Positions 1-58,898 of a DNA stretch of 58,898 bases are shown piece by piece. The stretch spans positions 1 through 58,898 of the forward strand of contig NZ_CAKZNK010000010.1 in NCBI RefSeq assembly GCF_937129525.1, read 5' to 3'. The notes below the pieces were generated by a model. The model was given only the letters and a program-made list of their open reading frames with translations, was not told where the DNA came from and did no database searches. Source of the DNA: an uncultured Chloroflexus sp. Its GTDB lineage: Bacteria > Chloroflexota > Chloroflexia > Chloroflexales > Chloroflexaceae. The position numbers and the translations under genes are program-made. Numbering within the stretch: the first letter of the stretch is position 1; each line of letters starts with the position of its first letter.

Positions 1-20
1 CTTCGAGGCGATTGGTGGCT

Positions 21-117
21 GGCGATAGGCGATAGGCGATAGCCGATAGCCGATAGGCGATAAGCAATAGGCAATAGCCGATAGGCGATAGGCGATAAGC
101 GATAGCCGATAGCCGGG
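21..117. repeat. Degenerate heptanucleotide tandem repeat (GCGATAG)n
   Basis: About 13 copies of a 7-base unit, GCGATAG, with variants CCGATAG, GCGATAA and GCAATAG, run head to tail. The same unit reappears as one or two copies near 596-611. It occurs in the opposite orientation (CTATCGC/CTATCGG) near 770-790 and 821-860. The array is noncoding. It sits at the outer edge of an accessory patch with a CRISPR remnant and a transposase fragment. Confidence 0.85.
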
Positions 118-120
118 GGT

Positions 121-145
121 AGGGGCGCAGCGGTGCTGCGCCCCT
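121..145. terminator. GC-rich hairpin after the repeat array
   Basis: An 11-bp perfect stem (121-131 with 135-145) closes a 3-base loop and is followed by TCATAATG. A near copy of the hairpin and its trailing bases occurs at 16505-16527, so it may be a dispersed palindromic element rather than, or as well as, a terminator. No gene inside the window ends just before it. Confidence 0.45.
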
Positions 146-361
146 TCATAATGTCCACACATTAGCCATTGGGTAACGGGAATGACGATCGCCCAGGCGG
201 TTCACTATACTATCTGCATTACAGAAGACACAGTACGCCTTACACTCATGCTTTGTTCTCACCCGTCTGCACTGACAGAAGGGAAGTGGGAACGACGCCT
301 GGAAGCGCAGGTTTGTAACGCGCTGCGCTTCTAATCAATGGAGCGCATTGAAAAGGCATGC

Positions 362-513
362 AGTTCGGACAATGCCTGTAGGGGTGAACCGTATATCTCG
401 CCGTCGATGGCCGCCATCACGTGGTTGTCCCCACGCCTGTGGGGGTGAACCGGACAGACGACAGCAACCGGGCAGACCACCCAGGTTGTCCCCGCGCCTG
501 TGGGGGTGAACCG
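362..513 (+). CRISPR. Three-repeat type I-E-like CRISPR remnant
   Basis: Three 30-base units at 362-391, 423-452 and 484-513 are spaced exactly 61 bases apart, the period expected for a 29-base repeat plus 32-base spacer of subtype I-E. Units 2 and 3 differ at one base (GTTGTCCCC[A/G]CGCCTGTGGGGGTGAACCG in 29-base form). They contain the self-complementary CCCC..GGGG core and the GAACCG end typical of I-E repeats. Unit 1 matches at about 22 of 30 positions. The two spacers (392-422 and 453-483) are unrelated to each other. No further repeat is found at the next expected positions, and no cas gene lies in the window, so this is a remnant or the end of an array whose cas genes are elsewhere. 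Confidence 0.85.
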
Positions 514-820
514 CAGGGACGAACGCAACATCCGCTCCCGTTCAACACCTGTTCACCAATTCACCATCTGCTCCGCGCGCGAGCAGCACTGAACAGGCGA
601 TAGGCGATATCCGAAGCGCGCAACCATTCAGTTCACACGATTGTAGATGATTCAAATCACCATCATCCTGATAGCATACTGGCAAGCCGGTCACGCCGAT
701 CGATCAGAAACAACCATCCCCTGCTCTCTTCCGAGGTCATCGTAGCTCTGATCTAACCGCAGAGCGTCCATCGGCTATCCCCTATCGCCCATTCATCGAC
801 CGCAGAGATCGCCGAGAGAT

Positions 821-860
821 TATCGGCTATCAGCTATCGCCTATCGCCTATCACCTATCC
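821..860. repeat. Heptanucleotide repeat, inverted relative to the 5' array
   Basis: The segment reads as consecutive TATCGGC/TATCAGC/TATCGCC units, the reverse complement of the array at 21-117. A shorter stretch of the same kind lies at 770-790. Together with the left array they form inverted repeats around the CRISPR remnant. Confidence 0.7.
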
Positions 861-1017
861 GTCTTTACCATTCCCAGATCAAGACAATTCGGTTATCGGA
901 TTAATAACAAACATTTAGTAATTTCACGTCAACAACCCGGTCAGATCTGCTTTCATGAACCCGTCATCACGCAATCACGTTTTGGAAATGACACACAATC
1001 CTTGCGAGGTAGCTGCG

Positions 1018-1518
1018 ATGGAACTGACCGATCAGCTCAAAGCGGAGCTTATCGCAATTGCCAGCTCACTGCGTGGAAGCGAGCGACGGATCTTCATGGC
1101 ACGCATGGTCAAAGCATTGGGTCCGGGTGGTCAACGTCTGGCCGAGCGTGAATTGGGCTGGAACCGCACTACTATTCGAAAAGGAATGCGGGAACTGGAA
1201 CAGGGTCTCACGTGTTTCGATGGGCATCACTTGCGCGGTCGCAAACCGGTAGAAGCGCGCCTCCCTAACCTGCTGCTCGACATCCGTGAAATTGTTGAAG
1301 ACTGGCGCAAAGCGCACGCTGAATGCTGGACCGATCTGCGCGCACCCTGTCTGAGCATTACCGAGATTCGCGAGGCGCTGGTTACTCAGAAGGGGTACGA
1401 TCCTGACTCACTTCCCTCGAATCAGACTATTGCTGCTCGTTTGCGCGCTCTGGGGTACTATCCACGACGCTCGATCCGTTATGTGCGCCGACGACAATCG
1501 ATGCAGCCGATACGTTGA
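1018..1518 (+). pseudogene. Truncated ISAzo13-type transposase (N-terminal part)
   Basis: The product matches the N-terminal helix-turn-helix region of ISAzo13-family transposases as I know them: a GSERRIFMAR block, GPGGQR.AERELGWNR-TIRKGMREL, a GRK block and LPNLL-DI. It stops at about 166 residues, before any DDE catalytic region, and no downstream reading frame continues the family pattern. I chose ATG 1018 because GAGGT lies about 7 bases upstream and the family homology begins there; an upstream in-frame ATG at 955 adds 21 residues without recognisable homology. No terminal inverted repeats or target duplications were found. It is most likely the decayed remnant of an insertion sequence next to the CRISPR remnant. 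Confidence 0.7.
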
Positions 1519-1559
1519 TGAAGCGAGTCTCTTGCGGGACGGGCACGCCAGAAGCGGGC

Positions 1560-1592
1560 AACATGACCGATCATCAGATGATCGGTCATGTT
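1560..1592. terminator. Perfect 33-base palindrome after the transposase remnant
   Basis: A 16-bp perfect inverted repeat (1560-1575 with 1577-1592) has a single central base and is followed by TTATG. It sits 42 bases after the transposase fragment. It may be a terminator or an insertion-sequence end. A one-base loop is too tight for an ideal RNA hairpin, although two or three inner pairs can open. Confidence 0.5.
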
Positions 1593-1949
1593 TATGCTCA
1601 CTGCATACGAATTTGGTGGAACATTCAAAAACTTTAGACTCCATCTGATCACAACATTTCATTACCATTTCTTTACCCACTCTCCAGATCGTTCCTGCTA
1701 GACTCGTTACTACAACGTTCTCCCTGATCTACCAGTGACGATACGCGCCGATGCCAGCGCAACGCCTGAGGTGACATTGCGCTCTGTGATGCGCGTGGTG
1801 ATCATCTGGCGCCGTGCCAGGTCGCGGGGGAATTGTATGGTTTGAAAGAAGGGTGTCGCGACAGGATAAGAGAGCGGTTATTTGCCGGCCAGTCCAGACG
1901 GTAGGATGGGGTGAACAAACAAGACTTCACGGGAAGGAAGGTGGCAGGA
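1593..1949. other. Intergenic stretch upstream of the Fe-S gene
   Basis: About 350 bases without a convincing gene, promoter or RNA. The last 20 bases carry a GGAAGGT ribosome-binding site for the gene at 1950. A GTG codon at 1911 is an alternative in-frame start. Confidence 0.5.
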
Positions 1950-3536
1950 ATGGAATCGCAAATGCAAGCTTTTGTCGACTCGTTGCGGAGAAACATGACC
2001 GCAGAAGATGTGGTCAATCTCGAAGCCTGCATGGACTGTAAGGCCTGCGGCGAAGCATGCGCATGGTATCTGGTAACCGGAGACGAAAAGCTGCATCCGA
2101 CCCACAAAACCGGATTTATTCGCCAGATTTACCGTCGCTACATGACCATTGAGGGCCAGATCGGCGGCGCTTTGGGCCTTGTGCCGACTCCAACTGTGGC
2201 CGACTTGCAAGAGCAGATGCCTTACTTCTGGGCCTGCACAGCTTGCGGTCGTTGCACCCTCTCATGCCCGGCTGGAATCAGCACCCGACGCATCGTGCGC
2301 CTGGCGCGAGCTGCATACGCCGATTCGGGATTGAGTTACGCTAACCCCACCATCCGATCGATTATTGAAAATACTGAGCGCCACCGCCACAGCTTCGGCC
2401 TCACGCCGGCCCAGGTCATTGGCCGGGTCGGTCTGTTTTTACGCAGCGAAGGGATCGAAGTGCCGATTAACGTGTACGGCGCCGAGATACTCTTCGTCTG
2501 TCCGGCGGCAGGCAACGCAAGAATTCCCGATTATGGCATTAAGCTGATCAAAATCCTCAATGCGGCTGGCGTGAGCTATACCATTTCACCGTATGTCATT
2601 GATACAGGCACCGAAATCGATCATATTGCTGTTCATCATCAACTGTCGCGGCAGATGCTGGAAGATTGGGAACAGGAGGCTGAGCGACTCGGTGTTGACA
2701 AGATTTTACTGGTTGAATGCGGCTGCGATACGCGCACCCTTTACGCCGAGGCCACCGAAACGCTGGGCCGTCCCTTCCGGTTCCCGATCATCAGTGTGGA
2801 TGCGCTCATGCTTGACCTGATTAAACAAGGTCGTTTGCCGGTAGAAAAGACCAATCTGAGCGTGACGCTCCACGATCCGTGTTACGCTACCCGGCTCTCG
2901 GGATTGGGCGATCTATCGCGCGAACTGCTCTCGCTGGTGACCAACAATTTCGTTGAGATGACGCCAAACCGCGAATATAACTATTGCTGCAACGGCGGCG
3001 CCGGCGGAATGCGTCTCCCCGAAAACACCCCGATCCGCCGACAAATTTCGGTGTTGAAAGCGAACCAGATTCGGGCTACCGGGGCCGAATTTGTGACCTC
3101 GCCGTGCGTGGTCTGTACCCTGTCGCTCGAAGATACCTGTCAGACCTACGGCCTGAGCAAGTCGGGTGATCGCATGGCGCTGGTGTTGTTTGAGGTGGTG
3201 TACGAAGCGATGGCGGCAGCGCTGGCCAAGCGTGGCGCGCTCGACCAGATGCTGGTGCCGGCAGAACTGCGGAATCGCGATCACGACTTCTTTATGGCGC
3301 ACAGTCTGGAAGGATGGCTGGCAGCCCTGATGGAGAGTGCCGAATTTCCGGCGTTGCTCGACTGGCTTGAAAAGGACGACATCGTCAAACGCTTTAGCAA
3401 AGACCATCCCGAAGTGTACGACCATCTGCGCTCGTGGCGCGATATGGCGCGACCGATCACGCCACCGGATCAGGCAATACCGGCTCCATCGGTGAAGCAA
3501 ACCGTCAATTCTCGCGCGGGAGGGAGATCACAATGA
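1950..3536 (+). CDS. (Fe-S)-binding oxidoreductase, HdrD/DsrK/GlpC-like, with CCG domains
   Basis: A 528-residue soluble iron-sulfur protein. Near residues 30-40 is CMDCKACGEAC and near 105-117 is CTACGRCTLSCP, two CxxCxxCxxxC ferredoxin-type 4Fe-4S motifs. The C-terminal half has two cysteine-rich CCG-type regions. The first contains VECGCD. The second has DPC, then CCNGGAGG about 34 residues on, then SPCVVC about 38 residues later, the spacing of the heterodisulfide-reductase noncubane-cluster domain. The family takes electrons from, or gives them to, quinone through a membrane cytochrome b partner, which is what the next gene encodes (ATGA overlap at 3533-3536). I chose ATG 1950 for its GGAAGGT site; GTG 1911 would add 13 residues. 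The substrate cannot be told: disulfide/thiol and hydroxyacid chemistry are both precedents in the family. Confidence 0.85.
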   Translation: MESQMQAFVDSLRRNMTAEDVVNLEACMDCKACGEACAWYLVTGDEKLHPTHKTGFIRQIYRRYMTIEGQIGGALGLVPTPTVADLQEQMPYFWACTACGRCTLSCPAGISTRRIVRLARAAYADSGLSYANPTIRSIIENTERHRHSFGLTPAQVIGRVGLFLRSEGIEVPINVYGAEILFVCPAAGNARIPDYGIKLIKILNAAGVSYTISPYVIDTGTEIDHIAVHHQLSRQMLEDWEQEAERLGVDKILLVECGCDTRTLYAEATETLGRPFRFPIISVDALMLDLIKQGRLPVEKTNLSVTLHDPCYATRLSGLGDLSRELLSLVTNNFVEMTPNREYNYCCNGGAGGMRLPENTPIRRQISVLKANQIRATGAEFVTSPCVVCTLSLEDTCQTYGLSKSGDRMALVLFEVVYEAMAAALAKRGALDQMLVPAELRNRDHDFFMAHSLEGWLAALMESAEFPALLDWLEKDDIVKRFSKDHPEVYDHLRSWRDMARPITPPDQAIPAPSVKQTVNSRAGGRSQ

Positions 3537-4351
3537 TCACGCTCTTAAATCTGATTGCGCCAATTGCGCTGGCTATCTTCATCGTTGGCGCCAGCGTTCG
3601 ACTTGGTCGGTATGTTCGCGTGCTGATCACTCACCGGCATCCGCATGGCATTTCGCCGACGTTTATGTATGCGCCGCGCCGGTTAGGGATGCTTGAGTCG
3701 TTGAACGCCGTACTCTTTGGCCCCTTCAAGCACTTCTATCGGGGCGCCAATCCGACCTGGGGCCGCGGCTATCTGTACTACCACGTTGCCATTATTACGG
3801 AGGTGATCGGTTACACCATCTCGGCATTAATTGTGCTGGCCAATATCGTGATGGGACGACCGGTGCCAGACGTTGAGCTTCATCTCAAAGAGAGCTTCAA
3901 CTACTCTCCGGCGAATCTGCTCGCGTTGATCTTCGGCAACGGCGAAGCGCTCCAGTCGCAGTTCCTGTTCGGTGACTTCGCGCCGTATTTTGTCGGTATC
4001 ACCTGGATTGCCGTCGGTTTCGCAGTGGTTGGGAATCTGCACTTGATGGTAGTGCTCTTCCGACGCTGGAGCGGCGCGGTCGTTGGCGATATTGACCACG
4101 CGGCGAAAGGAATGCGCACGAAGGGATATATGCCGTGGGATCGGCTGGTAGTGCGGACAACTGTGTTCCTGATTATCTGGACGGAGCTGTTTGCCCGGTT
4201 GCATCTGGTCGAGGGGATTGTCTACGTCCATGCCTTGCTCGGTCTGATCCTGTTTACGCTCTTCCCATTCACGTATCTGTTCCACATGGCTTACAATTTC
4301 CTGGCCGTCTTCTACGCAGTCCGCCGACGAATGGCGCGAACGATCGCCTGA
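3533..4351 (+). CDS. Cytochrome b-like membrane anchor, NarI/DsrM/HdrE-like
   Basis: A 272-residue protein with about five hydrophobic segments: residues 3-22, about 84-105, 145-170, 215-232 and 240-262. Several histidines lie in or next to them (YYHVAII, NLHLMVV, RLHLVEG, YVHALLG, LFHMAYN) and are suitable as ligands for two b-hemes. The layout resembles the nitrate-reductase gamma/DsrM family. Its ATG overlaps the stop of the preceding Fe-S gene and has a GGGAGGGA site 8 bases upstream, so the two are almost certainly translated together. The likely role is electron exchange between the quinone pool and the cytoplasmic CCG/4Fe-4S subunit. The direction of electron flow is not decided by the sequence. 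Confidence 0.82.
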   Translation: MITLLNLIAPIALAIFIVGASVRLGRYVRVLITHRHPHGISPTFMYAPRRLGMLESLNAVLFGPFKHFYRGANPTWGRGYLYYHVAIITEVIGYTISALIVLANIVMGRPVPDVELHLKESFNYSPANLLALIFGNGEALQSQFLFGDFAPYFVGITWIAVGFAVVGNLHLMVVLFRRWSGAVVGDIDHAAKGMRTKGYMPWDRLVVRTTVFLIIWTELFARLHLVEGIVYVHALLGLILFTLFPFTYLFHMAYNFLAVFYAVRRRMARTIA

Positions 4352-4395
4352 GCGATTTCTTTAGCGCCTTGAGCATCATTACGCAGCATGGAATG

Positions 4396-4414
4396 GGCGA
4401 CCCAATGGGTCGCC
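4396..4414 (+). terminator. Hairpin after the cytochrome b gene
   Basis: An 8-bp stem, GGCGACCC with GGGTCGCC, closes an AAT loop 45 bases after the stop of the membrane-anchor gene. There is no T-run immediately after it. The position suits the end of the two-gene operon. Confidence 0.5.
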
Positions 4415-4788
4415 TGCCTGCTTTGCGCGCAATCACTACCATCGCAACACTCTGACCACAGGTCGAAGAGACAGCAGCAGATACCAAGGAGTGCAGCGCT
4501 GCCCCACTGCGCTCGCGGTGGCATTGCAAGATGGCGTTAGCGCCTGCCGCGCTCTCGCTGCTCGCGCGAGAGCGGGTAGCGAGAGCGCCAGCACTCTATT
4601 GGGAGATGACTGCGCTCCCACTCTGCTGCACACAATGACGATGGAGCGCATAAGAACGATCCGTGATAATGGCGCAGCGCTGCTGCACACCTGCTGTGAT
4701 CTGGGTTGACTGGTAGCGCTGGAACGACGCCTCTGTCACGCAGCGATTCCTCTATTCGCGCCCCACGCGCCTGCGCCGTTGTTCACGG
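4415..4788. other. Gene-poor gap with a long GC-rich hairpin
   Basis: No convincing gene. The main structure is an 11-bp perfect inverted repeat at 4549-4559 and 4578-4588, with a further self-complementary CTCGCGCGAG inside. It lies between the convergent ends of the cytochrome b gene (plus) and the kelch gene (minus) and could terminate either. Confidence 0.45.
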
Positions 4789-5859
4789 TTATCCCTCTTG
4801 AGAGCGGGTTACCAGCACCAGCGGAAGATAAACCTGAAATGGTAGTGGAACCTGCGCAACTTCGACAGTGCCGACAAATTCCAATCCGTTGCCCCGCGCG
4901 CCACCCAGCGCATAGAAGGCATTGCCCACACCCGGCGCGCCGGACAGATAGTCTCGATTCAGATTTGCGCGCGTAGTCCAGGTGTTGGTTCTCGGATCAT
5001 AGGCTTCCACGGTGGCGAGAAACCCCAGCGCATAGTGCTCACCACCGAAGACATAGATGCGTCCATCCAGTCCTGTCACTGCCGCAGCGCCCGCGCGCAG
5101 CGCAGGCATAGCCTGTAGCGTTCGCCAGGTATCGGTCTTGGGATCGTATTCTTCCACGACATCGCGCGGGAAACCGTTGGTTGCGCCATCAATGGCATAC
5201 AGTCTGCGATTGTGCTCAACGGCTACGGCCAGACTATCACGCGCAGTCGGTAGCGGGGCGCGATTGCGCCAGGTGTTGGTCGCCGGATCGTATACCTCAA
5301 CCGTTGCCAGCGATTGGTTCATGTTATCTCGACCACCAATGGCATACAGCCGACCATCGACGACCGCGGCAGCCAGCATCGCGCGCGCAGTTGGCAGAGG
5401 CGCGCGATGGCTCCATGTGTTATGTACTGGATCGTATACCTCAACCAGATTGCTCACCCCGATGGTGGAGCCGCCGATAGCATAGACCTTGCCGTCTACC
5501 GTTGCAGCGGCTAATCCATTGCGTCCGCTCGCGAGGCTGGCGAGGGTCTGCCAGGTGTTCGTGTTGGGCGAGTACGCCTCGACGATGGCAGTAGGGCCAG
5601 TGGCCGTCCAGCCGCCGATAGCGAGCACGCGGCCATCGGGCAGGGTGGCTGCGGCCAGGTAAGCGCGTGGCGTCAGGCTTTGGCGATGTTCCCACTACAT
5701 ACACTCGTTTGCCGGCGCAGGATTCGCTACACAGCGATGCTGCACATGTGTACTCCAACCGGCCACGGCGCCGGGAAAGGGAGCATTACGATTCTGCGCC
5801 TGCGCCATCGGCATCGCTGCCAACACAACGAGGAACCAGCATGTAATGATGGAGCGCAT
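4789..5859 (-). pseudogene. Secreted kelch-repeat beta-propeller, interrupted by an in-frame TAG
   Basis: An intact-looking frame from GTG 5628 to 4789 encodes about six kelch blades, with repeated YAIGG and YDPxTNTW motifs. It ends QVYLPLVLV plus seven residues. Reading upstream in the same frame gives conserved first-blade sequence (SLTPRAYLAAATLPDGRV), then a TAG at 5695-5697. Beyond it is a 53-residue segment from ATG 5859 that begins with a clear signal peptide (MRSIITCWFLVVLAAMPMAQA). The propeller therefore lost, or reads through, its link to the export signal. GTG 5628 falls inside the first blade and has no ribosome-binding site, so it is not a credible native start. I call it a pseudogene. 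A second, compensating frameshift near 5700-5760 is possible, because another frame there reads GKRVYVVGTS. Confidence 0.7.
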
Positions 5860-5883
5860 AGGTTTACTATACCCGCTTCGTTC

Positions 5884-5917
5884 ACAAACCAGGCGCGCGA
5901 ACGAGCGCCTGGTTTGT
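5884..5917 (-). terminator. Terminator of the beta-helix gene
   Basis: A perfect 13-bp stem (5884-5896 with 5905-5917) with an 8-base loop begins 23 bases beyond the stop codon of the large minus-strand gene and just before the kelch signal-peptide start at 5859. No long T-run follows on the minus strand. Confidence 0.6.
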
Positions 5918-5940
5918 TTGCAAAGCCGATTCATCCACGG

Positions 5941-8900
5941 TTATCGCATCACCATCGGCACGTAAATCTGGCGTCGCGGATCACCAACGGTGAACGTCGC
6001 GGTGAAGGGGGCTGTCAGGGCATTGCCCGCCGGATCACTGACCGCCTGGCTCACCGTGACTGTGTATGTGCCATCGGCTAACATCGCGCGTGGCCGTACC
6101 ACAATCTGATTGAAGCTCCTATCGAAAGTAACCAGCGCCGGGAGCGGTTCGTTCCTGCCGCGCAAGGTGACGCTGGCTGTCGTGACGGTGGTATCGTCCA
6201 GCGCTTCCGACATTCCGATGAGGATTGCCGGGCCATACACCGGTCCGGTCGTGTCGGTGAAGATGGGGGTGCTGGTTGGCGTAACTGCTGCATCCGCCGC
6301 GGGCGATACCCACATCACGGTTGGCGGCGTTGTGTCGCCGACCGGCAAGACCTCGATCCGCACCTGCGTCTCCCGGCTGGTCGATGTGCCGTTGCTGACG
6401 CGGAAGGTGAAGGCATCAACGCCGGTGAAGTTCGCTGCCGGGGTGTAGGTCACAGTTGGCGCCGTTCCGGTCAGCGTGCCGCCATGCGGCATCTCAACCA
6501 CTTCGTAAGTCAGCGGCAGGCCACTCACATCGCGCCCGCTCAAGGTGATCGTCAGCGGCGTCATATAGTTGGGTGTTAGCGCTTGCGGTATTGCCACCAG
6601 CGGCGTCACCAGATTTACCCAGGTGTTGGTAGGCGTCTCTTCCGGCACGCTGGGGAAGTAGACGACCGCCTGATTGGCGACAACCGTGCCGGAGGCCAGG
6701 CCACCGGTCAGCGCGACCGTGTAGGTAATGACACCGGTCGAACCAGTCTGCCCCTTGGGCGCCAGCTCGCCAATCGACCAGATGATTTCACGACTGTCGG
6801 GCAGGTAGGTTCCTGGTTGACTCACGAAGGTAATCGTGTCGGCATTGAATACTGCCGGGAGCTGATTGACCACATACACACCATAGGCGCGCCCCTCGCC
6901 CTCATTTTCATAGGTGATCGTGTAGGTGATCACCTGGCCGGGGAGCAGATCACCCTCTGGGCCGTAGATGGCATTGGGGTCTTTGGCCAGCAGCGCTTCC
7001 AGATCGCTGCACCGGGATAGACTGGTTAAACCGGCGCATGGCGCAATCGCCACCGATCGATACGCGGCAGCATTCAGGGTTTCTACACAATCCTTACAAC
7101 CGCCTTCGCTGCCTTGACCGGCCACACAGCGCTGTCCACCAGCGCAGTAGATGGTTCCAGGGGTGCCATACGTGCCGGTCGTTGCACTGCATTCTTCCTT
7201 AACGCACGCACTACCAAACAACTTTGACCAGCCAGACAACGTCCAGCGCACCTGACCGGCAGCGCAGCAGTTGGAGTTGGGGTCTGTGTTACATTCGTTG
7301 TTGCAATCGTAAATCATCTTGGTAACGTGGAGCGTGTGATAGGCCCCGCTGGCCAGTCCGCCCCCGCCGCCAGTGGCAATCGTCCAGAAAAACATTTTGC
7401 CCAAACTGTAGGTTACGTATTTGAATGTGACTTTTTTGCCGATGCAATTGAACTTGCACCTGCTCGACGAACACGTCGGGGTTCCTGCTACCGTCAGGGT
7501 TTGCGCATCGGTATCAGCCGCCCAATCGCCCCAATACTCTCGCGAGAATGTCGCCAGAGTGGTCGTCATCCCGCCGGTGGTATTGTGCAACGCATACTGT
7601 CCTTCACTGCTGGTAATCGCCATCGCCCGTCCTTCATACAGCGTTAACAGGCGCACCGAACGGCGGTCAGGTGTGCGAAACACCGCGCCACTGACCGTTG
7701 TGCCATCGCTGAACGTGACGCGACCAGCCTCCAGGTAGCGATACCCTTGCGCGAACGTCTGCTGGTACAGCGTTTGCAATTCGGCATTACCGTTGCGTAA
7801 CGCATCAAATTCCGCCTGGCCGATAGCGTTAAATACAGTGGTTGTCACCGGTTGATATGCCGGGTATTCGGCTCGATTGAATCGGTCAGCATTGTAGTTT
7901 TCCGCTGCCAGCAGGGTGATGGAGCCATCCCGGTAGTCGCGAGTCAATCCCCATTGAAATCGCACCAGTACGGAAACATAACCCTGCGCGCCGGGCGGTA
8001 GATCGCCGAGTTTCCAAAAGACCTGGTGCCGCTCTGGCCAGTAGATACCACCACCAGTGCTGGAAATGTAATCGGCGGCCTGCGGCAGTTGTATGAGCAG
8101 GATGGCATTTTGAACGGTGGCACTCATCTGGTTCGAGTACTGGATGGCGTAGTCAGCGCTCTGACCCGGACTGATGAGGTGTGGCGCGCCAGTCATAATC
8201 TGCATCTCACCGCTGACCTCGCCTCCTCCCGGCTCGGTCAGCCATGGGTAGAAGAGGATATTGTTACCCACAGAGTCGCCCTGGCCACCGGGATTTTGGG
8301 TGGCGTGGTACGGCCCGCTGGAATCGCCCCAGTAGTTGTGCCGCGCATCCAGCGTTGGCGCGTTCCAGTTTGTGACCGCTTCCTCGGCGTTATCGTGCAG
8401 GTTGTTGTAGCGGAACACGGGGAGCGCCGTGATCGGAACGTCAGTATCGAAATCGAAATGGACACCCTTCAGACCGGAGTGGTGAATCTCACAGTGCTGA
8501 ACGTTGACTACGGGAACACCGTAATCGGGCCAGCCCCAGTCGGCGACCAGGCTACCTGTACCGCGGTTACGGTTACCGCCGTAGCCGATTTCGCAATGGC
8601 GCAGCGTCAGCGTTGCGCGTTGATAGGCATGGATTCCCGTCCACCAACCCGGCGTTGCAGTGGCGCCGGTAAAAACGACCCGTCGGTCGGCTGTGCCCAG
8701 GGCGTTCAGAGTGGCCTGATCCCTCACCCCCAGCCTTGTCGGTGAACCAAATTGATTCTTGTCGAAGCGGAGTACGGTGCCTGGCAGAATGGAGAGCAGC
8801 GCGTTCGTCATCACGTCGATGTCGTAGGTCACCCGCACCGGAAGGCCCGCGTCACCTAGATCCCACTGCCGACCACCACTCACACTGCAACCGGGAATGA

Positions 8901-10578
8901 GCAGCTCGTTCTGCCCGTTGCCGGTCGCGGTCAGGCTGCGCGCCGCGATCGAACCGCTGCAATACCAGAAGATGGCAGCACCCACATTGTTGGTCAGAGT
9001 CAGGTTTTCCAGCGTCAGGCTGGTGTTGGGGTCGGGAGCATAGATGCCATCCGGGCGGTGTGGACTGCGAGCCGCGCTCCCGTTGCCGCTGATCGTTACA
9101 TCGCGCAGCGTGGCCTGAACGACACCCACGTTAGCAAAGTTACCGATATACACCCCACTGTAACCGTTGTCAGCAATCCGACCACCTGCAAACACAGGAG
9201 CGTTCACGCTGCCGCGGCTGGTCATCAGATAGACTCCGTACCCGCCGTTGTTGCTGACCTCGACATTGACCAGACTGGGCGCGATACTGGCGCCGTCACG
9301 GCTGTAAATCAACAGCCCGGTGTCTCGGTTATGATGGATGCGACAGTTGCGCACCTGAGCATCGCTGGTGTTGATCTCTAACCCGCCATAACCGTAATTG
9401 GAGTCATAGGCATAGCTGATGTCGCAGTATGACAGGCGCAGCGTACTGCCCTGTTGCGCCCAAATGCCCGGCCAGTAGTGCGCAGTCCCTTGTCCCGACG
9501 TGAAGATAATCGGCTGCTCCGGCGTTCCTTCGGCGACAAGCGTGCCGCCACTGGCAACCCCCAGCCCACGCGGGTAGGCATCCCAACCAAAATCCCACAC
9601 GACGCCTGGCTGCACGGTCAGGGTGTAGCCGGCTGGAATCAAGAGCTGGCACCCTGTAAAGCCACAATTAACACCATACGTAGTTCTGCTCAAAGTCACA
9701 TTTTGCGTCATCGGATCGCCAAAGTTGCCGATGATCACTGCATCACGGTCGTTGTCGGTGAAGGCAAGATTGGTGTAGGTCGGCTGCATGTTGATGGTCG
9801 ATTGATAGATGGCGTAGCCTCTAGCTTGACTTGCCCGGTTATTAGCGACCTGCACATTCTCAATCACCGGCGTCAGGCCAGCGCCTTCCAGGTAGATGCC
9901 TTTCTGCCGCCCGGACGTGACCACGCCGTTGCGCAGTTGCACCGTTGCTTGTCGCACATCCACCTGACTACGGCTATAACCCAACCCAGGGCTAGAGGCG
10001 ACCGAACCCGCATAACCGACAAAGAAATGTTCCAACTGAATGTTGCTGCCCGCCCAGAAGACTATCCCGTACCAATCGCCAGCCGCGCCGCTGCTGGGAC
10101 CGTTTTCATTGGTGTCGCCGCCGCGCGCGTCGTCTTTCAGGCTGGTAAAGACCACCGGCTGGTCGGCTGTGCCGATTGCGTCCAATCTGCCGTACACAAT
10201 GACGGCTACACTTCCCAATGCCGATCCATAGCCTGGAGCTGTGCCGCCCAACTTGACAATCACACCTGGCTGAATGGTGAGAGTGACACCGGCAGCAATG
10301 ATCAAATTACAATCCTGCACCACATAAACGTTACCGGTTGTCCAGGTAGTATCACTGTTGATCGTCCCACACGCTGGCACAACCGCCTGGGGCTGGACTG
10401 ATGATCCAGCATGCGATATAAGCGTAGACGACTGTGCTACCCCGTCGTAAGCTGCAACTGCCTGGGATTAACCGGAGCCGATGCTTATGGCGCGCTCGCG
10501 CGATTCGACCGGAACCGAAACCGCCAGGAGCATGACAACGACAAACCAGGCCAGACTGCTCATTGTTCGCCTGCGCAT
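5941..10578 (-). pseudogene. Giant secreted beta-helix/DUF11/Ig-like surface protein, interrupted by in-frame TAA
   Basis: From ATG 10578, which has an ideal AAAGGAGGG site, the frame starts with a signal peptide (SLAWFVVVMLLAVSVPVES) and then meets TAA at 10468-10470. The same frame continues open for 1509 more codons to 5941. The open part has three right-handed beta-helix blocks, each opening with a GxTLTIQPGV-like strand and a GTADQPVVFT-like strand. Next come a DUF11-type domain, a cysteine-rich segment of about 100 residues, a second DUF11-type domain (QVITYTITYENEGEGRAYGV), a cadherin-like domain and an SbsA-type Ig domain. It ends RQIYVPMVMR. It was evidently an exported, probably cell-surface protein. 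With one stop it is either a young pseudogene, a read-through gene or a sequencing error. GTG 10380 without a ribosome-binding site would give a 1479-residue unexported product. Confidence 0.75.
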
Positions 10579-11358
10579 ACGAGCCCTCCTTTGCGATACA
10601 TCAACGATAGAGACTGTTGGCGCAAGGCTGCGTGATGGTGGTTGAGAGGAACCTCGGCGGCCCCGTTGCGGATCACGTCGCCTACCACTTACAGAAACCT
10701 GTTCATCTCCTTCCGGCATACATGTGCAGACATTTGGTAACGCAGGACGCTACCTATTTCTGACGCGAGTTCAGCCCGGCTCATGTTCGCAGGCAACCAG
10801 CGAACGGTAAGCGCGATACCTGACCAGCGCGGGCAGCATGGTCACGACCCTGATCGGGAGAGAGCAGCGCCTGATCGCTCGCTTCCAGGAGACAGGCATC
10901 GCACCTGATCGCCTTTGTAGACGATGACTTTCCCGCGACTACGGGATCGGCAATGAACCACCAGCAAACCTCGTTGCCGATGCGCGTATCCGGCCCAACA
11001 TGTCGCTGCGCGTCGTTGCCGGCAAGGCTTCATCTTCACAAACTGGGGAAAAGTGGCGGCTATCCTCTGGACGACGTCGCCAGGAATGGTCGCAGCTTCT
11101 CCAGAATGATGAACAATACGCAGGAGCGACGCTCGCGTCATGCGCGGCGTCCCCTAAATCGGCGCCTGTAGCGGAACGCTATCTGCATTCCACTGCGCTA
11201 ATCTGATAGTAACGCTCGCGGCGCAAGTAGAAAAGCGACCATCACGCTATCTACGTGGAAGGTTTCTTCACATTCGTCGTCACAAATTATCGGGAGTGGA
11301 TTTGAGAAGCGCTCTGCGCTGCGATGCCGGGCAGCGCACACCATCACCGACACGATCG
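10579..11358. other. 780-base gap between secreted-protein genes
   Basis: I find no gene with recognisable sequence and no RNA. The AAAGGAGGG site of the large minus-strand gene is at its left end (10585-10593). Short open frames here show no family resemblance and no ribosome-binding sites. It may be decayed coding DNA. Confidence 0.45.
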
Positions 11359-12372
11359 CTACGGCACCTGGTATGCGCTTACCAAACGCCCCTGCGCATC
11401 GAGCAGATGCGCAATATCCCCCCTGCGCCAGACAGCGGTTGCAAGGCCCCAGTAGAAATCGCCGGTTGCCAGATTGGTCGTTCCACTGCCGGTGTAGAGA
11501 TAGATCTCTACTTCTGGCGCCAGAGTAAAGGCCGGAAAGGTAAATGTTGGCCGATCGGATCGCGAAATATTCACGATTTTCCAGCCGGTGATCACCAGAT
11601 CATTCTCTTCTTCACTGTAGAGCGTAACGCGCTCGTCGTTTAACGAGGTTGAAGTGTTGGGATCATACGGCAAGATTCCGAGTGTCACCGCCAGGCCGGC
11701 TGGCTCTAGGGTAGGTGTGCTGACGCTCCCTGCCGGGCGGGTCGGCGTTAATGTCGGCGTCGCCGTTCTGGTGGCCGTTGGAGTCCGGGTGAGCGTTGCG
11801 GTCGGCGTCACCGCCGAGAGCGTAGCCGTGACGGTCAGACCCGGCGTTGAGCCAGTACCGCCACCGCCGGTTGTGGTAGTGAGTGTGGGAGCCGGCGAAC
11901 GAGTCGGGGAGGGGAGCTGTGACACAGTGGGTGTCAGGCGAGCAGCCGGCGTCGGTGTTGTCGTTATCGTTGGGGTTGCGGTCGCCGTCGGCGAGATGAG
12001 AGCGGTGGGTGAGTGAGTCGACTCACTTGTGAGCGCGACATCTACCGCGCAGCGATAACTGGCCAGCGTCTGCTGGTTTTGCCGCAGCCGCACCTCAACC
12101 AGGTAAAAACCGGGCGGTTCATCAACATACAGCGGAATCTGCCAGTTCCCGGCTCCATCGCTGAAACCGCCTCCTACCGGCTGTCCGGCAAAGAAGACGA
12201 TCAACCCCTGGAATGGTGGCGCTGCCGAACCACGCAGCATGACGGTCTGCCGACGCGGGCAAGCGATCGTTTCTGGTTGCGCGCTGGCAAGTGGCGGTAT
12301 GACCAGCATCAACCCGACTCCGGCAATCGCCAGCCCGATGACGAGCAGCGCGGTGTAACGATTATGGTTCAT
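11359..12372 (-). CDS. Secreted protein with Thr/Pro linker and lamin-tail domain
   Basis: A 337-residue exported protein. Residues 1-31 form a signal peptide with a long hydrophobic core ending ASA. About 32-110 is a small beta-sandwich-like domain (GLIVFFAGQPVGGGFSDGAG, then YLVEVRLRQNQ). About 110-215 is a Thr/Pro/Ser-rich linker with TPTxTxTPT repeats. The last 115 residues have the lamin-tail (LTD) pattern: NDERVTLYSEEENDLVITGW, KIVN, a TFPAFTLAPEVEIYLYTGSG strand pair, WRRGDIAHLLDAQGRLVSAY. Lamin-tail domains in bacterial secreted proteins are thought to mediate surface or DNA binding; the role here is unknown. Unlike its two neighbours it is uninterrupted and lacks the YxPxV tail. The start ATG has only a weak upstream purine stretch. 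Confidence 0.8.
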   Translation of the reverse strand: MNHNRYTALLVIGLAIAGVGLMLVIPPLASAQPETIACPRRQTVMLRGSAAPPFQGLIVFFAGQPVGGGFSDGAGNWQIPLYVDEPPGFYLVEVRLRQNQQTLASYRCAVDVALTSESTHSPTALISPTATATPTITTTPTPAARLTPTVSQLPSPTRSPAPTLTTTTGGGGTGSTPGLTVTATLSAVTPTATLTRTPTATRTATPTLTPTRPAGSVSTPTLEPAGLAVTLGILPYDPNTSTSLNDERVTLYSEEENDLVITGWKIVNISRSDRPTFTFPAFTLAPEVEIYLYTGSGTTNLATGDFYWGLATAVWRRGDIAHLLDAQGRLVSAYQVP

Positions 12373-12869
12373 AGGATCAGATAACCAGGACGATAGGCCA
12401 TGCTGTCTTGCGCAAGGTAGAAGATACGTGTTATGCGGTCGCCATCATCCTATCACTGAAGCGAAGCGCTGGCAACCAGAAACTTGTGTTTATCGGATGC
12501 GCAGCGGCAGCGATGGCTTTCGCAGACAGGTTGCAAAGCTGACACCAGCACAACACCTTCCCGCGCCTTGCCAATGGTCATTGTCAGAGCGGGAAAGCCC
12601 TCCTGAAAGCAAACGCTCATCGCCTGAACCGGAGCCTGCTTCACTTCGCCCGCAATGACACAAGGGAGTAGAAGCGATACCTGAGAGGAGATCTAGCACA
12701 CTGTGCTCCTCACCAATGGCGCATTTGATCATGGAAGAGCGGGAACGCTGGCGGTAAGCGAGCAGCCGGCCCTCTAGCATGCGTTTGCGCTGACACCAGG
12801 AAAGCAATGGCGCATCAGTGATCGCCATGGCGCGCAAGACCGGTTGCTGCTGCGAAACGATGTCAACCG
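12373..12869. other. About 500-base intergenic stretch
   Basis: No supported gene, RNA or clear promoter. It separates the start of the lamin-tail gene from the end of the transglutaminase gene, both on the minus strand. The short open frames in it lack family resemblance and initiation sites. Confidence 0.45.
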
Positions 12870-13811
12870 TTACTGTTGCTGCTGTTGCTGCGCGAGAAGT
12901 TCCGCTTGCACCGAAGCAGATGTCACTTGAGGCATCACCTCTTGCTCATCGATGTGGATCGCCGCCGGAACCACTTTCACCCCTACCTCAAGTTGACTGC
13001 TAGCCGCGCCGCGATAGATACCGCGCGTCGGTGGCACGTCGGCGTAATCACGTCCCACTGCTACCCGAATGTGGCGCTCGCCGGCGATCAGGTTGTTAGT
13101 TGGATCAAAACCGATCCAGCCCAGTTCCGGCAAGAAGGCTTCAACCCATGCGTGCGTGGCATCTTCCTCCGAACGATCGTGATCTTCGGTGCGGTGAAAG
13201 AGGTAACCACTGACGTAGCGGCAGGGAATGCCGATCAATCGACCCAGGGCAATCATGATATGGGCAAAATCCTGGCAGACACCCTGCCGCGCGTGCAGCG
13301 CCTCATCAATAGGCGAGTCAACGCGAGTAGTCTGCGGCGCATAGGCAAAAGTTTGTGAAATTTGCCACGTCAGCTCACGGAGCAGACTGAGCGGATCAGA
13401 GCGCCGTTCTACCCCCAATTCACGGGCCAGCTCCAGCAAGGCCGGAGTATGATGAATGAAGTGGCTGGGCATGACGAAATCCCAAAACGCGCCGGTTGCA
13501 ACCAGCTCATCGAGCGCTTTCCAGGCTGCGCGATCAATTCGTTCGGGCAGAGGAGGGGGCGACGCAAGTTGAACGATGGCTTCCGCAATGATCAACAGTT
13601 GTCGATGCGATGAAGCGACATCGAAATGGTAGACTTCATTGCCAAGCCAGTCGCAATAGTGGTTCACGCGAGCATAGGGCGCGGTAGTCAGGTGAAACTC
13701 GATCAGACGCTGGAATCCTTCGTTGCGCGGAGTCATCCGCACCTCGGTCTGGCTTTCGCTCACCGGTGCGCTATAGCGAAATCGCGTCTTATGCAGGATC
13801 GAATAGTACAT
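12870..13811 (-). CDS. Transglutaminase-like cysteine protease family protein
   Basis: A 313-residue protein of the bacterial transglutaminase family with the typical N-terminal beta domain (MYYSILHKTRFRYSAPVSES). The catalytic triad is visible as Cys in GVCQDFAHI, His in THAWVEAFLP and Asp in GFDPTNN. It is the last gene of a minus-strand trio with an alpha-E protein and a circularly permuted ATP-grasp protein, a set widely conserved in bacteria. It is thought to make and hydrolyse or cross-link a peptide-like product, but the biochemistry is not established. I chose ATG 13811 because family members start at this MYYxIxH motif; a TTG 15 bases upstream is the alternative. The C-terminus is a run of six glutamines, probably from repeat expansion. 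Confidence 0.87.
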   Translation of the reverse strand: MYYSILHKTRFRYSAPVSESQTEVRMTPRNEGFQRLIEFHLTTAPYARVNHYCDWLGNEVYHFDVASSHRQLLIIAEAIVQLASPPPLPERIDRAAWKALDELVATGAFWDFVMPSHFIHHTPALLELARELGVERRSDPLSLLRELTWQISQTFAYAPQTTRVDSPIDEALHARQGVCQDFAHIMIALGRLIGIPCRYVSGYLFHRTEDHDRSEEDATHAWVEAFLPELGWIGFDPTNNLIAGERHIRVAVGRDYADVPPTRGIYRGAASSQLEVGVKVVPAAIHIDEQEVMPQVTSASVQAELLAQQQQQQ

Positions 13812-13839
13812 ACACTGACGCTTCAATCATAACAGCGCG

Positions 13840-14793
13840 CTAGCGGGGCAACGCCTGTTCAATCGGATAACTGATGTAAGCCTGGTATATTGCATCGTGG
13901 ATTGCCGTACATTGCTGACGGATCTGGGTCAGGAAGAGTGGTAGATCAGCCGCAATGATCTCGTCAACCTGCCCGTAATCGAGTTGAGCGCGCAAGCGAC
14001 CGGCCAATCGCTCGGCGCGCGCGGCATGCCGCGCGCCGGTAAGCTGACCGATGCGCTCAAGACTATCTTGAAGCTGATCGGCAGCAAATCGGATCGAGCG
14101 TGGACTTTCCGCATTGAGCAAGAGAAACTCTGCAATGCGCGCCGGTTGCACATCCGCAGTGTACACCTTGCAGTAAGCCTCGAACGCTGTACAACTTTTC
14201 AGCAACGCCACCCAGTCGATCGTGTCAATCGCGCCTTCACCCTGGCTCAAATAGGGTCGAAAGAAGACCTGGAGCAGCAAGGCAGTGGCCCAGATCCGCT
14301 CGATATAGCGGCCCACTTGAATAAAACGCCAGCCTTCACCGTGGTTCATTGTGGCATCGGTAATGCCTTGAAACAGGTGCAACTGCTCCTTCACCATCTG
14401 ATAAAACTCGACCGGTTCTTCTTGCCAGATCTGCTCAATAGTCGTAGCGCGCACCTGTAAATAAAACTCGTTCAGTTGTTCCCACATTTCAGAACTGATC
14501 TGTTCGCGCACCTGACGCGCATTTTCGCGGGCCAGTTTCACGCAGGCGATCAGTGAAGCGGGATTGTTCGCATCGGTCGTGAGCTGGCGCGTGATCGCTT
14601 GCAAATCATTCAAACCGCCGGCAGGTGGTTCCACGTGCAGGGCGGCCAGAAGTCGTTCCCAGCGCGGCGCCAGCGCCTGTGGCGTCTGATCGAGGATTTG
14701 GGTGAGACCAACACCGATCAGGCGAGCAGTGTGTTCTGCCCGTTCGAGATAGCGACTCATCCAGTAGAGACTATCGGCAACTCGTGAGAGCAT
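13840..14793 (-). CDS. Alpha-E domain protein (DUF403)
   Basis: A 317-residue, almost wholly helical protein beginning MLSRVADSLYWMSRYLERAE, the signature start of the alpha-E/DUF403 family, with HTARLI following. Further typical elements are the RENARQVREQIS block and the LLNAESPRSIRF block. It has no known catalytic residues. Members always travel with a circularly permuted ATP-grasp protein and a transglutaminase, as here: it starts 25 bases after the ATP-grasp gene and ends 28 bases before the transglutaminase. A partner or scaffold role is the usual guess. ATG 14793 has AGGAAC upstream and matches the family start; an in-frame extension upstream is not conserved-looking. Confidence 0.88.
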   Translation of the reverse strand: MLSRVADSLYWMSRYLERAEHTARLIGVGLTQILDQTPQALAPRWERLLAALHVEPPAGGLNDLQAITRQLTTDANNPASLIACVKLARENARQVREQISSEMWEQLNEFYLQVRATTIEQIWQEEPVEFYQMVKEQLHLFQGITDATMNHGEGWRFIQVGRYIERIWATALLLQVFFRPYLSQGEGAIDTIDWVALLKSCTAFEAYCKVYTADVQPARIAEFLLLNAESPRSIRFAADQLQDSLERIGQLTGARHAARAERLAGRLRAQLDYGQVDEIIAADLPLFLTQIRQQCTAIHDAIYQAYISYPIEQALPR

Positions 14794-14818
14794 TGGTTGT
14801 TCCTGTCTGATAGATCGA

Positions 14819-16285
14819 TCAGTATAACACCCAGGTGTCTTTGCTGCCGCCACCCTGCGATGAATTAACAACCAGCGATCCCTGCCGCAGAGCAACCCGG
14901 GTCAGGCCACCGGGAACAATCGTTGTTGTTTCCCCATCAAACAGGACGAACGGACGCAGATCGACGTGTCGCGGCTGAATCACGCCATCGATAAAACACG
15001 GTGCCTGCGAGAGCGCCAGGGTTGGTTGAGCAATGTAGTTGCGCGGATTGGCGCGAATCCGCCCGGCATAATGCTCGCGTTCCTCGCGAGTGCTATGAGG
15101 GCCGATCAGCATATCATAGCCCCCCGACTCACCCACTGCCTTGACCACTAACTCATCGATATGTTCGAGTACATATGTCTGTTCATCAGGATTTTCACAC
15201 AGATACGTGGGCACATTCGGCAAGACAGGCTCTTCGCCGAGATAGTAGCGAATGATAGCCGGGACGTAGGCGTAGATCGCTTTGTCGTCGGCTACACCGG
15301 TACCAATCGCGTTGGCCAGCACGACATTCCCGGCGCGGTAGGCGTTGAGCAAACCGGGCACGCCGAGCATCGAGTCGGGACGAAATGCCATTGGATCAAG
15401 AAAGTCGTCATCGATCCGGCGGTAAATCACATCAACCCGTTTCAATCCGGCAGTGGTGCGCATATAGATCACGTTATCGTGCGCCAGCAGGTCACGCCCT
15501 TCGACCAGCTCAATGCCCATCTGCCGGGCCAGGAAGGTGTGTTCGAAATAGGCCGAGTTGAAGACACCCGGCGATAAGAGCGCGATCGTCGGATCGGGGC
15601 GGTGCGCCGGAGCGAGCGCGCGCAGCGTGGCCAGCAGCGCCTGGCCGTAGTGATCGATTGGACGAACGCCATACACACTGAATAGACGGGGAAAGGCGCG
15701 CTTCATCACCGCGCGGTTGGTCAACATATAACTGACACCGCTCGGCACACGCAAATTGTCTTCAAGAACAACAAACTGACCGTCAGGTAAACGGATCAGA
15801 TCGGTGCCAACAATCGCAGTATACGCCCTGCGCGTCACCGATAAACCGCGCATTTCGCGGCGATAATGACGACAGCTATAGACCAGTCTGCGCGGAACGA
15901 TCCCATCTTTCAGGATGTGTTCATCGTGGTAAATATCATGCAGAAAATGGTTGAGAGCTACAATGCGCTGATGGAGACCTCGTTCAATCTGTTGCCATTC
16001 AGCGGCGGTCAGGATACGGGGGAGCAGATCGTAGGGAAAGACGCGCTCGATGCCGGCGTCATTTCCGTAAACGGTGAATGTAATCCCCTGGTTAAGAAAG
16101 GTCAGATCGGCATACCGCTGGCGTTGTTGCAACTCGACAGGGCTTAGCTCGATCAGGCGACAGGCCAGTTCGGCATAAGCCGGACGCACCTGACCATCCG
16201 GCGTAAACATTTCGTCAAAAGCCTCACCGAGGGTGTAGTATTCAAATGGTGGTTGTCCAGGTTGGGATACAGTGGCGTCGGGCAT
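14819..16285 (-). CDS. Circularly permuted type 2 ATP-grasp protein (DUF404/DUF407)
   Basis: A 488-residue protein of the circularly permuted ATP-grasp family, close to the normal size. Recognisable blocks are [14 protein letters not shown] near the start, [12 protein letters not shown]-like [26 protein letters not shown], the [14 protein letters not shown] block, [15 protein letters not shown] and [13 protein letters not shown]. The last few carry the expected ATP- and metal-binding residues. The reaction is inferred from ATP-grasp chemistry, ATP-dependent ligation of a carboxylate to an amine; the substrate is unknown. It is the first gene of the trio with alpha-E and transglutaminase proteins, so the operon promoter should lie in 16286-16500 on the minus strand. 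I see no strong promoter there. Confidence 0.9.
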
Positions 16286-16767
16286 TCTCGTATCTCAATC
16301 AGTCATGATAAACGATGACGCCCGGCTTGCCGTAGGCCACGCTGCCCATTCGTCTTCATTTGCCGGCGTGAAATATTGTCTTTTATGGTAACGCCTGCGG
16401 CGCGCTTCGTCAACTGGTTCCCCATACCCCATCCCTGAACAGAGGGCAAGAGGTTGCGCCGCGCGCTGCTGGAGTTTGTGCCAGCGGCGCGACACCTGAG
16501 AAGCAGGGGCGCAGCGCGCTGCGCCCTCCTTGATAATGCAGATTGATATTGGGAAAATGACGCTACAACCGCTCCCGTTCCCTGTCTTCTCCGCGCAGAC
16601 AACAAGGTGAAAGCATGGTATCGTTAGCGCAACCACTCTCCGGGTGAGGAGATTCCCTTCTGTGAAGAGATCTTCTCGCCGGGTAAGCAAGATCTCTTCC
16701 CCAATATACACAGCTCGCGCTACAGTAGACGTATCCTTGGGGTTTTGCGTCAACCGGTTCTGATCAG
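16286..16767. other. Divergent intergenic region with a copy of the hairpin element
   Basis: About 480 bases between divergent genes. The notable element is a hairpin at 16505-16527 (GGGCGCAGC with GCTGCGCCC) followed by CCTTGATAATG, nearly the same as that at 121-150. No gene is supported. Promoters for both flanking operons must lie here, but no clean -35/-10 pair stands out. Confidence 0.45.
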
Positions 16768-16781
16768 AAGGAGGCAGCACA

Positions 16782-17303
16782 ATGAAGTGCCGCGAACGAC
16801 TTGAACAGTATCTGAACGACAACGGGGTCAATTTCCACGTCTACCATCATCCTGTAGCCTACACGGCTCAGGCTGTCGCCGAACGCGAGCATATCCCCAA
16901 TCAACTGGTGGCAAAGGTGGTGGTAGTGGTGGCAGATGGCGAGATGGTCATGCTGGCGCTACCTGCGTCACACCGCGTCGATCTGGTCAAGGTCAGCGAT
17001 ATGCTCTCCGCCCGTGAGGTGCGACTGGCAACCGAAAATGAGCTGGCTGAAGCCTTCCCTGACTGCGAACTTGGCGCTATGCCACCGTTTGGCAATCTCT
17101 ACCAAATGCCGGTGTTCGTCGATCAAACGCTCACTACTGATCCGATTATCTTCATTCAACCGGGTGAGCATACCACGGCGCTAAGCCTGCCCTTCGCCGA
17201 TTTTGCCCGCCTGGTTAATCCTACGATAAGCTCGTTTATTGCCGAACATCGGCGCGAAGTGGCTGCGCCACACAACGACATCAAAGAGATGGGAGCATGG
17301 TAA
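16782..17303 (+). CDS. YbaK/EbsC-type aminoacyl-tRNA deacylase
   Basis: A 173-residue protein of the YbaK/ProX editing superfamily. It has the opening pattern F-H-V-Y-H-H-P-x-A-Y-T-A, the invariant lysine in LVAKVVVV, LPASHRVDL, REVRLATENEL and the closing G-A-M-P-P-F-G loop. Members hydrolyse misacylated tRNAs such as Cys- or Ala-tRNAPro, or act on related small substrates. The active lysine and the GxxPPFG loop are both intact. Start ATG 16782 has a strong AAGGAGG site 7 bases upstream. The adenosine-specific kinase follows 57 bases later on the same strand. Which aminoacyl-tRNA is edited cannot be told from sequence alone. Confidence 0.85.
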   Translation: MKCRERLEQYLNDNGVNFHVYHHPVAYTAQAVAEREHIPNQLVAKVVVVVADGEMVMLALPASHRVDLVKVSDMLSAREVRLATENELAEAFPDCELGAMPPFGNLYQMPVFVDQTLTTDPIIFIQPGEHTTALSLPFADFARLVNPTISSFIAEHRREVAAPHNDIKEMGAW

Positions 17304-17360
17304 ACCCGGCAGAGAAATGCACAAGATTCCCGCGAAAAGACGTTACACGAAGGTGAAGCC

Positions 17361-17846
17361 ATGGAACTACATCTCGTCCCAATTGGCAAGCCAGCCGAAT
17401 TGAACATCATTCTCGGCCAAAGCCATTTTATCAAGACGGTTGAAGACCTGCACGAAGCTTTGGTCAATGCAGTGCCGGGTATCCGCTTCGGGCTGGCATT
17501 TTGTGAAGCCTCGGGCGAACGGCTGGTGCGCTGGAGCGGCACTGATGAGGCGCTGATCGCGCTGGCCCGCGAGAATGCGCTGGCTATTGGCGCCGGTCAC
17601 AGCTTCATCATCGTGCTCGGCGCCGGATTCTATCCCATTAACGTACTCAACGCAATCAAGCAGGTACCGGAAGTCTGCCGTATCTTCTGCGCCACAGCCA
17701 ACCCTGTCGAAGTAGTGGTTGCCGAGAGCGGTCAGGGTCGTGGTATTCTGGGTGTGATCGACGGCTCACCACCGCTCGGCGTCGAAGATGCAGCCGGTAT
17801 GACCTGGCGGAAAGATCTGTTGCGCCGGATCGGGTACAAGCTGTAA
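17361..17846 (+). CDS. Adenosine-specific kinase (DUF355 family)
   Basis: A 161-residue protein matching the PF04008 adenosine-specific kinase family along its whole length, at the usual size: N-I-I-L-G-Q-S-H-F-I-K-T-V-E-D-L near the N-terminus, GIRFGLAFCEASG, GAGHSFIIVLG, the FYPINVLNAIK block, CRIFCATANP and GVIDGSPPLGVE. The family is common in archaea and thermophilic bacteria and its assignment to adenosine phosphorylation rests largely on structure. A second, unrelated (PfkB-type) candidate adenosine kinase lies at 29650 in the SAM-cycle operon. A long hairpin follows at 17879-17934. Confidence 0.85.
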   Translation: MELHLVPIGKPAELNIILGQSHFIKTVEDLHEALVNAVPGIRFGLAFCEASGERLVRWSGTDEALIALARENALAIGAGHSFIIVLGAGFYPINVLNAIKQVPEVCRIFCATANPVEVVVAESGQGRGILGVIDGSPPLGVEDAAGMTWRKDLLRRIGYKL

Positions 17847-17878
17847 CCGTAATCGCTTGCAACATCGGCCAGCAAAGA

Positions 17879-17934
17879 CGCGAAGGCTCTTGAGACAGCG
17901 CCAGATGCGCTGCCGTTCTCAAGCATCCTTCGCG
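17879..17934 (+). terminator. Long interrupted hairpin between the kinase and the next gene
   Basis: Three nested stems pair in order: 17879-17886 with 17927-17934, 17889-17895 with 17917-17923, and 17896-17901 with 17907-17912. The structure is followed by CCTTTC and lies 24 bases before the next start codon. It could end the ybaK-kinase transcript or attenuate the next gene. Confidence 0.55.
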
Positions 17935-17957
17935 CCTTTCCATCTCACGAGGGATCT

Positions 17958-18836
17958 ATGCCTTCTCAGACTGACTGGCGCAACATCATCGACCAGCACC
18001 TGCCACCGCCGGATCATATGCGCGAACGTAATCGCGCCATTACTGCCGCCTACGCAGACTGGTATCTGCGCCAGCCCTGGCTCTTTCGCTGGGCCGGCCT
18101 GGCGGCGTTTGCGTCGGCTCAGGTCGGGATCGGGATTGCCATAGCCGAGTCGCTGATGGCGCCGCAACGAATGGTACGGAACGGTGATTCGCCAGCTTCA
18201 TCGGCGGCAATATTCGATCTGCTCGCTAACCTGGTCGGAAATGGCGTCAATCTGGCCCTGGTCTTGCCCGTTACCCTGCACGAAGCTGCCGCCGGTCAGC
18301 TTCTCAGCGATCTGCTGATCATCAAGCAAGCCAATGATGCCATCTTCCACGATACCGGCTGGGCGCATCTGGCCTACATCCATGGCGGCCTGCCTGCGCT
18401 TGAACATTGTCTTGCCGCCGATCATCCCATTCGCGCAGCTTTTTGCCTGCTCGACGAAGGCGCCCATCTTATGTGCGAACCAACCACGTTTACCCGCGGG
18501 TGGGACCTGGTCGATCAGGCGACAGTCGCATTGCTGCGCCGCGAGCAAATGACGATCTTGCCGCCGTATATGGATCGGCTATCTGACGTTGGCCGACTGG
18601 TAGTTTCGCTGGGAAGCTGGATGGATTTCACCGGTGACGGGCCAATGAGCGGATCGTCATTCGTGAATTTCTTCGGCCTGCCGGCGGTATTGAGTGGCGC
18701 CCGCAGTATCGCCAATACTTCCGATCGCTGGACGTGGATCGAGCGGGATGTATTGCCCGTGTGGTTCAGGCATAGCGCCACATACCGCCAGGACAGTCCG
18801 CTTGATCGCCAGTTGCGGCGGTTGGCGCTGTGGTGA
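17958..18836 (+). CDS. Hypothetical protein
   Basis: I do not recognise this 292-residue protein with certainty. It is rich in helices and lacks a signal peptide. Weakly hydrophobic stretches near 43-62 and 88-105 are not clear membrane spans. The N-terminal pattern RNRAITAAYADWYLRQP followed by a hydrophobic helix loosely resembles DUF2515/YppC-like proteins, but I would not assign it on that. The start has GAGGGATC about 6 bases upstream of the ATG. It lies between the adenosine-specific kinase, behind a strong hairpin, and a GNAT protein 51 bases downstream. Base composition and codon use look like the neighbours, so there is no sign of recent transfer. Confidence 0.7.
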   Translation: MPSQTDWRNIIDQHLPPPDHMRERNRAITAAYADWYLRQPWLFRWAGLAAFASAQVGIGIAIAESLMAPQRMVRNGDSPASSAAIFDLLANLVGNGVNLALVLPVTLHEAAAGQLLSDLLIIKQANDAIFHDTGWAHLAYIHGGLPALEHCLAADHPIRAAFCLLDEGAHLMCEPTTFTRGWDLVDQATVALLRREQMTILPPYMDRLSDVGRLVVSLGSWMDFTGDGPMSGSSFVNFFGLPAVLSGARSIANTSDRWTWIERDVLPVWFRHSATYRQDSPLDRQLRRLALW

Positions 18837-18849
18837 AATAACGTACAAT
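18822..18849 (+). promoter_or_regulatory. Candidate promoter of the GNAT gene
   Basis: TTGGCG (18822-18827), a 16-base spacer and TACAAT (18844-18849) lie about 40 bases before the next start codon, overlapping the end of the preceding gene. Confidence 0.4.
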
Positions 18850-18887
18850 AGTATCGAGCGAGGAACGAAAGGAATGCAACCGCCGCT

Positions 18888-19760
18888 ATGACACTCGATA
18901 TTTCGCTCGTCTCTGCCACCGACTGGTCGCCGGTACTCAACATCTTTGAACGTTGCAATCGTGTCGATGCGATAGAATTACCGGTATTTTACGATACTGA
19001 ACCGCCACCGACGCTGGTAGCGGCGCGGATCGGCGATACTGTCGTCGGTGGCGCAGCCCTGTACGGCTATTTTGAGATTGAAGCGGTGGTTGCAGTCGAT
19101 CCGGCCTGGCGACGGCAGGGAATCGGGCGGCAACTGATCGAGCAGATCGCACAATGGGCCCAGTTTCGCGGCGGAAGCTGGATCGCGCTCGCCGATGAAG
19201 CCGGGCCGGCGGTGATCCCGTTCGCGACGGCGCTTGGTCTCAAGCGATTGAAGGTGGAAGTATTGCTTGAGCTTGATCCGGCCTGGCTGCCGCCACTCCC
19301 GCCACTGCCGCCGACCTGGCAAACCCGTCTGGCCGACACGAGTGATGCCGCAGTCATCACAGACATCATTGCCGATGCCTTCGGCGATCCGGTTGAGCAG
19401 GTGGCAGCGTTCGTTGCCGATCGCATCACTCATCCGGTGCATCGCTTCGTCATCGGCGCGATCGATGGAACACCGGTAGCAACAATGCGACTGCTCCGCA
19501 ATGGGCAAGGCATCATGATCACCACGTTCGGTGTGCGCCGCGACCAACAGGGGCGCGGTTACGGACGCCTCTTGCTGTTGACGGCAGTGCATCGCTTGCT
19601 TGATGCCGGATATGAACGGATCCATATTGAGGTTGAAGAGAGTAACCGTCCGGCATGCCGCCTCTACCGCTCGTGCGGTTTTATGCCTCGCCGACGCTAT
19701 GGTCAGTATGGACGCAACGGCAATACTCACAACGATGAGGGCACGGCGAGCGGGATATGA
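18888..19760 (+). CDS. Tandem GNAT N-acetyltransferase (two domains)
   Basis: A 290-residue protein made of two GNAT folds. The first (about 1-125) has a V-D-P-A-W-R-R-Q-G-I-G-R-Q-L acetyl-CoA pyrophosphate loop. The second (about 145-280) has V-R-R-D-Q-Q-G-R-G-Y-G-R-L-L and the closing E-E-S-N-R-P-A-C-R-L-Y-R-S-C-G-F motif. The two are joined by a proline-rich linker (PPLPPLPPTW). The two-domain layout recalls mycothiol synthase MshD, but mycothiol is not expected in this lineage, so the substrate is unknown. It is probably transcribed from its own promoter at 18822-18849. Confidence 0.85.
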   Translation: MTLDISLVSATDWSPVLNIFERCNRVDAIELPVFYDTEPPPTLVAARIGDTVVGGAALYGYFEIEAVVAVDPAWRRQGIGRQLIEQIAQWAQFRGGSWIALADEAGPAVIPFATALGLKRLKVEVLLELDPAWLPPLPPLPPTWQTRLADTSDAAVITDIIADAFGDPVEQVAAFVADRITHPVHRFVIGAIDGTPVATMRLLRNGQGIMITTFGVRRDQQGRGYGRLLLLTAVHRLLDAGYERIHIEVEESNRPACRLYRSCGFMPRRRYGQYGRNGNTHNDEGTASGI

Positions 19761-19946
19761 CAAGATGGCGTACCCACCATTCACTCCATCCCCTTCCCAC
19801 GCAATCTCAACCGCGCTACCACCAGTCTGATATGGCCTGACAGCAGATCACAGCGGTTGACCGGCCCTTAGCCAATCAAAGCCTGGCTACCCCAGCGCAA
19901 TAGCAACAGTCATCTTGTCTCTTTCCCAACCACTACAGATACCCTC

Positions 19947-19975
19947 TTGACAGATGGGTGATCATCTGGTATTTT
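19947..19975 (+). promoter_or_regulatory. Promoter of the manganese-type ABC importer operon
   Basis: Consensus -35 TTGACA (19947-19952), a 17-base spacer and -10 TATTTT (19970-19975) lie 34 bases before the start codon at 20010. The spacer contains the inverted repeat CAGATG...CATCTG (19951-19956, 19963-19968). The -10 overlaps the operator at 19972-19989. Confidence 0.75.
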
Positions 19976-19989
19976 AGTCTAGGCTAAAA
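19972..19989. promoter_or_regulatory. DtxR/MntR-like operator
   Basis: TTTTAGTCTAGGCTAAAA is an 18-base palindrome with 8 of 9 symmetric pairs. It resembles the TTAGG/CCTAA-type sites of DtxR-family metal repressors. It covers the -10 element and start point, as expected for repression when metal is plentiful. A DtxR-family regulator is encoded at 38461-39189. Confidence 0.65.
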
Positions 19990-20009
19990 AATATTTTTGA
20001 GGTATTGCA

Positions 20010-20981
20010 ATGCGTCTTTGGCCAGCCCTAATTCTCATCGTGTCGCTCACGCTCACCGCCTGCGCTACGCCGGTAGCTGATGGTCGGCTGCGGGTCATCG
20101 CTACCACCGGCCCGATCGGCGATATTGCGCAGGCAATTGGCGGAGAACGGGTAGCATTGCGCACGCTGCTCGGCCCCGGTATTGATCCCCACACCTACGT
20201 CGCTACTGAAAGCGATCTCTTCGCGTTACAGGAAGCTCGTCTCATCCTGTACAATGGCTTGCACCTCGAAGCCGGTCTTGCGCGCGTCTTTGACGCAATT
20301 AACCAGAGCAACTATGCGCTGGCAGTTCCGGTTGCAGAAGCAGTGCCGGCGGAGCTACTACTGCATTGGGAAGACGGCGATAAAACCTACGATCCCCATG
20401 TCTGGCACGATCCACTGCGCTGGCGTTACGCTGTTGAAGCCGCGCGTGACGCGCTGATCACCGTCGATCCGGCAGGTAGCGCTATTTACCGTCAGCGCAG
20501 CGAACAGTATCTGGCTGCGTTGCAAGCGCTCGATGCCGAGCTACGGGTATTGATCGCGCGCATCCCACCTGAACGGCGGATTCTGGTCACGGCGCACGAT
20601 GCCTTTCAATACTTCGGGCAGGCATACGGCTTTCGCGTCGAAGCGGTGCAGGGTATCAGCACGGCCAGTGAAGCCAGTGCCACCGATATTCGCGCGCTGA
20701 CCGAACTGGTTGTCTCGCAACGAATACCGGCGATCTTTGTCGAAACCAGCGTCTCGCCGCGCACAATCGAGGCGGTGCAGAGCGCTGCGCGCGCTGCCGG
20801 CCACGAGGTGCGTGTCGGCGGCGAACTCTTCTCTGACTCATTAGGCGATCCGGACGGGCCGGCGGGAACATATTTCGGCATGATGCGCCACAATGTCCAG
20901 ACTATCGTCGCTGCGCTGGCCCCATCTGCTGCCAATGCGGTGCAAGGCGCGGCAATGACATCCGAATGCACAATCGAATGA
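20010..20981 (+). CDS. Metal ABC transporter substrate-binding lipoprotein (TroA/MntC-like)
   Basis: A 323-residue lipoprotein: a signal sequence ends in the lipobox LTAC (Cys about 18). It then follows the cluster-9 metal-binding pattern. Likely ligands are His in GIDPHTYVATESD, His in DPHVWHDP, Glu in VEAVQGIST (or the following segment) and Asp in GELFSDSLGD. It has no His-rich loop between the first two ligands, which favours manganese (TroA/MntC/PsaA type) over zinc (ZnuA type). It is the first gene of a four-gene importer and is preceded by a strong promoter overlapping a DtxR/MntR-like operator. It should capture Mn2+ (possibly Fe2+ or Zn2+) outside the membrane for delivery to the permeases. 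Confidence 0.9.
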   Translation: MRLWPALILIVSLTLTACATPVADGRLRVIATTGPIGDIAQAIGGERVALRTLLGPGIDPHTYVATESDLFALQEARLILYNGLHLEAGLARVFDAINQSNYALAVPVAEAVPAELLLHWEDGDKTYDPHVWHDPLRWRYAVEAARDALITVDPAGSAIYRQRSEQYLAALQALDAELRVLIARIPPERRILVTAHDAFQYFGQAYGFRVEAVQGISTASEASATDIRALTELVVSQRIPAIFVETSVSPRTIEAVQSAARAAGHEVRVGGELFSDSLGDPDGPAGTYFGMMRHNVQTIVAALAPSAANAVQGAAMTSECTIE

Positions 20982-21005
20982 TCACGCACAAACGGAGGCA
21001 CGATT

Positions 21006-21779
21006 ATGCTACCAGCCGTTGAAATAGAAGACCTGACCGTCGCCTACGGTGACAAACCGGCCCTGTGGGATGTCGATCTTCGGGTACCACGCGGCGTATT
21101 GATGGCGATTGTTGGCCCCAACGGCGCCGGCAAAACGACCTTACTCAAAGCCACCCTCGGGCTGGTCAAAGCTGCCGCCGGCAACGTGCGGATTCTGGGC
21201 CGGCCTTACGAGCAGCAGCGCCGGCTGGTCGCGTATGTTCCACAGCGGAGCAGCGTTGACTGGGATTTTCCCACTACTGTGCTCGATGTCGTCATGATGG
21301 GCCGTTATGGTCAGCTCGGCTGGCTGCGCCGACCCGGACGGGCTGAACATGAAGCGGCGTTAGCGGCGCTGGCCCAGGTGCAGTTGACCGATTTCGCGCA
21401 TCGCCAGATCGGTCAGCTCTCCGGCGGTCAACAACAGCGCGTCTTTCTGGCCCGCGCCCTCGCCCAGAATGCTGAAGTCTACTTTATGGATGAACCTTTC
21501 CAGGGGGTAGATGCCGTCACCGAACGCGCTATCATCCATATCTTGCGCGATCTGCGCGCCGCCGGCAAGACGGTGGTTGTGGTTCATCACGATTTACAGA
21601 CGGTGCCGGAATATTTCGACCAGGTGGCGCTGATCAATGTGCGCCGGATCGCGGCTGGCCCGGTGCGCGAAGTCTTCACCGAGGCCAATTTGCGCGCTAC
21701 CTATGGTGGTCGGCTGAACATCCTCGGCGCGAATGGTACCGGCGGCGTCGCTACACCCGCGCCGGCGCCAGGGGATTAA
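21006..21779 (+). CDS. Metal ABC transporter ATP-binding protein
   Basis: A 257-residue ABC ATPase. Walker A is GPNGAGKTT, the signature [15 protein letters not shown], Walker [13 protein letters not shown], and the switch histidine lies in VVVHHDL. The [12 protein letters not shown]-loop region is typical of Mn/Zn importers of the MntB/TroB type. The gene starts 24 bases after the binding protein with an ACGGAGGC site. The last 25 residues are a low-complexity Gly/Ala/Pro tail. It powers import through the two downstream permeases. Confidence 0.93.
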
Positions 21780-21807
21780 CGACAACGCGAAACATCGGGT
21801 CAGAGCT

Positions 21808-22692
21808 ATGGAACTATTCACCGATTACACCCTGCGCAACGTCACGCTCGGCTCTATGCTACTCGGCGCCATCAGTGGATTGCTGGGCTGCTTCGCAGTC
21901 TTGCGCCGCCAGGCCTTGCTCGGCGATGCGATGTCTCACGCGGCATTGCCCGGCATCGCGCTAGCGTTTTTACTGACCGGGCAGCGCAATACCTTGACCT
22001 TGCTGATTGGCGCCGCGATCGCTGCGCTGGCGGCGGCGCTCTGGCTGCTGGCTATCGTCCGCGCGACCCGGATCAAAGACGATGCGGCGCTCGCTTTCAT
22101 TCTGGCAATCTTCTTCGGCTTCGGCCTGGTCTTGCTCTCGCACCTGCAACGTCACCCCAACGCCGCGCAGGCCGGACTGAAGAGCTTTCTGTTCGGGCAA
22201 GCGGCGGCGCTGGTCGAACGCGATCTATGGGCAATGCTTGCCATCGGCGGGCCGGCCCTGGCGCTCGTGCTCTTCTTCTGGCCACAGATCAAACTGATCA
22301 GTTTCGACCCCGATTTTGCCCATAGCCTCGGTCTTCCGGTGCGTCGGTTTGAGATCCTGCTGACCGGGGTGATGGTAGCGGCAATCGTGATCGGGTTGCA
22401 AACCGTCGGCGTTGTCTTGATGAGCGCAATGTTAATCGCTCCTGCCGTCGCTGCGCGTCAGTGGACTCATCGGCTTGAAACGATGGCGCTGCTGGCCGGT
22501 GGTTTCGGCGCTCTGGCTGCGTTTATCGGCGCCTGGATCAGCACGCTCGGCGAGGGCATGGCCACCGGCCCGGTTATCGTGCTGACGATGAGTGTACTGA
22601 CCGCCCTTTCACTGCTGATCGCGCCAGAACGTGGTCTGCTCTGGCGACGGTTCCGCCTCGTCCGCAATCGGTGGTCGGAAGATGCCGCCTGA
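21808..22692 (+). CDS. Metal ABC transporter permease 1
   Basis: A 294-residue polytopic protein of the ABC-3 family with about eight hydrophobic segments, an N-terminal YTLRNVTLGSMLLGAISGLLG block and LRRQALLGDAMSHAALPGI, the conserved cytoplasmic coupling motif. I chose ATG 21808 for the family-like start MELFTDYTLRN; an earlier in-frame ATG at 21733 would overlap the ATPase gene by 47 bases. It should form a heterodimeric channel with the next permease. Confidence 0.9.
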   Translation: MELFTDYTLRNVTLGSMLLGAISGLLGCFAVLRRQALLGDAMSHAALPGIALAFLLTGQRNTLTLLIGAAIAALAAALWLLAIVRATRIKDDAALAFILAIFFGFGLVLLSHLQRHPNAAQAGLKSFLFGQAAALVERDLWAMLAIGGPALALVLFFWPQIKLISFDPDFAHSLGLPVRRFEILLTGVMVAAIVIGLQTVGVVLMSAMLIAPAVAARQWTHRLETMALLAGGFGALAAFIGAWISTLGEGMATGPVIVLTMSVLTALSLLIAPERGLLWRRFRLVRNRWSEDAA

Positions 22693-22729
22693 TCGATACC
22701 GGAACCGCGTACTTGTGTGAGCATCGACT

Positions 22730-23824
22730 ATGAATCCACAGGTTGAAGTGCAACTCATTGCCGTGGTTATCGCGGCTGCCTGCGCCTTACCCGGCGTCTT
22801 TCTTGTGCTGCGCCGCATGGCGATGCTGAGCGATGCGATCAGTCATACCGTGTTGCTGGGCATTGTGCTGGGGTATCTGATCAGTAACAGTCTCGCATCG
22901 CCACTCCTCTTCATCGGTGCCATCGCAATGGGCGTGATCACCGTCTGGCTCGTCGAGCTGGTCAGCGGTAGTGGATTGGTGCGCGAAGACGCCGCGATTG
23001 GCCTGGTCTTTCCGGCCCTCTTTAGTCTGGCTGTGTTGCTGATTTCGCGTTACGCCGGCAATGTTCACCTCGATACAGATAGCGTTCTGCTCGGCGAACT
23101 GGCCTTTGCGCCTTTTGATCGGGTGAGTTTTCTCGGTCTCGATCTGCCGCGCGCATTGGTGACCGGAGCCGGCGCGCTGAGCCTGAATTTCATCTTACTG
23201 TTCCTTTTTTATAAAGAGCTGAAGCTGGCAACGTTTGACCCGGCCCTGGCGGCGACGCTCGGTTTCACGCCAACCCTGATCCACTACGGCCTGATGACAA
23301 GTGTCTCACTGACCGCCGTAACTGCCTTCGACGCGGTTGGCTCGATCCTGGTGATCGCCCTGATGGTTGCGCCACCGGCGACCGCATACCTGCTCACCGA
23401 CCGGCTCCCGCGTCTGATTGGGCTAAGTGTGGCGATTGGCGCTCTGGACGCCATCGCTGGCTACTGGATTGCTCGTCTGTTCGATGTCTCGATTGCCGGC
23501 GCAATGGCAACTATGACCGGCTTCAGTTTTCTGCTCGCCTGGCTCTTTGCCCCTCGACGCGGTATCGTTGCCCAGGCTTTGCAACATCGCAATCGTCGTG
23601 AACATTTTGCTTTGCAAATGCTAACCCTTCATCTCCTCAATCACGAAGGCTCTGGTGACGCCAGCATCGAATGCCATCCCCGGCATCTCATCGAAGAGCT
23701 GCGCTGGCAACCAGCTTTTGCCGGCGCGATTGTCCGCCGGGCCGAACAGCGCGGGCTGGTGCGCCAACAGGGTGACATTCTGTGCCTCACCGAACAGGGC
23801 CGCGCATTCGCCCGCGATCTGTAG
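22730..23824 (+). CDS. Metal ABC transporter permease 2 with C-terminal DtxR-like winged helix
   Basis: A 364-residue protein. About residues 1-280 form an ABC-3 permease (LRRMAMLSDAISHTVLLGI coupling motif, eight or so membrane segments). The remaining 80 or so residues are hydrophilic and read like a winged-helix domain: EHFALQMLTLHLLNHE, HPRHLIEELRW, AIVRRAEQRGLVRQQGD, LCLTEQGRAFARDL. That pattern (helix, recognition helix, RGLV turn, L-T-x-x-G-R wing) is the one seen in DtxR-type DNA-binding or metal-sensing domains. Permease-DtxR fusions of this type exist in manganese importers of several phyla; the domain may gate transport by sensing cytoplasmic metal. It ends the operon. Confidence 0.88.
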   Translation: MNPQVEVQLIAVVIAAACALPGVFLVLRRMAMLSDAISHTVLLGIVLGYLISNSLASPLLFIGAIAMGVITVWLVELVSGSGLVREDAAIGLVFPALFSLAVLLISRYAGNVHLDTDSVLLGELAFAPFDRVSFLGLDLPRALVTGAGALSLNFILLFLFYKELKLATFDPALAATLGFTPTLIHYGLMTSVSLTAVTAFDAVGSILVIALMVAPPATAYLLTDRLPRLIGLSVAIGALDAIAGYWIARLFDVSIAGAMATMTGFSFLLAWLFAPRRGIVAQALQHRNRREHFALQMLTLHLLNHEGSGDASIECHPRHLIEELRWQPAFAGAIVRRAEQRGLVRQQGDILCLTEQGRAFARDL

Positions 23825-23929
23825 CACAAGCGCCGACTTTCGCGACCACGCCTGCGCCGCCCCACCATCAAGCTATCTGCGGTACAATGACAGGAAAATA
23901 ATTACCACTGATCGAGGAGGGGGAGTCGC

Positions 23930-24601
23930 ATGGCGCGCAAGCCTAGCCGGCTCGAATTTGCCGTCATTGGTCTCGGACGCTTCGGGCGCAGTGTGGCGCT
24001 CAATCTGATCGAACGTGGTCATACCGTACTCGGTATCGATCGCGATCCAACCATTGTGCAGCAGTTAGCCGACCGTATGACGCAGGTCGTTGCGCTCGAC
24101 TCAAGCAACGAAGATGCTCTGCGCGCAGTTGACATCGTGTCATTCGACACAGTTGTCGTCGCGATCGGATCGCAGTTTGAAGCCAACCTGTTGACCACAG
24201 TCGCGCTCAAGCAACTGGGAGTGAAACGAGTGGTCTGCAAAGCGCTCAACGAGCGTCAGCAATACATCCTGACCCGCGTCGGCGCCGATCTGGTGGTCTT
24301 GCCCGAACACGAAGCCGGCGCGCGCCTGGCCTGGCAGCTTTCCGAACCGCATGTCCTCGAACATCTCAATCTTGGTTCCGGGTTCAGCGTCGCCGAAGTG
24401 CGGGTGCCGCCACCGTTAGTCGGACAAACGCTGATGCAGAGTGGATTGCGCCGCCGTTATGGGATCAATGTGCTGGCAATCAAGCACAACGAGAAGATGA
24501 TTGTTACCCCGCCACCAGAGTACGTCTTTCATCGCGATGACCGTATGTTGATTATCGGCACTGACAGCAGTATCAGCACATTCTGCGATCTATCGTCATG
24601 A
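23930..24601 (+). CDS. ktrA: Potassium uptake regulatory subunit KtrA/TrkA-like
   Basis: A 223-residue RCK protein: an N-terminal Rossmann domain (FAVIGLGRFGRSVALNLIERGH, the acidic GIDRDP end of strand 2, VALDSSNEDALR) and a C-terminal TrkA-C domain (VAEVRVPPPLVGQTLMQSGLRRRYGINVLAI). The size suits KtrA, which binds nucleotides and gates the KtrB channel. Start ATG 23930 has a GAGGAGGGGG site. Its stop overlaps the next ATG (24598-24601), so the two subunits are coupled. Confidence 0.92.
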   Translation: MARKPSRLEFAVIGLGRFGRSVALNLIERGHTVLGIDRDPTIVQQLADRMTQVVALDSSNEDALRAVDIVSFDTVVVAIGSQFEANLLTTVALKQLGVKRVVCKALNERQQYILTRVGADLVVLPEHEAGARLAWQLSEPHVLEHLNLGSGFSVAEVRVPPPLVGQTLMQSGLRRRYGINVLAIKHNEKMIVTPPPEYVFHRDDRMLIIGTDSSISTFCDLSS

Positions 24602-25974
24602 CGCTTCTCGCTCCTGGCCGCAATCTGGTGCGATTGCGGCGCAAACCTATCCCCCCACCCATTCGGCTGGTTGGAGGTTTAGCCTTCCTGATCGCGATCG
24701 GCACCGGCCTGCTATGGTTACCGATCAGCAGTACCCGTCCGCTGACCTTCATGGAAGCGCTCTTTACTGCCACTTCCGCCCTGAGTGTCACCGGTCTATC
24801 GGTGATCACACCGGTACGCGACCTCACGCTGATTGGGCAGATCTTGCTGATGTTGCTGATTCAGATCGGCGGCGTCGGTTTTATGGTCGTTGCCGTGATC
24901 ATCTTCCGTCTCCTTGGGCGGCGAATAAGCTTCACCGACCGCATGGCCCTCAGCGACTCGCTCGGCCTGCTCTCTCCGGGAGCTATTCTGGCGTTGACCC
25001 GACGGGTATTGATTACGGTGATCTCCATCGAAATGATCGGCGCTGCTATGCTCTACCTGCACTGGCGCACCGATCCGCGTCTGAGCGAGGCGCAAGCCCT
25101 TTTCTACGCCATCTTTCACGCCGTTTCGGCCTTCTGCAACGCCGGCTTTGACCTCTTTTCCGGCACGCCTGGCTTCGAGAACGGTCTTCCGCGCGATAGC
25201 ATCACGCTATTTGTTATGGGATGGTTGATCTTTACCGGCGGCCTGGGGATTCCGGTTATTGCCGATCTGATCACCTATCCCCACGAGCGCAAGCTCTCAC
25301 TTCATACTCGCATTACCTTGATCGTCGTGGCATTCCTCGTTGGTGTCGGCACCCTCGGCCTCTGGTTGAGCGAAGGTTTCGACGCCGATGGCACACTCTA
25401 CGGTCAGCCAATTGATCGTCAGCTTATCGTCACCACATTCCAATCGATTTCGGCCCGCACTGCCGGTTTCGCGGGTATTGCCAGCTTCGAGCAACTGACG
25501 CCGGGCAGTCAGCTCCTTTTGATTGCCCTGATGTTCATCGGCTGCGCTCCGGCATCGATGGGAGGTGGCATCACGACCGGCACGTTCGCTGTGCTCTCTA
25601 TTTCACTCTGGAGCTATGCGCGCGGCCTGCCAACCGCTCAATTCAGCGGTCGCAGCCTCGCTACCGGGATGGTTCGGCGCGCGGCTGCCGTCTTGACCAT
25701 CTCGCTTTTCGTGGTACTGTGTGCCTCGTGGCTCATTGTCACCACGCACGATACGACCCTTGACCGGGCAGTGTTTGAAGTGGTTTCAGCCTTCGCTACC
25801 TGTGGACTGACGCTTGGCCTTACCGGTGAGCTAAATGTCTTTGGTCAACTGGTGATCATCGCTGTCATGTTTTGGGGGCGGCTCGGCGCGCTCACCATCA
25901 TCAGCGCAATTGCCAACCCCAGCACTGCGCCGCAGCCGGTGACCTATCCCGAAGAACAGATTTTGATCGGGTAG
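24598..25974 (+). CDS. ktrB: Potassium uptake channel subunit KtrB/TrkH-like
   Basis: A 458-residue membrane protein of the TrkH/KtrB family with four M-P-M pore repeats. The filter loops are visible as TATSALSVTGLSV, HAVSAFCNAGFDLF, QSISARTAGFA (followed by PASMGGGITTGT) and SAFATCGLTLGL, each holding the critical glycine. It imports K+, normally coupled to Na+ or H+, under control of KtrA, encoded by the overlapping upstream gene. Confidence 0.93.
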   Translation: MTLLAPGRNLVRLRRKPIPPPIRLVGGLAFLIAIGTGLLWLPISSTRPLTFMEALFTATSALSVTGLSVITPVRDLTLIGQILLMLLIQIGGVGFMVVAVIIFRLLGRRISFTDRMALSDSLGLLSPGAILALTRRVLITVISIEMIGAAMLYLHWRTDPRLSEAQALFYAIFHAVSAFCNAGFDLFSGTPGFENGLPRDSITLFVMGWLIFTGGLGIPVIADLITYPHERKLSLHTRITLIVVAFLVGVGTLGLWLSEGFDADGTLYGQPIDRQLIVTTFQSISARTAGFAGIASFEQLTPGSQLLLIALMFIGCAPASMGGGITTGTFAVLSISLWSYARGLPTAQFSGRSLATGMVRRAAAVLTISLFVVLCASWLIVTTHDTTLDRAVFEVVSAFATCGLTLGLTGELNVFGQLVIIAVMFWGRLGALTIISAIANPSTAPQPVTYPEEQILIG

Positions 25975-26026
25975 CGCCGGACCGCGGACCTGATCCGGCG
26001 CGCAACACGTTTTGAGAATGAGAACG

Positions 26027-27208
26027 ATGCGTCATCTCTACATCCATATCCCATTCTGCCATCGCCGCTGCTCCTACTGCGATTTCAACACCTATGCCAA
26101 CATGGAGCATCGGATTGAAGCCTATGTTGAAGCGCTTTGCGCCGAACTGGCGATGCTGCGCGAGACGCTACCGCCTTTGCCGGTTTCGGCAGAAGCGGCG
26201 GCGTTGCGACCTAGCATCTTCTTTGGCGGTGGCACGCCGAGTATGCTCTCTGTGGCGCAGATCGAGCGCATTTTGCAAGCGGCGACGGCCATCGTGCCGC
26301 TTGCCGAGGCCGAAATCTCGCTGGAAGCCAATCCCGGTACCGTCCTGAGTCGCGACTATCTGCGCGATCTGCGATCGCTTGGCATCAACCGGCTGAGTAT
26401 GGGTGTGCAGAGTCTCCACGATCCGACCCTGCGCATGTTGGGCCGTATCCACACCGCTGCCGAGGCGCGGGCCAGTTATGAAGATGCTCGACGGGTAGGA
26501 TTTGAGACGATCAATCTCGACTTTATTTTCGGCCTGCCCGGCCAGGAACTAGACGAGTGGCGGACAACCCTGCAAGAGGTTATTCGCTGGGAAGTCGATC
26601 ATCTGGCGCTCTACTCTCTCATTCTCGAAGAAAGCACCCCGTTGTACACACAGGTGACGGCAGGGCGATTACGAGTGCCCGACGATGACGTAACCGGCGC
26701 GATGTACGAACTGGCGATGGAGTTGCTGGGTCAGGCCGGTTACCGGCACTACGAGATCTCAAACTGGGTGCGGGCGCATCCTGCCGATCATCTCGATGCG
26801 CCGCCTGCCCTCGCCTGCCAGCACAATCTGGCCTACTGGCTCAACAGTGATTACCTGGCCGCCGGCGCCGGCGCGCATGGCCATCTCTTCCCACAACGCT
26901 ACGCCAACCTGCGCCCTATTGACAGGTACATCGCCGCGATCCAGGCTGGTCACCGGCCGGTGGCCGAGACAACGCCATTAACAACTGCCGACCTGGCTGC
27001 CGAAACGATGCTCATGGGGCTGCGACTCGACATCGGTGTCAGCTTCGACCATTTTGCCGCGCGGGTTGGCCGACCGCTCTACGAAGTCTACGGCGCGACC
27101 CTGGCCGAACTCTGCGCCCAAGAGCTGATCACGATTGAACGCCAGCGAGCGCGACTGACAGCGCGTGGTCGCATGCTCGGCAACCAGGTCTTTGCCCGCT
27201 TCGTGTGA
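26027..27208 (+). CDS. hemW: HemW, radical SAM heme chaperone
   Basis: A 393-residue radical SAM protein beginning RHLYIHIPFCHRRCSYCDFNTY, with the CxxxCxxC cluster motif and the CSYCDF context characteristic of HemW rather than the true coproporphyrinogen oxidase HemN. Later blocks include FFGGGTPS, SLEANPGT, GINRLSMGVQS, NLDFIFGLPGQ, and the C-terminal winged domain. HemW binds heme and inserts it into respiratory proteins. ATG 26027 gives the usual start; ATG 26018 and TTG 26012 are in frame upstream. It stands between the potassium genes and the SAM riboswitch and has no obvious functional link to either. Confidence 0.9.
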   Translation: MRHLYIHIPFCHRRCSYCDFNTYANMEHRIEAYVEALCAELAMLRETLPPLPVSAEAAALRPSIFFGGGTPSMLSVAQIERILQAATAIVPLAEAEISLEANPGTVLSRDYLRDLRSLGINRLSMGVQSLHDPTLRMLGRIHTAAEARASYEDARRVGFETINLDFIFGLPGQELDEWRTTLQEVIRWEVDHLALYSLILEESTPLYTQVTAGRLRVPDDDVTGAMYELAMELLGQAGYRHYEISNWVRAHPADHLDAPPALACQHNLAYWLNSDYLAAGAGAHGHLFPQRYANLRPIDRYIAAIQAGHRPVAETTPLTTADLAAETMLMGLRLDIGVSFDHFAARVGRPLYEVYGATLAELCAQELITIERQRARLTARGRMLGNQVFARFV

Positions 27209-27257
27209 CCAGCCCACAATGGTTGCGCATCGCCCGACTTGCGCTAACGGCAACAAT

Positions 27258-27286
27258 TTGCCGCATGATAACACTCGTGTTATAAT
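27258..27286 (+). promoter_or_regulatory. Promoter of the SAM-cycle operon
   Basis: TTGCCG (27258-27263), a 17-base spacer and a perfect TATAAT (27281-27286) end about 50 bases before the riboswitch. The -10 is preceded by the small inverted repeat AACAC..GTGTT. Confidence 0.8.
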
Positions 27287-27337
27287 CGCATACAACGTTC
27301 GCGCGCGGCGCCATAGTGCGTCGGCGAACTTCAGATG

Positions 27338-27440
27338 CTCATCGAGATGGGCTGAGGGACTGGCCCGATGACGCCCGGCAACCCCCGACAGGGAAGGTGC
27401 CAAATCCAGCGGCAATGGACAACATTGGCCGAAAGATGAG
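27338..27440 (+). ncRNA. SAM-I (S-box) riboswitch
   Basis: The segment has the S-box hallmarks in order. P1 5' strand CTCATC (27338-27343) leads into GAGATGGGCTGAGGGACTGGCCC, the invariant GATGA, and CCGGCAACC. Next comes the GAAGGTGCCAAATCC core, then GAAAGATGAG, which closes P1 (27435-27440). It is followed by a hairpin at 27459-27485 and then mtnA. When bound to SAM it should lower expression of the downstream methionine/SAM genes, which all fit that logic. Confidence 0.95.
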
Positions 27441-27458
27441 AGGAACGAAGTGATTATC

Positions 27459-27485
27459 GGAGCCTCTCGCCCCGCGAGTGGCTCC
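27459..27485 (+). promoter_or_regulatory. Expression-platform hairpin of the SAM riboswitch
   Basis: GGAGCC (27459-27464) pairs with GGCTCC (27480-27485), and CTCGC pairs with GCGAG inside, loop CCC. It is followed by ATCTTATTG, a weak T-tract. It could be the ligand-dependent terminator. No clear ribosome-binding site stands before the ATG at 27503, so control of initiation by occlusion is the alternative. Confidence 0.55.
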
Positions 27486-27502
27486 ATCTTATTGCGACGC
27501 CT

Positions 27503-28546
27503 ATGGAACTCCGCACAGTCTGGTGGGAAGACGAATCGGTTTGCCTGATCGACCAGCGCAAGTTGCCGCATACCCAGGAAGTGGTGCGATGCGGCGAACT
27601 AAACCAGGTAGCTTATGCCATTCGCAGCATGCAGGTGCGTGGCGCGCCGGCGATTGGCTGCACTGCCGCTTACGGGATGGCCCTGGTTGCCCGCCGTAGC
27701 CAGGCAACCGACCCGGCCACTCTGCTCGACGAGCTACAGCAGGCGAAGGCCACACTCGATGCGCAGCGTCCAACCGCGGTGAATCTGGCCTGGGCTACCA
27801 CTCGGATGTTGCAGCGCGCGACGGCTACTGCGGTCGAGGGGGTTGCAGCGATCAAGGCGGCACTCCTGGCCGAAGCAGACGCGATCTTCGCTGAAGATCT
27901 GGCTATGTGTCACGCGATTGGCGATCATGGCGCCCCGCTGATCCCGCCACGCGGCAATGTGCTTACCCACTGCAACGCCGGCGGCCTGGCCACAGCCGGC
28001 TATGGCACTGCCCTGGCCCCAATTCGCACCGCCTTCGCCCAGGGCCGACCTGTTCACGTCTTCGTTGATGAAACACGCCCCTTCTTGCAAGGCGCGCGAT
28101 TGACTGCATGGGAATTGTTGCAGGCTGGCATTCCGCAAACCTTGATCACCGACAATATGGCCGCTTTTATGATGCAACGTGGCCTGATCGATTGCGTGAT
28201 TGTCGGCGCCGATCGAATCGCCGCTAATGGCGACGTTGCCAACAAGATCGGCACTTACGGCCTGGCTGTGCTCGCTCACTACCATCAGATCCCCTTTTAT
28301 GTCGCCGCTCCCTATTCAACTATTGACCTCGCCACGGCTAGCGGCGCGGATATTCCAATCGAAGAGCGCGATCCGGCTGAAGTGACCCACATTGCCGGCA
28401 TCGCCATTGCGCCAGCCGGTGTGCCAGCCGCGCATCCAGCTTTTGATGTGACACCGCGCGAACTGGTAACGGCTATTATTACCGAACGCGGTGTGTTGCG
28501 GCCACCCTTCGGTGACGCCTTGCGCCAACTTGCGAGTGTACGATGA
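27503..28546 (+). CDS. mtnA: S-methyl-5-thioribose-1-phosphate isomerase
   Basis: A 347-residue protein of the eIF2B-related MtnA family. It has the IRSMQVRGAPAIG block, GNVLTHCNAGGLAT with the catalytic Cys, VDETRPFLQGARLTAWEL, an ITDNMAA block, the DCVIVGADRIAANGDVANKIG block with the catalytic Asp, and FYVAAPYSTID. It converts methylthioribose-1-phosphate to methylthioribulose-1-phosphate in methionine salvage. It is the first gene behind the SAM-I riboswitch, which fits its role in recovering methionine from spent SAM. Its stop overlaps the next start (28543-28546). Confidence 0.95.
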   Translation: MELRTVWWEDESVCLIDQRKLPHTQEVVRCGELNQVAYAIRSMQVRGAPAIGCTAAYGMALVARRSQATDPATLLDELQQAKATLDAQRPTAVNLAWATTRMLQRATATAVEGVAAIKAALLAEADAIFAEDLAMCHAIGDHGAPLIPPRGNVLTHCNAGGLATAGYGTALAPIRTAFAQGRPVHVFVDETRPFLQGARLTAWELLQAGIPQTLITDNMAAFMMQRGLIDCVIVGADRIAANGDVANKIGTYGLAVLAHYHQIPFYVAAPYSTIDLATASGADIPIEERDPAEVTHIAGIAIAPAGVPAAHPAFDVTPRELVTAIITERGVLRPPFGDALRQLASVR

Positions 28547-29601
28547 GTGGCTTCGGCTCATTCCGGCCAGCCTGTCAGCCGCTGCTGCGCGGTGGGTTGC
28601 CCCACACCAATCCGGCTACGGCAGCCCGGTTGATCTATCAGTACCTGCCGCAAACCCCGGCATGGCCATTGCCAGCGCAGCGGACTCTGGCGGAAACACC
28701 CTTTGCGCTGGCAGCACAAGGGTTGCCCGGTTTCCAGATCGACCTCGAACGCGACCGGCTGACCGTCGAGCGCGCTACGCTGGAACGCGATGCTGCCCGA
28801 GTCGGACTGGCCTATCTGCGCGGCGATACCCAGATCGCGGCCCTAACTGGCCCCGTAGTCTCGGCCCTGACCGAATTGCTGCGCCGGTTCAATACCGAAG
28901 AACATCACCCTATGCTCTTGAAGCACGAGACGATAGGCCCGGTCAGTCTAAGCCTCGCCCTGACTGATGATCACGACCGCCCCCTGGCTTACGAAGCAGA
29001 GTGGCGTGAAGTATTGCTCGATCTGTGCAGCCTGCGCGTTGCCTGGCAACATCAACAGGTGCAAGGCTATGCCACCCATCGGCTGGCAATGATCGATGAA
29101 CCATTTCTCGATGCGCTCGCGACGCCAATCTGTCCCTTGACCTGGGACGATGGTCTCGAATTACTCACGCGCTTGTTCGAAACATTGCCGGAACAGTGTG
29201 GTCTGTTTCTCAGTGGCACTGTGCAGTGGGAATCGATTCTTAAGCTGCCGGTCAGCGTGATCGGGTTTCATCTGACCGAACATCTGCAACCGCTGCTGGC
29301 CGTCGCAGCGTCACTGAGGGAATTTCTGGCTGCCGATGGCTGCCTGGTCTGGGGAGTCACACCGGTTGAGACTCACTTGCTGGCACAGACAACCGCCGCC
29401 GACTTGCGCAATGAGGTGCTGGCAGCTATGCAGCAAATGGCTATCGCCACCGGCGTCGAACTCGCCGTGATCCAGCAACAGTCATTTATTTCATTTACCG
29501 GTAGTTTGATCTACTTGAATCCAACCCAGGCCGAACAGGCTTTACAATTGTGCGCTGAAACTGCACAGTCTGTGCGCCAGATCATTGGTTTGAGCGATTG
29601 A
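28543..29601 (+). CDS. UROD/MetE-like TIM-barrel protein (candidate core methionine synthase-type methyltransferase)
   Basis: A 352-residue protein that reads like the uroporphyrinogen-decarboxylase/cobalamin-independent methionine synthase superfamily. It opens with G-G-L-P-H-T-N-P-A-T-A-A-R-L-I, then P-G-F-Q-I-D, an E-T-I-G-P-V-S-L-S-L strand-loop, an I-D-E-P-F-L segment, and W-G-V-T-P-V-E-T near the C-terminus. I do not see the usual HxC...C zinc-ligand set of MetE, so transfer to homocysteine is not shown. It overlaps mtnA by ATGA and lies in a SAM-riboswitch operon of methyl-cycle genes that otherwise lacks a methionine synthase, which makes a methyl-transfer role plausible. This role is inferred from context. 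Confidence 0.7.
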   Translation: MSGFGSFRPACQPLLRGGLPHTNPATAARLIYQYLPQTPAWPLPAQRTLAETPFALAAQGLPGFQIDLERDRLTVERATLERDAARVGLAYLRGDTQIAALTGPVVSALTELLRRFNTEEHHPMLLKHETIGPVSLSLALTDDHDRPLAYEAEWREVLLDLCSLRVAWQHQQVQGYATHRLAMIDEPFLDALATPICPLTWDDGLELLTRLFETLPEQCGLFLSGTVQWESILKLPVSVIGFHLTEHLQPLLAVAASLREFLAADGCLVWGVTPVETHLLAQTTAADLRNEVLAAMQQMAIATGVELAVIQQQSFISFTGSLIYLNPTQAEQALQLCAETAQSVRQIIGLSD

Positions 29602-29649
29602 TAACATCAATCCCCCGCCGGTCGCGGGCTATGTAGAGGAGAATACGCT

Positions 29650-30624
29650 GTGAAGATCGTGGTCACCGGTTCACTCGCTTTCGACTACATTATGGATTTT
29701 CCCGGCTACTTCAAAGATTTTATGCTGAGCGATAAGGCGCATATCATTTCGGTCAGTTTTCTGGTCGATTCAATGCGTAAATTGCGCGGTGGAGTAGCCG
29801 GCAATATCGCCTACAATCTTGCTCTGCTCGGTGAACGTCCATTGATCGTAGGATCGGCAGGTCACGATTTCGGCGCCTATCGCGACTGGTTGGAAGAACA
29901 GGGGGTTGACACCAGCGGAATCACGATTATTGAGCACGAATTTACATCCTCGTGTTTCATCAATACCGATCAGGCGAATAATCAAATTGTGGCATTTTAC
30001 GCTGGCGCTATGGGCCACGATCATCAGAACTCGCTCCTCGATCGCGGTCTGACGGCGCATGACCTGGTGCTGATTTCACCCACAAACCCCGACGCAATGC
30101 GGCGCTTTGCCCGCGAGTGTCAGCAGATGGGGGTGCCGTACATCTTCGATCCCGGCAAGCAGACGCCGCGACTCGATGCCGACCTGCTCGAACTTGGCAT
30201 CCGCGGGGCGCAGGTATTGATCAGCAATGACTACGAATTTGGCATGATGTCCAGATGCCTTGGGATCAGCGAAGCCGAACTGATTGCCCAGGCTCCCATT
30301 ACGGTGGTTACGCGCGGCATCGAAGGTTCGCAGATCTACGTTGATGGGCAACTGGCTGCAACCATCCCGGTTGCGCCGGTTACTGAGGTACGCGATCCCA
30401 CTGGCGCCGGCGACGCTTACCTCGCTGGGATTGCCTTCGGGTTGGCCCGCCGCTTGCCACTTGAGATCACCGGACGGATTGCGGCGTTGTGCGCCGCTTT
30501 CGCTATCGAAGAGCGCGGCTGTCAAGAACATCGCTTCACGCTGGCGCAGTTTGCCGAGCGTTATCGCGCCGCTTTCGGTCTCGATCTTCCGCTAGAGACC
30601 TTTAGGTTTCGGGAGGCGGCATGA
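29650..30624 (+). CDS. PfkB-family kinase, probable adenosine kinase
   Basis: A 324-residue ribokinase-fold protein: N-terminal TGSLAFDYIMDFPG, GGVAGNIAYNLALLG substrate block, and the PfkB signature DPTGAGDAYLAG with the catalytic Asp. Sequence features and context suggest adenosine kinase: ahcY two genes downstream releases adenosine from S-adenosylhomocysteine, and removing adenosine drives that reaction forward. The start is GTG 29650 with GAGGAG 8 bases upstream. Other sugar or nucleoside substrates cannot be excluded. The stop overlaps the next ATG (30621-30624). Confidence 0.85.
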   Translation: MKIVVTGSLAFDYIMDFPGYFKDFMLSDKAHIISVSFLVDSMRKLRGGVAGNIAYNLALLGERPLIVGSAGHDFGAYRDWLEEQGVDTSGITIIEHEFTSSCFINTDQANNQIVAFYAGAMGHDHQNSLLDRGLTAHDLVLISPTNPDAMRRFARECQQMGVPYIFDPGKQTPRLDADLLELGIRGAQVLISNDYEFGMMSRCLGISEAELIAQAPITVVTRGIEGSQIYVDGQLAATIPVAPVTEVRDPTGAGDAYLAGIAFGLARRLPLEITGRIAALCAAFAIEERGCQEHRFTLAQFAERYRAAFGLDLPLETFRFREAA

Positions 30625-31649
30625 AGTGGGGTATTCTCAGCGCCGGACGAATTGCCCGTCGTTTCGCTGGTGCGCTGGCCGCTTCAGCAACCGAAGAGGC
30701 CGTGGCAATCGCTGCCCGTGACGCCGGACGCGCCGCAGCCTTCGCTGCCGAGTTTGGCATTCAGCGCGCCTATGGCGACTATATGGCACTGTTGAACGAT
30801 CCGGAGGTCGAGGCAATCTACAACGCACTGCCCAACAGTCTGCACGCCGAGTGGTCAATTGCGGCTTTGCAGGCCGGCAAGCATGTGTTGTGCGAGAAGC
30901 CACTGGCAACGACGCTGGCCGATGGGCTGGCGATGGCTGCAGCCGCTCAGGCCAATCAGCGCTTGTTGATGGAAGCGTTTATGTATCGTTTCCATCCGCA
31001 AACAATTCACGTACAGCAGTTGCTGGCTGAAGGCGTGATCGGTGACGTGCAACAGGTGCGTGGTAGTTTCGCCTTTCTGCTCGACGATGCAACTAACATC
31101 CGCCTGGATGCCGCATTGGGTGGGGGGGCGCTCTACGACATCGGCTGCTATCCTTTAAGCTACGCTCGCATGGCATTTGGCGTTCGCCCACGTCAGGCCA
31201 GCGCTTTCGCAGTCGGCGAGCCGATCGATCACGCTCTCAGCGGCTTGCTGGATTTTGATCAGGGACGCTTCGCCTCCATTTATTGCAGCTTTCGCAGCGC
31301 CTGGAACCAGCGCGTCGAGATCATCGGCAGCGCCGGCTGGATCCACCTTGAACGTCCATTTAACCCCACGCCTGATCAGGCGACGACCATTGCCGTCGCC
31401 CGTGGAGGCCGTCATGTGACGGTTGAAACGATGACGATCCCGCCGGCTGACCACTTCCGACTGGAAGCCGAAGGCTTTGCCGCTTTAGCCAGTAGCGGCG
31501 CACCGGTTCCCGTCATCGGCGCTATGCCGTTGACCGAATCGCTTGACAATCTGGCTACCATGGAGGCGCTCTTCCGCAGTGCCGTCACTGCAACCCACAC
31601 TGTTATTCTCGAACCAGCACTCTCGCCGGATTGGCCGGTAGGAGTCTGA
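30621..31649 (+). CDS. Gfo/Idh/MocA-family oxidoreductase
   Basis: A 342-residue NAD(P)-dependent dehydrogenase-like protein: Rossmann start WGILSAGRIARRFAGAL, YNALPNSLH, H-V-L-C-E-K-P-L-A with the conserved EKP lysine, then the alpha/beta domain with FMYRFHPQ, the GGGALYDIGCYPLSYAR block and EIIGSAGWIHLERPF. Family members oxidise or reduce sugar-like substrates. It overlaps the PfkB kinase gene by ATGA and precedes ahcY in the SAM-cycle operon, where no standard step needs such an enzyme. Its substrate is unknown. Confidence 0.87.
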   Translation: MKWGILSAGRIARRFAGALAASATEEAVAIAARDAGRAAAFAAEFGIQRAYGDYMALLNDPEVEAIYNALPNSLHAEWSIAALQAGKHVLCEKPLATTLADGLAMAAAAQANQRLLMEAFMYRFHPQTIHVQQLLAEGVIGDVQQVRGSFAFLLDDATNIRLDAALGGGALYDIGCYPLSYARMAFGVRPRQASAFAVGEPIDHALSGLLDFDQGRFASIYCSFRSAWNQRVEIIGSAGWIHLERPFNPTPDQATTIAVARGGRHVTVETMTIPPADHFRLEAEGFAALASSGAPVPVIGAMPLTESLDNLATMEALFRSAVTATHTVILEPALSPDWPVGV

Positions 31650-31675
31650 ACAGGACATGAGCAAAGGAGACGTAG

Positions 31676-32944
<1,269 letters not shown>

Positions 32945-33025
32945 ATTCTGCGACCGGCGTGAAAACGGTCTCACATCGACCGGTGATCATCAGGCATTTC
33001 GTTTGATCCTGCAGAGAGGTTGACT

Positions 33026-34237
33026 ATGGCGAACACGTTTATGAATTCCCCGCGCTTCTACTTCACCAGTGAAAGCGTCAGTGAGGGGCATCCTGACAAG
33101 ATGTGCGACCAGATTAGTGACGCTATCCTCGATGCATTCCTCAGCCACGATCCAAAAGCGCGGGTTGCGGTCGAAACAGCGACGACCACCGGATTGATCG
33201 TTGTTCTGGGTGAAGTAACCTACGAGCGCGGCTACATCCCGATTGAGGAGATTGTGCGCCGTACCGTGAAGGAGATCGGCTATACTAGCGCCGAGTACGG
33301 TTTTGACGCCGATACGTGTGGCGTGATGGTGGCTATTCACGGTCAATCGCCCGATATTGCCCTCGGCGTCGATAAGGCGCTGGAAGCCAAAATCGGCGCG
33401 ATGCAAGATGATGTTGAGGCGGTCGGCGCCGGCGACCAGGGTATGATGTTCGGCTTTGCCTGCGATGAAACCCCCGAACTGATGCCGGCCAGTATTGCCC
33501 TGGCTCATCGTCTTATCCGCCGCCTTGAGCGAGTGCGCAAAGATGGTACGTTGCCCTATCTGCGCCCCGATGCCAAGTCCCAGGTGACAGTGGAATATAG
33601 CTTTGGCAAACCGGTGCGGGTCGATACCGTGCTGATTAGCAGCCAGCACGCGCCGGAAGTGACCCAGGAGCAGATCCGGGCCGATTTGATCGAGCATGTG
33701 ATCAAGACAGAGATACCGGAAGCCTGGCTTGACTCACAGACCAGGATCTTCATTAACCCAACCGGTCGCTTCGTCATTGGCGGCCCAATGGGTGATAGTG
33801 GCTTGACCGGTCGCAAGATTATTGTCGATACGTATGGCGGCGTTGCCCGCCACGGTGGGGGCGCATTCAGCGGTAAAGATCCGTCAAAGGTTGACCGCAG
33901 CGCCGCCTACGCCTGCCGCTGGGTCGCCAAGAATATCGTTGCCGCTGGCCTGGCTCGCCGCGTCGAGCTACAGGTGAGCTACGCAATTGGCGTTGCCCGT
34001 CCGCTTTCGCTTAGTGTTGAGACTTTCGGCACCGGCACTGTGCCCGACGAGGTGATTCTCAAAGCGGTGAGCGAAGTCTTTGACCTGCGCCCAGGCGCGA
34101 TCATCCGTGATCTCGACCTACGCCGACCGATCTACCGCAAGACGGCAGCCGGCGGCCACTTCGGTCGCACCGATATCGATCTGCCCTGGGAACGCACCAA
34201 TCGGGTTGAGGAGCTGCGCCGCGCCGCGGGGTTGTAG
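33026..34237 (+). CDS. metK: S-adenosylmethionine synthetase
   Basis: A 403-residue MetK of the bacterial type: [24 protein letters not shown] at the N-terminus, the [16 protein letters not shown] hexapeptide region, and [19 protein letters not shown], plus [20 protein letters not shown]. It makes SAM from methionine and ATP. ATG 33026 is preceded by AGAGAGGT at good spacing; TTG 33020 is in frame but unlikely. It is the last gene of the SAM-I riboswitch operon, and an imperfect 25-bp hairpin follows at 34266-34335. Confidence 0.96.
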
Positions 34238-34265
34238 CTCCCCCTGACCGACATTTGTCGCTGAG

Positions 34266-34335
34266 ACGCAAAGGCGCAAAGGGTGGGTGGAACGAACCGG
34301 TTTCTTCACGCCACCTCACCCTTGAGCCTTTGCGT
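34266..34335. repeat. Imperfect hairpin of the ACGCAAAGGC dispersed type
   Basis: ACGCAAAGGCGCAAAGGGTG (34266 on) pairs imperfectly with its complement ending ACGCAAAGGC on the other strand (34311-34335), about 25 bp with a 20-base loop. ACGCAAAGGCGCAAAG is a motif I know from intergenic repeats of Chloroflexi and other bacteria. It lies between metK and the YitT gene and may terminate the SAM operon. Confidence 0.6.
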
Positions 34336-34356
34336 TCTTGTGTCTGCAACGAGAGC

Positions 34357-35232
34357 ATGAACCATATGAATGTATCGTCGCGCTGGCGGCGCATAGCCAG
34401 AACGATCTCTGACTACATCCTGCTGACCATCGGCGCGCTACTCAGCGCCACCGCTGTGCGTTTCTTCCTGGTGCCCAATCAGGTGGTTAGCGGCGGCATT
34501 ACCGGCGTCGCGCAGTTACTCAATACCTTCCTGGGGACACCGGTCGGCGCGGTCGTCTTGATCCTTAACGTGCCACTCCTGATCGCCGGCTGGCGCTACC
34601 TCGGCGGGGCCGTTTTCGGTGTGCGCACGCTGTACACGGTTGTCGTCATGTCGCTGGCAATCGATGGACTGGCTCCCTTCGCCCGTCCTATCACCAGCGA
34701 TCCCGTGCTCTACAGTCTCTATGGCGGGTTGATCGACGGGTTGGGAATCGGCCTGGTCTTGCGCGCGCGCGGCACTACCGGCGGCAGCGATATTCTGGCC
34801 CGGCTGATCGAGCGCCGGTTTGGCGTGCAACCCGGTCGTAGTCTGCTCGGCTTTGATACGCTGGTCTTTACCGCGGCACTCTTCAGCTACGGCCCGGAAA
34901 AGATCCTCTATGCCCTGCTGGTTGCTTTTACCTCCAGTCGGGCCATCGACACTGTGCTGGCTGCCGGTAAGGGAGCGCGGCAGGCTGTGATCATTACGTC
35001 AAATCCAGACCCGATCCGGAGTGAGGTGTTACACCGATTGGGTCGCGGCATCACTCAACTCGAGGCCATCGGTGGCTACACCGGCGCCACGCGCGCGGTA
35101 TTGCTGTGCGTGGTGGCCCGGACCGAAATCGGCGCGCTGAAGAATATCGTCAGCTCGGTTGACCCCGCCGCGTTTGTGATTGTCGGCGAGGTCGAAGAGG
35201 TGATCGGCGAAGGGTTTAGTCGCACAACGTGA
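34357..35232 (+). CDS. YitT family membrane protein
   Basis: A 291-residue protein with five or six hydrophobic segments in the first 180 residues (DYILLTIGALLSATAVRFFL; VVLILNVPLLIAGW; and others), motifs NQVVSGGITGVAQLL and GTTGGSDILARLI, and a C-terminal soluble DUF2179-like domain (VIITSNPDPI, R-G-I-T-Q-L-E-A-I-G-G-Y-T-G). These are the hallmarks of the YitT/DUF161 family, whose transport substrate is unknown. I chose ATG 34357; ATG 34366 is equally possible. Its last 17 bases overlap the end of the convergent feoC gene. Confidence 0.85.
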   Translation: MNHMNVSSRWRRIARTISDYILLTIGALLSATAVRFFLVPNQVVSGGITGVAQLLNTFLGTPVGAVVLILNVPLLIAGWRYLGGAVFGVRTLYTVVVMSLAIDGLAPFARPITSDPVLYSLYGGLIDGLGIGLVLRARGTTGGSDILARLIERRFGVQPGRSLLGFDTLVFTAALFSYGPEKILYALLVAFTSSRAIDTVLAAGKGARQAVIITSNPDPIRSEVLHRLGRGITQLEAIGGYTGATRAVLLCVVARTEIGALKNIVSSVDPAAFVIVGEVEEVIGEGFSRTT

Positions 35233-35464
35233 TCAGGCGTGGGCCGTTGTGGCGGAACGGACATCCCTGCGGATTCGCGTTACACGAGCAGCCGGCTTTC
35301 TCGCCACAACCCACCACGGCGCTGTCGCGCAGTCGCCCTTTGCGTACCCAAAACGCGATCATTTCGTTCAGCGCACCCGGCTCGACGTGTAAGCGCCGAC
35401 TCAACTCGTCCAGCGAGAGCGGTTCTTCGGCCTGTTCGAGGATGGCAAGAATCTGATAGAGCAT
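35216..35464 (-). CDS. feoC: FeoC-like winged-helix protein
   Basis: An 82-residue protein with a winged helix (MLYQILAILEQAEEPLSLDELSRRL, then MIAFWVRKGRLRD) and a cysteine-rich wing C-x5-C-x-C-x6-C (CGEKAGCSC, then CP), typical of FeoC, which can hold an iron-sulfur cluster. It is the last gene of the feo operon, 44 bases after the FeoB membrane part, with an AGGGGAA site. FeoC is a small cytosolic partner thought to regulate FeoB stability or activity. The 3' end overlaps the convergent YitT gene. Confidence 0.85.
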   Translation of the reverse strand: MLYQILAILEQAEEPLSLDELSRRLHVEPGALNEMIAFWVRKGRLRDSAVVGCGEKAGCSCNANPQGCPFRHNGPRLITLCD

Positions 35465-35508
35465 CGATTTCCCCTGTTCTCTGTTGGCGCTGGCTATCGC
35501 CAACGTCT

Positions 35509-37239
35509 TTAAAGCGGAAGCCTTATCCCCAACGCCAGGCCACCCTGAAATACCAGCAACGCTGCCAGCCAGGCGATGACGAATTGACCCACCAGACTGA
35601 CCAGCATCCAGCGCAGACCGAATTCGTGCCGGCTCGCCGCCAGGGTCGCCACACACGGGGTATAGAGCAGCACGAAGACGAGAAACGCCAATGCTGCCAA
35701 CTCGCCGTGGCCGTTACTGCTGGTAGCCAGGCCGACCTGAATCGCTGCTGCCAGTCCTGTGGTGACCGGCTCTTCCAGCGCCGCGCCGATCTCGAAACCA
35801 ACCATACCTACCAGCGCGCGCAAGGCTTCACCGACCGCCGCGCCGAAGTCACCGACGATCAATACCAGATCTTCACTCAATGTCATCGCTGCGGTATCAT
35901 CCGCCGCCGCTTCTCCGCCAGTGTAGACCTGCGTGAGCGTGCCTACCACGACCTCTTTGGCGATCAAACCGGTTACAAGCGCGCCACTACTCTCCCAATT
36001 GCCAAAGCCAAGTGGCGCAAACACCGGCGTGGTTGCGCGCGCCAGCCCGGCAAACGCGCTCTGCTCAACCGGAGTATTGGCGAACTGTCCTTCACCACCG
36101 ACCGGAATCGCCAGCAACAGCCAGACCACGATACTGGCAGTTAGAATGATGGTGCCCGCTTTCCGCACGAACGCCGACGTTCGTTCCCACATCTGGCGCC
36201 AGATATTGCCCGGCGCCGGCAAGCGGTAGGGTGGCAGTTCAAGCACAAAGGGAGTCGCCGGCTGCTGCCGGAACAGCAGACCCCGCAGCAGCGCGCCAAC
36301 TCCGACTGCCGTCGCTATCCCGATCAGATAGAGCGCGAAGATGACGTGCCCGGCGTATTGGGGGAAAAAGATCATCGTGATAAGCACATACACCGGCAGA
36401 CGCGCGCTACAGCTCATAAATGGCACCAGCAGACCAGTGAGAATCCGGTCACGGCGACTATCGAGCGTGCGCGTAGCATAGATCGCCGGCACCGAGCAAC
36501 CAAAACCGACGATCATCGGCAGGAAACTCTTGCCGTGCAGACCGAATAGGCGCATCACTCGATCCATCACAAACGCGGCGCGCGCCATATACCCTGAGTC
36601 CTCGAGGAGTGCCAGCGCAAAATAGAGGGTAAGCAGAACCGGCACAAAGGCCAGCACCCCACCCACTCCCGCAAGCACGCCATCGATCAGCAAAGCCTCA
36701 AACCACCCACCACCGGCCCCGACCAGATGCAGCAGTCCTGACACCCAACGACTCACCGGACCACTCAATACGCGATCGAGCCAATCAACAAACGGCGCGG
36801 CCACATCGGTAGTTAGTTTGAAGACCAACCACATCACCACCAGAAAGATTGGAATACCCAGCCAGCGATGAGTCACAATTCGGTCGATCCGATCTGAGAG
36901 TGTAGCTGGCGGCGTTGCCGGTCGGGTTACGGCACGGATCGCGATGTCGTGAACGAACCGGTAACGTTGATCGACCATCACGATGTCGATCTCATCGCCA
37001 TAAACGGCCCGCAGTCGCTCCAGACTCGCCGCCAGGGCCGCCTTCACCCGGCTGTCACCGCCGGCCTCGATCTCGGCCAGCAATGCTTCGTCGCCTTCAA
37101 GCGCCTGAATTGCCAGCCAGCGCGCCGGATAGTCGGTCAGCGCCGGAGTTTGGGCAAAAAGCGTCGCAAGCTGTTCGATCTCGCGCTCGATGGGCGCCGG
37201 ATAACGAAACGGGATATTCGGCATAGCGATTGTGGTCAT
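35509..37239 (-). CDS. feoB: FeoB membrane (transporter) part, separate polypeptide
   Basis: A 576-residue protein corresponding to FeoB without its GTPase domain. Residues 1-110 are the cytosolic helical region. After them come two Gate domains with pore blocks ([54 protein letters not shown], and in the second half [16 protein letters not shown] and [11 protein letters not shown]). It has no G1 P-loop. The GTPase domain is encoded by the upstream gene, whose stop overlaps this start by ATGA (37236-37239). Together they should import Fe2+. Confidence 0.92.
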
Positions 37240-37769
37240 GCAGCCACCTCACGCATTTGCTTACTCGATTTCAACCTGGCCAACATCTCTGCCATCGTTG
37301 CTTTCAGTGCCGAAATCCCCTCGCCACGACTGGCTGCCAGCAATGTCACCGGGACTCCCAGGCCGGCGCTGAGCGCAGCAGGATTGATCACGATCCCGCG
37401 CGACGCGGCAATATCGGTCATATTCAGCGCCAACAACAACGGCACGCCGGTTTCGAGTAATTGCGCCGTCAGATAGAGATTCCGTTCGAGATTGGCGGCA
37501 TCGACCACATTTACCACCAGATCAGGACGACCACGCGCGATAAAATCGCGCGCGATCTGCTCTTCCAGCGAACGAGCCGCCAGACTGTACGCGCCAGGAA
37601 GATCAACCACTGTCACCGTTTTGCCGTTCAGCAACAATCGCCCCTCTTTGCGTTCTACTGTCTTGCCGGGCCAGTTGCCAACGTGTTGGTGAAGGCCGGT
37701 CAGCGCGTTGAAGATCGTACTCTTGCCCACATTCGGATTTCCGGCCAGCGCAACAACAATTTCACTCAT
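37236..37769 (-). CDS. feoB: FeoB GTPase part, separate polypeptide
   Basis: A 177-residue G protein: G1 [19 protein letters not shown], switch [17 protein letters not shown]3 [15 protein letters not shown]4 LALNMTDIA and the G5 region around [10 protein letters not shown]. It matches the N-terminal G domain of FeoB and stops where FeoB would continue into the helical and membrane part, encoded by the next gene in an ATGA overlap. ATG 37769 is preferred; TTG 37787 is an in-frame alternative overlapping feoA. GTP binding normally regulates Fe2+ flux. Confidence 0.92.
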
Positions 37770-37779
37770 CTGTTTGCCT

Positions 37780-38022
37780 CTAATCAAGCACTGCGACCAA
37801 CAACGCCTGAGTCAACGGATATTCGAGCGCCATGCGGGTATCACCCAGCGCGATCATCAAGGCGCTACCGCTGTCAGCCAGCACAGACAACTCGACACCG
37901 GGCACAAAACCCAGCTCGGTCAGGCGATGCGCGATCCGCTGGCTGCTCTGAATACTGATCAGTTTTGCCCGTGCCCCGTGATCGACAAAACGGAGCGGAA
38001 TGGGATGCTTTGTCTGCTTCAT
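37780..38022 (-). CDS. feoA: FeoA domain protein (second copy)
   Basis: An 80-residue single SH3-like FeoA domain: [30 protein letters not shown] and a C-terminal [19 protein letters not shown]. FeoA is a small cytosolic partner of FeoB. Its ATG overlaps the stop of the first feoA copy (38019-38022) and it ends 11 bases before feoB. The pairing of two diverged FeoA proteins suggests a heteromeric assembly with the split FeoB. Confidence 0.9.
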
Positions 38023-38264
38023 GCGATTGGCTCCACATGGATCAAGCGCGCCTCGGTTCTTCGCAAGGATAGTCGATAGCCCTTTACCGTCACCTCCAGC
38101 GGATCACCGAGCGGCGCAACCCCGCTGAGCGTAACCGTTTCGCCGTAGAGCAAACCCATGTCGAGCAGTCGCCGGCGGAACAGGCGGTCTCCCTCGATCC
38201 GAACAACGATAGCGCGCTGACCGCGCGCTAACTGGTCAAGCGTGAGGCGACTCTCAGTTGCCAT
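38019..38264 (-). CDS. feoA: FeoA domain protein (first copy)
   Basis: An 81-residue FeoA domain: LDQLARGQRAIVVRIEGDRL, RRRLLDMGLLYGETVTLSGVAPLGDP, VKGYRLSLRRTEARLIHVEP. The RLLDMGLxxGxxV pattern is the family core. It is the first gene of the feo operon, starts at ATG 38264, and lies downstream of a leader with two direct repeats that may be an operator. It differs strongly from the adjacent copy. Confidence 0.9.
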   Translation of the reverse strand: MATESRLTLDQLARGQRAIVVRIEGDRLFRRRLLDMGLLYGETVTLSGVAPLGDPLEVTVKGYRLSLRRTEARLIHVEPIA

Positions 38265-38270
38265 ATGTTC

Positions 38271-38318
38271 TGGTATTCCTTAGTGTGAAGACGACAAAAG
38301 TTATGGTAGTCCTTAAGT
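38271..38318 (-). promoter_or_regulatory. Direct-repeat candidate operator of the feo operon
   Basis: TGGTATTCCTTAGTG (38271-38285) and TGGTAGTCCTTAAGT (38304-38318) share 12 of their first 13 bases. They begin 33 bases apart in the leader just upstream of the first feoA start; TATACCA at 38320-38326 is a short inverse copy. On the coding strand they read as AAGGANTACCA. This is a candidate site for the adjacent DtxR-family regulator or another metal regulator. Confidence 0.4.
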
Positions 38319-38460
38319 CTTATACCAGATACTACGACAACTGCGAAAGTGAGAGATTGACAACCGAGGGGAAAGAAACAATGACAATCAGGCTAGCAAC
38401 ATGCTTTGCCGGTTGAGGGCCGGGAAGAATGTGGTCAGGCCAGGGCAACAACCGACAGTC

Positions 38461-39189
38461 TTATTGTTCACCCGGATGACTCTCGATCGCGGAACATTCA
38501 GGAACGTCGCCGCGCAAACAAGACCAAAACGCGCTACACCGTCGCCAAACCGCGCGCCGCTCAGTCAATTCGGTATCGGCAACCAGGATAATGCGTGTTG
38601 CAAGCGTGCCGGACAGCGCAAGCTGATGGTCGCCGGTCTGAACCAGCGCCGAGCGATCATCACTTACGGCCAATACCTCGACCATCGCGCCGGGCGCGAG
38701 ACCCTGGCGGGAAAGGAATGCCGCCACTGCCGCTTCGACATCAACCGTTACCACCCTCCCATGCATGCCGGCAGCGCAGGCGCTCAGCGGCTTTGGTTCA
38801 CCATCGGTCAGCGCAGCGGCTGCCGGGTCGCGTTCAAGAAACGCTTTCAGCGCGGCATCAAGCCGATCTGAGGTCACGTGCTCGAGCTGACACGCCAGCG
38901 CATCGGCTTCCGCTGGCTCGATGCCGAGATTCTGAACCAGGAAAATAACCCACATGCGCCGGCGTGAAAGAATGCGCTGCGCCCATTCCTCGCCATCGGG
39001 AGTCAACGTCACGCCACGGTAGGGCTGATACGAGAGCAGGCCGCGCTCTTGCAAGCGGTGACACATCTCATTAGCCGAAACTTGCGAAACTCCCAGCCGG
39101 CTCGCCAGCCGCGACACCGGTACCGGTTGATCAGGAGCTGCGCGCAAGAGGGCTGTCATGACCAGATACATTTCGACACTTTCGCTCAT
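38461..39189 (-). CDS. DtxR-family metal-dependent transcriptional regulator
   Basis: A 242-residue regulator. The N-terminal winged helix (MSESVEMYLVMTALLR, VSRLASRLGVSQVSANEMCHRL, the ERGLLSYQPYRGVTLTPDG wing) is DtxR/MntR-type. It is followed by the dimerisation/metal domain (LGIEPAEADALACQLEHVTSDRL) with Glu/His/Cys ligands in the usual places, and a C-terminal FeoA/SH3-like domain (APGAMVEVLAVSDDRSALVQTGDHQLALSGTLA). A tail with three cysteines is unusual. It lies just upstream of, and in line with, the feo operon and is its likely regulator; the Mn importer operator at 19972 is another likely target. ATG 39189 follows CTGGAG. Confidence 0.88.
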   Translation of the reverse strand: MSESVEMYLVMTALLRAAPDQPVPVSRLASRLGVSQVSANEMCHRLQERGLLSYQPYRGVTLTPDGEEWAQRILSRRRMWVIFLVQNLGIEPAEADALACQLEHVTSDRLDAALKAFLERDPAAAALTDGEPKPLSACAAGMHGRVVTVDVEAAVAAFLSRQGLAPGAMVEVLAVSDDRSALVQTGDHQLALSGTLATRIILVADTELTERRAVWRRCSAFWSCLRGDVPECSAIESHPGEQ

Positions 39190-39206
39190 GACCTGCTCCA
39201 GACAGT

Positions 39207-39221
39207 TTAGGCACACCTTAA
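39207..39221. promoter_or_regulatory. DtxR-like box upstream of the regulator
   Basis: TTAGGCACACCTTAA, an imperfect inverted repeat of TTAGG/CCTTAA type, lies 18 bases before the start codon of the DtxR-family gene. The spacing suggests autoregulation. Confidence 0.45.
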
Positions 39222-39269
39222 CAGTTACTCAGGTGTATTGTAACACGTCCGAAAATCTCCCGCATGAGC

Positions 39270-39298
39270 GTAGAGACGTTGCAATGCAACGTCTCTAC
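39270..39298. repeat. Perfect palindrome of the GTAGAGACGTTGCA type
   Basis: Two perfect 14-base arms (39270-39283, 39285-39298) flank one central base. The sequence GTAGAGACGTTGCA...TGCAACGTCTCTAC is of a kind common as dispersed intergenic palindromes in cyanobacteria and Chloroflexi. It sits between the end of the alaX-like gene and the promoter side of the DtxR-family gene and can serve as a terminator. Confidence 0.75.
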
Positions 39299-39359
39299 TG
39301 ACAACGGGTAATTATCGGCGCAAAGCGACGGCCACAGCGTCGATTCAATCTGCCTGAAC

Positions 39360-40580
39360 CTAACGCGCGCGCTCAACCATTGCCGTCATCGCTTCCGACA
39401 ACGCCGCCGGCTGGCTAACGCCACCCTGAGCAAGGCGCGCAGTGCCACCACCCCTCCCGCCAGCCACAGCCGTACCTGCAGCCAGGATGGCGCGCGCATC
39501 GGCGCCACTGTCCTCGGCGCAGGCTACAACCACCTGCGACTGATCAATGCCGCCGACAACAATTGCGATGCCACCCGGCAAGCCGGCAATCTGACCGGCA
39601 ATAGCCCGCAGTCGTTCTATGCCGACGCCGGGAAGAGTGACTGTGACGACACGCTTTCCGTTCACCGGTGGTGTCTGCTCGTACCATTGCGCGGCCCGGA
39701 GCGCATCGAGATCGCGTTGCGTCTGCGTCAACTCACGTTGTAGCGCCTGTTGCGCTGCGCGTAACCGGTTGACAGCCTCCGGCAACTCGGCCCAACTCAC
39801 GCTAAGCGTAGCCGCCGCGGCCCGCGCCGCCGCATCGCGCGCGCGTAAGGCGGCAATGACCCGATTCCCGCACGCAAACTCAACCCGGATCATCCCGCGT
39901 TGCCGCGTCCAACCCAATACCGCAATTGCGCCAACCTCGCCGCTGCGCGCCGGATGAGTGCCGCCACACGCCGAATGATCAATGTCGCCAATGCTGACAA
40001 CCCGCACATCACCACTAACTGCCGGCGGCTTGCGCAACGGGATCTGAGTCAGTTCGGCAGGCGTCACAAAACGCGCCTGTACGGGTAGGTTCTGCCATAC
40101 CGCCGCATTCGCCCAGGTTTCGGCAGCCCAAATTTGATCCTCGTCCAACCCGGCCACCGCCAGATCGATCGTCACGCTCCGCTCACTCAGATGGAACGAG
40201 GCGGTTGGCGCATTACAGACGGTGATGAATGCAGCCGAAAGAATGTGCTGGCCACAATGCTGCTGCATATGATCAAACCGCCGCGCCCAATCGATCTGAC
40301 CGGTAACGGTTGCGCCAATCGGTGGCAATGGCTGTCCGGCAGCCAGCAGATGCCACACCACCCCATCATCACCCTGGACATCAACAACCGGCCAGCGCTG
40401 CCCGCTTACCGGTTCCGCGAGCCAGCCCCGATCTGCCGGCTGACCACCGCCTTCCGGGTAGAAGGCGCTACAATCAAGTGCCAGTGCCGGCTGATTGTCG
40501 CGTTCAGCGACAGCCACCACCTGCGCGGTGAATTCGGTCAGATATGAGTTGTCGTAGTAGAGGCGGCGGGTTGCTTCCAT
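39360..40580 (-). CDS. Alanyl-tRNA editing protein, AlaX type with DHHA1 domain
   Basis: A 406-residue trans-editing protein. The N-terminal beta domain resembles the AlaRS linker (ALDCSAFYPEGGGQPADRG). The editing core has HxxxH as M-Q-Q-H-C-G-Q-H and the C-x3-H-type motif in SACGGTHPARSGEVG, the four metal ligands. After a coiled-coil-like helical stretch (AAQQALQRELTQTQRDLDALR) the last 110 residues are a DHHA1 domain (GGIDQSQVVVACAEDSGADARAIL, then AGGRGGGTARLAQGG). It hydrolyses Ser- or Gly-tRNAAla. It ends the translation cluster, 29 bases after truB. Confidence 0.9.
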   Translation of the reverse strand: MEATRRLYYDNSYLTEFTAQVVAVAERDNQPALALDCSAFYPEGGGQPADRGWLAEPVSGQRWPVVDVQGDDGVVWHLLAAGQPLPPIGATVTGQIDWARRFDHMQQHCGQHILSAAFITVCNAPTASFHLSERSVTIDLAVAGLDEDQIWAAETWANAAVWQNLPVQARFVTPAELTQIPLRKPPAVSGDVRVVSIGDIDHSACGGTHPARSGEVGAIAVLGWTRQRGMIRVEFACGNRVIAALRARDAAARAAAATLSVSWAELPEAVNRLRAAQQALQRELTQTQRDLDALRAAQWYEQTPPVNGKRVVTVTLPGVGIERLRAIAGQIAGLPGGIAIVVGGIDQSQVVVACAEDSGADARAILAAGTAVAGGRGGGTARLAQGGVSQPAALSEAMTAMVERAR

Positions 40581-40609
40581 AGGGTAATCTGCATGAAGCT
40601 ACGCTGCTA

Positions 40610-41488
40610 TCAACCGTTGTTGAAGACCTTTACCGGTCGCCACCATCTGCCATCGCGTTCGAGCAACGCGACCAGCCGTCCCGCCGGATCGTGGGCACGC
40701 GCGCGGGATGCGTCGTCATCGCTGGCCGGAATTGCCATGCCATGCTGCACACGGCGCGTCTCTGCCGGGTCAAGCTGAATTGCCGGCCAGTCGCCCAGCG
40801 CCATTTCTGGCGGCAACAGGTGTTGAACTACCGTCGCGCGGTCGGTGATCGCAGCAAAGGGTATCGCCTGTTCGATCCGGAATGGGCCGGTAAAGGTGCG
40901 TTGCAGCGCCGCCAGATGCGCGCCACAACCGAGCGCAGCGCCGATGTCGCGGGCGAGCGCGCGAACGTAGACTCCCTTGCCACACTCGACGGCAATGGTT
41001 AGATCGGGCAAAGCGCACGCCAACAGCTCTAGTCGGTCGATCCGCGCCGGGCGCGGCGGGAGTGCCACGCTGTCGCCAGCGCGCGCCAGTGCGTAGGCGC
41101 GCCGACCATCCACGCGCAGCGCAGAAAAGGCCGGTGGCTGCTGCCAGATGTCACCGCGAAAGCGGGCGAACACCGTTTCAATCTCGGCTACCGTCAAGGC
41201 AGGAACTGGCTGGATGGCAATCACCTCACCCTCGGCATCATCGGTCGTCGTTTGCACTCCCAGGCGCACCACGCCGGTGTAGCCCTTGCGCGCTTCCATC
41301 AGATGCTCAATCAAGCGCGTGGCGCTTCCCACTGCCACCGGCAACACGCCGGTCGCAGCCGGATCAAGCGTGCCGGCATGCCCCACTTTCACAGCGCGCC
41401 CAACCAGTCGTCGCACCCGCGCCACCACATCGTGCGATGTCAAACCTGCCGGTTTATCGATAACCAGAAAACCTGTTAGATCACTCAT
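40610..41488 (-). CDS. truB: tRNA pseudouridine(55) synthase
   Basis: A 292-residue TruB: GFLVIDKPAGLTSHDVVARVR, the catalytic GHAGTLDPAATGVLPVAVG with its aspartate, RLGVQTTTDDAEG, QQPPAFSALRVDGRRAY and CGKGVYVRALARDIG. It makes pseudouridine 55 in the T-loop of tRNAs. The start overlaps the end of nrnA by 8 bases. Its place next to rbfA, nusA and infB is the classical arrangement. Confidence 0.96.
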   Translation of the reverse strand: MSDLTGFLVIDKPAGLTSHDVVARVRRLVGRAVKVGHAGTLDPAATGVLPVAVGSATRLIEHLMEARKGYTGVVRLGVQTTTDDAEGEVIAIQPVPALTVAEIETVFARFRGDIWQQPPAFSALRVDGRRAYALARAGDSVALPPRPARIDRLELLACALPDLTIAVECGKGVYVRALARDIGAALGCGAHLAALQRTFTGPFRIEQAIPFAAITDRATVVQHLLPPEMALGDWPAIQLDPAETRRVQHGMAIPASDDDASRARAHDPAGRLVALLERDGRWWRPVKVFNNG

Positions 41489-42485
41489 GGCGTTGTTGCT
41501 GAACCGCCTGCCGCAAAGCCGGCAACACCGCAGCCACTGCCGCTTCCAGACTCATCTGCAACGTTGCGCCGGCTGCCTGCCGATGACCGCCACCTCCCCA
41601 CAACCTGGCCACTGTCGCCACATCAATGCCGGGAATCGAGCGCAAACTAATCTTAACTGTGCCATCAGCCCGTTCCCGGAAGAGCGCGCAAGCGCGCATA
41701 CCGGCTACCCGCTGCAAGCGGCCAACCGTGTCATCGGTCGCCTTTTCGTCAGCGCCGGCAGTCTGCATCATCTCTTGAGTCACCACCACCCAAAAGATCC
41801 CATCATCCTGTTGCAAATGAGCCATGGCCATTCCGGTCAGGCGCAATGTCGAAGGTGGAATCGAGAAGAAGACTGCATCGACAACGAGTTGCTTATCGGC
41901 GCCGGCTTCGAGCAGCGCGGCGGCACGGCGCAGCGTCGCCGGCTTCACGTTGGGAGTCTGAAAACTTTGCGTATCGGTCATCATGCCCAGGAACAGGCAA
42001 GTGGCTGCGTCAGGCGATAGTGGCCATCCCAGCGCAGCAAACAGATCGAACAACACATCGGCGCATGACGGCTCTTGAGCGCGGATCAGACTCACAGTAC
42101 CACCACCATCGTTGGTGGCGTGGTGATCGACGATAATTAAAGGACGAGCCACCAGCGTCGCCTGATGTTCATCGTAAATGGCGCCGGCTCGCGAGAGATG
42201 AGCCACATCTACCATCCAGATCAAATCGCAATCCGGTAACGACTCACCGGGACGGTAGATATGGACATCGGCGAAACCAGGCAACGCGGCGCAATAATCG
42301 AGCGGCGCTGATGACGCAAGCGCAATCACCTCTTTGCCCAGCGCGCGCAAAACGTGCATTGTGCCCAACATCGAACCGATAGCGTCGCCATCAGGATTGA
42401 CGTGGCTCAACAAGAGAATGCGTTGAGCATCTGCCAGTGCTGCGCGGATCGGCCCGGCGGCCTGTTGCGGATCGGTATAAATCAT
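41481..42485 (-). CDS. nrnA: DHH/DHHA1 phosphoesterase, NrnA-like (nanoRNase/pAp phosphatase)
   Basis: A 334-residue DHH-family protein: LLLSHVNPDGDAIGSMLG, IWMVDVAHLSRAG, IIVDHHATNDG (the DHH motif), and C-terminal DHHA1 with VKISLRSIPGIDVATVARLWGGGGHRQAAGA. It degrades very short RNAs and pAp. It overlaps the methyltransferase gene by ATGA and truB by 8 bases, and this pairing with rbfA and truB is conserved in many Firmicutes and Chloroflexi. Confidence 0.92.
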   Translation of the reverse strand: MIYTDPQQAAGPIRAALADAQRILLLSHVNPDGDAIGSMLGTMHVLRALGKEVIALASSAPLDYCAALPGFADVHIYRPGESLPDCDLIWMVDVAHLSRAGAIYDEHQATLVARPLIIVDHHATNDGGGTVSLIRAQEPSCADVLFDLFAALGWPLSPDAATCLFLGMMTDTQSFQTPNVKPATLRRAAALLEAGADKQLVVDAVFFSIPPSTLRLTGMAMAHLQQDDGIFWVVVTQEMMQTAGADEKATDDTVGRLQRVAGMRACALFRERADGTVKISLRSIPGIDVATVARLWGGGGHRQAAGATLQMSLEAAVAAVLPALRQAVQQQRHE

Positions 42486-43105
42486 AACGCTCCTGTAGTT
42501 TCGCCAGCAGCAGGCGCAATAATCCGATATACGGAATGGCCAGCGCGTTTCTTAATCTCCTTCAAGCGAAGATGGTGACGCGGGCCAAGGCGTGGGATCA
42601 AATGATTAAGACCGCTCACCACCACAAACCAGTATTCGCCGCCGGGCCGCAAATAGCGCAGCGGCGCCAGGATGAATTCATGCTCAATTGCGTAATCGCC
42701 GATTTTAGCGGGGATGTTAGAGACAATCAAATCATAAGGACCCGGAGGCGCATCACTCAAGCCGACGCTACCCATGACCGTCACATTCGGCGTGGCATTG
42801 AGCGCAGCATTATGCCGGGCGTAGCGCACCGCCAGCAGATCCTTATCAACCAGCGTCACCTCAGCTTGAGGGAAACGACGAGCCAGGCAAATGCCGATAA
42901 CGCCACAACCGCAGCCAAGATCGAGAATGCGTTGCGGGTCAGGCGATGCTGGTTCGATGAGGCGCAAAAGCAAATCGGTGCCTTCATCAACCTGAAACGA
43001 CGAGAAGATCGTATGGCCGACATCGAAGGCAAACTGCTGACCGCGCAGCGCATAAGCGATTCGCTTCTTGTAATACGGATCGAACGGAATCGCGTTATTG
43101 CTCAT
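42482..43105 (-). CDS. Class I SAM-dependent methyltransferase, RsmC/RlmG-like
   Basis: A 207-residue methyltransferase with an N-terminal [23 protein letters not shown] block. Motif I is [16 protein letters not shown], the acidic end of strand 2 lies in [14 protein letters not shown], and motif IV is [13 protein letters not shown], which replaces the NPPF of RsmC-type N2-guanine methyltransferases by NIPA. A rRNA or protein target is likely given its place in the ribosome-assembly cluster, but the substrate is unknown. ATG 43105 overlaps the end of rbfA by 11 bases. Confidence 0.82.
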
Positions 43106-43478
43106 CGTCGAGTTTAGGTGGATTAACCATCCGTTCGTGCTGGATAGCGCGAAACACCTCATCGAGATGCATGCTGTAATCGAGTGAGGTGTCCTGGATC
43201 AGGTGCAACTCTGGAATAAAGCGCATATACCCCATCTCATCGGCCAGACGTTTGCGCAGAAAACCCCGAGCGCGTTGCAAAGCAGCCATAGTCGTTGCGC
43301 GTTCTTCCGGAGTTCCCATCACCGAGATCCGCACTTTGGCGTGCTGAAGATCGGCGCTCACTTCAACACCGGTAACGGTAGCAAATCCGACCCTTGGATC
43401 TTTTAACTCTTTCTGGATGACCTCACCAAGAACGCGCTGCATCGTATCAGCAACCTGTTGCAAACGTTGTTTCGACAT
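43095..43478 (-). CDS. rbfA: 30S ribosome-binding factor A
   Basis: A 127-residue Rbf[84 protein letters not shown]. The AxG kink region and KH-like fold are as in the family. It matures the 5' end of 16S rRNA in 30S subunits. The site AAGAGG precedes the ATG. It is separated from infB by 316 bases with a terminator, so it probably has its own promoter. Confidence 0.95.
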
Positions 43479-43738
43479 ACCACAACCTCTTCACGATGCG
43501 CGCACATTGCGTGCAGCTTTTCGAACCTCATTTGGCGGGCTGGCGGCGGGAAGTATGGGCACACATATGGCACAGGCCGGCGTAATGATGAGGAAACCCG
43601 TACTCCCAAACGCCGCGGCGAATGATCGTACCCTGGACGACACCGGCATCGGCTCGCCCTTGATTAACTGATAGCCGACACGCGCGTCTTCATCCAGACA
43701 ACGAACAGACGCTCACATCGTCGCGTAGCCAATACTTG
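43479..43738. other. Gap between rbfA and infB
   Basis: About 260 bases plus a terminator (43739-43770) without any supported gene. It should carry the promoter of the rbfA-methyltransferase-nrnA-truB-alaX operon, but no clean consensus pair is evident. Confidence 0.4.
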
Positions 43739-43770
43739 CGGCAGAAGCGAGGAGCAGCTCGCTTCTGCCG
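43739..43770 (-). terminator. Terminator after infB
   Basis: A perfect 13-bp stem (43739-43751 with 43758-43770), loop GAGCAG, lies 24 bases beyond the infB stop codon. No long T-run follows on the minus strand. Confidence 0.6.
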
Positions 43771-43794
43771 AAAGATCTGTTGCGTCACAACCTA

Positions 43795-46056
43795 TCACAA
43801 TGATGCAGCTACCTGCTCCTGGCGATAAAACTCCAGCGCATCACCGGCTTCAATGTCGTTGAAACCTTCCACAATGAGACCGCACTCATAACCGGCAGTA
43901 ACCTCACGCACATCGTCTTTAAACCGCTTGAGTGACGAAATCTTACCATCGTGGATCACCACACCGCGACGCAGCACCCGCACATTCTGACCGGTGCGCG
44001 TAATCTTACCATCGGTTACATACACACCGGCCACAATCTCACGGGTAGGCAAGCGGAAGGTAGTGCGCACTTCGGCAAAGCCTTCGACCACCTCCTTGAA
44101 CGTCGGCGCGAGCATACCGGCCATCGCCTTCTTCAAATCGTCCTGCAATTGATAGATGATATTGTAGAAGCGAATATCGATGCCGTGCTGCTCAGCATGG
44201 CGGCGAGCTGCCGGGTCAGGCCGGGCATTAAAGCCGATAATAATAGCGTTACTGGCCAGCGCCAGGTTCACGTCACCTTCCGTGATCGCGCCAACACCGC
44301 GATGGATAATGCGCGTCTGCACCTCGCTCTGCGACTGGTTCAATTGCTCGATCAGATGCGCAATGGCGTCAAGCGAACCTTGCACATCGGCTTTCAGAAT
44401 CAGGTTCAATTCCTTCACCTGACCCTGTTTGACCTTCCCGAACAACTCTTCAAGGCTGGTGCCGCGCGCGCTGGCAGCTATCGCTTCGGCGCGTTGCTGG
44501 CGCTGGCGCTGCAATGCGATCTCACGCGCCAACACCAGATCGTCCATCACCTGCAAGATGTCGCCCGCCTGCGGCACACCTTCAAGACCGATAATCTCAA
44601 CCGGCGTAGACGGTTCAGCGTGGCGCAGGCGCTTGCCGCTATCGCTGAACATCGACTTGATCTTGCCGGCCACCGAACCCACCAGCACATTATCTTCAAG
44701 GTGGAGCGTGCCATTCTGAATCAGCACAGTCGCCACCGGACCGCGGCTCTTATCGAGCCTGGCCTCGATAATGGTCCCCACTGCCGGCGCATTGGGATTT
44801 GCGCGCAGATCTTCCAGATCCGCTACCAGCAAAATCATCTCCAGCAGGCCATCAATATTGATCTTCTGGCGGGCCGAAACATGCACACAGGGCACATTAC
44901 CGCCATATTCTTCCACAATCACATCAATCGCCGCCAGTTGCTGCTTAATCCGATCGGGGTTAGCGGTAGGCAAATCAATCTTATTGATTGCCACGATCAT
45001 CGGCACCCCAGCCGCTTTCACGTGGGCAATTGCTTCTTCGGTTTGCGGCTTGACCCCATCATCGGCAGCCACGACCAGCACCACAATATCGGTAACCTGA
45101 GCGCCACGGGCACGCATCGCAGTGAACGCTTCGTGACCTGGCGTATCGAGGAAGGTGATCTTGCGATGATTGACTTCAATCTGGTACGCGCCAATATGCT
45201 GAGTAATACCACCCGCTTCACCCTCGGCCACACGGGTTGAGCGAATCGCATCAAGCAGCTTGGTCTTACCGTGGTCAACGTGCCCCATGATCGTGACCAC
45301 TGGCGGACGAGGCCGCATCTCCTCTGGTGGCTGCGCTTTCAAAACTTCCTTGATATCTTCAACAATCCCCGCCATCTGCTCGGGAACATTTTCGGTCGTT
45401 TCAATGCCAAAATCGGCCATAATCAGCGCAGCCGTTTCATAGTCGATCTGCTGATTAATATTGGCAAGCATACCGGCCTTCAGCATCGCCTTGAGAATCT
45501 CAGCAGCGCCTACACCGGTTGCCTCCGACAACTCGCGCACCGTCATTACCGGCGGCAGCGCAACCGGGCCGCGGGGACGCGCCACCGGACGCGGTGTCGG
45601 CGGCGCCGGCGGACGCCGGAGCGCACTATCGCGCTCGCGTTCACGTTCTTCGGGTTGAGGACGGCCACGTGTCGATTGCGAACGATTCCCGCGCGCGTTG
45701 CCACCACCGCGAGGTGGCGACGAAGCAGGGGGAGTATTGCGCCCGGTCGGAGCGCTACCGCCACGAGCTGCCGGCGCATTGCCACCGCGCGCATTCGTCG
45801 GTTGTGTCGCGCGCGTCGAGCTGCCACCTGCCGGCGATGAATTACGCCCCGCCGACGTTGCCCGACCACTCGCAGCGGGCTGCTGATTGGCAACCTGACC
45901 GGTCTGAGGACGATTACCGCCTGCCGTTGGATTGGAATTGCGACCGGCGCCGGTATTGGCTGACCCGGTTGCGGTGCGATTGTTATTCGATTGACTGGCG
46001 CTACGTCCGCTGCTTGTGCCGGTACCGCCTGTATCTCGTCGAGGCTTGTCACTCAT
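43795..46056 (-). CDS. infB: Translation initiation factor IF-2
   Basis: A 753-residue IF-2. Residues 1-165 are a low-complexity Gly/Asn/Ser/Arg/Pro-rich segment, then the IF2-N domain ([24 protein letters not shown]). The G domain has [27 protein letters not shown] and AINKIDLP, followed by the IF2 beta-barrel domains and the C-terminal initiator-tRNA-binding domain. It places fMet-tRNA on the ribosome. ATG 46056 has AAAGGAAG upstream. The N-terminal segment resembles a disordered, highly charged linker and is common but variable in the family. Confidence 0.96.
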
Positions 46057-46184
46057 GCTCTACTTCCTTTCTGGAGAGAACACCCATCACCGGGAGATCT
46101 CTCACTACCACTCAGGCGTATCCGACCAACAACGCTCGCGGCAGCCACCAGCCGCAAGACCGATCAACACCTGCCGAACATTGC

Positions 46185-46511
46185 TCAGATTAGCGCTGTT
46201 GGCTCGGTTGCCTGAAACAATTGCCGCATCATCTGTTCAATCGTTGCCCGATCATCTGGATGCAGCGCGGTGATCTTCAGGGCGCGTTCAATCGCATGGC
46301 GACGAAGCGCGAGCGCCCAGCATTCAGGATTGTGGCAGAGATAGGCGCCACGTCCGGGTTGTTTGCCAGAGCGATCAATCGCCACCCGCCCGTCGGCATC
46401 ACGCACCAACCGGATCAGGGCGCGCTTGGCGTCAATCTGCCGACACACAACGCAAGAACGTTGTGGAATGTGGCGCGGTCGCGCCGAATGAGACCTGGCT
46501 TTTGCCACCAT
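46185..46511 (-). CDS. ylxR: YlxR (DUF448) family RNA-binding protein
   Basis: A 108-residue YlxR-like protein: P-Q-R-S-C-V-V-C-R-Q, RALIRLVRDADGRVAID, QPGRGAYLCHNPECWALA. The CxxC and GRGAYxC signature is the family core. It is thought to bind RNA and, in some bacteria, RNase P. It lies between nusA and infB, as in many bacteria. ATG 46511 has GAGGAG upstream, and begins 4 bases downstream of the nusA stop. Confidence 0.9.
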   Translation of the reverse strand: MVAKARSHSARPRHIPQRSCVVCRQIDAKRALIRLVRDADGRVAIDRSGKQPGRGAYLCHNPECWALALRRHAIERALKITALHPDDRATIEQMMRQLFQATEPTALI

Positions 46512-46515
46512 CGCC

Positions 46516-47844
46516 TTACTCCTCATCGGGCGAAGCCTGCCCGCCTTCGAGCAAGATATAAGAGGCGAACAGGCGATTATTGTAGTAGATGAAGATCTTT
46601 TGTGACGTTGCCCGCACCTGCACCGTCTGACCGACCAGATCGTGACCGAGCGGGCCATAGCGATGGCCGCGGTAACGGATAGTACCGTCGGGCTGCACAA
46701 CCCGCTGTTCCACCGGCGCGCTGGCCAGCTCGGCCTCAAGCGCCATCTGTTCGGCCTCGGCTTCAGCGCGCGCCTCAGCCGCCGCCCGCTCCTCTTCTAA
46801 CAGTGCCGAGGCACTCTTGATATCGATCCGCCAGCCGGTCAGCTTGGCCGCCAGCCGCACATTCTGCCCTTCCTTGCCGATAGCTAGCGACAACTGCTTG
46901 TCGGGCACGATCACCAGCGCAGTGTGATCATGATCATTGAGATGCACTTCCACCACCTGCGCCGGCGACAACGCATTGGCGATATACTCACGCGGATCGG
47001 ACGACCACTGCACCACGTCGATCTTCTCGCCGTTCAGCTCATTGACGATATTTTGAATGCGGATGCCGCGCATACCGACGCACGAGCCAACCGGGTCAAT
47101 CCCCTCCTGACGGGCAGTAACTGCCACCTTCGTGCGCAGACCCGGTTCGCGCGCCACCGACTTGATCTCAACTACACCGTTGTAGATTTCGGGCACTTCC
47201 ATCTCAAACAGGCGGTTGATCAAATTTTTGTGCGCGCGCGATGCGATCAGGCGTGGACCGCGATCATCCTTCTTCACCTCGAGCAAGTAGACCTTCAAGC
47301 GCTGACCGTGGTAATAGCGATCGTTCGCCACCTGCTCTTTGGGTGGAATGATTGCCTCAGCCTTCCCCAGCTCAAGAATAACATTGCCACGTGGGCCATT
47401 GTTGCGTTGCACAGTTGCCGTCAACAACTCGCCTTCACGATTCTCGAACTCGCTATACACGTAATTGCGCTCGATCTCTTTGATCCCTTGCAACACCACC
47501 TGTTTGGCCGTTTGGGCTGCGATCCGACCAAAATCGCGAGGCGTGCTCTCGACCAGCACGGTTTCGCCAATCTGGGCATCAGGTTTAATGCGACGGGCAG
47601 ACTCGAGATCGATCTCAAACCGCTCGTCGTACACTTCATCGACAACCTGCTTTTCGGCATAAACCCGCGCCGCGCCGCTGACCGGATCGAGCTTGACTGT
47701 CACCTCTACAGTTGGTGGATTCGGGCCAAGCAGGCGCTTGTAGGCGCTCACCAATGCCCGTTCCATCACGTCAATGATGGCCTCTTTTGGAATGCCGCGC
47801 TCGGACGCAATCTGAGTAATTGCCGCGTAAAAATCGCTTTTCAT
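46516..47844 (-). CDS. nusA: Transcription termination/antitermination protein NusA with C-terminal extension
   Basis: A 442-residue NusA: an N-terminal RNA-polymerase-binding domain ([31 protein letters not shown]), an S1 domain ([23 protein letters not shown]), and two KH domains ([41 protein letters not shown] and [31 protein letters not shown]). The normal acidic repeats are absent. In their place, after a Glu/Ala-rich helix, is a 60-residue segment ([42 protein letters not shown]) that looks like a small beta barrel of the Mu-transposase C-terminal type. The gene is preceded by a 230-base structured leader. Confidence 0.92.
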
Positions 47845-48077
47845 CGCTGTAACTCGCCTGACAATAAGAAAAGTGGGTATAACCCACTTTCCACTCGAAC
47901 AACGCAGACTGCTGCGCCAGACCGCTGCCCTGGCAGCGGAAGCGGCTCTTTAGCGGTACTCACAGACGGTTCATCGCGCTTCCCTGAACGGCCTGATGAG
48001 ACTGTCGCCCATTTCGACAGCAGCGAGTGTCAAGCAGGCGGTTGCACATGCCCACGATTGGTGCAACCTTACTCCAC
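47845..48077 (-). ncRNA. Structured 5' leader of nusA with attenuator-like hairpins
   Basis: The predicted leader runs about 230 bases from the promoter to ATG 47844. It holds four stems read 5' to 3' on the minus strand: GTTGCAC..GTGCAAC (48041-48067), CTGTCG..CGACAG (48002-48020), CCGCTGCC..GGCAGCGG (47922-47939) and the 9-bp AAAGTGGGT..ACCCACTTT (47870-47890). The last stem ends in its own T-run and is followed by CTTATT, like an intrinsic terminator before nusA. A 29-codon open frame from ATG 48052 to about 47963 (MCNRLLDTRCCRNGRQSHQ...) lies within and could be a leader peptide. No rimP gene is present. I do not match it to a known RNA family. Confidence 0.6.
47870..47890 (-). terminator. 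Attenuator-like terminator upstream of nusA
   Basis: AAAGTGGGT (47882-47890 on minus) pairs with ACCCACTTT through a 3-base loop and is followed by TCTTATTG. It lies 26 bases before the nusA start codon and would stop transcription before nusA unless bypassed. Confidence 0.6.
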
Positions 48078-48083
48078 ACGTCA

Positions 48084-48112
48084 AGTATATCACCACCGAT
48101 CGGCTTTTGCAA
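48084..48112 (-). promoter_or_regulatory. Promoter of the nusA operon
   Basis: Read on the minus strand: TTGCAA (48107-48112), a 17-base spacer and TATACT (48084-48089) with a TG extension one base upstream (TGATATACT). Transcription should begin near 48077. Confidence 0.7.
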
Positions 48113-48165
48113 ACCATTTTTGAACTGATTTTCGGCAATGAAACAGAACGCTTGTTCCAAAAACA

Positions 48166-48195
48166 ATGACGGTGATGACCGATTTGTGGTATAAT
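48166..48195 (+). promoter_or_regulatory. Promoter of the membrane protein gene
   Basis: ATGACG (48166-48171), an 18-base spacer and a perfect TATAAT (48190-48195) precede the gene at 48232. It is divergent from the nusA promoter. Confidence 0.6.
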
Positions 48196-48231
48196 AGAGC
48201 CTGACAAAGCAAGCAGGTATGAGCGAAACGC

Positions 48232-49071
48232 ATGCGCCAACCATCGTTGATCGACATTCTGGCTGCCGGTTATGCACTGATACACCGTCAGCCATTCATC
48301 TTGCTCTTCTCCATCGGGTTAAGTGCCTACCTGTGGCTCGGCAGTCCTATCACACTGCTGCTACCCGATCTCGGCGCGCAGGGGATCTTCGGCCAATGGC
48401 TTGGCACACTGCACGCTATCGATGCGCGCACCCTGCTGGTTGTCGCCAATTATATCCCGCTGCTCACCCCTGGCGCTGAGATAACGACACCGCCACCGCA
48501 AGCGTTGCCAGACGGCGTTTACCTTCTCACCGTGCTCATTTTAAACGGGATAACGCTCGGTCTGAGCGGCGCATTTCTGGCCAGTCTGCGCCAGCTCTTG
48601 CAACGCGAACAATCCCGGTTGGCAACCATGCTGGCGCGCAGTCTGTCAATCAGCCTGCGACTTGGCGGCGTTCTAATCATTATCGGCAGCGTCCTGGCGC
48701 CATTGGCAGCCTTATCCATCCTGCTGGCGATCCTGCTACCGACTGCCATCCCGTTTCTCTACACCGGCTGGATCGCGCTGGGTGTGATCGGGTTTATTAC
48801 CTTCGGCTTCACGCCAGAGGTAATTACACTTCACCACCACGGGCCACTGGCAGCGCTCCGGGCAAGCTGGCAATTTGCCCGTCGGCGCTGGTTTTCAATC
48901 GCCACGTTTCTCGCTCTCTGCGCGGTAATCGAAGTTGGCTTCGCTCATCTCTGGCGCGCATTGGCCGCTCAACCAGGCTGGCTGGCGCCAGCTATCGTCG
49001 GCAATGCCTATATCGGGAGCGGGCTGCGCGCCGCTCGCTTGCAATTGTATCTACGCTACGCCAACCGTTAG
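48232..49071 (+). CDS. Multi-pass membrane protein
   Basis: A 279-residue membrane protein with about six hydrophobic segments: residues 21-42, 62-75, 98-118, 138-170, 178-200 and 218-245. I do not recognise the family with confidence; the TFGFTPEVITLHHHGPLAALRASWQFARRRWF block resembles the conserved A-L-x-x-S-W-x-x-x-x-x-x-F/W of DUF-type glycerophosphoryl-diesterase membrane-domain proteins. The ATG at 48232 has no strong ribosome-binding site. The gene has a promoter at 48166-48195 and is followed by gyrB 92 bases on. Confidence 0.75.
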   Translation: MRQPSLIDILAAGYALIHRQPFILLFSIGLSAYLWLGSPITLLLPDLGAQGIFGQWLGTLHAIDARTLLVVANYIPLLTPGAEITTPPPQALPDGVYLLTVLILNGITLGLSGAFLASLRQLLQREQSRLATMLARSLSISLRLGGVLIIIGSVLAPLAALSILLAILLPTAIPFLYTGWIALGVIGFITFGFTPEVITLHHHGPLAALRASWQFARRRWFSIATFLALCAVIEVGFAHLWRALAAQPGWLAPAIVGNAYIGSGLRAARLQLYLRYANR

Positions 49072-49163
49072 CGCCAGAAGACGCGCATCGGCCATTCCTG
49101 ACGATGAACGCCATGGCGTGTCATCAGAGCGCAACATTCAGGAATCATTAAGGATCACGACCA

Positions 49164-51074
49164 ATGACAAACCAGACTCCGACAACCTACGACGAAAGTC
49201 AGATTCAGGTGCTGGAAGGCATGGAAGCCGTCCGTAAGCGCCCCGGTATGTACATCGGCCCCACCGACATCAATGGCCTCCACACCATGGTGCGCGAGGT
49301 GGTTGACAATTCGGTCGATGAAGTGATGGCCGGACGCGCCACCAGCGTTAGCGTTACCATTCATCGCGATGGTTCGGTGACGGTGAGCGATGACGGATCG
49401 GGGATTCCGGTCGGTATCCATCCTAAAGAAGGGATCAGTACCCTGACCCTGGTGATGACCCGCCTTCACGCCGGCGGCAAGTTTGGCAGCGGCGGCTACA
49501 AGGTTTCGTCCGGTCTGCACGGCGTCGGTGTCTCGGCGGTTAACGCGCTCTCATCGTATATGCGGGTGGATGTTTACCGCAACGGTCGTCACTACTATCA
49601 GGAGTATCGCGCTGGCCTGCCGGTGACCGATGTCGTCGATCTCGAACCAACTGACCGCCACGGCACAACCACTCGCTTTTTGCCCGATACGTCGATCATT
49701 CAAACCCTCGATTACAATTTCGATACGCTTGCCCAACGCTTCCGCGAGATGAGCTATCTCAATAAGGGGTTGCGGTTCCGGTTTGTTGACGAACGCACTA
49801 ACCGCGAACTCAACTTCTATTTTGAGGGCGGAATCGTTTCATACGTTCGTCATCTCAACAAAGATAAGACGGTGCTGCATCGCCAGCCGTTTTACGTTGA
49901 GCGTGTGGTCGATGATGTGATGGTGGAAGTGGCGTTGCAGTATACCGACACGTTCGATACCGATAACGTTTATACCTTCGCCAATAATATCAATAATTCC
50001 GACGGGGGATCGCATCTGTCAGGCTTTCGCACAGCGCTGACCCGCGTGATCAATACCTATGCCAGAGCAAAGGGATTGTTGAAAGAGAGCGAAAGCAATC
50101 TTACCGGCGATGATGTGCGCGAAGGTTTGACCGCGGTCATCAGCGTAAAATTGAAAGACCCGCAATTTTCCTCGCAAACCAAAGAGAAGCTGGTTAGCCC
50201 AGAAGCAGCGAGTGCCGTGGCGACAGTGTTCGGCGATGCGTTTAGCGCCTGGCTCGATGAAAACCCGGCTGACGCGCGCCGGATTATCGAGAAGGCTATC
50301 GCCGCTGCTCGCACTCGCCTCGCCGTGCAAAAAGTGCGTGAGACGGCCCGCAAGAGCGCAATGGAGGGCTTTTCACTGCCCGGCAAACTGGCCGATTGTT
50401 CCGATCCTAACCCGGCCCGCTGCGAACTGTATATCGTTGAGGGCGATAGCGCTGGTGGCACCGCCAAGCAAGGTCGCGACCGCCGCTTCCAGGCCATTCT
50501 GCCGCTGCGCGGGAAGATTTTGAACGTCGAGAAGAGCCGGCTCGACCGAATGCTCTCGAATGCCGAAGTGCGGGCATTGATTACCGCAATCGGCGCTTCG
50601 ATTGGCGATCAGTTCGATCTGAGTAAGCTGCGCTATCATCGCATCTTTCTGATGACCGACGCTGATGTCGATGGTAGCCATATCCGCACACTCTTGCTTA
50701 CGTTCTTCTTTCGCCACATGCGGCCTCTCATTACCAACGGTCATCTTTTCATCGCCCAGCCGCCGCTCTACCGGATTAAGCACGGGCGCGAGCAGGTCTA
50801 TACCTATTCCGATGCCGAGCGCGATGCCTACCTGAGCAAGTTGCCCCCCGGCACAAAAGTTGAAATTCAGCGCTATAAAGGCCTGGGGGAGATGAATGCT
50901 GAACAGCTTTGGGAAACAACGATGAATCCACAGAATCGGGTTATCTTGCAGGTTACCCTGGAAGATGCAGCCCGCGCCGACGAGACTTTTACAATGCTGA
51001 TGGGCGATCTGGTGCCGCCGCGCCGGCGATTTATCCAGACTCATGCCAATGAGGTGGTAGAACTGGATATCTGA
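49164..51074 (+). CDS. gyrB: DNA gyrase subunit B
   Basis: A 636-residue type IIA topoisomerase ATPase subunit of the short gyrB form. It has [42 protein letters not shown], the [24 protein letters not shown] and [20 protein letters not shown], and the C-terminal [19 protein letters not shown]. With GyrA, encoded elsewhere, it introduces negative supercoils. ParE is the alternative but length and motifs fit GyrB. A strong bidirectional terminator follows at 51121-51160. Confidence 0.95.
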
Positions 51075-51120
51075 CGCGCAGGTTACGACGGCACCGCAGG
51101 TGGTGGTTCATCCTCCCGCA

Positions 51121-51160
51121 AAACGACGCAGGTTTCCACGCCGGTACGCCTGCGTCGTTT
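51121..51160. terminator. Bidirectional terminator after gyrB
   Basis: A perfect 12-bp stem (51121-51132 with 51149-51160), AAACGACGCAGG with CCTGCGTCGTTT, encloses 16 bases. The As and Ts at the stem ends serve both the plus-strand gyrB and the minus-strand lipoprotein gene, which ends at 51171. Confidence 0.85.
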
Positions 51161-51170
51161 GATGTTCTGA

Positions 51171-52079
51171 TCAGCTCCTGACCTGCTCGCTTTGGCGACC
51201 GCGCTGCCAATGGCGCCACAGCCAGACCACCAGGAACGCCGGGATGATCCAGACCGGCGTCCAGACCACGATCACAATCAGCGCGTTGAGCAGCGTGTAC
51301 CCGAATGTAGCGAGCAAGGCCAGTTGTTCACTCCATACTTTCCCCGGTTCCCACGTTGGCCAGATCGTCTGTGATGGCTCTGGCGCAGGCGGCAACGGTC
51401 GCAGTTCAATATCAATCGTTGAGTAAGCGGCGTTTTGTTCAAGATACCGCATACGGCCTTGCAAATGCTCGATTTGCCCCTGTATCTCGGTCAGGGCCTG
51501 GTTGATGCGCAGCGTTTCCTCTACCGTATTTGCTCGCGCCAGTAGAGCGGCAATGCGATCGCGCGACGCCTCCAGATTGCGCAAGCGCGCTTCAAGATCG
51601 ACATACTCTTCGGTGACATCTTCGCCACGGACTTCGCGTCTGATCACACGCTCGGCAATTCCTTCCACATCTGTTAAAAAGCGATCGAAATGCTCGACCG
51701 GCACTCGAAACGTAACATACGAAGTCTTGTTTTCACCCTCGCCTGTCGCGCGCGCGTAGAGCGTATAACCACCCAACCGATTGACGCTGTTGCGCAACTG
51801 CGCTTCTGCCTGATCGACCGATGCTACCTCGACCACCAGGCTAGCATTCATGATGACCATGCGCAACCCGTACTGCGCCTGAGTGCTGCTCTCACCAGAA
51901 GCTGCGCCACCGGCAGCCGAACCTGCGCTCTCTATCGCAGTCGCTCTCTCTGACCGTGCCTCCGGCATTGCTCCCATAGCAGGCGCTGTGATGACCTCAT
52001 TAGATGCGACTCCCACCCCACCACATGCTGTTAGCCAGAACAGTGCCAGGAGCATCACGATTGTAACCGGTCGAACCAT
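51171..52079 (-). CDS. DUF4349 domain lipoprotein
   Basis: A 302-residue protein: a lipoprotein signal ending LTAC (Cys about 19), a DUF4349 domain (VIMNASLVVEVASVDQAEAQLRNSV, GGYTLYARATGEGENKTSYVTFRVP, FDRFLTDVEGIAERVIRREVRGEDVTEEYVDLEARLRNLEASRDRI), then a coiled-coil hairpin and a C-terminal membrane helix (LLNALIVIVVWTPVWIIPAFLVVWLW). It has the typical layout of a membrane-anchored extracytoplasmic protein of unknown function. ATG 52079 has a perfect GAGGAGGC site. It is divergent from the DUF3352 gene. Confidence 0.9.
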   Translation of the reverse strand: MVRPVTIVMLLALFWLTACGGVGVASNEVITAPAMGAMPEARSERATAIESAGSAAGGAASGESSTQAQYGLRMVIMNASLVVEVASVDQAEAQLRNSVNRLGGYTLYARATGEGENKTSYVTFRVPVEHFDRFLTDVEGIAERVIRREVRGEDVTEEYVDLEARLRNLEASRDRIAALLARANTVEETLRINQALTEIQGQIEHLQGRMRYLEQNAAYSTIDIELRPLPPAPEPSQTIWPTWEPGKVWSEQLALLATFGYTLLNALIVIVVWTPVWIIPAFLVVWLWRHWQRGRQSEQVRS

Positions 52080-52306
52080 ACGCTTGCCTCCTCGGATTGA
52101 AACATCTGCTGTTGTTTTGAGTAACGTTGAGAGGTCAGATTTCGTTCCTGATACCGCAGAGAAACTTTTTTCAACAAAACACGTAAACCTATAGCGACAG
52201 AGGAATATACAGAGCGGCACTTCAGTTGATCGTCAGGAACGTCTGTGAGGAAGATCGCGCGTGAACGTTGCCCGCTATCTGGTGACTTCACAAAAGGAGG
52301 AAAGCA

Positions 52307-54061
52307 ATGACTGTTACTGACCCCCTCTCGCTTCCGCCCGTAACTCCTCCCGCGCCACGCCGTAGTTCGCCCCTCTTGATCATCGGTGGTCTTGCTGTCG
52401 GTCTCCTGCTCATTCTGGTTGGCGCTGGCGCGTTGGCGTTTAATCTCTTGACCCAACGGGCCAGTGCCATACCTGAACTGTTGCCAGCAGACACGCAAAT
52501 TTATGCCGCTATCACGCCCAATCTCAGCGACCTGCCCAACATTGACCGCCTGCGACGAGCCTTCCCTGAAACCTTTGACTACCAGAACACCGATACGACA
52601 ACTGACTTTTTACAGGAACGTTTCGGGGTCACTTTTGCCGAGGATATTGCGCCGTGGATCGGCCCCGAAGCAGCTTTCGCCGTGCATGGCGCGCCAATCG
52701 AGCGTTTCGGCGAGATCGCTAATGGCGGTGCGATCAATCCGGTCTTTCCAGCATCACCGCTAGATCCACCGCCGGCGGTTGATCAGTTTGATGGCAATGT
52801 GCTCTTGATCGTAGCCGCGCGCGATCAACAGGCGGCGCAGGCCTTTCTCGACAAACAACGCGCCTTCCGCGAGCAACAAGGCGAACGATTCACCAGCAAC
52901 ACGGTCAACAATGTAACGATCTACGCGAGCGAGAGCGATGAAACGCCATTCGCCGCATTTGCCCTCGCCCGCGATATGGTTGTCTTCGCCAACAATGCGG
53001 CCAGCATTCAAGCGTTGATCGAGCAGCGGAGCGAAACCGCGCTGGCTCGTAGCCCTCAATATCAGGCCGTTACCCAGAGTCTGCCTGGCGACCGGATCGG
53101 CACGATCTACCTGGCCGGCGATACTATCGCCCGTCTGATCAACACCCTGATCGAGCAGAACAATCTCGACGATGGTAACACAGCCGCTGCTGACGCTCTC
53201 GCCGCAAGCCAGGCCCTCCAGGGGGTTGGGTTGACGATGGCAGTGATCGAAAGTGGTCTGCGCTTCGACGCGGTGACAGTCTTTGATCAAAACCGGCTGA
53301 GCAGCTCTCTGCGCGAACGGTTGAGCAGCTTTCGTCCGGTCGTTTCTGCCGATCGCGCTGGCGACGTGAGCAGCGCCGCGATTGGGGTCTTCAGCTTTGC
53401 CATTCCCGCCGATTGGGGAACGCAGTTACGAACACAACTCGAAGCCAATCCTGACACATCCAATACCCTGCGCAATCTTGAAGACAGCCTCAATCTCGAC
53501 CTTGAACAGGATCTGTTCAGGTGGTTCCACGGTGAAGGAGTCATTGTGGTGTTGCCCGGCAGTAGCGCCGATCTGCAAGCAACCGGCTACTTTGCCCTGC
53601 GAATAGCCGATCAGGACGCGGCACGGCAGGGTATGCGGCGCCTGAGCGAGCTGGTTGAGGATCTGGTTGGCATCAGGTTTAGCGAGACCTCATTGGGACG
53701 GACGCAGGTGCAGGCCTTCGAAGAGGGTGATTTGTTTGTCGGCTATGGCTTTAACGGCAACGATCTGGTCATCGCGGTTGGCCGGTCGGCGATGGAGGCA
53801 GCGTTTGGCGCCGAACAGAAGCTGTCTAATTTCTCGATCTATACCGATGCGTTGCGAGCGATGCCAACGCCCAATAGTGGCATTTTGTATGTCAATCTCA
53901 CCGCAGTTCGCGAGCTGAATAATCGGCTGAGCGATCAACCGATCGATCGCGATCTCGAACGACGGCTGGAACCATTCCGGGCGATTACCAGCGGTGGCAC
54001 TGCCGGGATCGACAATCGCGGCGCCGCGCGGGGCACGTTACTGTTGAGTATTCAGCCGTAG
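52307..54061 (+). CDS. DUF3352 domain protein
   Basis: A 584-residue membrane-anchored protein. Residues 1-23 are a Pro-rich cytoplasmic tail, about 24-48 a transmembrane helix (SPLLIIGGLAVGLLLILVGAGALAF) and the rest the DUF3352 extracytoplasmic domain: IPELLPADTQIYAAITPNLSDLPNIDRLR, FAEDIAPWIGPEAAFAVHG, and later YFALRIADQDAARQGMRR and SGILYVNLTAVRELN. Its role is unknown; it occurs mainly in Chloroflexi and cyanobacteria. It has an AAAGGAGGAA site and lies divergent from the DUF4349 gene. Confidence 0.88.
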   Translation: MTVTDPLSLPPVTPPAPRRSSPLLIIGGLAVGLLLILVGAGALAFNLLTQRASAIPELLPADTQIYAAITPNLSDLPNIDRLRRAFPETFDYQNTDTTTDFLQERFGVTFAEDIAPWIGPEAAFAVHGAPIERFGEIANGGAINPVFPASPLDPPPAVDQFDGNVLLIVAARDQQAAQAFLDKQRAFREQQGERFTSNTVNNVTIYASESDETPFAAFALARDMVVFANNAASIQALIEQRSETALARSPQYQAVTQSLPGDRIGTIYLAGDTIARLINTLIEQNNLDDGNTAAADALAASQALQGVGLTMAVIESGLRFDAVTVFDQNRLSSSLRERLSSFRPVVSADRAGDVSSAAIGVFSFAIPADWGTQLRTQLEANPDTSNTLRNLEDSLNLDLEQDLFRWFHGEGVIVVLPGSSADLQATGYFALRIADQDAARQGMRRLSELVEDLVGIRFSETSLGRTQVQAFEEGDLFVGYGFNGNDLVIAVGRSAMEAAFGAEQKLSNFSIYTDALRAMPTPNSGILYVNLTAVRELNNRLSDQPIDRDLERRLEPFRAITSGGTAGIDNRGAARGTLLLSIQP

Positions 54062-54128
54062 AGGTGATGTGGTTTATAAAAGCCATGGTACGATGTGAGC
54101 GGAGCCTGCTAAATGAGGGAGTATGTGC

Positions 54129-56399
54129 ATGAGCAGTCCGACCTCACATCGTTACCTTGGCAAGAGTCGCAAAGCGGTTGATGGGCTGGAAAAGGTGACA
54201 GGACGCGCCCGCTATGCCGGTGATGTGACGCTACCCGGCATGTTGCACGGCAAGCTGGCGTTGAGCCTTTACGCCCATGCGCGCATCGTTCGGATTGACA
54301 CGACTGCCGCCCGCGCAGTGCCGGGAGTCGTGACCGTGCTGACCGCCGCCGATCTACCCACTCGCGGGCGTCAGCCTTCATCGCGTCAAACCACCACGCT
54401 GGCCGATGGGGTCGCGCGTTATCGCGGTGAGCCGGTAGCACTGGTGCTGGCCACGAGCCTGGCCGCTGCCGAAGACGGCCTGGCAGCGTTGCAGATCGAT
54501 TACGAACCGCTGCCCGGTCCGACAACTGTCGAAGCTGCCCTGGCGCCAGATGCGCCGGTGATCTGGCCACAAGGCGCGCCCCAGGCTGACGCTGATCTGA
54601 CCGCCGCCCATGCCGCAGTAGCCCGCGGCGAGGAACAGGGTGAACATGCCGCTTCAAACATTCATGAGCAGAAGCGGTTTAGTCGCGGTGATGCGCTGGC
54701 GGCGCTGGCAACGGCTGATGTCGTTGTCGAAGGAACCTATCGAACGGCGATTGTCCATCAGGGCTATCTCGAACCGCATGCAGTCGTGGCCGATGTTGAT
54801 CCGATCCGCCGGCAGATCACCGTCTATACCAGTACACAGGGGCAATTCGGTGTGCGCGATGAAGTGGCTCGCTTACTCGGCTTGCGTCCCCATCAGGTCA
54901 CCGTCGTGCCGATGACGGTTGGCGGTGGATTTGGCGCCAAGTACGGGATTCTCGATCCGCTGGCTGCGGCAGCGGCGCTGGCAGTGGGCCGACCGGTACG
55001 GATCACGCTTGACCGTAGCGAAGATTTTCTCACCACAACCCCTTCTCCGGCCTGTACCATTACGCTCAAACTGGGCGCAAACCGGGACGGAGCTTTGACG
55101 GCGCTGGTAGCCGACATTGTGGTTGACAACGGCATCTATCCCTTCACGCTGGGCGGGATTATGAGCGCCTTGCTCGGCGGGTACTACCGCTGTCCGAATG
55201 TGCAGATCGATGTGACGGAGGTGTTGACCCATAAACCGCAGGCCGGCGCATACCGCGCCCCCGGCGCGCCACAGGTAACATTTGCGCTCGAGTCGGCTAT
55301 CGATGAGCTGGCTTATCGTCTCAACATCGATCCGCTTGAGCTGCGGCTCCGCAATGCGGCAACCACTGGCGATCCGATGGGCAACAACGATCCATGGCCA
55401 TCAATCGGTTTGACGAAGGTGCTGGAAGCAGCCGCCAATCACCCACTCTGGCGCGAACGCAGCCCTGGGAGCGGGATCGGGCTGGCTATCGGCGGCTGGC
55501 CGTGCGGGATGTCACCGGCAGCGGCGGTTTGCCGGGTTGATACCGATGGCGTTGTGCGTGTGCATGTGGGATCGGTTGACATCTCGGGCGTCAATAGCAG
55601 CTTCGTGCTGGTCGCTGCCGAGATCATCGGCGTGCCGCCGGAGCAAGTTGAGATCGTGACCGGTGACACACGCAGCGGGCCATTTGCCGGCCCCAGCGGT
55701 GGGAGTCAGATCACCTACAGTGTAGCCGGCGCAGTGGCCGCTGCCGCGCGCGAGGCGCGCCGACAGTTACTCGAAATTGCCGCCGATATGCTCGAAGCGC
55801 GCATCGACGATCTCGACATCCGTGAGGGAATGGTTCACATCCGTGGCGTTCCTGGACGCACCTTACCACTTGGCGAGGTAGCGCGACGGGCACAAGAACA
55901 GGCTGGTGGGCCGGGACCGATTGTCGGCGAGGGGCGCACTGCGCCGGCAGAGAACGCACCCGGCTTCGTTGCGCATCTGGTTCAGGTTGAGGTTGACCGG
56001 GACACGGGGCGGGTTAAGCCTGTGCGCTACGTAGCCATTCAAGATGTTGGCTTCCCGCTCAACCCCTTGATGGTTGAAGGCCAGATTCATGGTGGCGCGG
56101 CGCAAGGCGTGGGCTGGGGTCTCTACGAGGCGCTGCGTTACGATGAGCGCGGCGAGCTGCTCACCGCCAGCTTAATGGATTACACCCTGCCACGCGCCGC
56201 CGATGTGCCACCCTTTGAGTCTGTGCTTGTGCAGAATCCGGCGCCCAACGGCCCCTTCGGCGCGCGCGGTGTGGGTGAACCGCCGATTACAGCAGGCGCT
56301 GCCGCCATTGCCAATGCCATTCGTGACGCAACCGGGGCACGCATTTATGAATTACCGATGCGCGATGAGGTGGTATGGCGAGCGCTTCAGGAGCAGTAA
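54129..56399 (+). CDS. Xanthine dehydrogenase-family molybdopterin-binding subunit
   Basis: A 756-residue large subunit of the xanthine dehydrogenase/CO dehydrogenase family. It opens K-A-V-D-G-L-E-K-V-T-G-R-A-R-Y-A-G-D, has QGYLEPHAVVADVD, a TSTQGQFGVRDEVARLLGL block, TVGGGFGAKYG, GAYRAPGAPQVTFALESAIDELA, and ends with GARGVGEPP, where the catalytic glutamate lies. It binds molybdopterin cytosine dinucleotide and hydroxylates purines, aldehydes or similar compounds. The FAD-binding and [2Fe-2S] subunits that complete the enzyme are not in the window. I chose ATG 54129 because GAGGGA is 8 bases upstream; ATG 54123 is too close to it. Confidence 0.9.
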   Translation: MSSPTSHRYLGKSRKAVDGLEKVTGRARYAGDVTLPGMLHGKLALSLYAHARIVRIDTTAARAVPGVVTVLTAADLPTRGRQPSSRQTTTLADGVARYRGEPVALVLATSLAAAEDGLAALQIDYEPLPGPTTVEAALAPDAPVIWPQGAPQADADLTAAHAAVARGEEQGEHAASNIHEQKRFSRGDALAALATADVVVEGTYRTAIVHQGYLEPHAVVADVDPIRRQITVYTSTQGQFGVRDEVARLLGLRPHQVTVVPMTVGGGFGAKYGILDPLAAAAALAVGRPVRITLDRSEDFLTTTPSPACTITLKLGANRDGALTALVADIVVDNGIYPFTLGGIMSALLGGYYRCPNVQIDVTEVLTHKPQAGAYRAPGAPQVTFALESAIDELAYRLNIDPLELRLRNAATTGDPMGNNDPWPSIGLTKVLEAAANHPLWRERSPGSGIGLAIGGWPCGMSPAAAVCRVDTDGVVRVHVGSVDISGVNSSFVLVAAEIIGVPPEQVEIVTGDTRSGPFAGPSGGSQITYSVAGAVAAAAREARRQLLEIAADMLEARIDDLDIREGMVHIRGVPGRTLPLGEVARRAQEQAGGPGPIVGEGRTAPAENAPGFVAHLVQVEVDRDTGRVKPVRYVAIQDVGFPLNPLMVEGQIHGGAAQGVGWGLYEALRYDERGELLTASLMDYTLPRAADVPPFESVLVQNPAPNGPFGARGVGEPPITAGAAAIANAIRDATGARIYELPMRDEVVWRALQEQ

Positions 56400-56406
56400 C
56401 AGAAGC

Positions 56407-56441
56407 ATGCCCGGTCAGTACATGGTTGCCTGACCGGGCAT
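56407..56441. terminator. Bidirectional terminator
   Basis: A perfect 12-bp stem (56407-56418 with 56430-56441), ATGCCCGGTCAG with CTGACCGGGCAT, and an 11-base loop, followed by TTCTC. It separates the molybdopterin-subunit gene and the convergent DinB-like gene. Confidence 0.85.
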
Positions 56442-56469
56442 TTCTCATAAACCACGCGCAGGTATCTCG

Positions 56470-57042
56470 TCAACCCCGCGCTGCGCGCGCCTGTCGCACA
56501 ATCTCTTCGATCTGGCCGAGGTGATCCCAGGCATGGGCAAGCCCCAACGCATAGCGACCACGCGCATCCACCGGTGACGCGCCCGGCCATGGTTCGGCCA
56601 GGTAATCGAGGTGTGGTTGATCGGGCCACATCTGCAACGAGGCATGCAGCATCCGGCGGCTTTCCGCTAACCGCTGTCGAATCTGCGCCATAGTCGTCAC
56701 CGTTTCCCACGGCACTTCATAGCGTGACCGGCCATGCAACTGCACCCCACGCGCCATCTCAGCGGCCAGAAAGGCCGATTCTTCACACGAAGCAGTCAGA
56801 TGGACGATCACGTGACCGAGCGTCCAGGCCTGATTAACTGCATTCGGGTCACTGGCAAAGGGATCATGAGCTTTTGGATCAATCGGCTGAAAGGTTACAT
56901 CGGCATCGGTACAATCGGCAATCAGCCGTTCAATGGTGTCATAGATCTCATCAGTTTCGGCGCGCAAATCGGCAACGGTGAGATCACTCACCAATTCTTG
57001 CATCGCGCGCTCTCGGCGGTAAAGCGCCGCATAATCGAGCAT
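56470..57042 (-). CDS. DinB-like family protein
   Basis: A 190-residue helical protein with the DinB/DUF664-type layout: an N-terminal helix ([15 protein letters not shown]), [23 protein letters not shown], and [15 protein letters not shown] near the C-terminus, which supply the three conserved metal-binding histidines. The family binds a divalent metal and some members transfer thiol or maleyl groups; the substrate is unknown. ATG 57042 has a GCGAGGAG site, and a TTG at 57066 is an unlikely alternative. It is followed by a terminator shared with the convergent xdh-type gene. Confidence 0.82.
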
Positions 57043-57087
57043 AGCAAACTCCTCGCAATGCAACAATTGCTGCTGACACGAAAAGCT

Positions 57088-58455
57088 TTATCGGCCTAGC
57101 CGCTCGAGCAATTTGCAATAGGCCACCTGACCTTTGCGGAAGCTGCTCAGGCGGAAGAATTCATCAGGCGAATGCGCGCGCTCGTCATCGAGGCCGAAGG
57201 CAAAATTGCTGGTGTAGGCGCCGAGCTGGCGCTGGAAGAGGGTGCAAACCGGGATCGAACCACCACTGCGCACATAGTATGGCTCGCGTCCGTACAGCTC
57301 GACCAGTACATCCCGAACGGCAACATTACCGGGATCATCCTCTGGAATGAGGTACGGATAGGCCTGGAAAGCCAATGGCGTCACTGTCACCGTCACGCCG
57401 GGAGGAGTATGCCGTTTGATATGTGCCTGTAGCAGATCGAGAATGGTCTGCGGATCCTGATCGGGTACCAGACGGCAGGTAATCTTGGCGTGCGCTTCGG
57501 CGGGCAGCACCGTCTTGACCCCCTCTTGCTGGAAACCACCCCAGATACCGTTTACCTCAAGCGTAGGTCGCACCCACTCACGTTCGCGTGGGGTAAAACC
57601 GGCCTCGCCGAAAAGATCTGGCACGCCGAGCGACTCCTTCAGCTTCGCTTCGTCGAACGGGATTGCAGCGATGCGCGCGCGATCGGCTGGCGTAAGCGGA
57701 CGCACCTGATCGTAGAAACCGGGAATGGTGATCATGCCGTCATCTGAGCGCATCGAGGCGAGAATCTGCACCAGAGCGTGGATGGGGTTTTGCACGACTC
57801 CCCCGTACATCCCTGAATGCAGATCCATTTTGGCGGCGCGGACATCGATCTGCACCCCGCAACCACCGCGTAAACCAACCAGAATCAGCGGCTGATCTTC
57901 ACTCCACTGGCCACCATCGGCGCTCAACACCAGATCACACGCAAATCGCTCTCGTTCGCGCTGCAAGAACGATGGAATCTGAGGGCTACCGATCTCTTCC
58001 TGCCCTTCGAGGAAGAATTTGACATTAACCGGTAGCGAACCACTGCTCTGCAACAATGCCTCAACTGCCAGGATTGGAATGAGCATGTTGCCTTTATCGT
58101 CACTGGCGCCGCGCGCATAGATGCGGTCGTGTTCGATATGCGGCTCGAAGGGTGGATGCGTCCAGAGATCGAGTGGATCAACCGGCTGCACATCGAAGTG
58201 GCCGTAGATCAAAACCGTCGGTTTATCGGGCGCATGCAACCAGTCGGCATACACGACCGGATGGCCGCCGGTGGGTAAAATGGCAACGTGCTCCAGCCCG
58301 GCTGCAGTCAGGCGATTTGCCACCCATTCGGCAGCGCGCAAGACATCGTTGGCGTGAGCCGAAATTGCCGAGATGCTGGGAATGCGAAGGAAATCGACCA
58401 GTTCGGACAGAAAACGGTCTTGATGTTCGACGAGATAGCTGTTCCAATTTGGCAT
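57088..58455 (-). CDS. M20 family dipeptidase
   Basis: A 455-residue metallopeptidase of the CNDP/PepV-like M20 group. The binding motifs are LIYGHFDVQPV (His, metal 1), YARGASDDKGN (bridging Asp), FFLEGQEEIGSP (catalytic Glu pair) and LVLSADGGQW (Asp). The lid domain carries LDLHSGMYGG-type sequence, K-M-D-L-H-S-G-M-Y. It hydrolyses dipeptides or related amides in the cytosol. ATG 58455 has GAGAGGAGCG upstream; TTG 58461 is in frame but unlikely. It is 45 bases upstream of the DinB-like gene, and the two may form an operon. Confidence 0.93.
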   Translation of the reverse strand: MPNWNSYLVEHQDRFLSELVDFLRIPSISAISAHANDVLRAAEWVANRLTAAGLEHVAILPTGGHPVVYADWLHAPDKPTVLIYGHFDVQPVDPLDLWTHPPFEPHIEHDRIYARGASDDKGNMLIPILAVEALLQSSGSLPVNVKFFLEGQEEIGSPQIPSFLQRERERFACDLVLSADGGQWSEDQPLILVGLRGGCGVQIDVRAAKMDLHSGMYGGVVQNPIHALVQILASMRSDDGMITIPGFYDQVRPLTPADRARIAAIPFDEAKLKESLGVPDLFGEAGFTPREREWVRPTLEVNGIWGGFQQEGVKTVLPAEAHAKITCRLVPDQDPQTILDLLQAHIKRHTPPGVTVTVTPLAFQAYPYLIPEDDPGNVAVRDVLVELYGREPYYVRSGGSIPVCTLFQRQLGAYTSNFAFGLDDERAHSPDEFFRLSSFRKGQVAYCKLLERLGR

Positions 58456-58517
58456 AGCCAACAGCGCTCCTCTCCAGGTACAGATCGCAGACGTTCAGCA
58501 TTTGCTGCGATACGGGC

Positions 58518-58523
58518 ATTATA
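58518..58523 (-). promoter_or_regulatory. Candidate -10 element of the peptidase gene
   Basis: TATAAT read on the minus strand lies about 62 bases upstream of the peptidase start. The expected -35 position holds no good match, so this is weak. A small CGCAG...CTGCG hairpin sits in the leader. Confidence 0.35.
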
Positions 58524-58898
58524 ACGCGGTTAGTGAGAGTATGCCTGCGCTACACCCCTTCTATGACAGCCAGGAAACGAAACCCTGCGTTCCTCCGCAA
58601 AGGAGAAGGTTCCCTCCCGCAGTCAGGCATCACGGCAAACTGCCGCAGACGGCAAGCGAACGCAGTGTTGCAATCGCTTGCACCCGTTGGCGTGTTGGTG
58701 AAGGTCTCCAGAATCAATCTCATGATCAGCGATTGTTCTTTCTGATCGACTCGTCAGCCCAAACTTGACGCCTTACCCGATCGGTAGACGATGACCAGAC
58801 ATGCAAGGTCAACTTAAGGAGCAGATCCACTCTCACCTTTTGCCCGCATTGCAGCTATGAAGCTGGAGCAAAGAATGACTCAGACAATCAACACACAA
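58524..58898. other. Terminal intergenic stretch
   Basis: About 375 bases at the end of the window with no convincing gene or RNA. No ribosome-binding sites or family-like sequences were found. A gene may begin beyond the edge. Confidence 0.45.

What the first reader, a model, noticed from the sequence alone, without database searches (positions are those of the whole stretch)
1950..4351. Two-gene HdrD/DsrK-like Fe-S plus cytochrome b membrane module of unknown substrate
An ATGA-coupled pair encodes a protein with two 4Fe-4S motifs and CCG-type domains (noncubane cluster spacing C-x34-CC-x38-CxxC) and a NarI/DsrM-like heme membrane anchor. The module has the core parts of HdrDE- and DsrMK-type complexes, yet no dsr, hdr or methanogenesis genes lie nearby. 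It may feed or drain the quinone pool with a thiol, disulfide or hydroxyacid substrate.
Basis: partly seen in the sequence, partly recalled or inferred. Interest (0 to 1): 0.6.

Follow-up and report, generated by a model that had tools for sequence, protein, structure and literature searches.

The report
Split iron-sulfur membrane electron wire
Two neighbouring genes encode an iron-sulfur protein and its membrane partner that probably pass electrons between a cell chemical and the respiratory chain; they form a family of their own, and in several light-using green bacteria they sit beside the genes of an unusual carbon-fixation cycle.

Summary
A (1953-3536) carries two 4Fe-4S motifs and a complete noncubane-cluster motif; B (3533-4351) is a five-helix NarI-type membrane protein. 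A folds like EtfD and HdrB. A is not DsrK, TmcB or HmcF: 31 family rows form one clade (99/99) apart from them, and A scores 184 bits against the DsrK cut-off of 400. HdrD could not be compared. Two ligand changes mark the family. The histidine that caps the noncubane cluster in EtfD is cysteine (Cys272) in 32 of 32 rows, histidine in 20 of 20 DsrK/TmcB/HmcF-type rows. In B one of four heme histidines is tyrosine (Tyr94) in 24 of 24 rows, so one b heme is likelier than two. [quoted passage not shown] In this window the pair is not beside it; four order members carry the pair without meh, and it occurs sporadically in archaea, spirochaetes and one Peptococcaceae genome. Best reading: a menaquinone-linked thiol/disulfide-type oxidoreductase with an altered active site; substrate unproven.

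The parts
1953..3536 (+). Gene A, Fe-S/CCG subunit (527 aa from ATG 1953; an upstream GTG at 1911 would give 541 aa, and residue numbers in this report count from that GTG)
2028..2060 (+). First 4Fe-4S motif, Cys40/43/46/50
2235..2267 (+). Second 4Fe-4S motif, Cys109/112/115/119
2499..2501 (+). Cys197, aligned with EtfD Cys503 (a ligand of cluster D1); Cys in 32 of 32 family rows, in none of 20 DsrK/TmcB/HmcF-type rows; also Cys in the EtfD-like rows and E. coli GlpC
   Evidence: PMC13083937 sections 8-9
2718..2729 (+). Cys270-Gly-Cys272-Asp273; Cys272 stands where EtfD has His583, which caps the noncubane cluster
   Evidence: PMC13083937 sections 8-9
2880..3116 (+). Complete CCG domain, Cys324, Cys359-360, Cys399, Cys402: predicted noncubane [4Fe-4S] site
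3533..4351 (+). Gene B, five-helix NarI-type membrane subunit (272 aa); ATGA overlap with A
3782..3814 (+). Helix 2: His84 (predicted heme ligand) and Tyr94, the place of the second His in DsrM-type rows (and, by recall, of His66 in NarI)
4229..4285 (+). Helix 5: His233 and His251, 18 apart, each in 24 of 24 family rows
955..1518 (+). Gene H, 187 aa, weak hit (below cut-off) to the first part of the ISAzo13-type transposase model; found upstream of A on the same strand in 12 genomes (window, six g32, five g11); function unknown, perhaps DNA-binding

Best explanation
A and B form a membrane complex, in effect EtfD split into two genes. A lies in the cytoplasm and B carries the electrons into the membrane. 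Likely path: substrate or partner <-> noncubane [4Fe-4S] cluster in the second CCG domain of A <-> two cubane [4Fe-4S] clusters <-> one b heme in B between His84 and His251 <-> menaquinone near Tyr94/His233. The family is distinct: at the noncubane cluster the capping histidine of EtfD and DsrK-type proteins is a cysteine (Cys272), and two of the four ligands of EtfD's cluster D1 remain (Cys197, Cys270). I infer that Cys197, Cys270 and Cys272 form a reactive cysteine site next to the noncubane cluster, so that the enzyme exchanges electrons between menaquinone and a thiol/disulfide-type substrate or thiol protein. In Chloroflexus and Roseiflexus relatives it shares the history of the 3-hydroxypropionate bi-cycle cluster and may serve the redox or thiol balance of that pathway. 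Shown: genes, motifs, conservation, clade, predicted folds, linkage, co-occurrence. Inferred: cofactors (homology), complex formation, menaquinone, thiol chemistry, pathway role, direction. My odds: electron wire to a quinone 0.85; family apart from DsrK/TmcB/HmcF 0.9; thiol/disulfide-type substrate 0.4; any functional tie to the bi-cycle 0.45.
For: Fold of A (model pLDDT 92.8): EtfD Z 28.4 over 410 residues, LutA Z 22.5, HdrB Z 19.9-21.0. Fold of B (pLDDT 85.9): the top eight rows are NarI, Z 10.6-12.3, then EtfD Z 9.3, next 7.1 (the tool warns that Z under about 13 can be chance for helical proteins). Ligand mapping to EtfD with ligands as given in PMC13083937 sections 8-9: D2 Cys637/672/673/709/712 + His583 correspond to A Cys324/359/360/399/402 + Cys272; D1 Cys503/581/584 to Cys197/Cys270/Asp273; the D1 ligand Cys538 has no Cys counterpart. 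Cys272 and Cys197 in 32 of 32 family rows; at the Cys272 place His in 20 of 20 DsrK/TmcB/HmcF-type rows. Tree: 31 family rows one clade, 99/99, in 100% of 200 bootstrap trees. B: His84, His233, His251 and Tyr94 in 24 of 24. Linkage: the A match starts 0.36-1.8 kb after the Meh match, same strand, in 11 of 14 genomes of genera g1 and g32; the neighbours in L129 include Mct over its cut-off. Co-occurrence in 82 genomes: 23 both, 4 pair only, 8 Meh only, 47 neither, Fisher p 6e-10; by genus p 0.004. Shared history: Chloroflexus-Roseiflexus identity is 83-86% for A and 77-81% for Meh, against 58-62% for A (to same-family G030, G032) and 70-73% for Meh (to G030); RpoB shows the reverse, 85% against 87-89% to G030, G032.
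Against: Four genomes carry the pair without Meh (G019, G025, G032, G034; G025 is 84% complete), and none of them has Mct over its cut-off; nor has any of 8 carriers outside Chloroflexales. Eight order members have Meh and no pair. In the window genome and G009 the pair is not linked to meh, in G069 it is 10.7 kb away, and in the nine other Chloroflexales carriers with Meh it is on another contig of a draft, so the link may be hitch-hiking. The co-occurrence test takes no account of kinship. RpoB of same-family G019 is only 76-78% to Chloroflexus, below Roseiflexus, so the reversal rests on G030 and G032; for g11 no RpoB value was obtained. Cys-for-His could be a mere ligand swap that leaves the cluster non-catalytic; E. 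coli GlpC has Phe there, so this place is not His in all CCG proteins. No coordinates of the models were available, so no distances were measured, and no complex of A and B was modelled. One Altiarchaeales copy (L058) and one G019 copy (L088) have no detectable B next to A. No expression or biochemical data were found: the main texts of PMC9316378 and PMC8004040 were searched only for a few terms, their supplements could not be read.
Confidence: 0.45

Rival explanations
1. A split EtfD: the complex takes electrons from an electron-transfer flavoprotein (acyl-CoA dehydrogenases) and gives them to menaquinone.
For: EtfD is the best structural match of A by far (Z 28.4) and also matches B (Z 9.3). 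PMC13083937 (discussion passage seen) says that FadF and DgcB lack the D1 cysteines and suggests that they still accept electrons from ETF.
Against: The window genome already has an EtfD-like protein with NarI-type anchor, two CCG stretches and the CxHC motif (L004). The family has lost the capping His found in EtfD and in 20 of 20 DsrK/TmcB/HmcF-type rows. No etf gene was recognised beside the pair, but most neighbour ORFs were only read by eye (the output of 13 was cut).
Confidence: 0.22
2. The CCG/anchor part of a hydroxyacid dehydrogenase (GlcF-, LutA- or GlpC-like) whose flavin subunit is encoded elsewhere.
For: CCG proteins of this kind work with FAD subunits, as in the E. coli glc operon; PMC8004040 passages report glycolate oxidase transcripts in C. 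aggregans.
Against: A scores 25 bits for GlcF and 45 for GlpC against cut-offs of 333 and 278; E. coli GlpC and GlcF branch far outside, on long branches. The window genome has its own GlpC (over cut-off), GlcF-like and LutA-like proteins (the last name is my reading). No flavin gene was recognised next to the pair, mostly by eye.
Confidence: 0.12
3. A DsrMK-type complex that reduces the DsrC trisulfide or another sulfur carrier of the Dsr pathway.
For: DsrK is the best curated family (184 bits); two-gene Fe-S plus cytochrome b plan as in DsrMK; two carriers, G158 and G160, do have DsrC.
Against: Cut-off for DsrK is 400 bits. All five DsrK rows have His at the Cys272 place and Asp at the Cys402 place; A has Cys at both. 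DsrC not found in 21 of 23 carrier genomes, including all 15 Chloroflexales searched. The archaeon G158 has a separate true DsrK (L115, 550 bits).
Confidence: 0.05
4. The bi-cycle link is hitch-hiking (a question of role, compatible with any of the above): the pair sat beside the cluster when that was transferred and has an unrelated, general respiratory role.
For: Linkage only in the two genera that share the transferred cluster; pair without Mct over cut-off in G019, G025, G032, G034 and in 8 archaeal, spirochaetal and Peptococcaceae genomes; in the g11 locus L137 it lies between an aconitase and a 2-oxoacid dehydrogenase E2 gene instead.
Against: Co-occurrence with Meh beyond the linked genera (genomes in g2, g3, g6, g11, g14) and presence in all 14 genomes of g1 and g32.
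Confidence: 0.45

Closest known systems
EtfD (mycobacterial ETF:menaquinone oxidoreductase, PDB 9ojn; PMC13083937)
   Same: Same chain of parts: five-helix anchor with one bis-His b heme, two cubane 4Fe-4S, two CCG domains (paper sections 8-9); Z 28.4 for A, 9.3 for B
   Different: One fused protein; capping His583 and full D1 ligand set present; proposed partner ETF; this family has two genes, Cys for His583 and only two of the four D1 cysteines
DsrMK (DsrK NF045796, DsrM)
   Same: Two genes, Fe-S/CCG protein plus cytochrome b; best curated family for A (184 bits)
   Different: Below the 400-bit cut-off; His at the Cys272 place and Asp at Cys402 in 5 of 5 DsrK; DsrM rows have the second helix-2 His that B lacks; no DsrC found in 21 of 23 carriers
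TmcBC and HmcFE (sulfate reducers)
   Same: CCG subunit plus small cytochrome b subunit
   Different: 147 and 121 bits against cut-offs 735 and 750; separate clades; belong to larger complexes with multiheme cytochromes (recalled)
HdrDE of methanogens
   Same: Plan (CCG protein plus NarI-type cytochrome b, recalled); PMC13083937 section 9 reports that EtfD overlays an HdrDE model
   Different: HdrD sequence could not be obtained, so no direct test. None of the 56 loci is titled as a methanogen, but methanogens were not searched by themselves. In HdrB both CCG domains hold a catalytic noncubane cluster with a bridging cysteine (PMC13083937 section 9)
NarI of nitrate reductase
   Same: Fold of B; first His of helix 2; His spacing 18 in helix 5 (NarI spacing recalled)
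   Different: NarI His66 is Tyr94 here, as in the laboratory mutant NarI-H66Y (1y5l, second match); that this mutant lacks the distal heme is recalled

Membership tests
DsrK | NCBIfam NF045796 score at or above 400 bits | tested here: not met
   183.6 bits
DsrK | Branches with reference DsrK | tested here: not met
   five DsrK rows one clade 100/98; family a separate clade 99/99
DsrK | DsrC present as partner | tested here: not met
   not found in 21 of 23 carrier genomes, window genome included; present in G158 and G160
TmcB / HmcF | NCBIfam scores at or above 735 / 750 bits | tested here: not met
   147.4 and 121 bits; separate clades
HdrD (HdrDE) | Branches with methanogen HdrD | not tested
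   no HdrD sequence could be fetched with the tools
HdrD (HdrDE) | CoM-S-S-CoB substrate, methanogenesis | not tested
   not searched for in the carrier genomes
EtfD | Overall fold of soluble part | tested here: met
   Z 28.4, rmsd 3.5 over 410 residues
EtfD | Capping His (His583) and D1 ligands Cys503/538/581/584 | tested here: not met
   Cys272 for His583; Asp273 for Cys584; no Cys for Cys538; Cys197 and Cys270 kept
EtfD | Anchor and Fe-S parts fused in one protein | tested here: not met
   two genes
EtfD | Accepts electrons from ETF | not testable with these tools
   needs biochemistry
GlpC / GlcF | NCBIfam scores at or above 278 / 333 bits | tested here: not met
   45.4 and 25.2 bits
NarI-type cytochrome b (anchor) | Five-helix NarI fold | tested here: met
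   helices at 2-33, 74-106, 139-176, 202-222, 229-252; top eight rows NarI, Z 10.6-12.3, below the tool's caution level of about 13 for helical proteins; Foldseek alone gave E 0.36
NarI-type cytochrome b (anchor) | Four His ligands for two b hemes | tested here: not met
   His84, His233, His251 and Tyr94 in 24 of 24; a second helix-2 His at +10 or +13 in 11 of 11 DsrM/TmcC/HmcE-type rows

The most novel reading that the evidence does not exclude
An unrecognised auxiliary enzyme of the 3-hydroxypropionate bi-cycle: a menaquinone-linked oxidoreductase whose noncubane [4Fe-4S] cluster is capped by cysteine instead of histidine and faces a three-cysteine site (Cys197/Cys270/Cys272), with a one-heme Tyr-substituted NarI anchor. 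Its job would be to couple a thiol or CoA-type disulfide pool to the quinone pool during phototrophic carbon fixation.
Probability: 0.15. Interest if true: 0.8.

Novelty: new variant of a known kind. Interest (0 to 1): 0.5.

Why it matters
The 3-hydroxypropionate bi-cycle is one of few known carbon-fixation routes, and its electron and thiol side reactions are little known (my judgement). A conserved membrane redox pair that shares the transfer history of its gene cluster is a testable candidate for a missing part.

Tried and rejected
DsrMK membership: rejected on score, tree, ligands and lack of DsrC. Photosynthesis link: 26 of the 27 carriers in the order have a reaction-centre hit over the cut-off (G066, 82% complete, has only a weak one), but 37 of the 63 such genomes lack the pair and by genus p is 0.08, so the bi-cycle link is the better one. 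Second b heme: held unlikely on Tyr94. Neighbourhoods in Altiarchaeales (L058), a Peptococcaceae (L024), Pyrohabitans (L015) and spirochaetes showed no shared neighbour with a clear function; ten neighbour proteins were scanned, the rest read by eye. In two of three spirochaete loci an EtfD-like gene follows B. FdhD and an FdhF/YdeP-type gene lie beside the pair in L129 (scanned) and, by eye, in L130 and L133; by eye not in L131 or the Roseiflexus-type L132; not pursued. Foldseek alone gave no match under E 0.001 for B; the VIA-align second look ranked NarI first.

Literature, all in the held library. DsrMK-like + HdrD: none. Roseiflexus/HdrD/heterodisulfide reductase, any two: 109 papers, 15 listed. 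DsrMK or HdrD-like: 185 papers, 25 listed. Caur_0180 to Caur_0185: two papers, one of them a chance hit. Chloroflexus + HdrDE: one paper, listing seen. No listed title or abstract start pointed to the pair; most hits were not opened. PMC3150298 (passages) names Caur_0180 (meh) and Caur_0184. By gene order the pair should be Caur_0181/0182, an inference. Shih 2017 and Zarzycki 2009 are not held and are recalled only.

Rows left out before counts: A3 holds 32 family rows; L072, L083, L090 (frame broken), L091 (truncated) and duplicate loci were not given. The tree has 31 family rows (L067 left out). B counts use 24 family rows; not all B copies were given. G004 was counted as Meh-positive on a 90-residue fragment at 71%; G002 and G063 (41-51%) were counted as negative. 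In one search the RpoB frame of G024 was wrong and is not used.
Full report
Observation. Gene A (1953-3536) and gene B (3533-4351) are open, overlap by ATGA and lie on the + strand. Pfam finds one CCG domain and a 4Fe-4S dicluster. B has only a sub-threshold Pfam hit to NarI, yet its predicted model (pLDDT 85.9) has five long helices and ranks NarI first (Z 10.6-12.3, under the tool's caution level of about 13 for helical proteins).

What A is. NCBIfam ranks DsrK first (184 bits, cut-off 400), then TmcB (147, cut-off 735) and HmcF (121, cut-off 750). Twenty more distant relatives were labelled with the same library: five DsrK, three TmcB and two HmcF over cut-off, ten below. A tree of 53 rows puts the 31 family rows in one clade (99/99, 100% of 200 bootstrap trees); the 20 other relatives form the other group (92/94, just under the star), and E. 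coli GlpC and GlcF lie far outside on long branches. That call warns of meeting long branches among several outside rows and in one join that includes the window's side. HdrD, FadF and DgcB could not be included.

Active site. The model of A (pLDDT 92.8) matches EtfD at Z 28.4 over 410 residues, then LutA and HdrB. The EtfD paper (PMC13083937; sections 8 and 9 read) gives the ligands: linear cluster D1 by Cys503/538/581/584; noncubane cluster D2 by Cys637/672/673/709/712 and His583, the histidine being held responsible for D2 being non-catalytic. Two alignment modes with EtfD-like proteins and the HMMER alignment to EtfD agree on A Cys197, Cys270, Cys272 and Asp273 for Cys503, Cys581, His583 and Cys584. 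For Cys538 they differ: MAFFT gives Thr232, HMMER Tyr228; neither is Cys. Cys272 and Cys197 hold in 32 of 32 family rows; in 20 of 20 DsrK/TmcB/HmcF-type rows the first is His and the second is not Cys. E. coli GlpC has Phe and Cys there. All five DsrK rows have Asp at the Cys402 place; the family keeps Cys. So the family has a full noncubane site with a cysteine where its nearest relatives have histidine, plus two further cysteines in the first CCG domain. Whether these make a redox-active thiol pair, a Cys3Asp cluster or a simple ligand swap cannot be decided from sequence.

Membrane subunit. His84, His233, His251 and Tyr94 hold in 24 of 24 family rows; Tyr94 stands 10 residues after His84, where seven DsrM-type rows have a second histidine (four TmcC/HmcE rows have it at +13; 11 of 11 together). 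At the His233 place 10 of those 11 have His. EtfD has one b heme on His78/His241 and a putative menaquinone beside it. By analogy B should hold one b heme (His84/His251), with Tyr94 and His233 near the quinone or at a high-spin second heme. The NarI-H66Y mutant structure (1y5l) is the second match of the model.

Distribution. In the order, 27 of 82 genomes carry the gene at E below 1e-60, and the 158-genome class sample adds none. Outside, at E below 1e-90: 1 of 23 genomes in the phylum of Candidatus Pyrohabitans (69% identity), 3 of 29 in the phylum of the Altiarchaeales genome, 3 of 296 in the spirochaete phylum sample. One Peptococcaceae genome carries it; its relatives were not searched. 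The patchy pattern points to horizontal transfer. DsrC was not found in 21 of 23 carriers. B lies beside A in 25 of 28 order loci (misses: L086 and L091 at contig ends, and L088) and in 18 of 20 of the closer loci (misses L022 and L058).

Context. In g1 (Chloroflexus-type) and g32 (Roseiflexus-type) genomes the A match follows the Meh match, same strand, by 0.36-1.8 kb in 11 of 14 genomes (6 of 8 and 5 of 6); G069 has 10.7 kb, G009 and the window genome are unlinked. Meh itself has no NCBIfam hit; its name rests on its place next to the smtA/smtB-like genes and on PMC3150298, whose passages list meh as Caur_0180, smtA/B as Caur_0179/0178, mcl as Caur_0174 and mch as Caur_0173. In L129 mct is identified over its cut-off (TIGR04253, 909 bits, cut-off 725); two class III CoA-transferase-like genes and a CitE-like (mcl) gene score below theirs. 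Identity between the two genera is 83-86% for A and 77-81% for Meh, against 58-62% (A; G030 and G032) and 70-73% (Meh; G030) to members of the window's own family, while RpoB shows the reverse, 85% against 87-89%. G019 does not fit this (RpoB 76-78%), and g11 could not be compared. So A shares the unusual similarity of the bi-cycle cluster, most simply by joint transfer. Across the order the pair and Meh occur together in 23 genomes, pair alone in 4, Meh alone in 8, neither in 47 (Fisher p 6e-10; by genus 0.004; no correction for kinship). The 4 pair-only genomes and 8 outside carriers lack Mct over the cut-off, so the pair does not need the bi-cycle. In the g11 locus L137 it lies between an aconitase and a 2-oxoacid dehydrogenase E2 gene.

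Other CCG systems of the window genome: GlpC (over cut-off), a GlcF-like protein (301 bits, cut-off 333), a LutA-like one (my reading) and an EtfD-like protein with the usual CxHC motif. The pair is a further system beside these, which weakens the EtfD and hydroxyacid rivals without excluding them.

Gene H (955-1518) lies upstream on the same strand in the window, in all six g32 genomes and in all five g11 genomes, but was not found in the roughly 1.5 kb upstream in the other seven g1 genomes. Its dN/dS is about 0.1 to 0.3 (dS is high in the window comparisons). It may be a regulator derived from an ISAzo13-type transposase; the Pfam hit is below cut-off.

Conclusion. A real, conserved two-gene electron wire of its own family: known plan, altered active site, unknown substrate, shared history with a carbon-fixation cluster.

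Noticed in passing
window 423-512: Two copies of a type I-E-like CRISPR repeat (GTTGTCCCC[AG]CGCCTGTGGGGGTGAACCG), 61 bases apart, with a degenerate third before them; a relic or array end near the contig start. The type is recalled.
   Followed up: no
window 6-115 and 595-858: Degenerate GCGATAG-type repeats, and their reverse complement further on, around the CRISPR-like stretch.
   Followed up: no
window 955-1518: Conserved small gene upstream of the pair in three lineages, weakly like the first part of the ISAzo13-type transposase model, dN/dS about 0.1-0.3.
   Followed up: partly
L127 7237-9519, L023 11791-14115: In two spirochaete carriers an EtfD-like Fe-S/CCG protein follows B; domains and the CxHC motif were checked in L127 only.
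   Followed up: partly
L112, L108, L118, L120, L115: All five DsrK rows have Asp in place of the fifth cysteine of the noncubane motif, unlike TmcB, HmcF and the new family.
   Followed up: no
G171 and G172, CCG frames of 188-196 aa with one TGA: Several CCG-domain frames are interrupted by a single in-frame TGA at similar length, as expected if selenocysteine were used there.
   Followed up: no
L129 11270-14509: FdhD and an FdhF/YdeP-type molybdopterin oxidoreductase lie beside the pair on the other strand; PMC3150298 discusses Caur_0184 as a possible NuoG substitute.
   Followed up: partly
G161 C27:32312-32587 (L117): An N-terminal fragment of A (about 100 codons, 42% identical to A) lies about 6 kb before the full gene in an Altarchaeum genome.
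   Followed up: no
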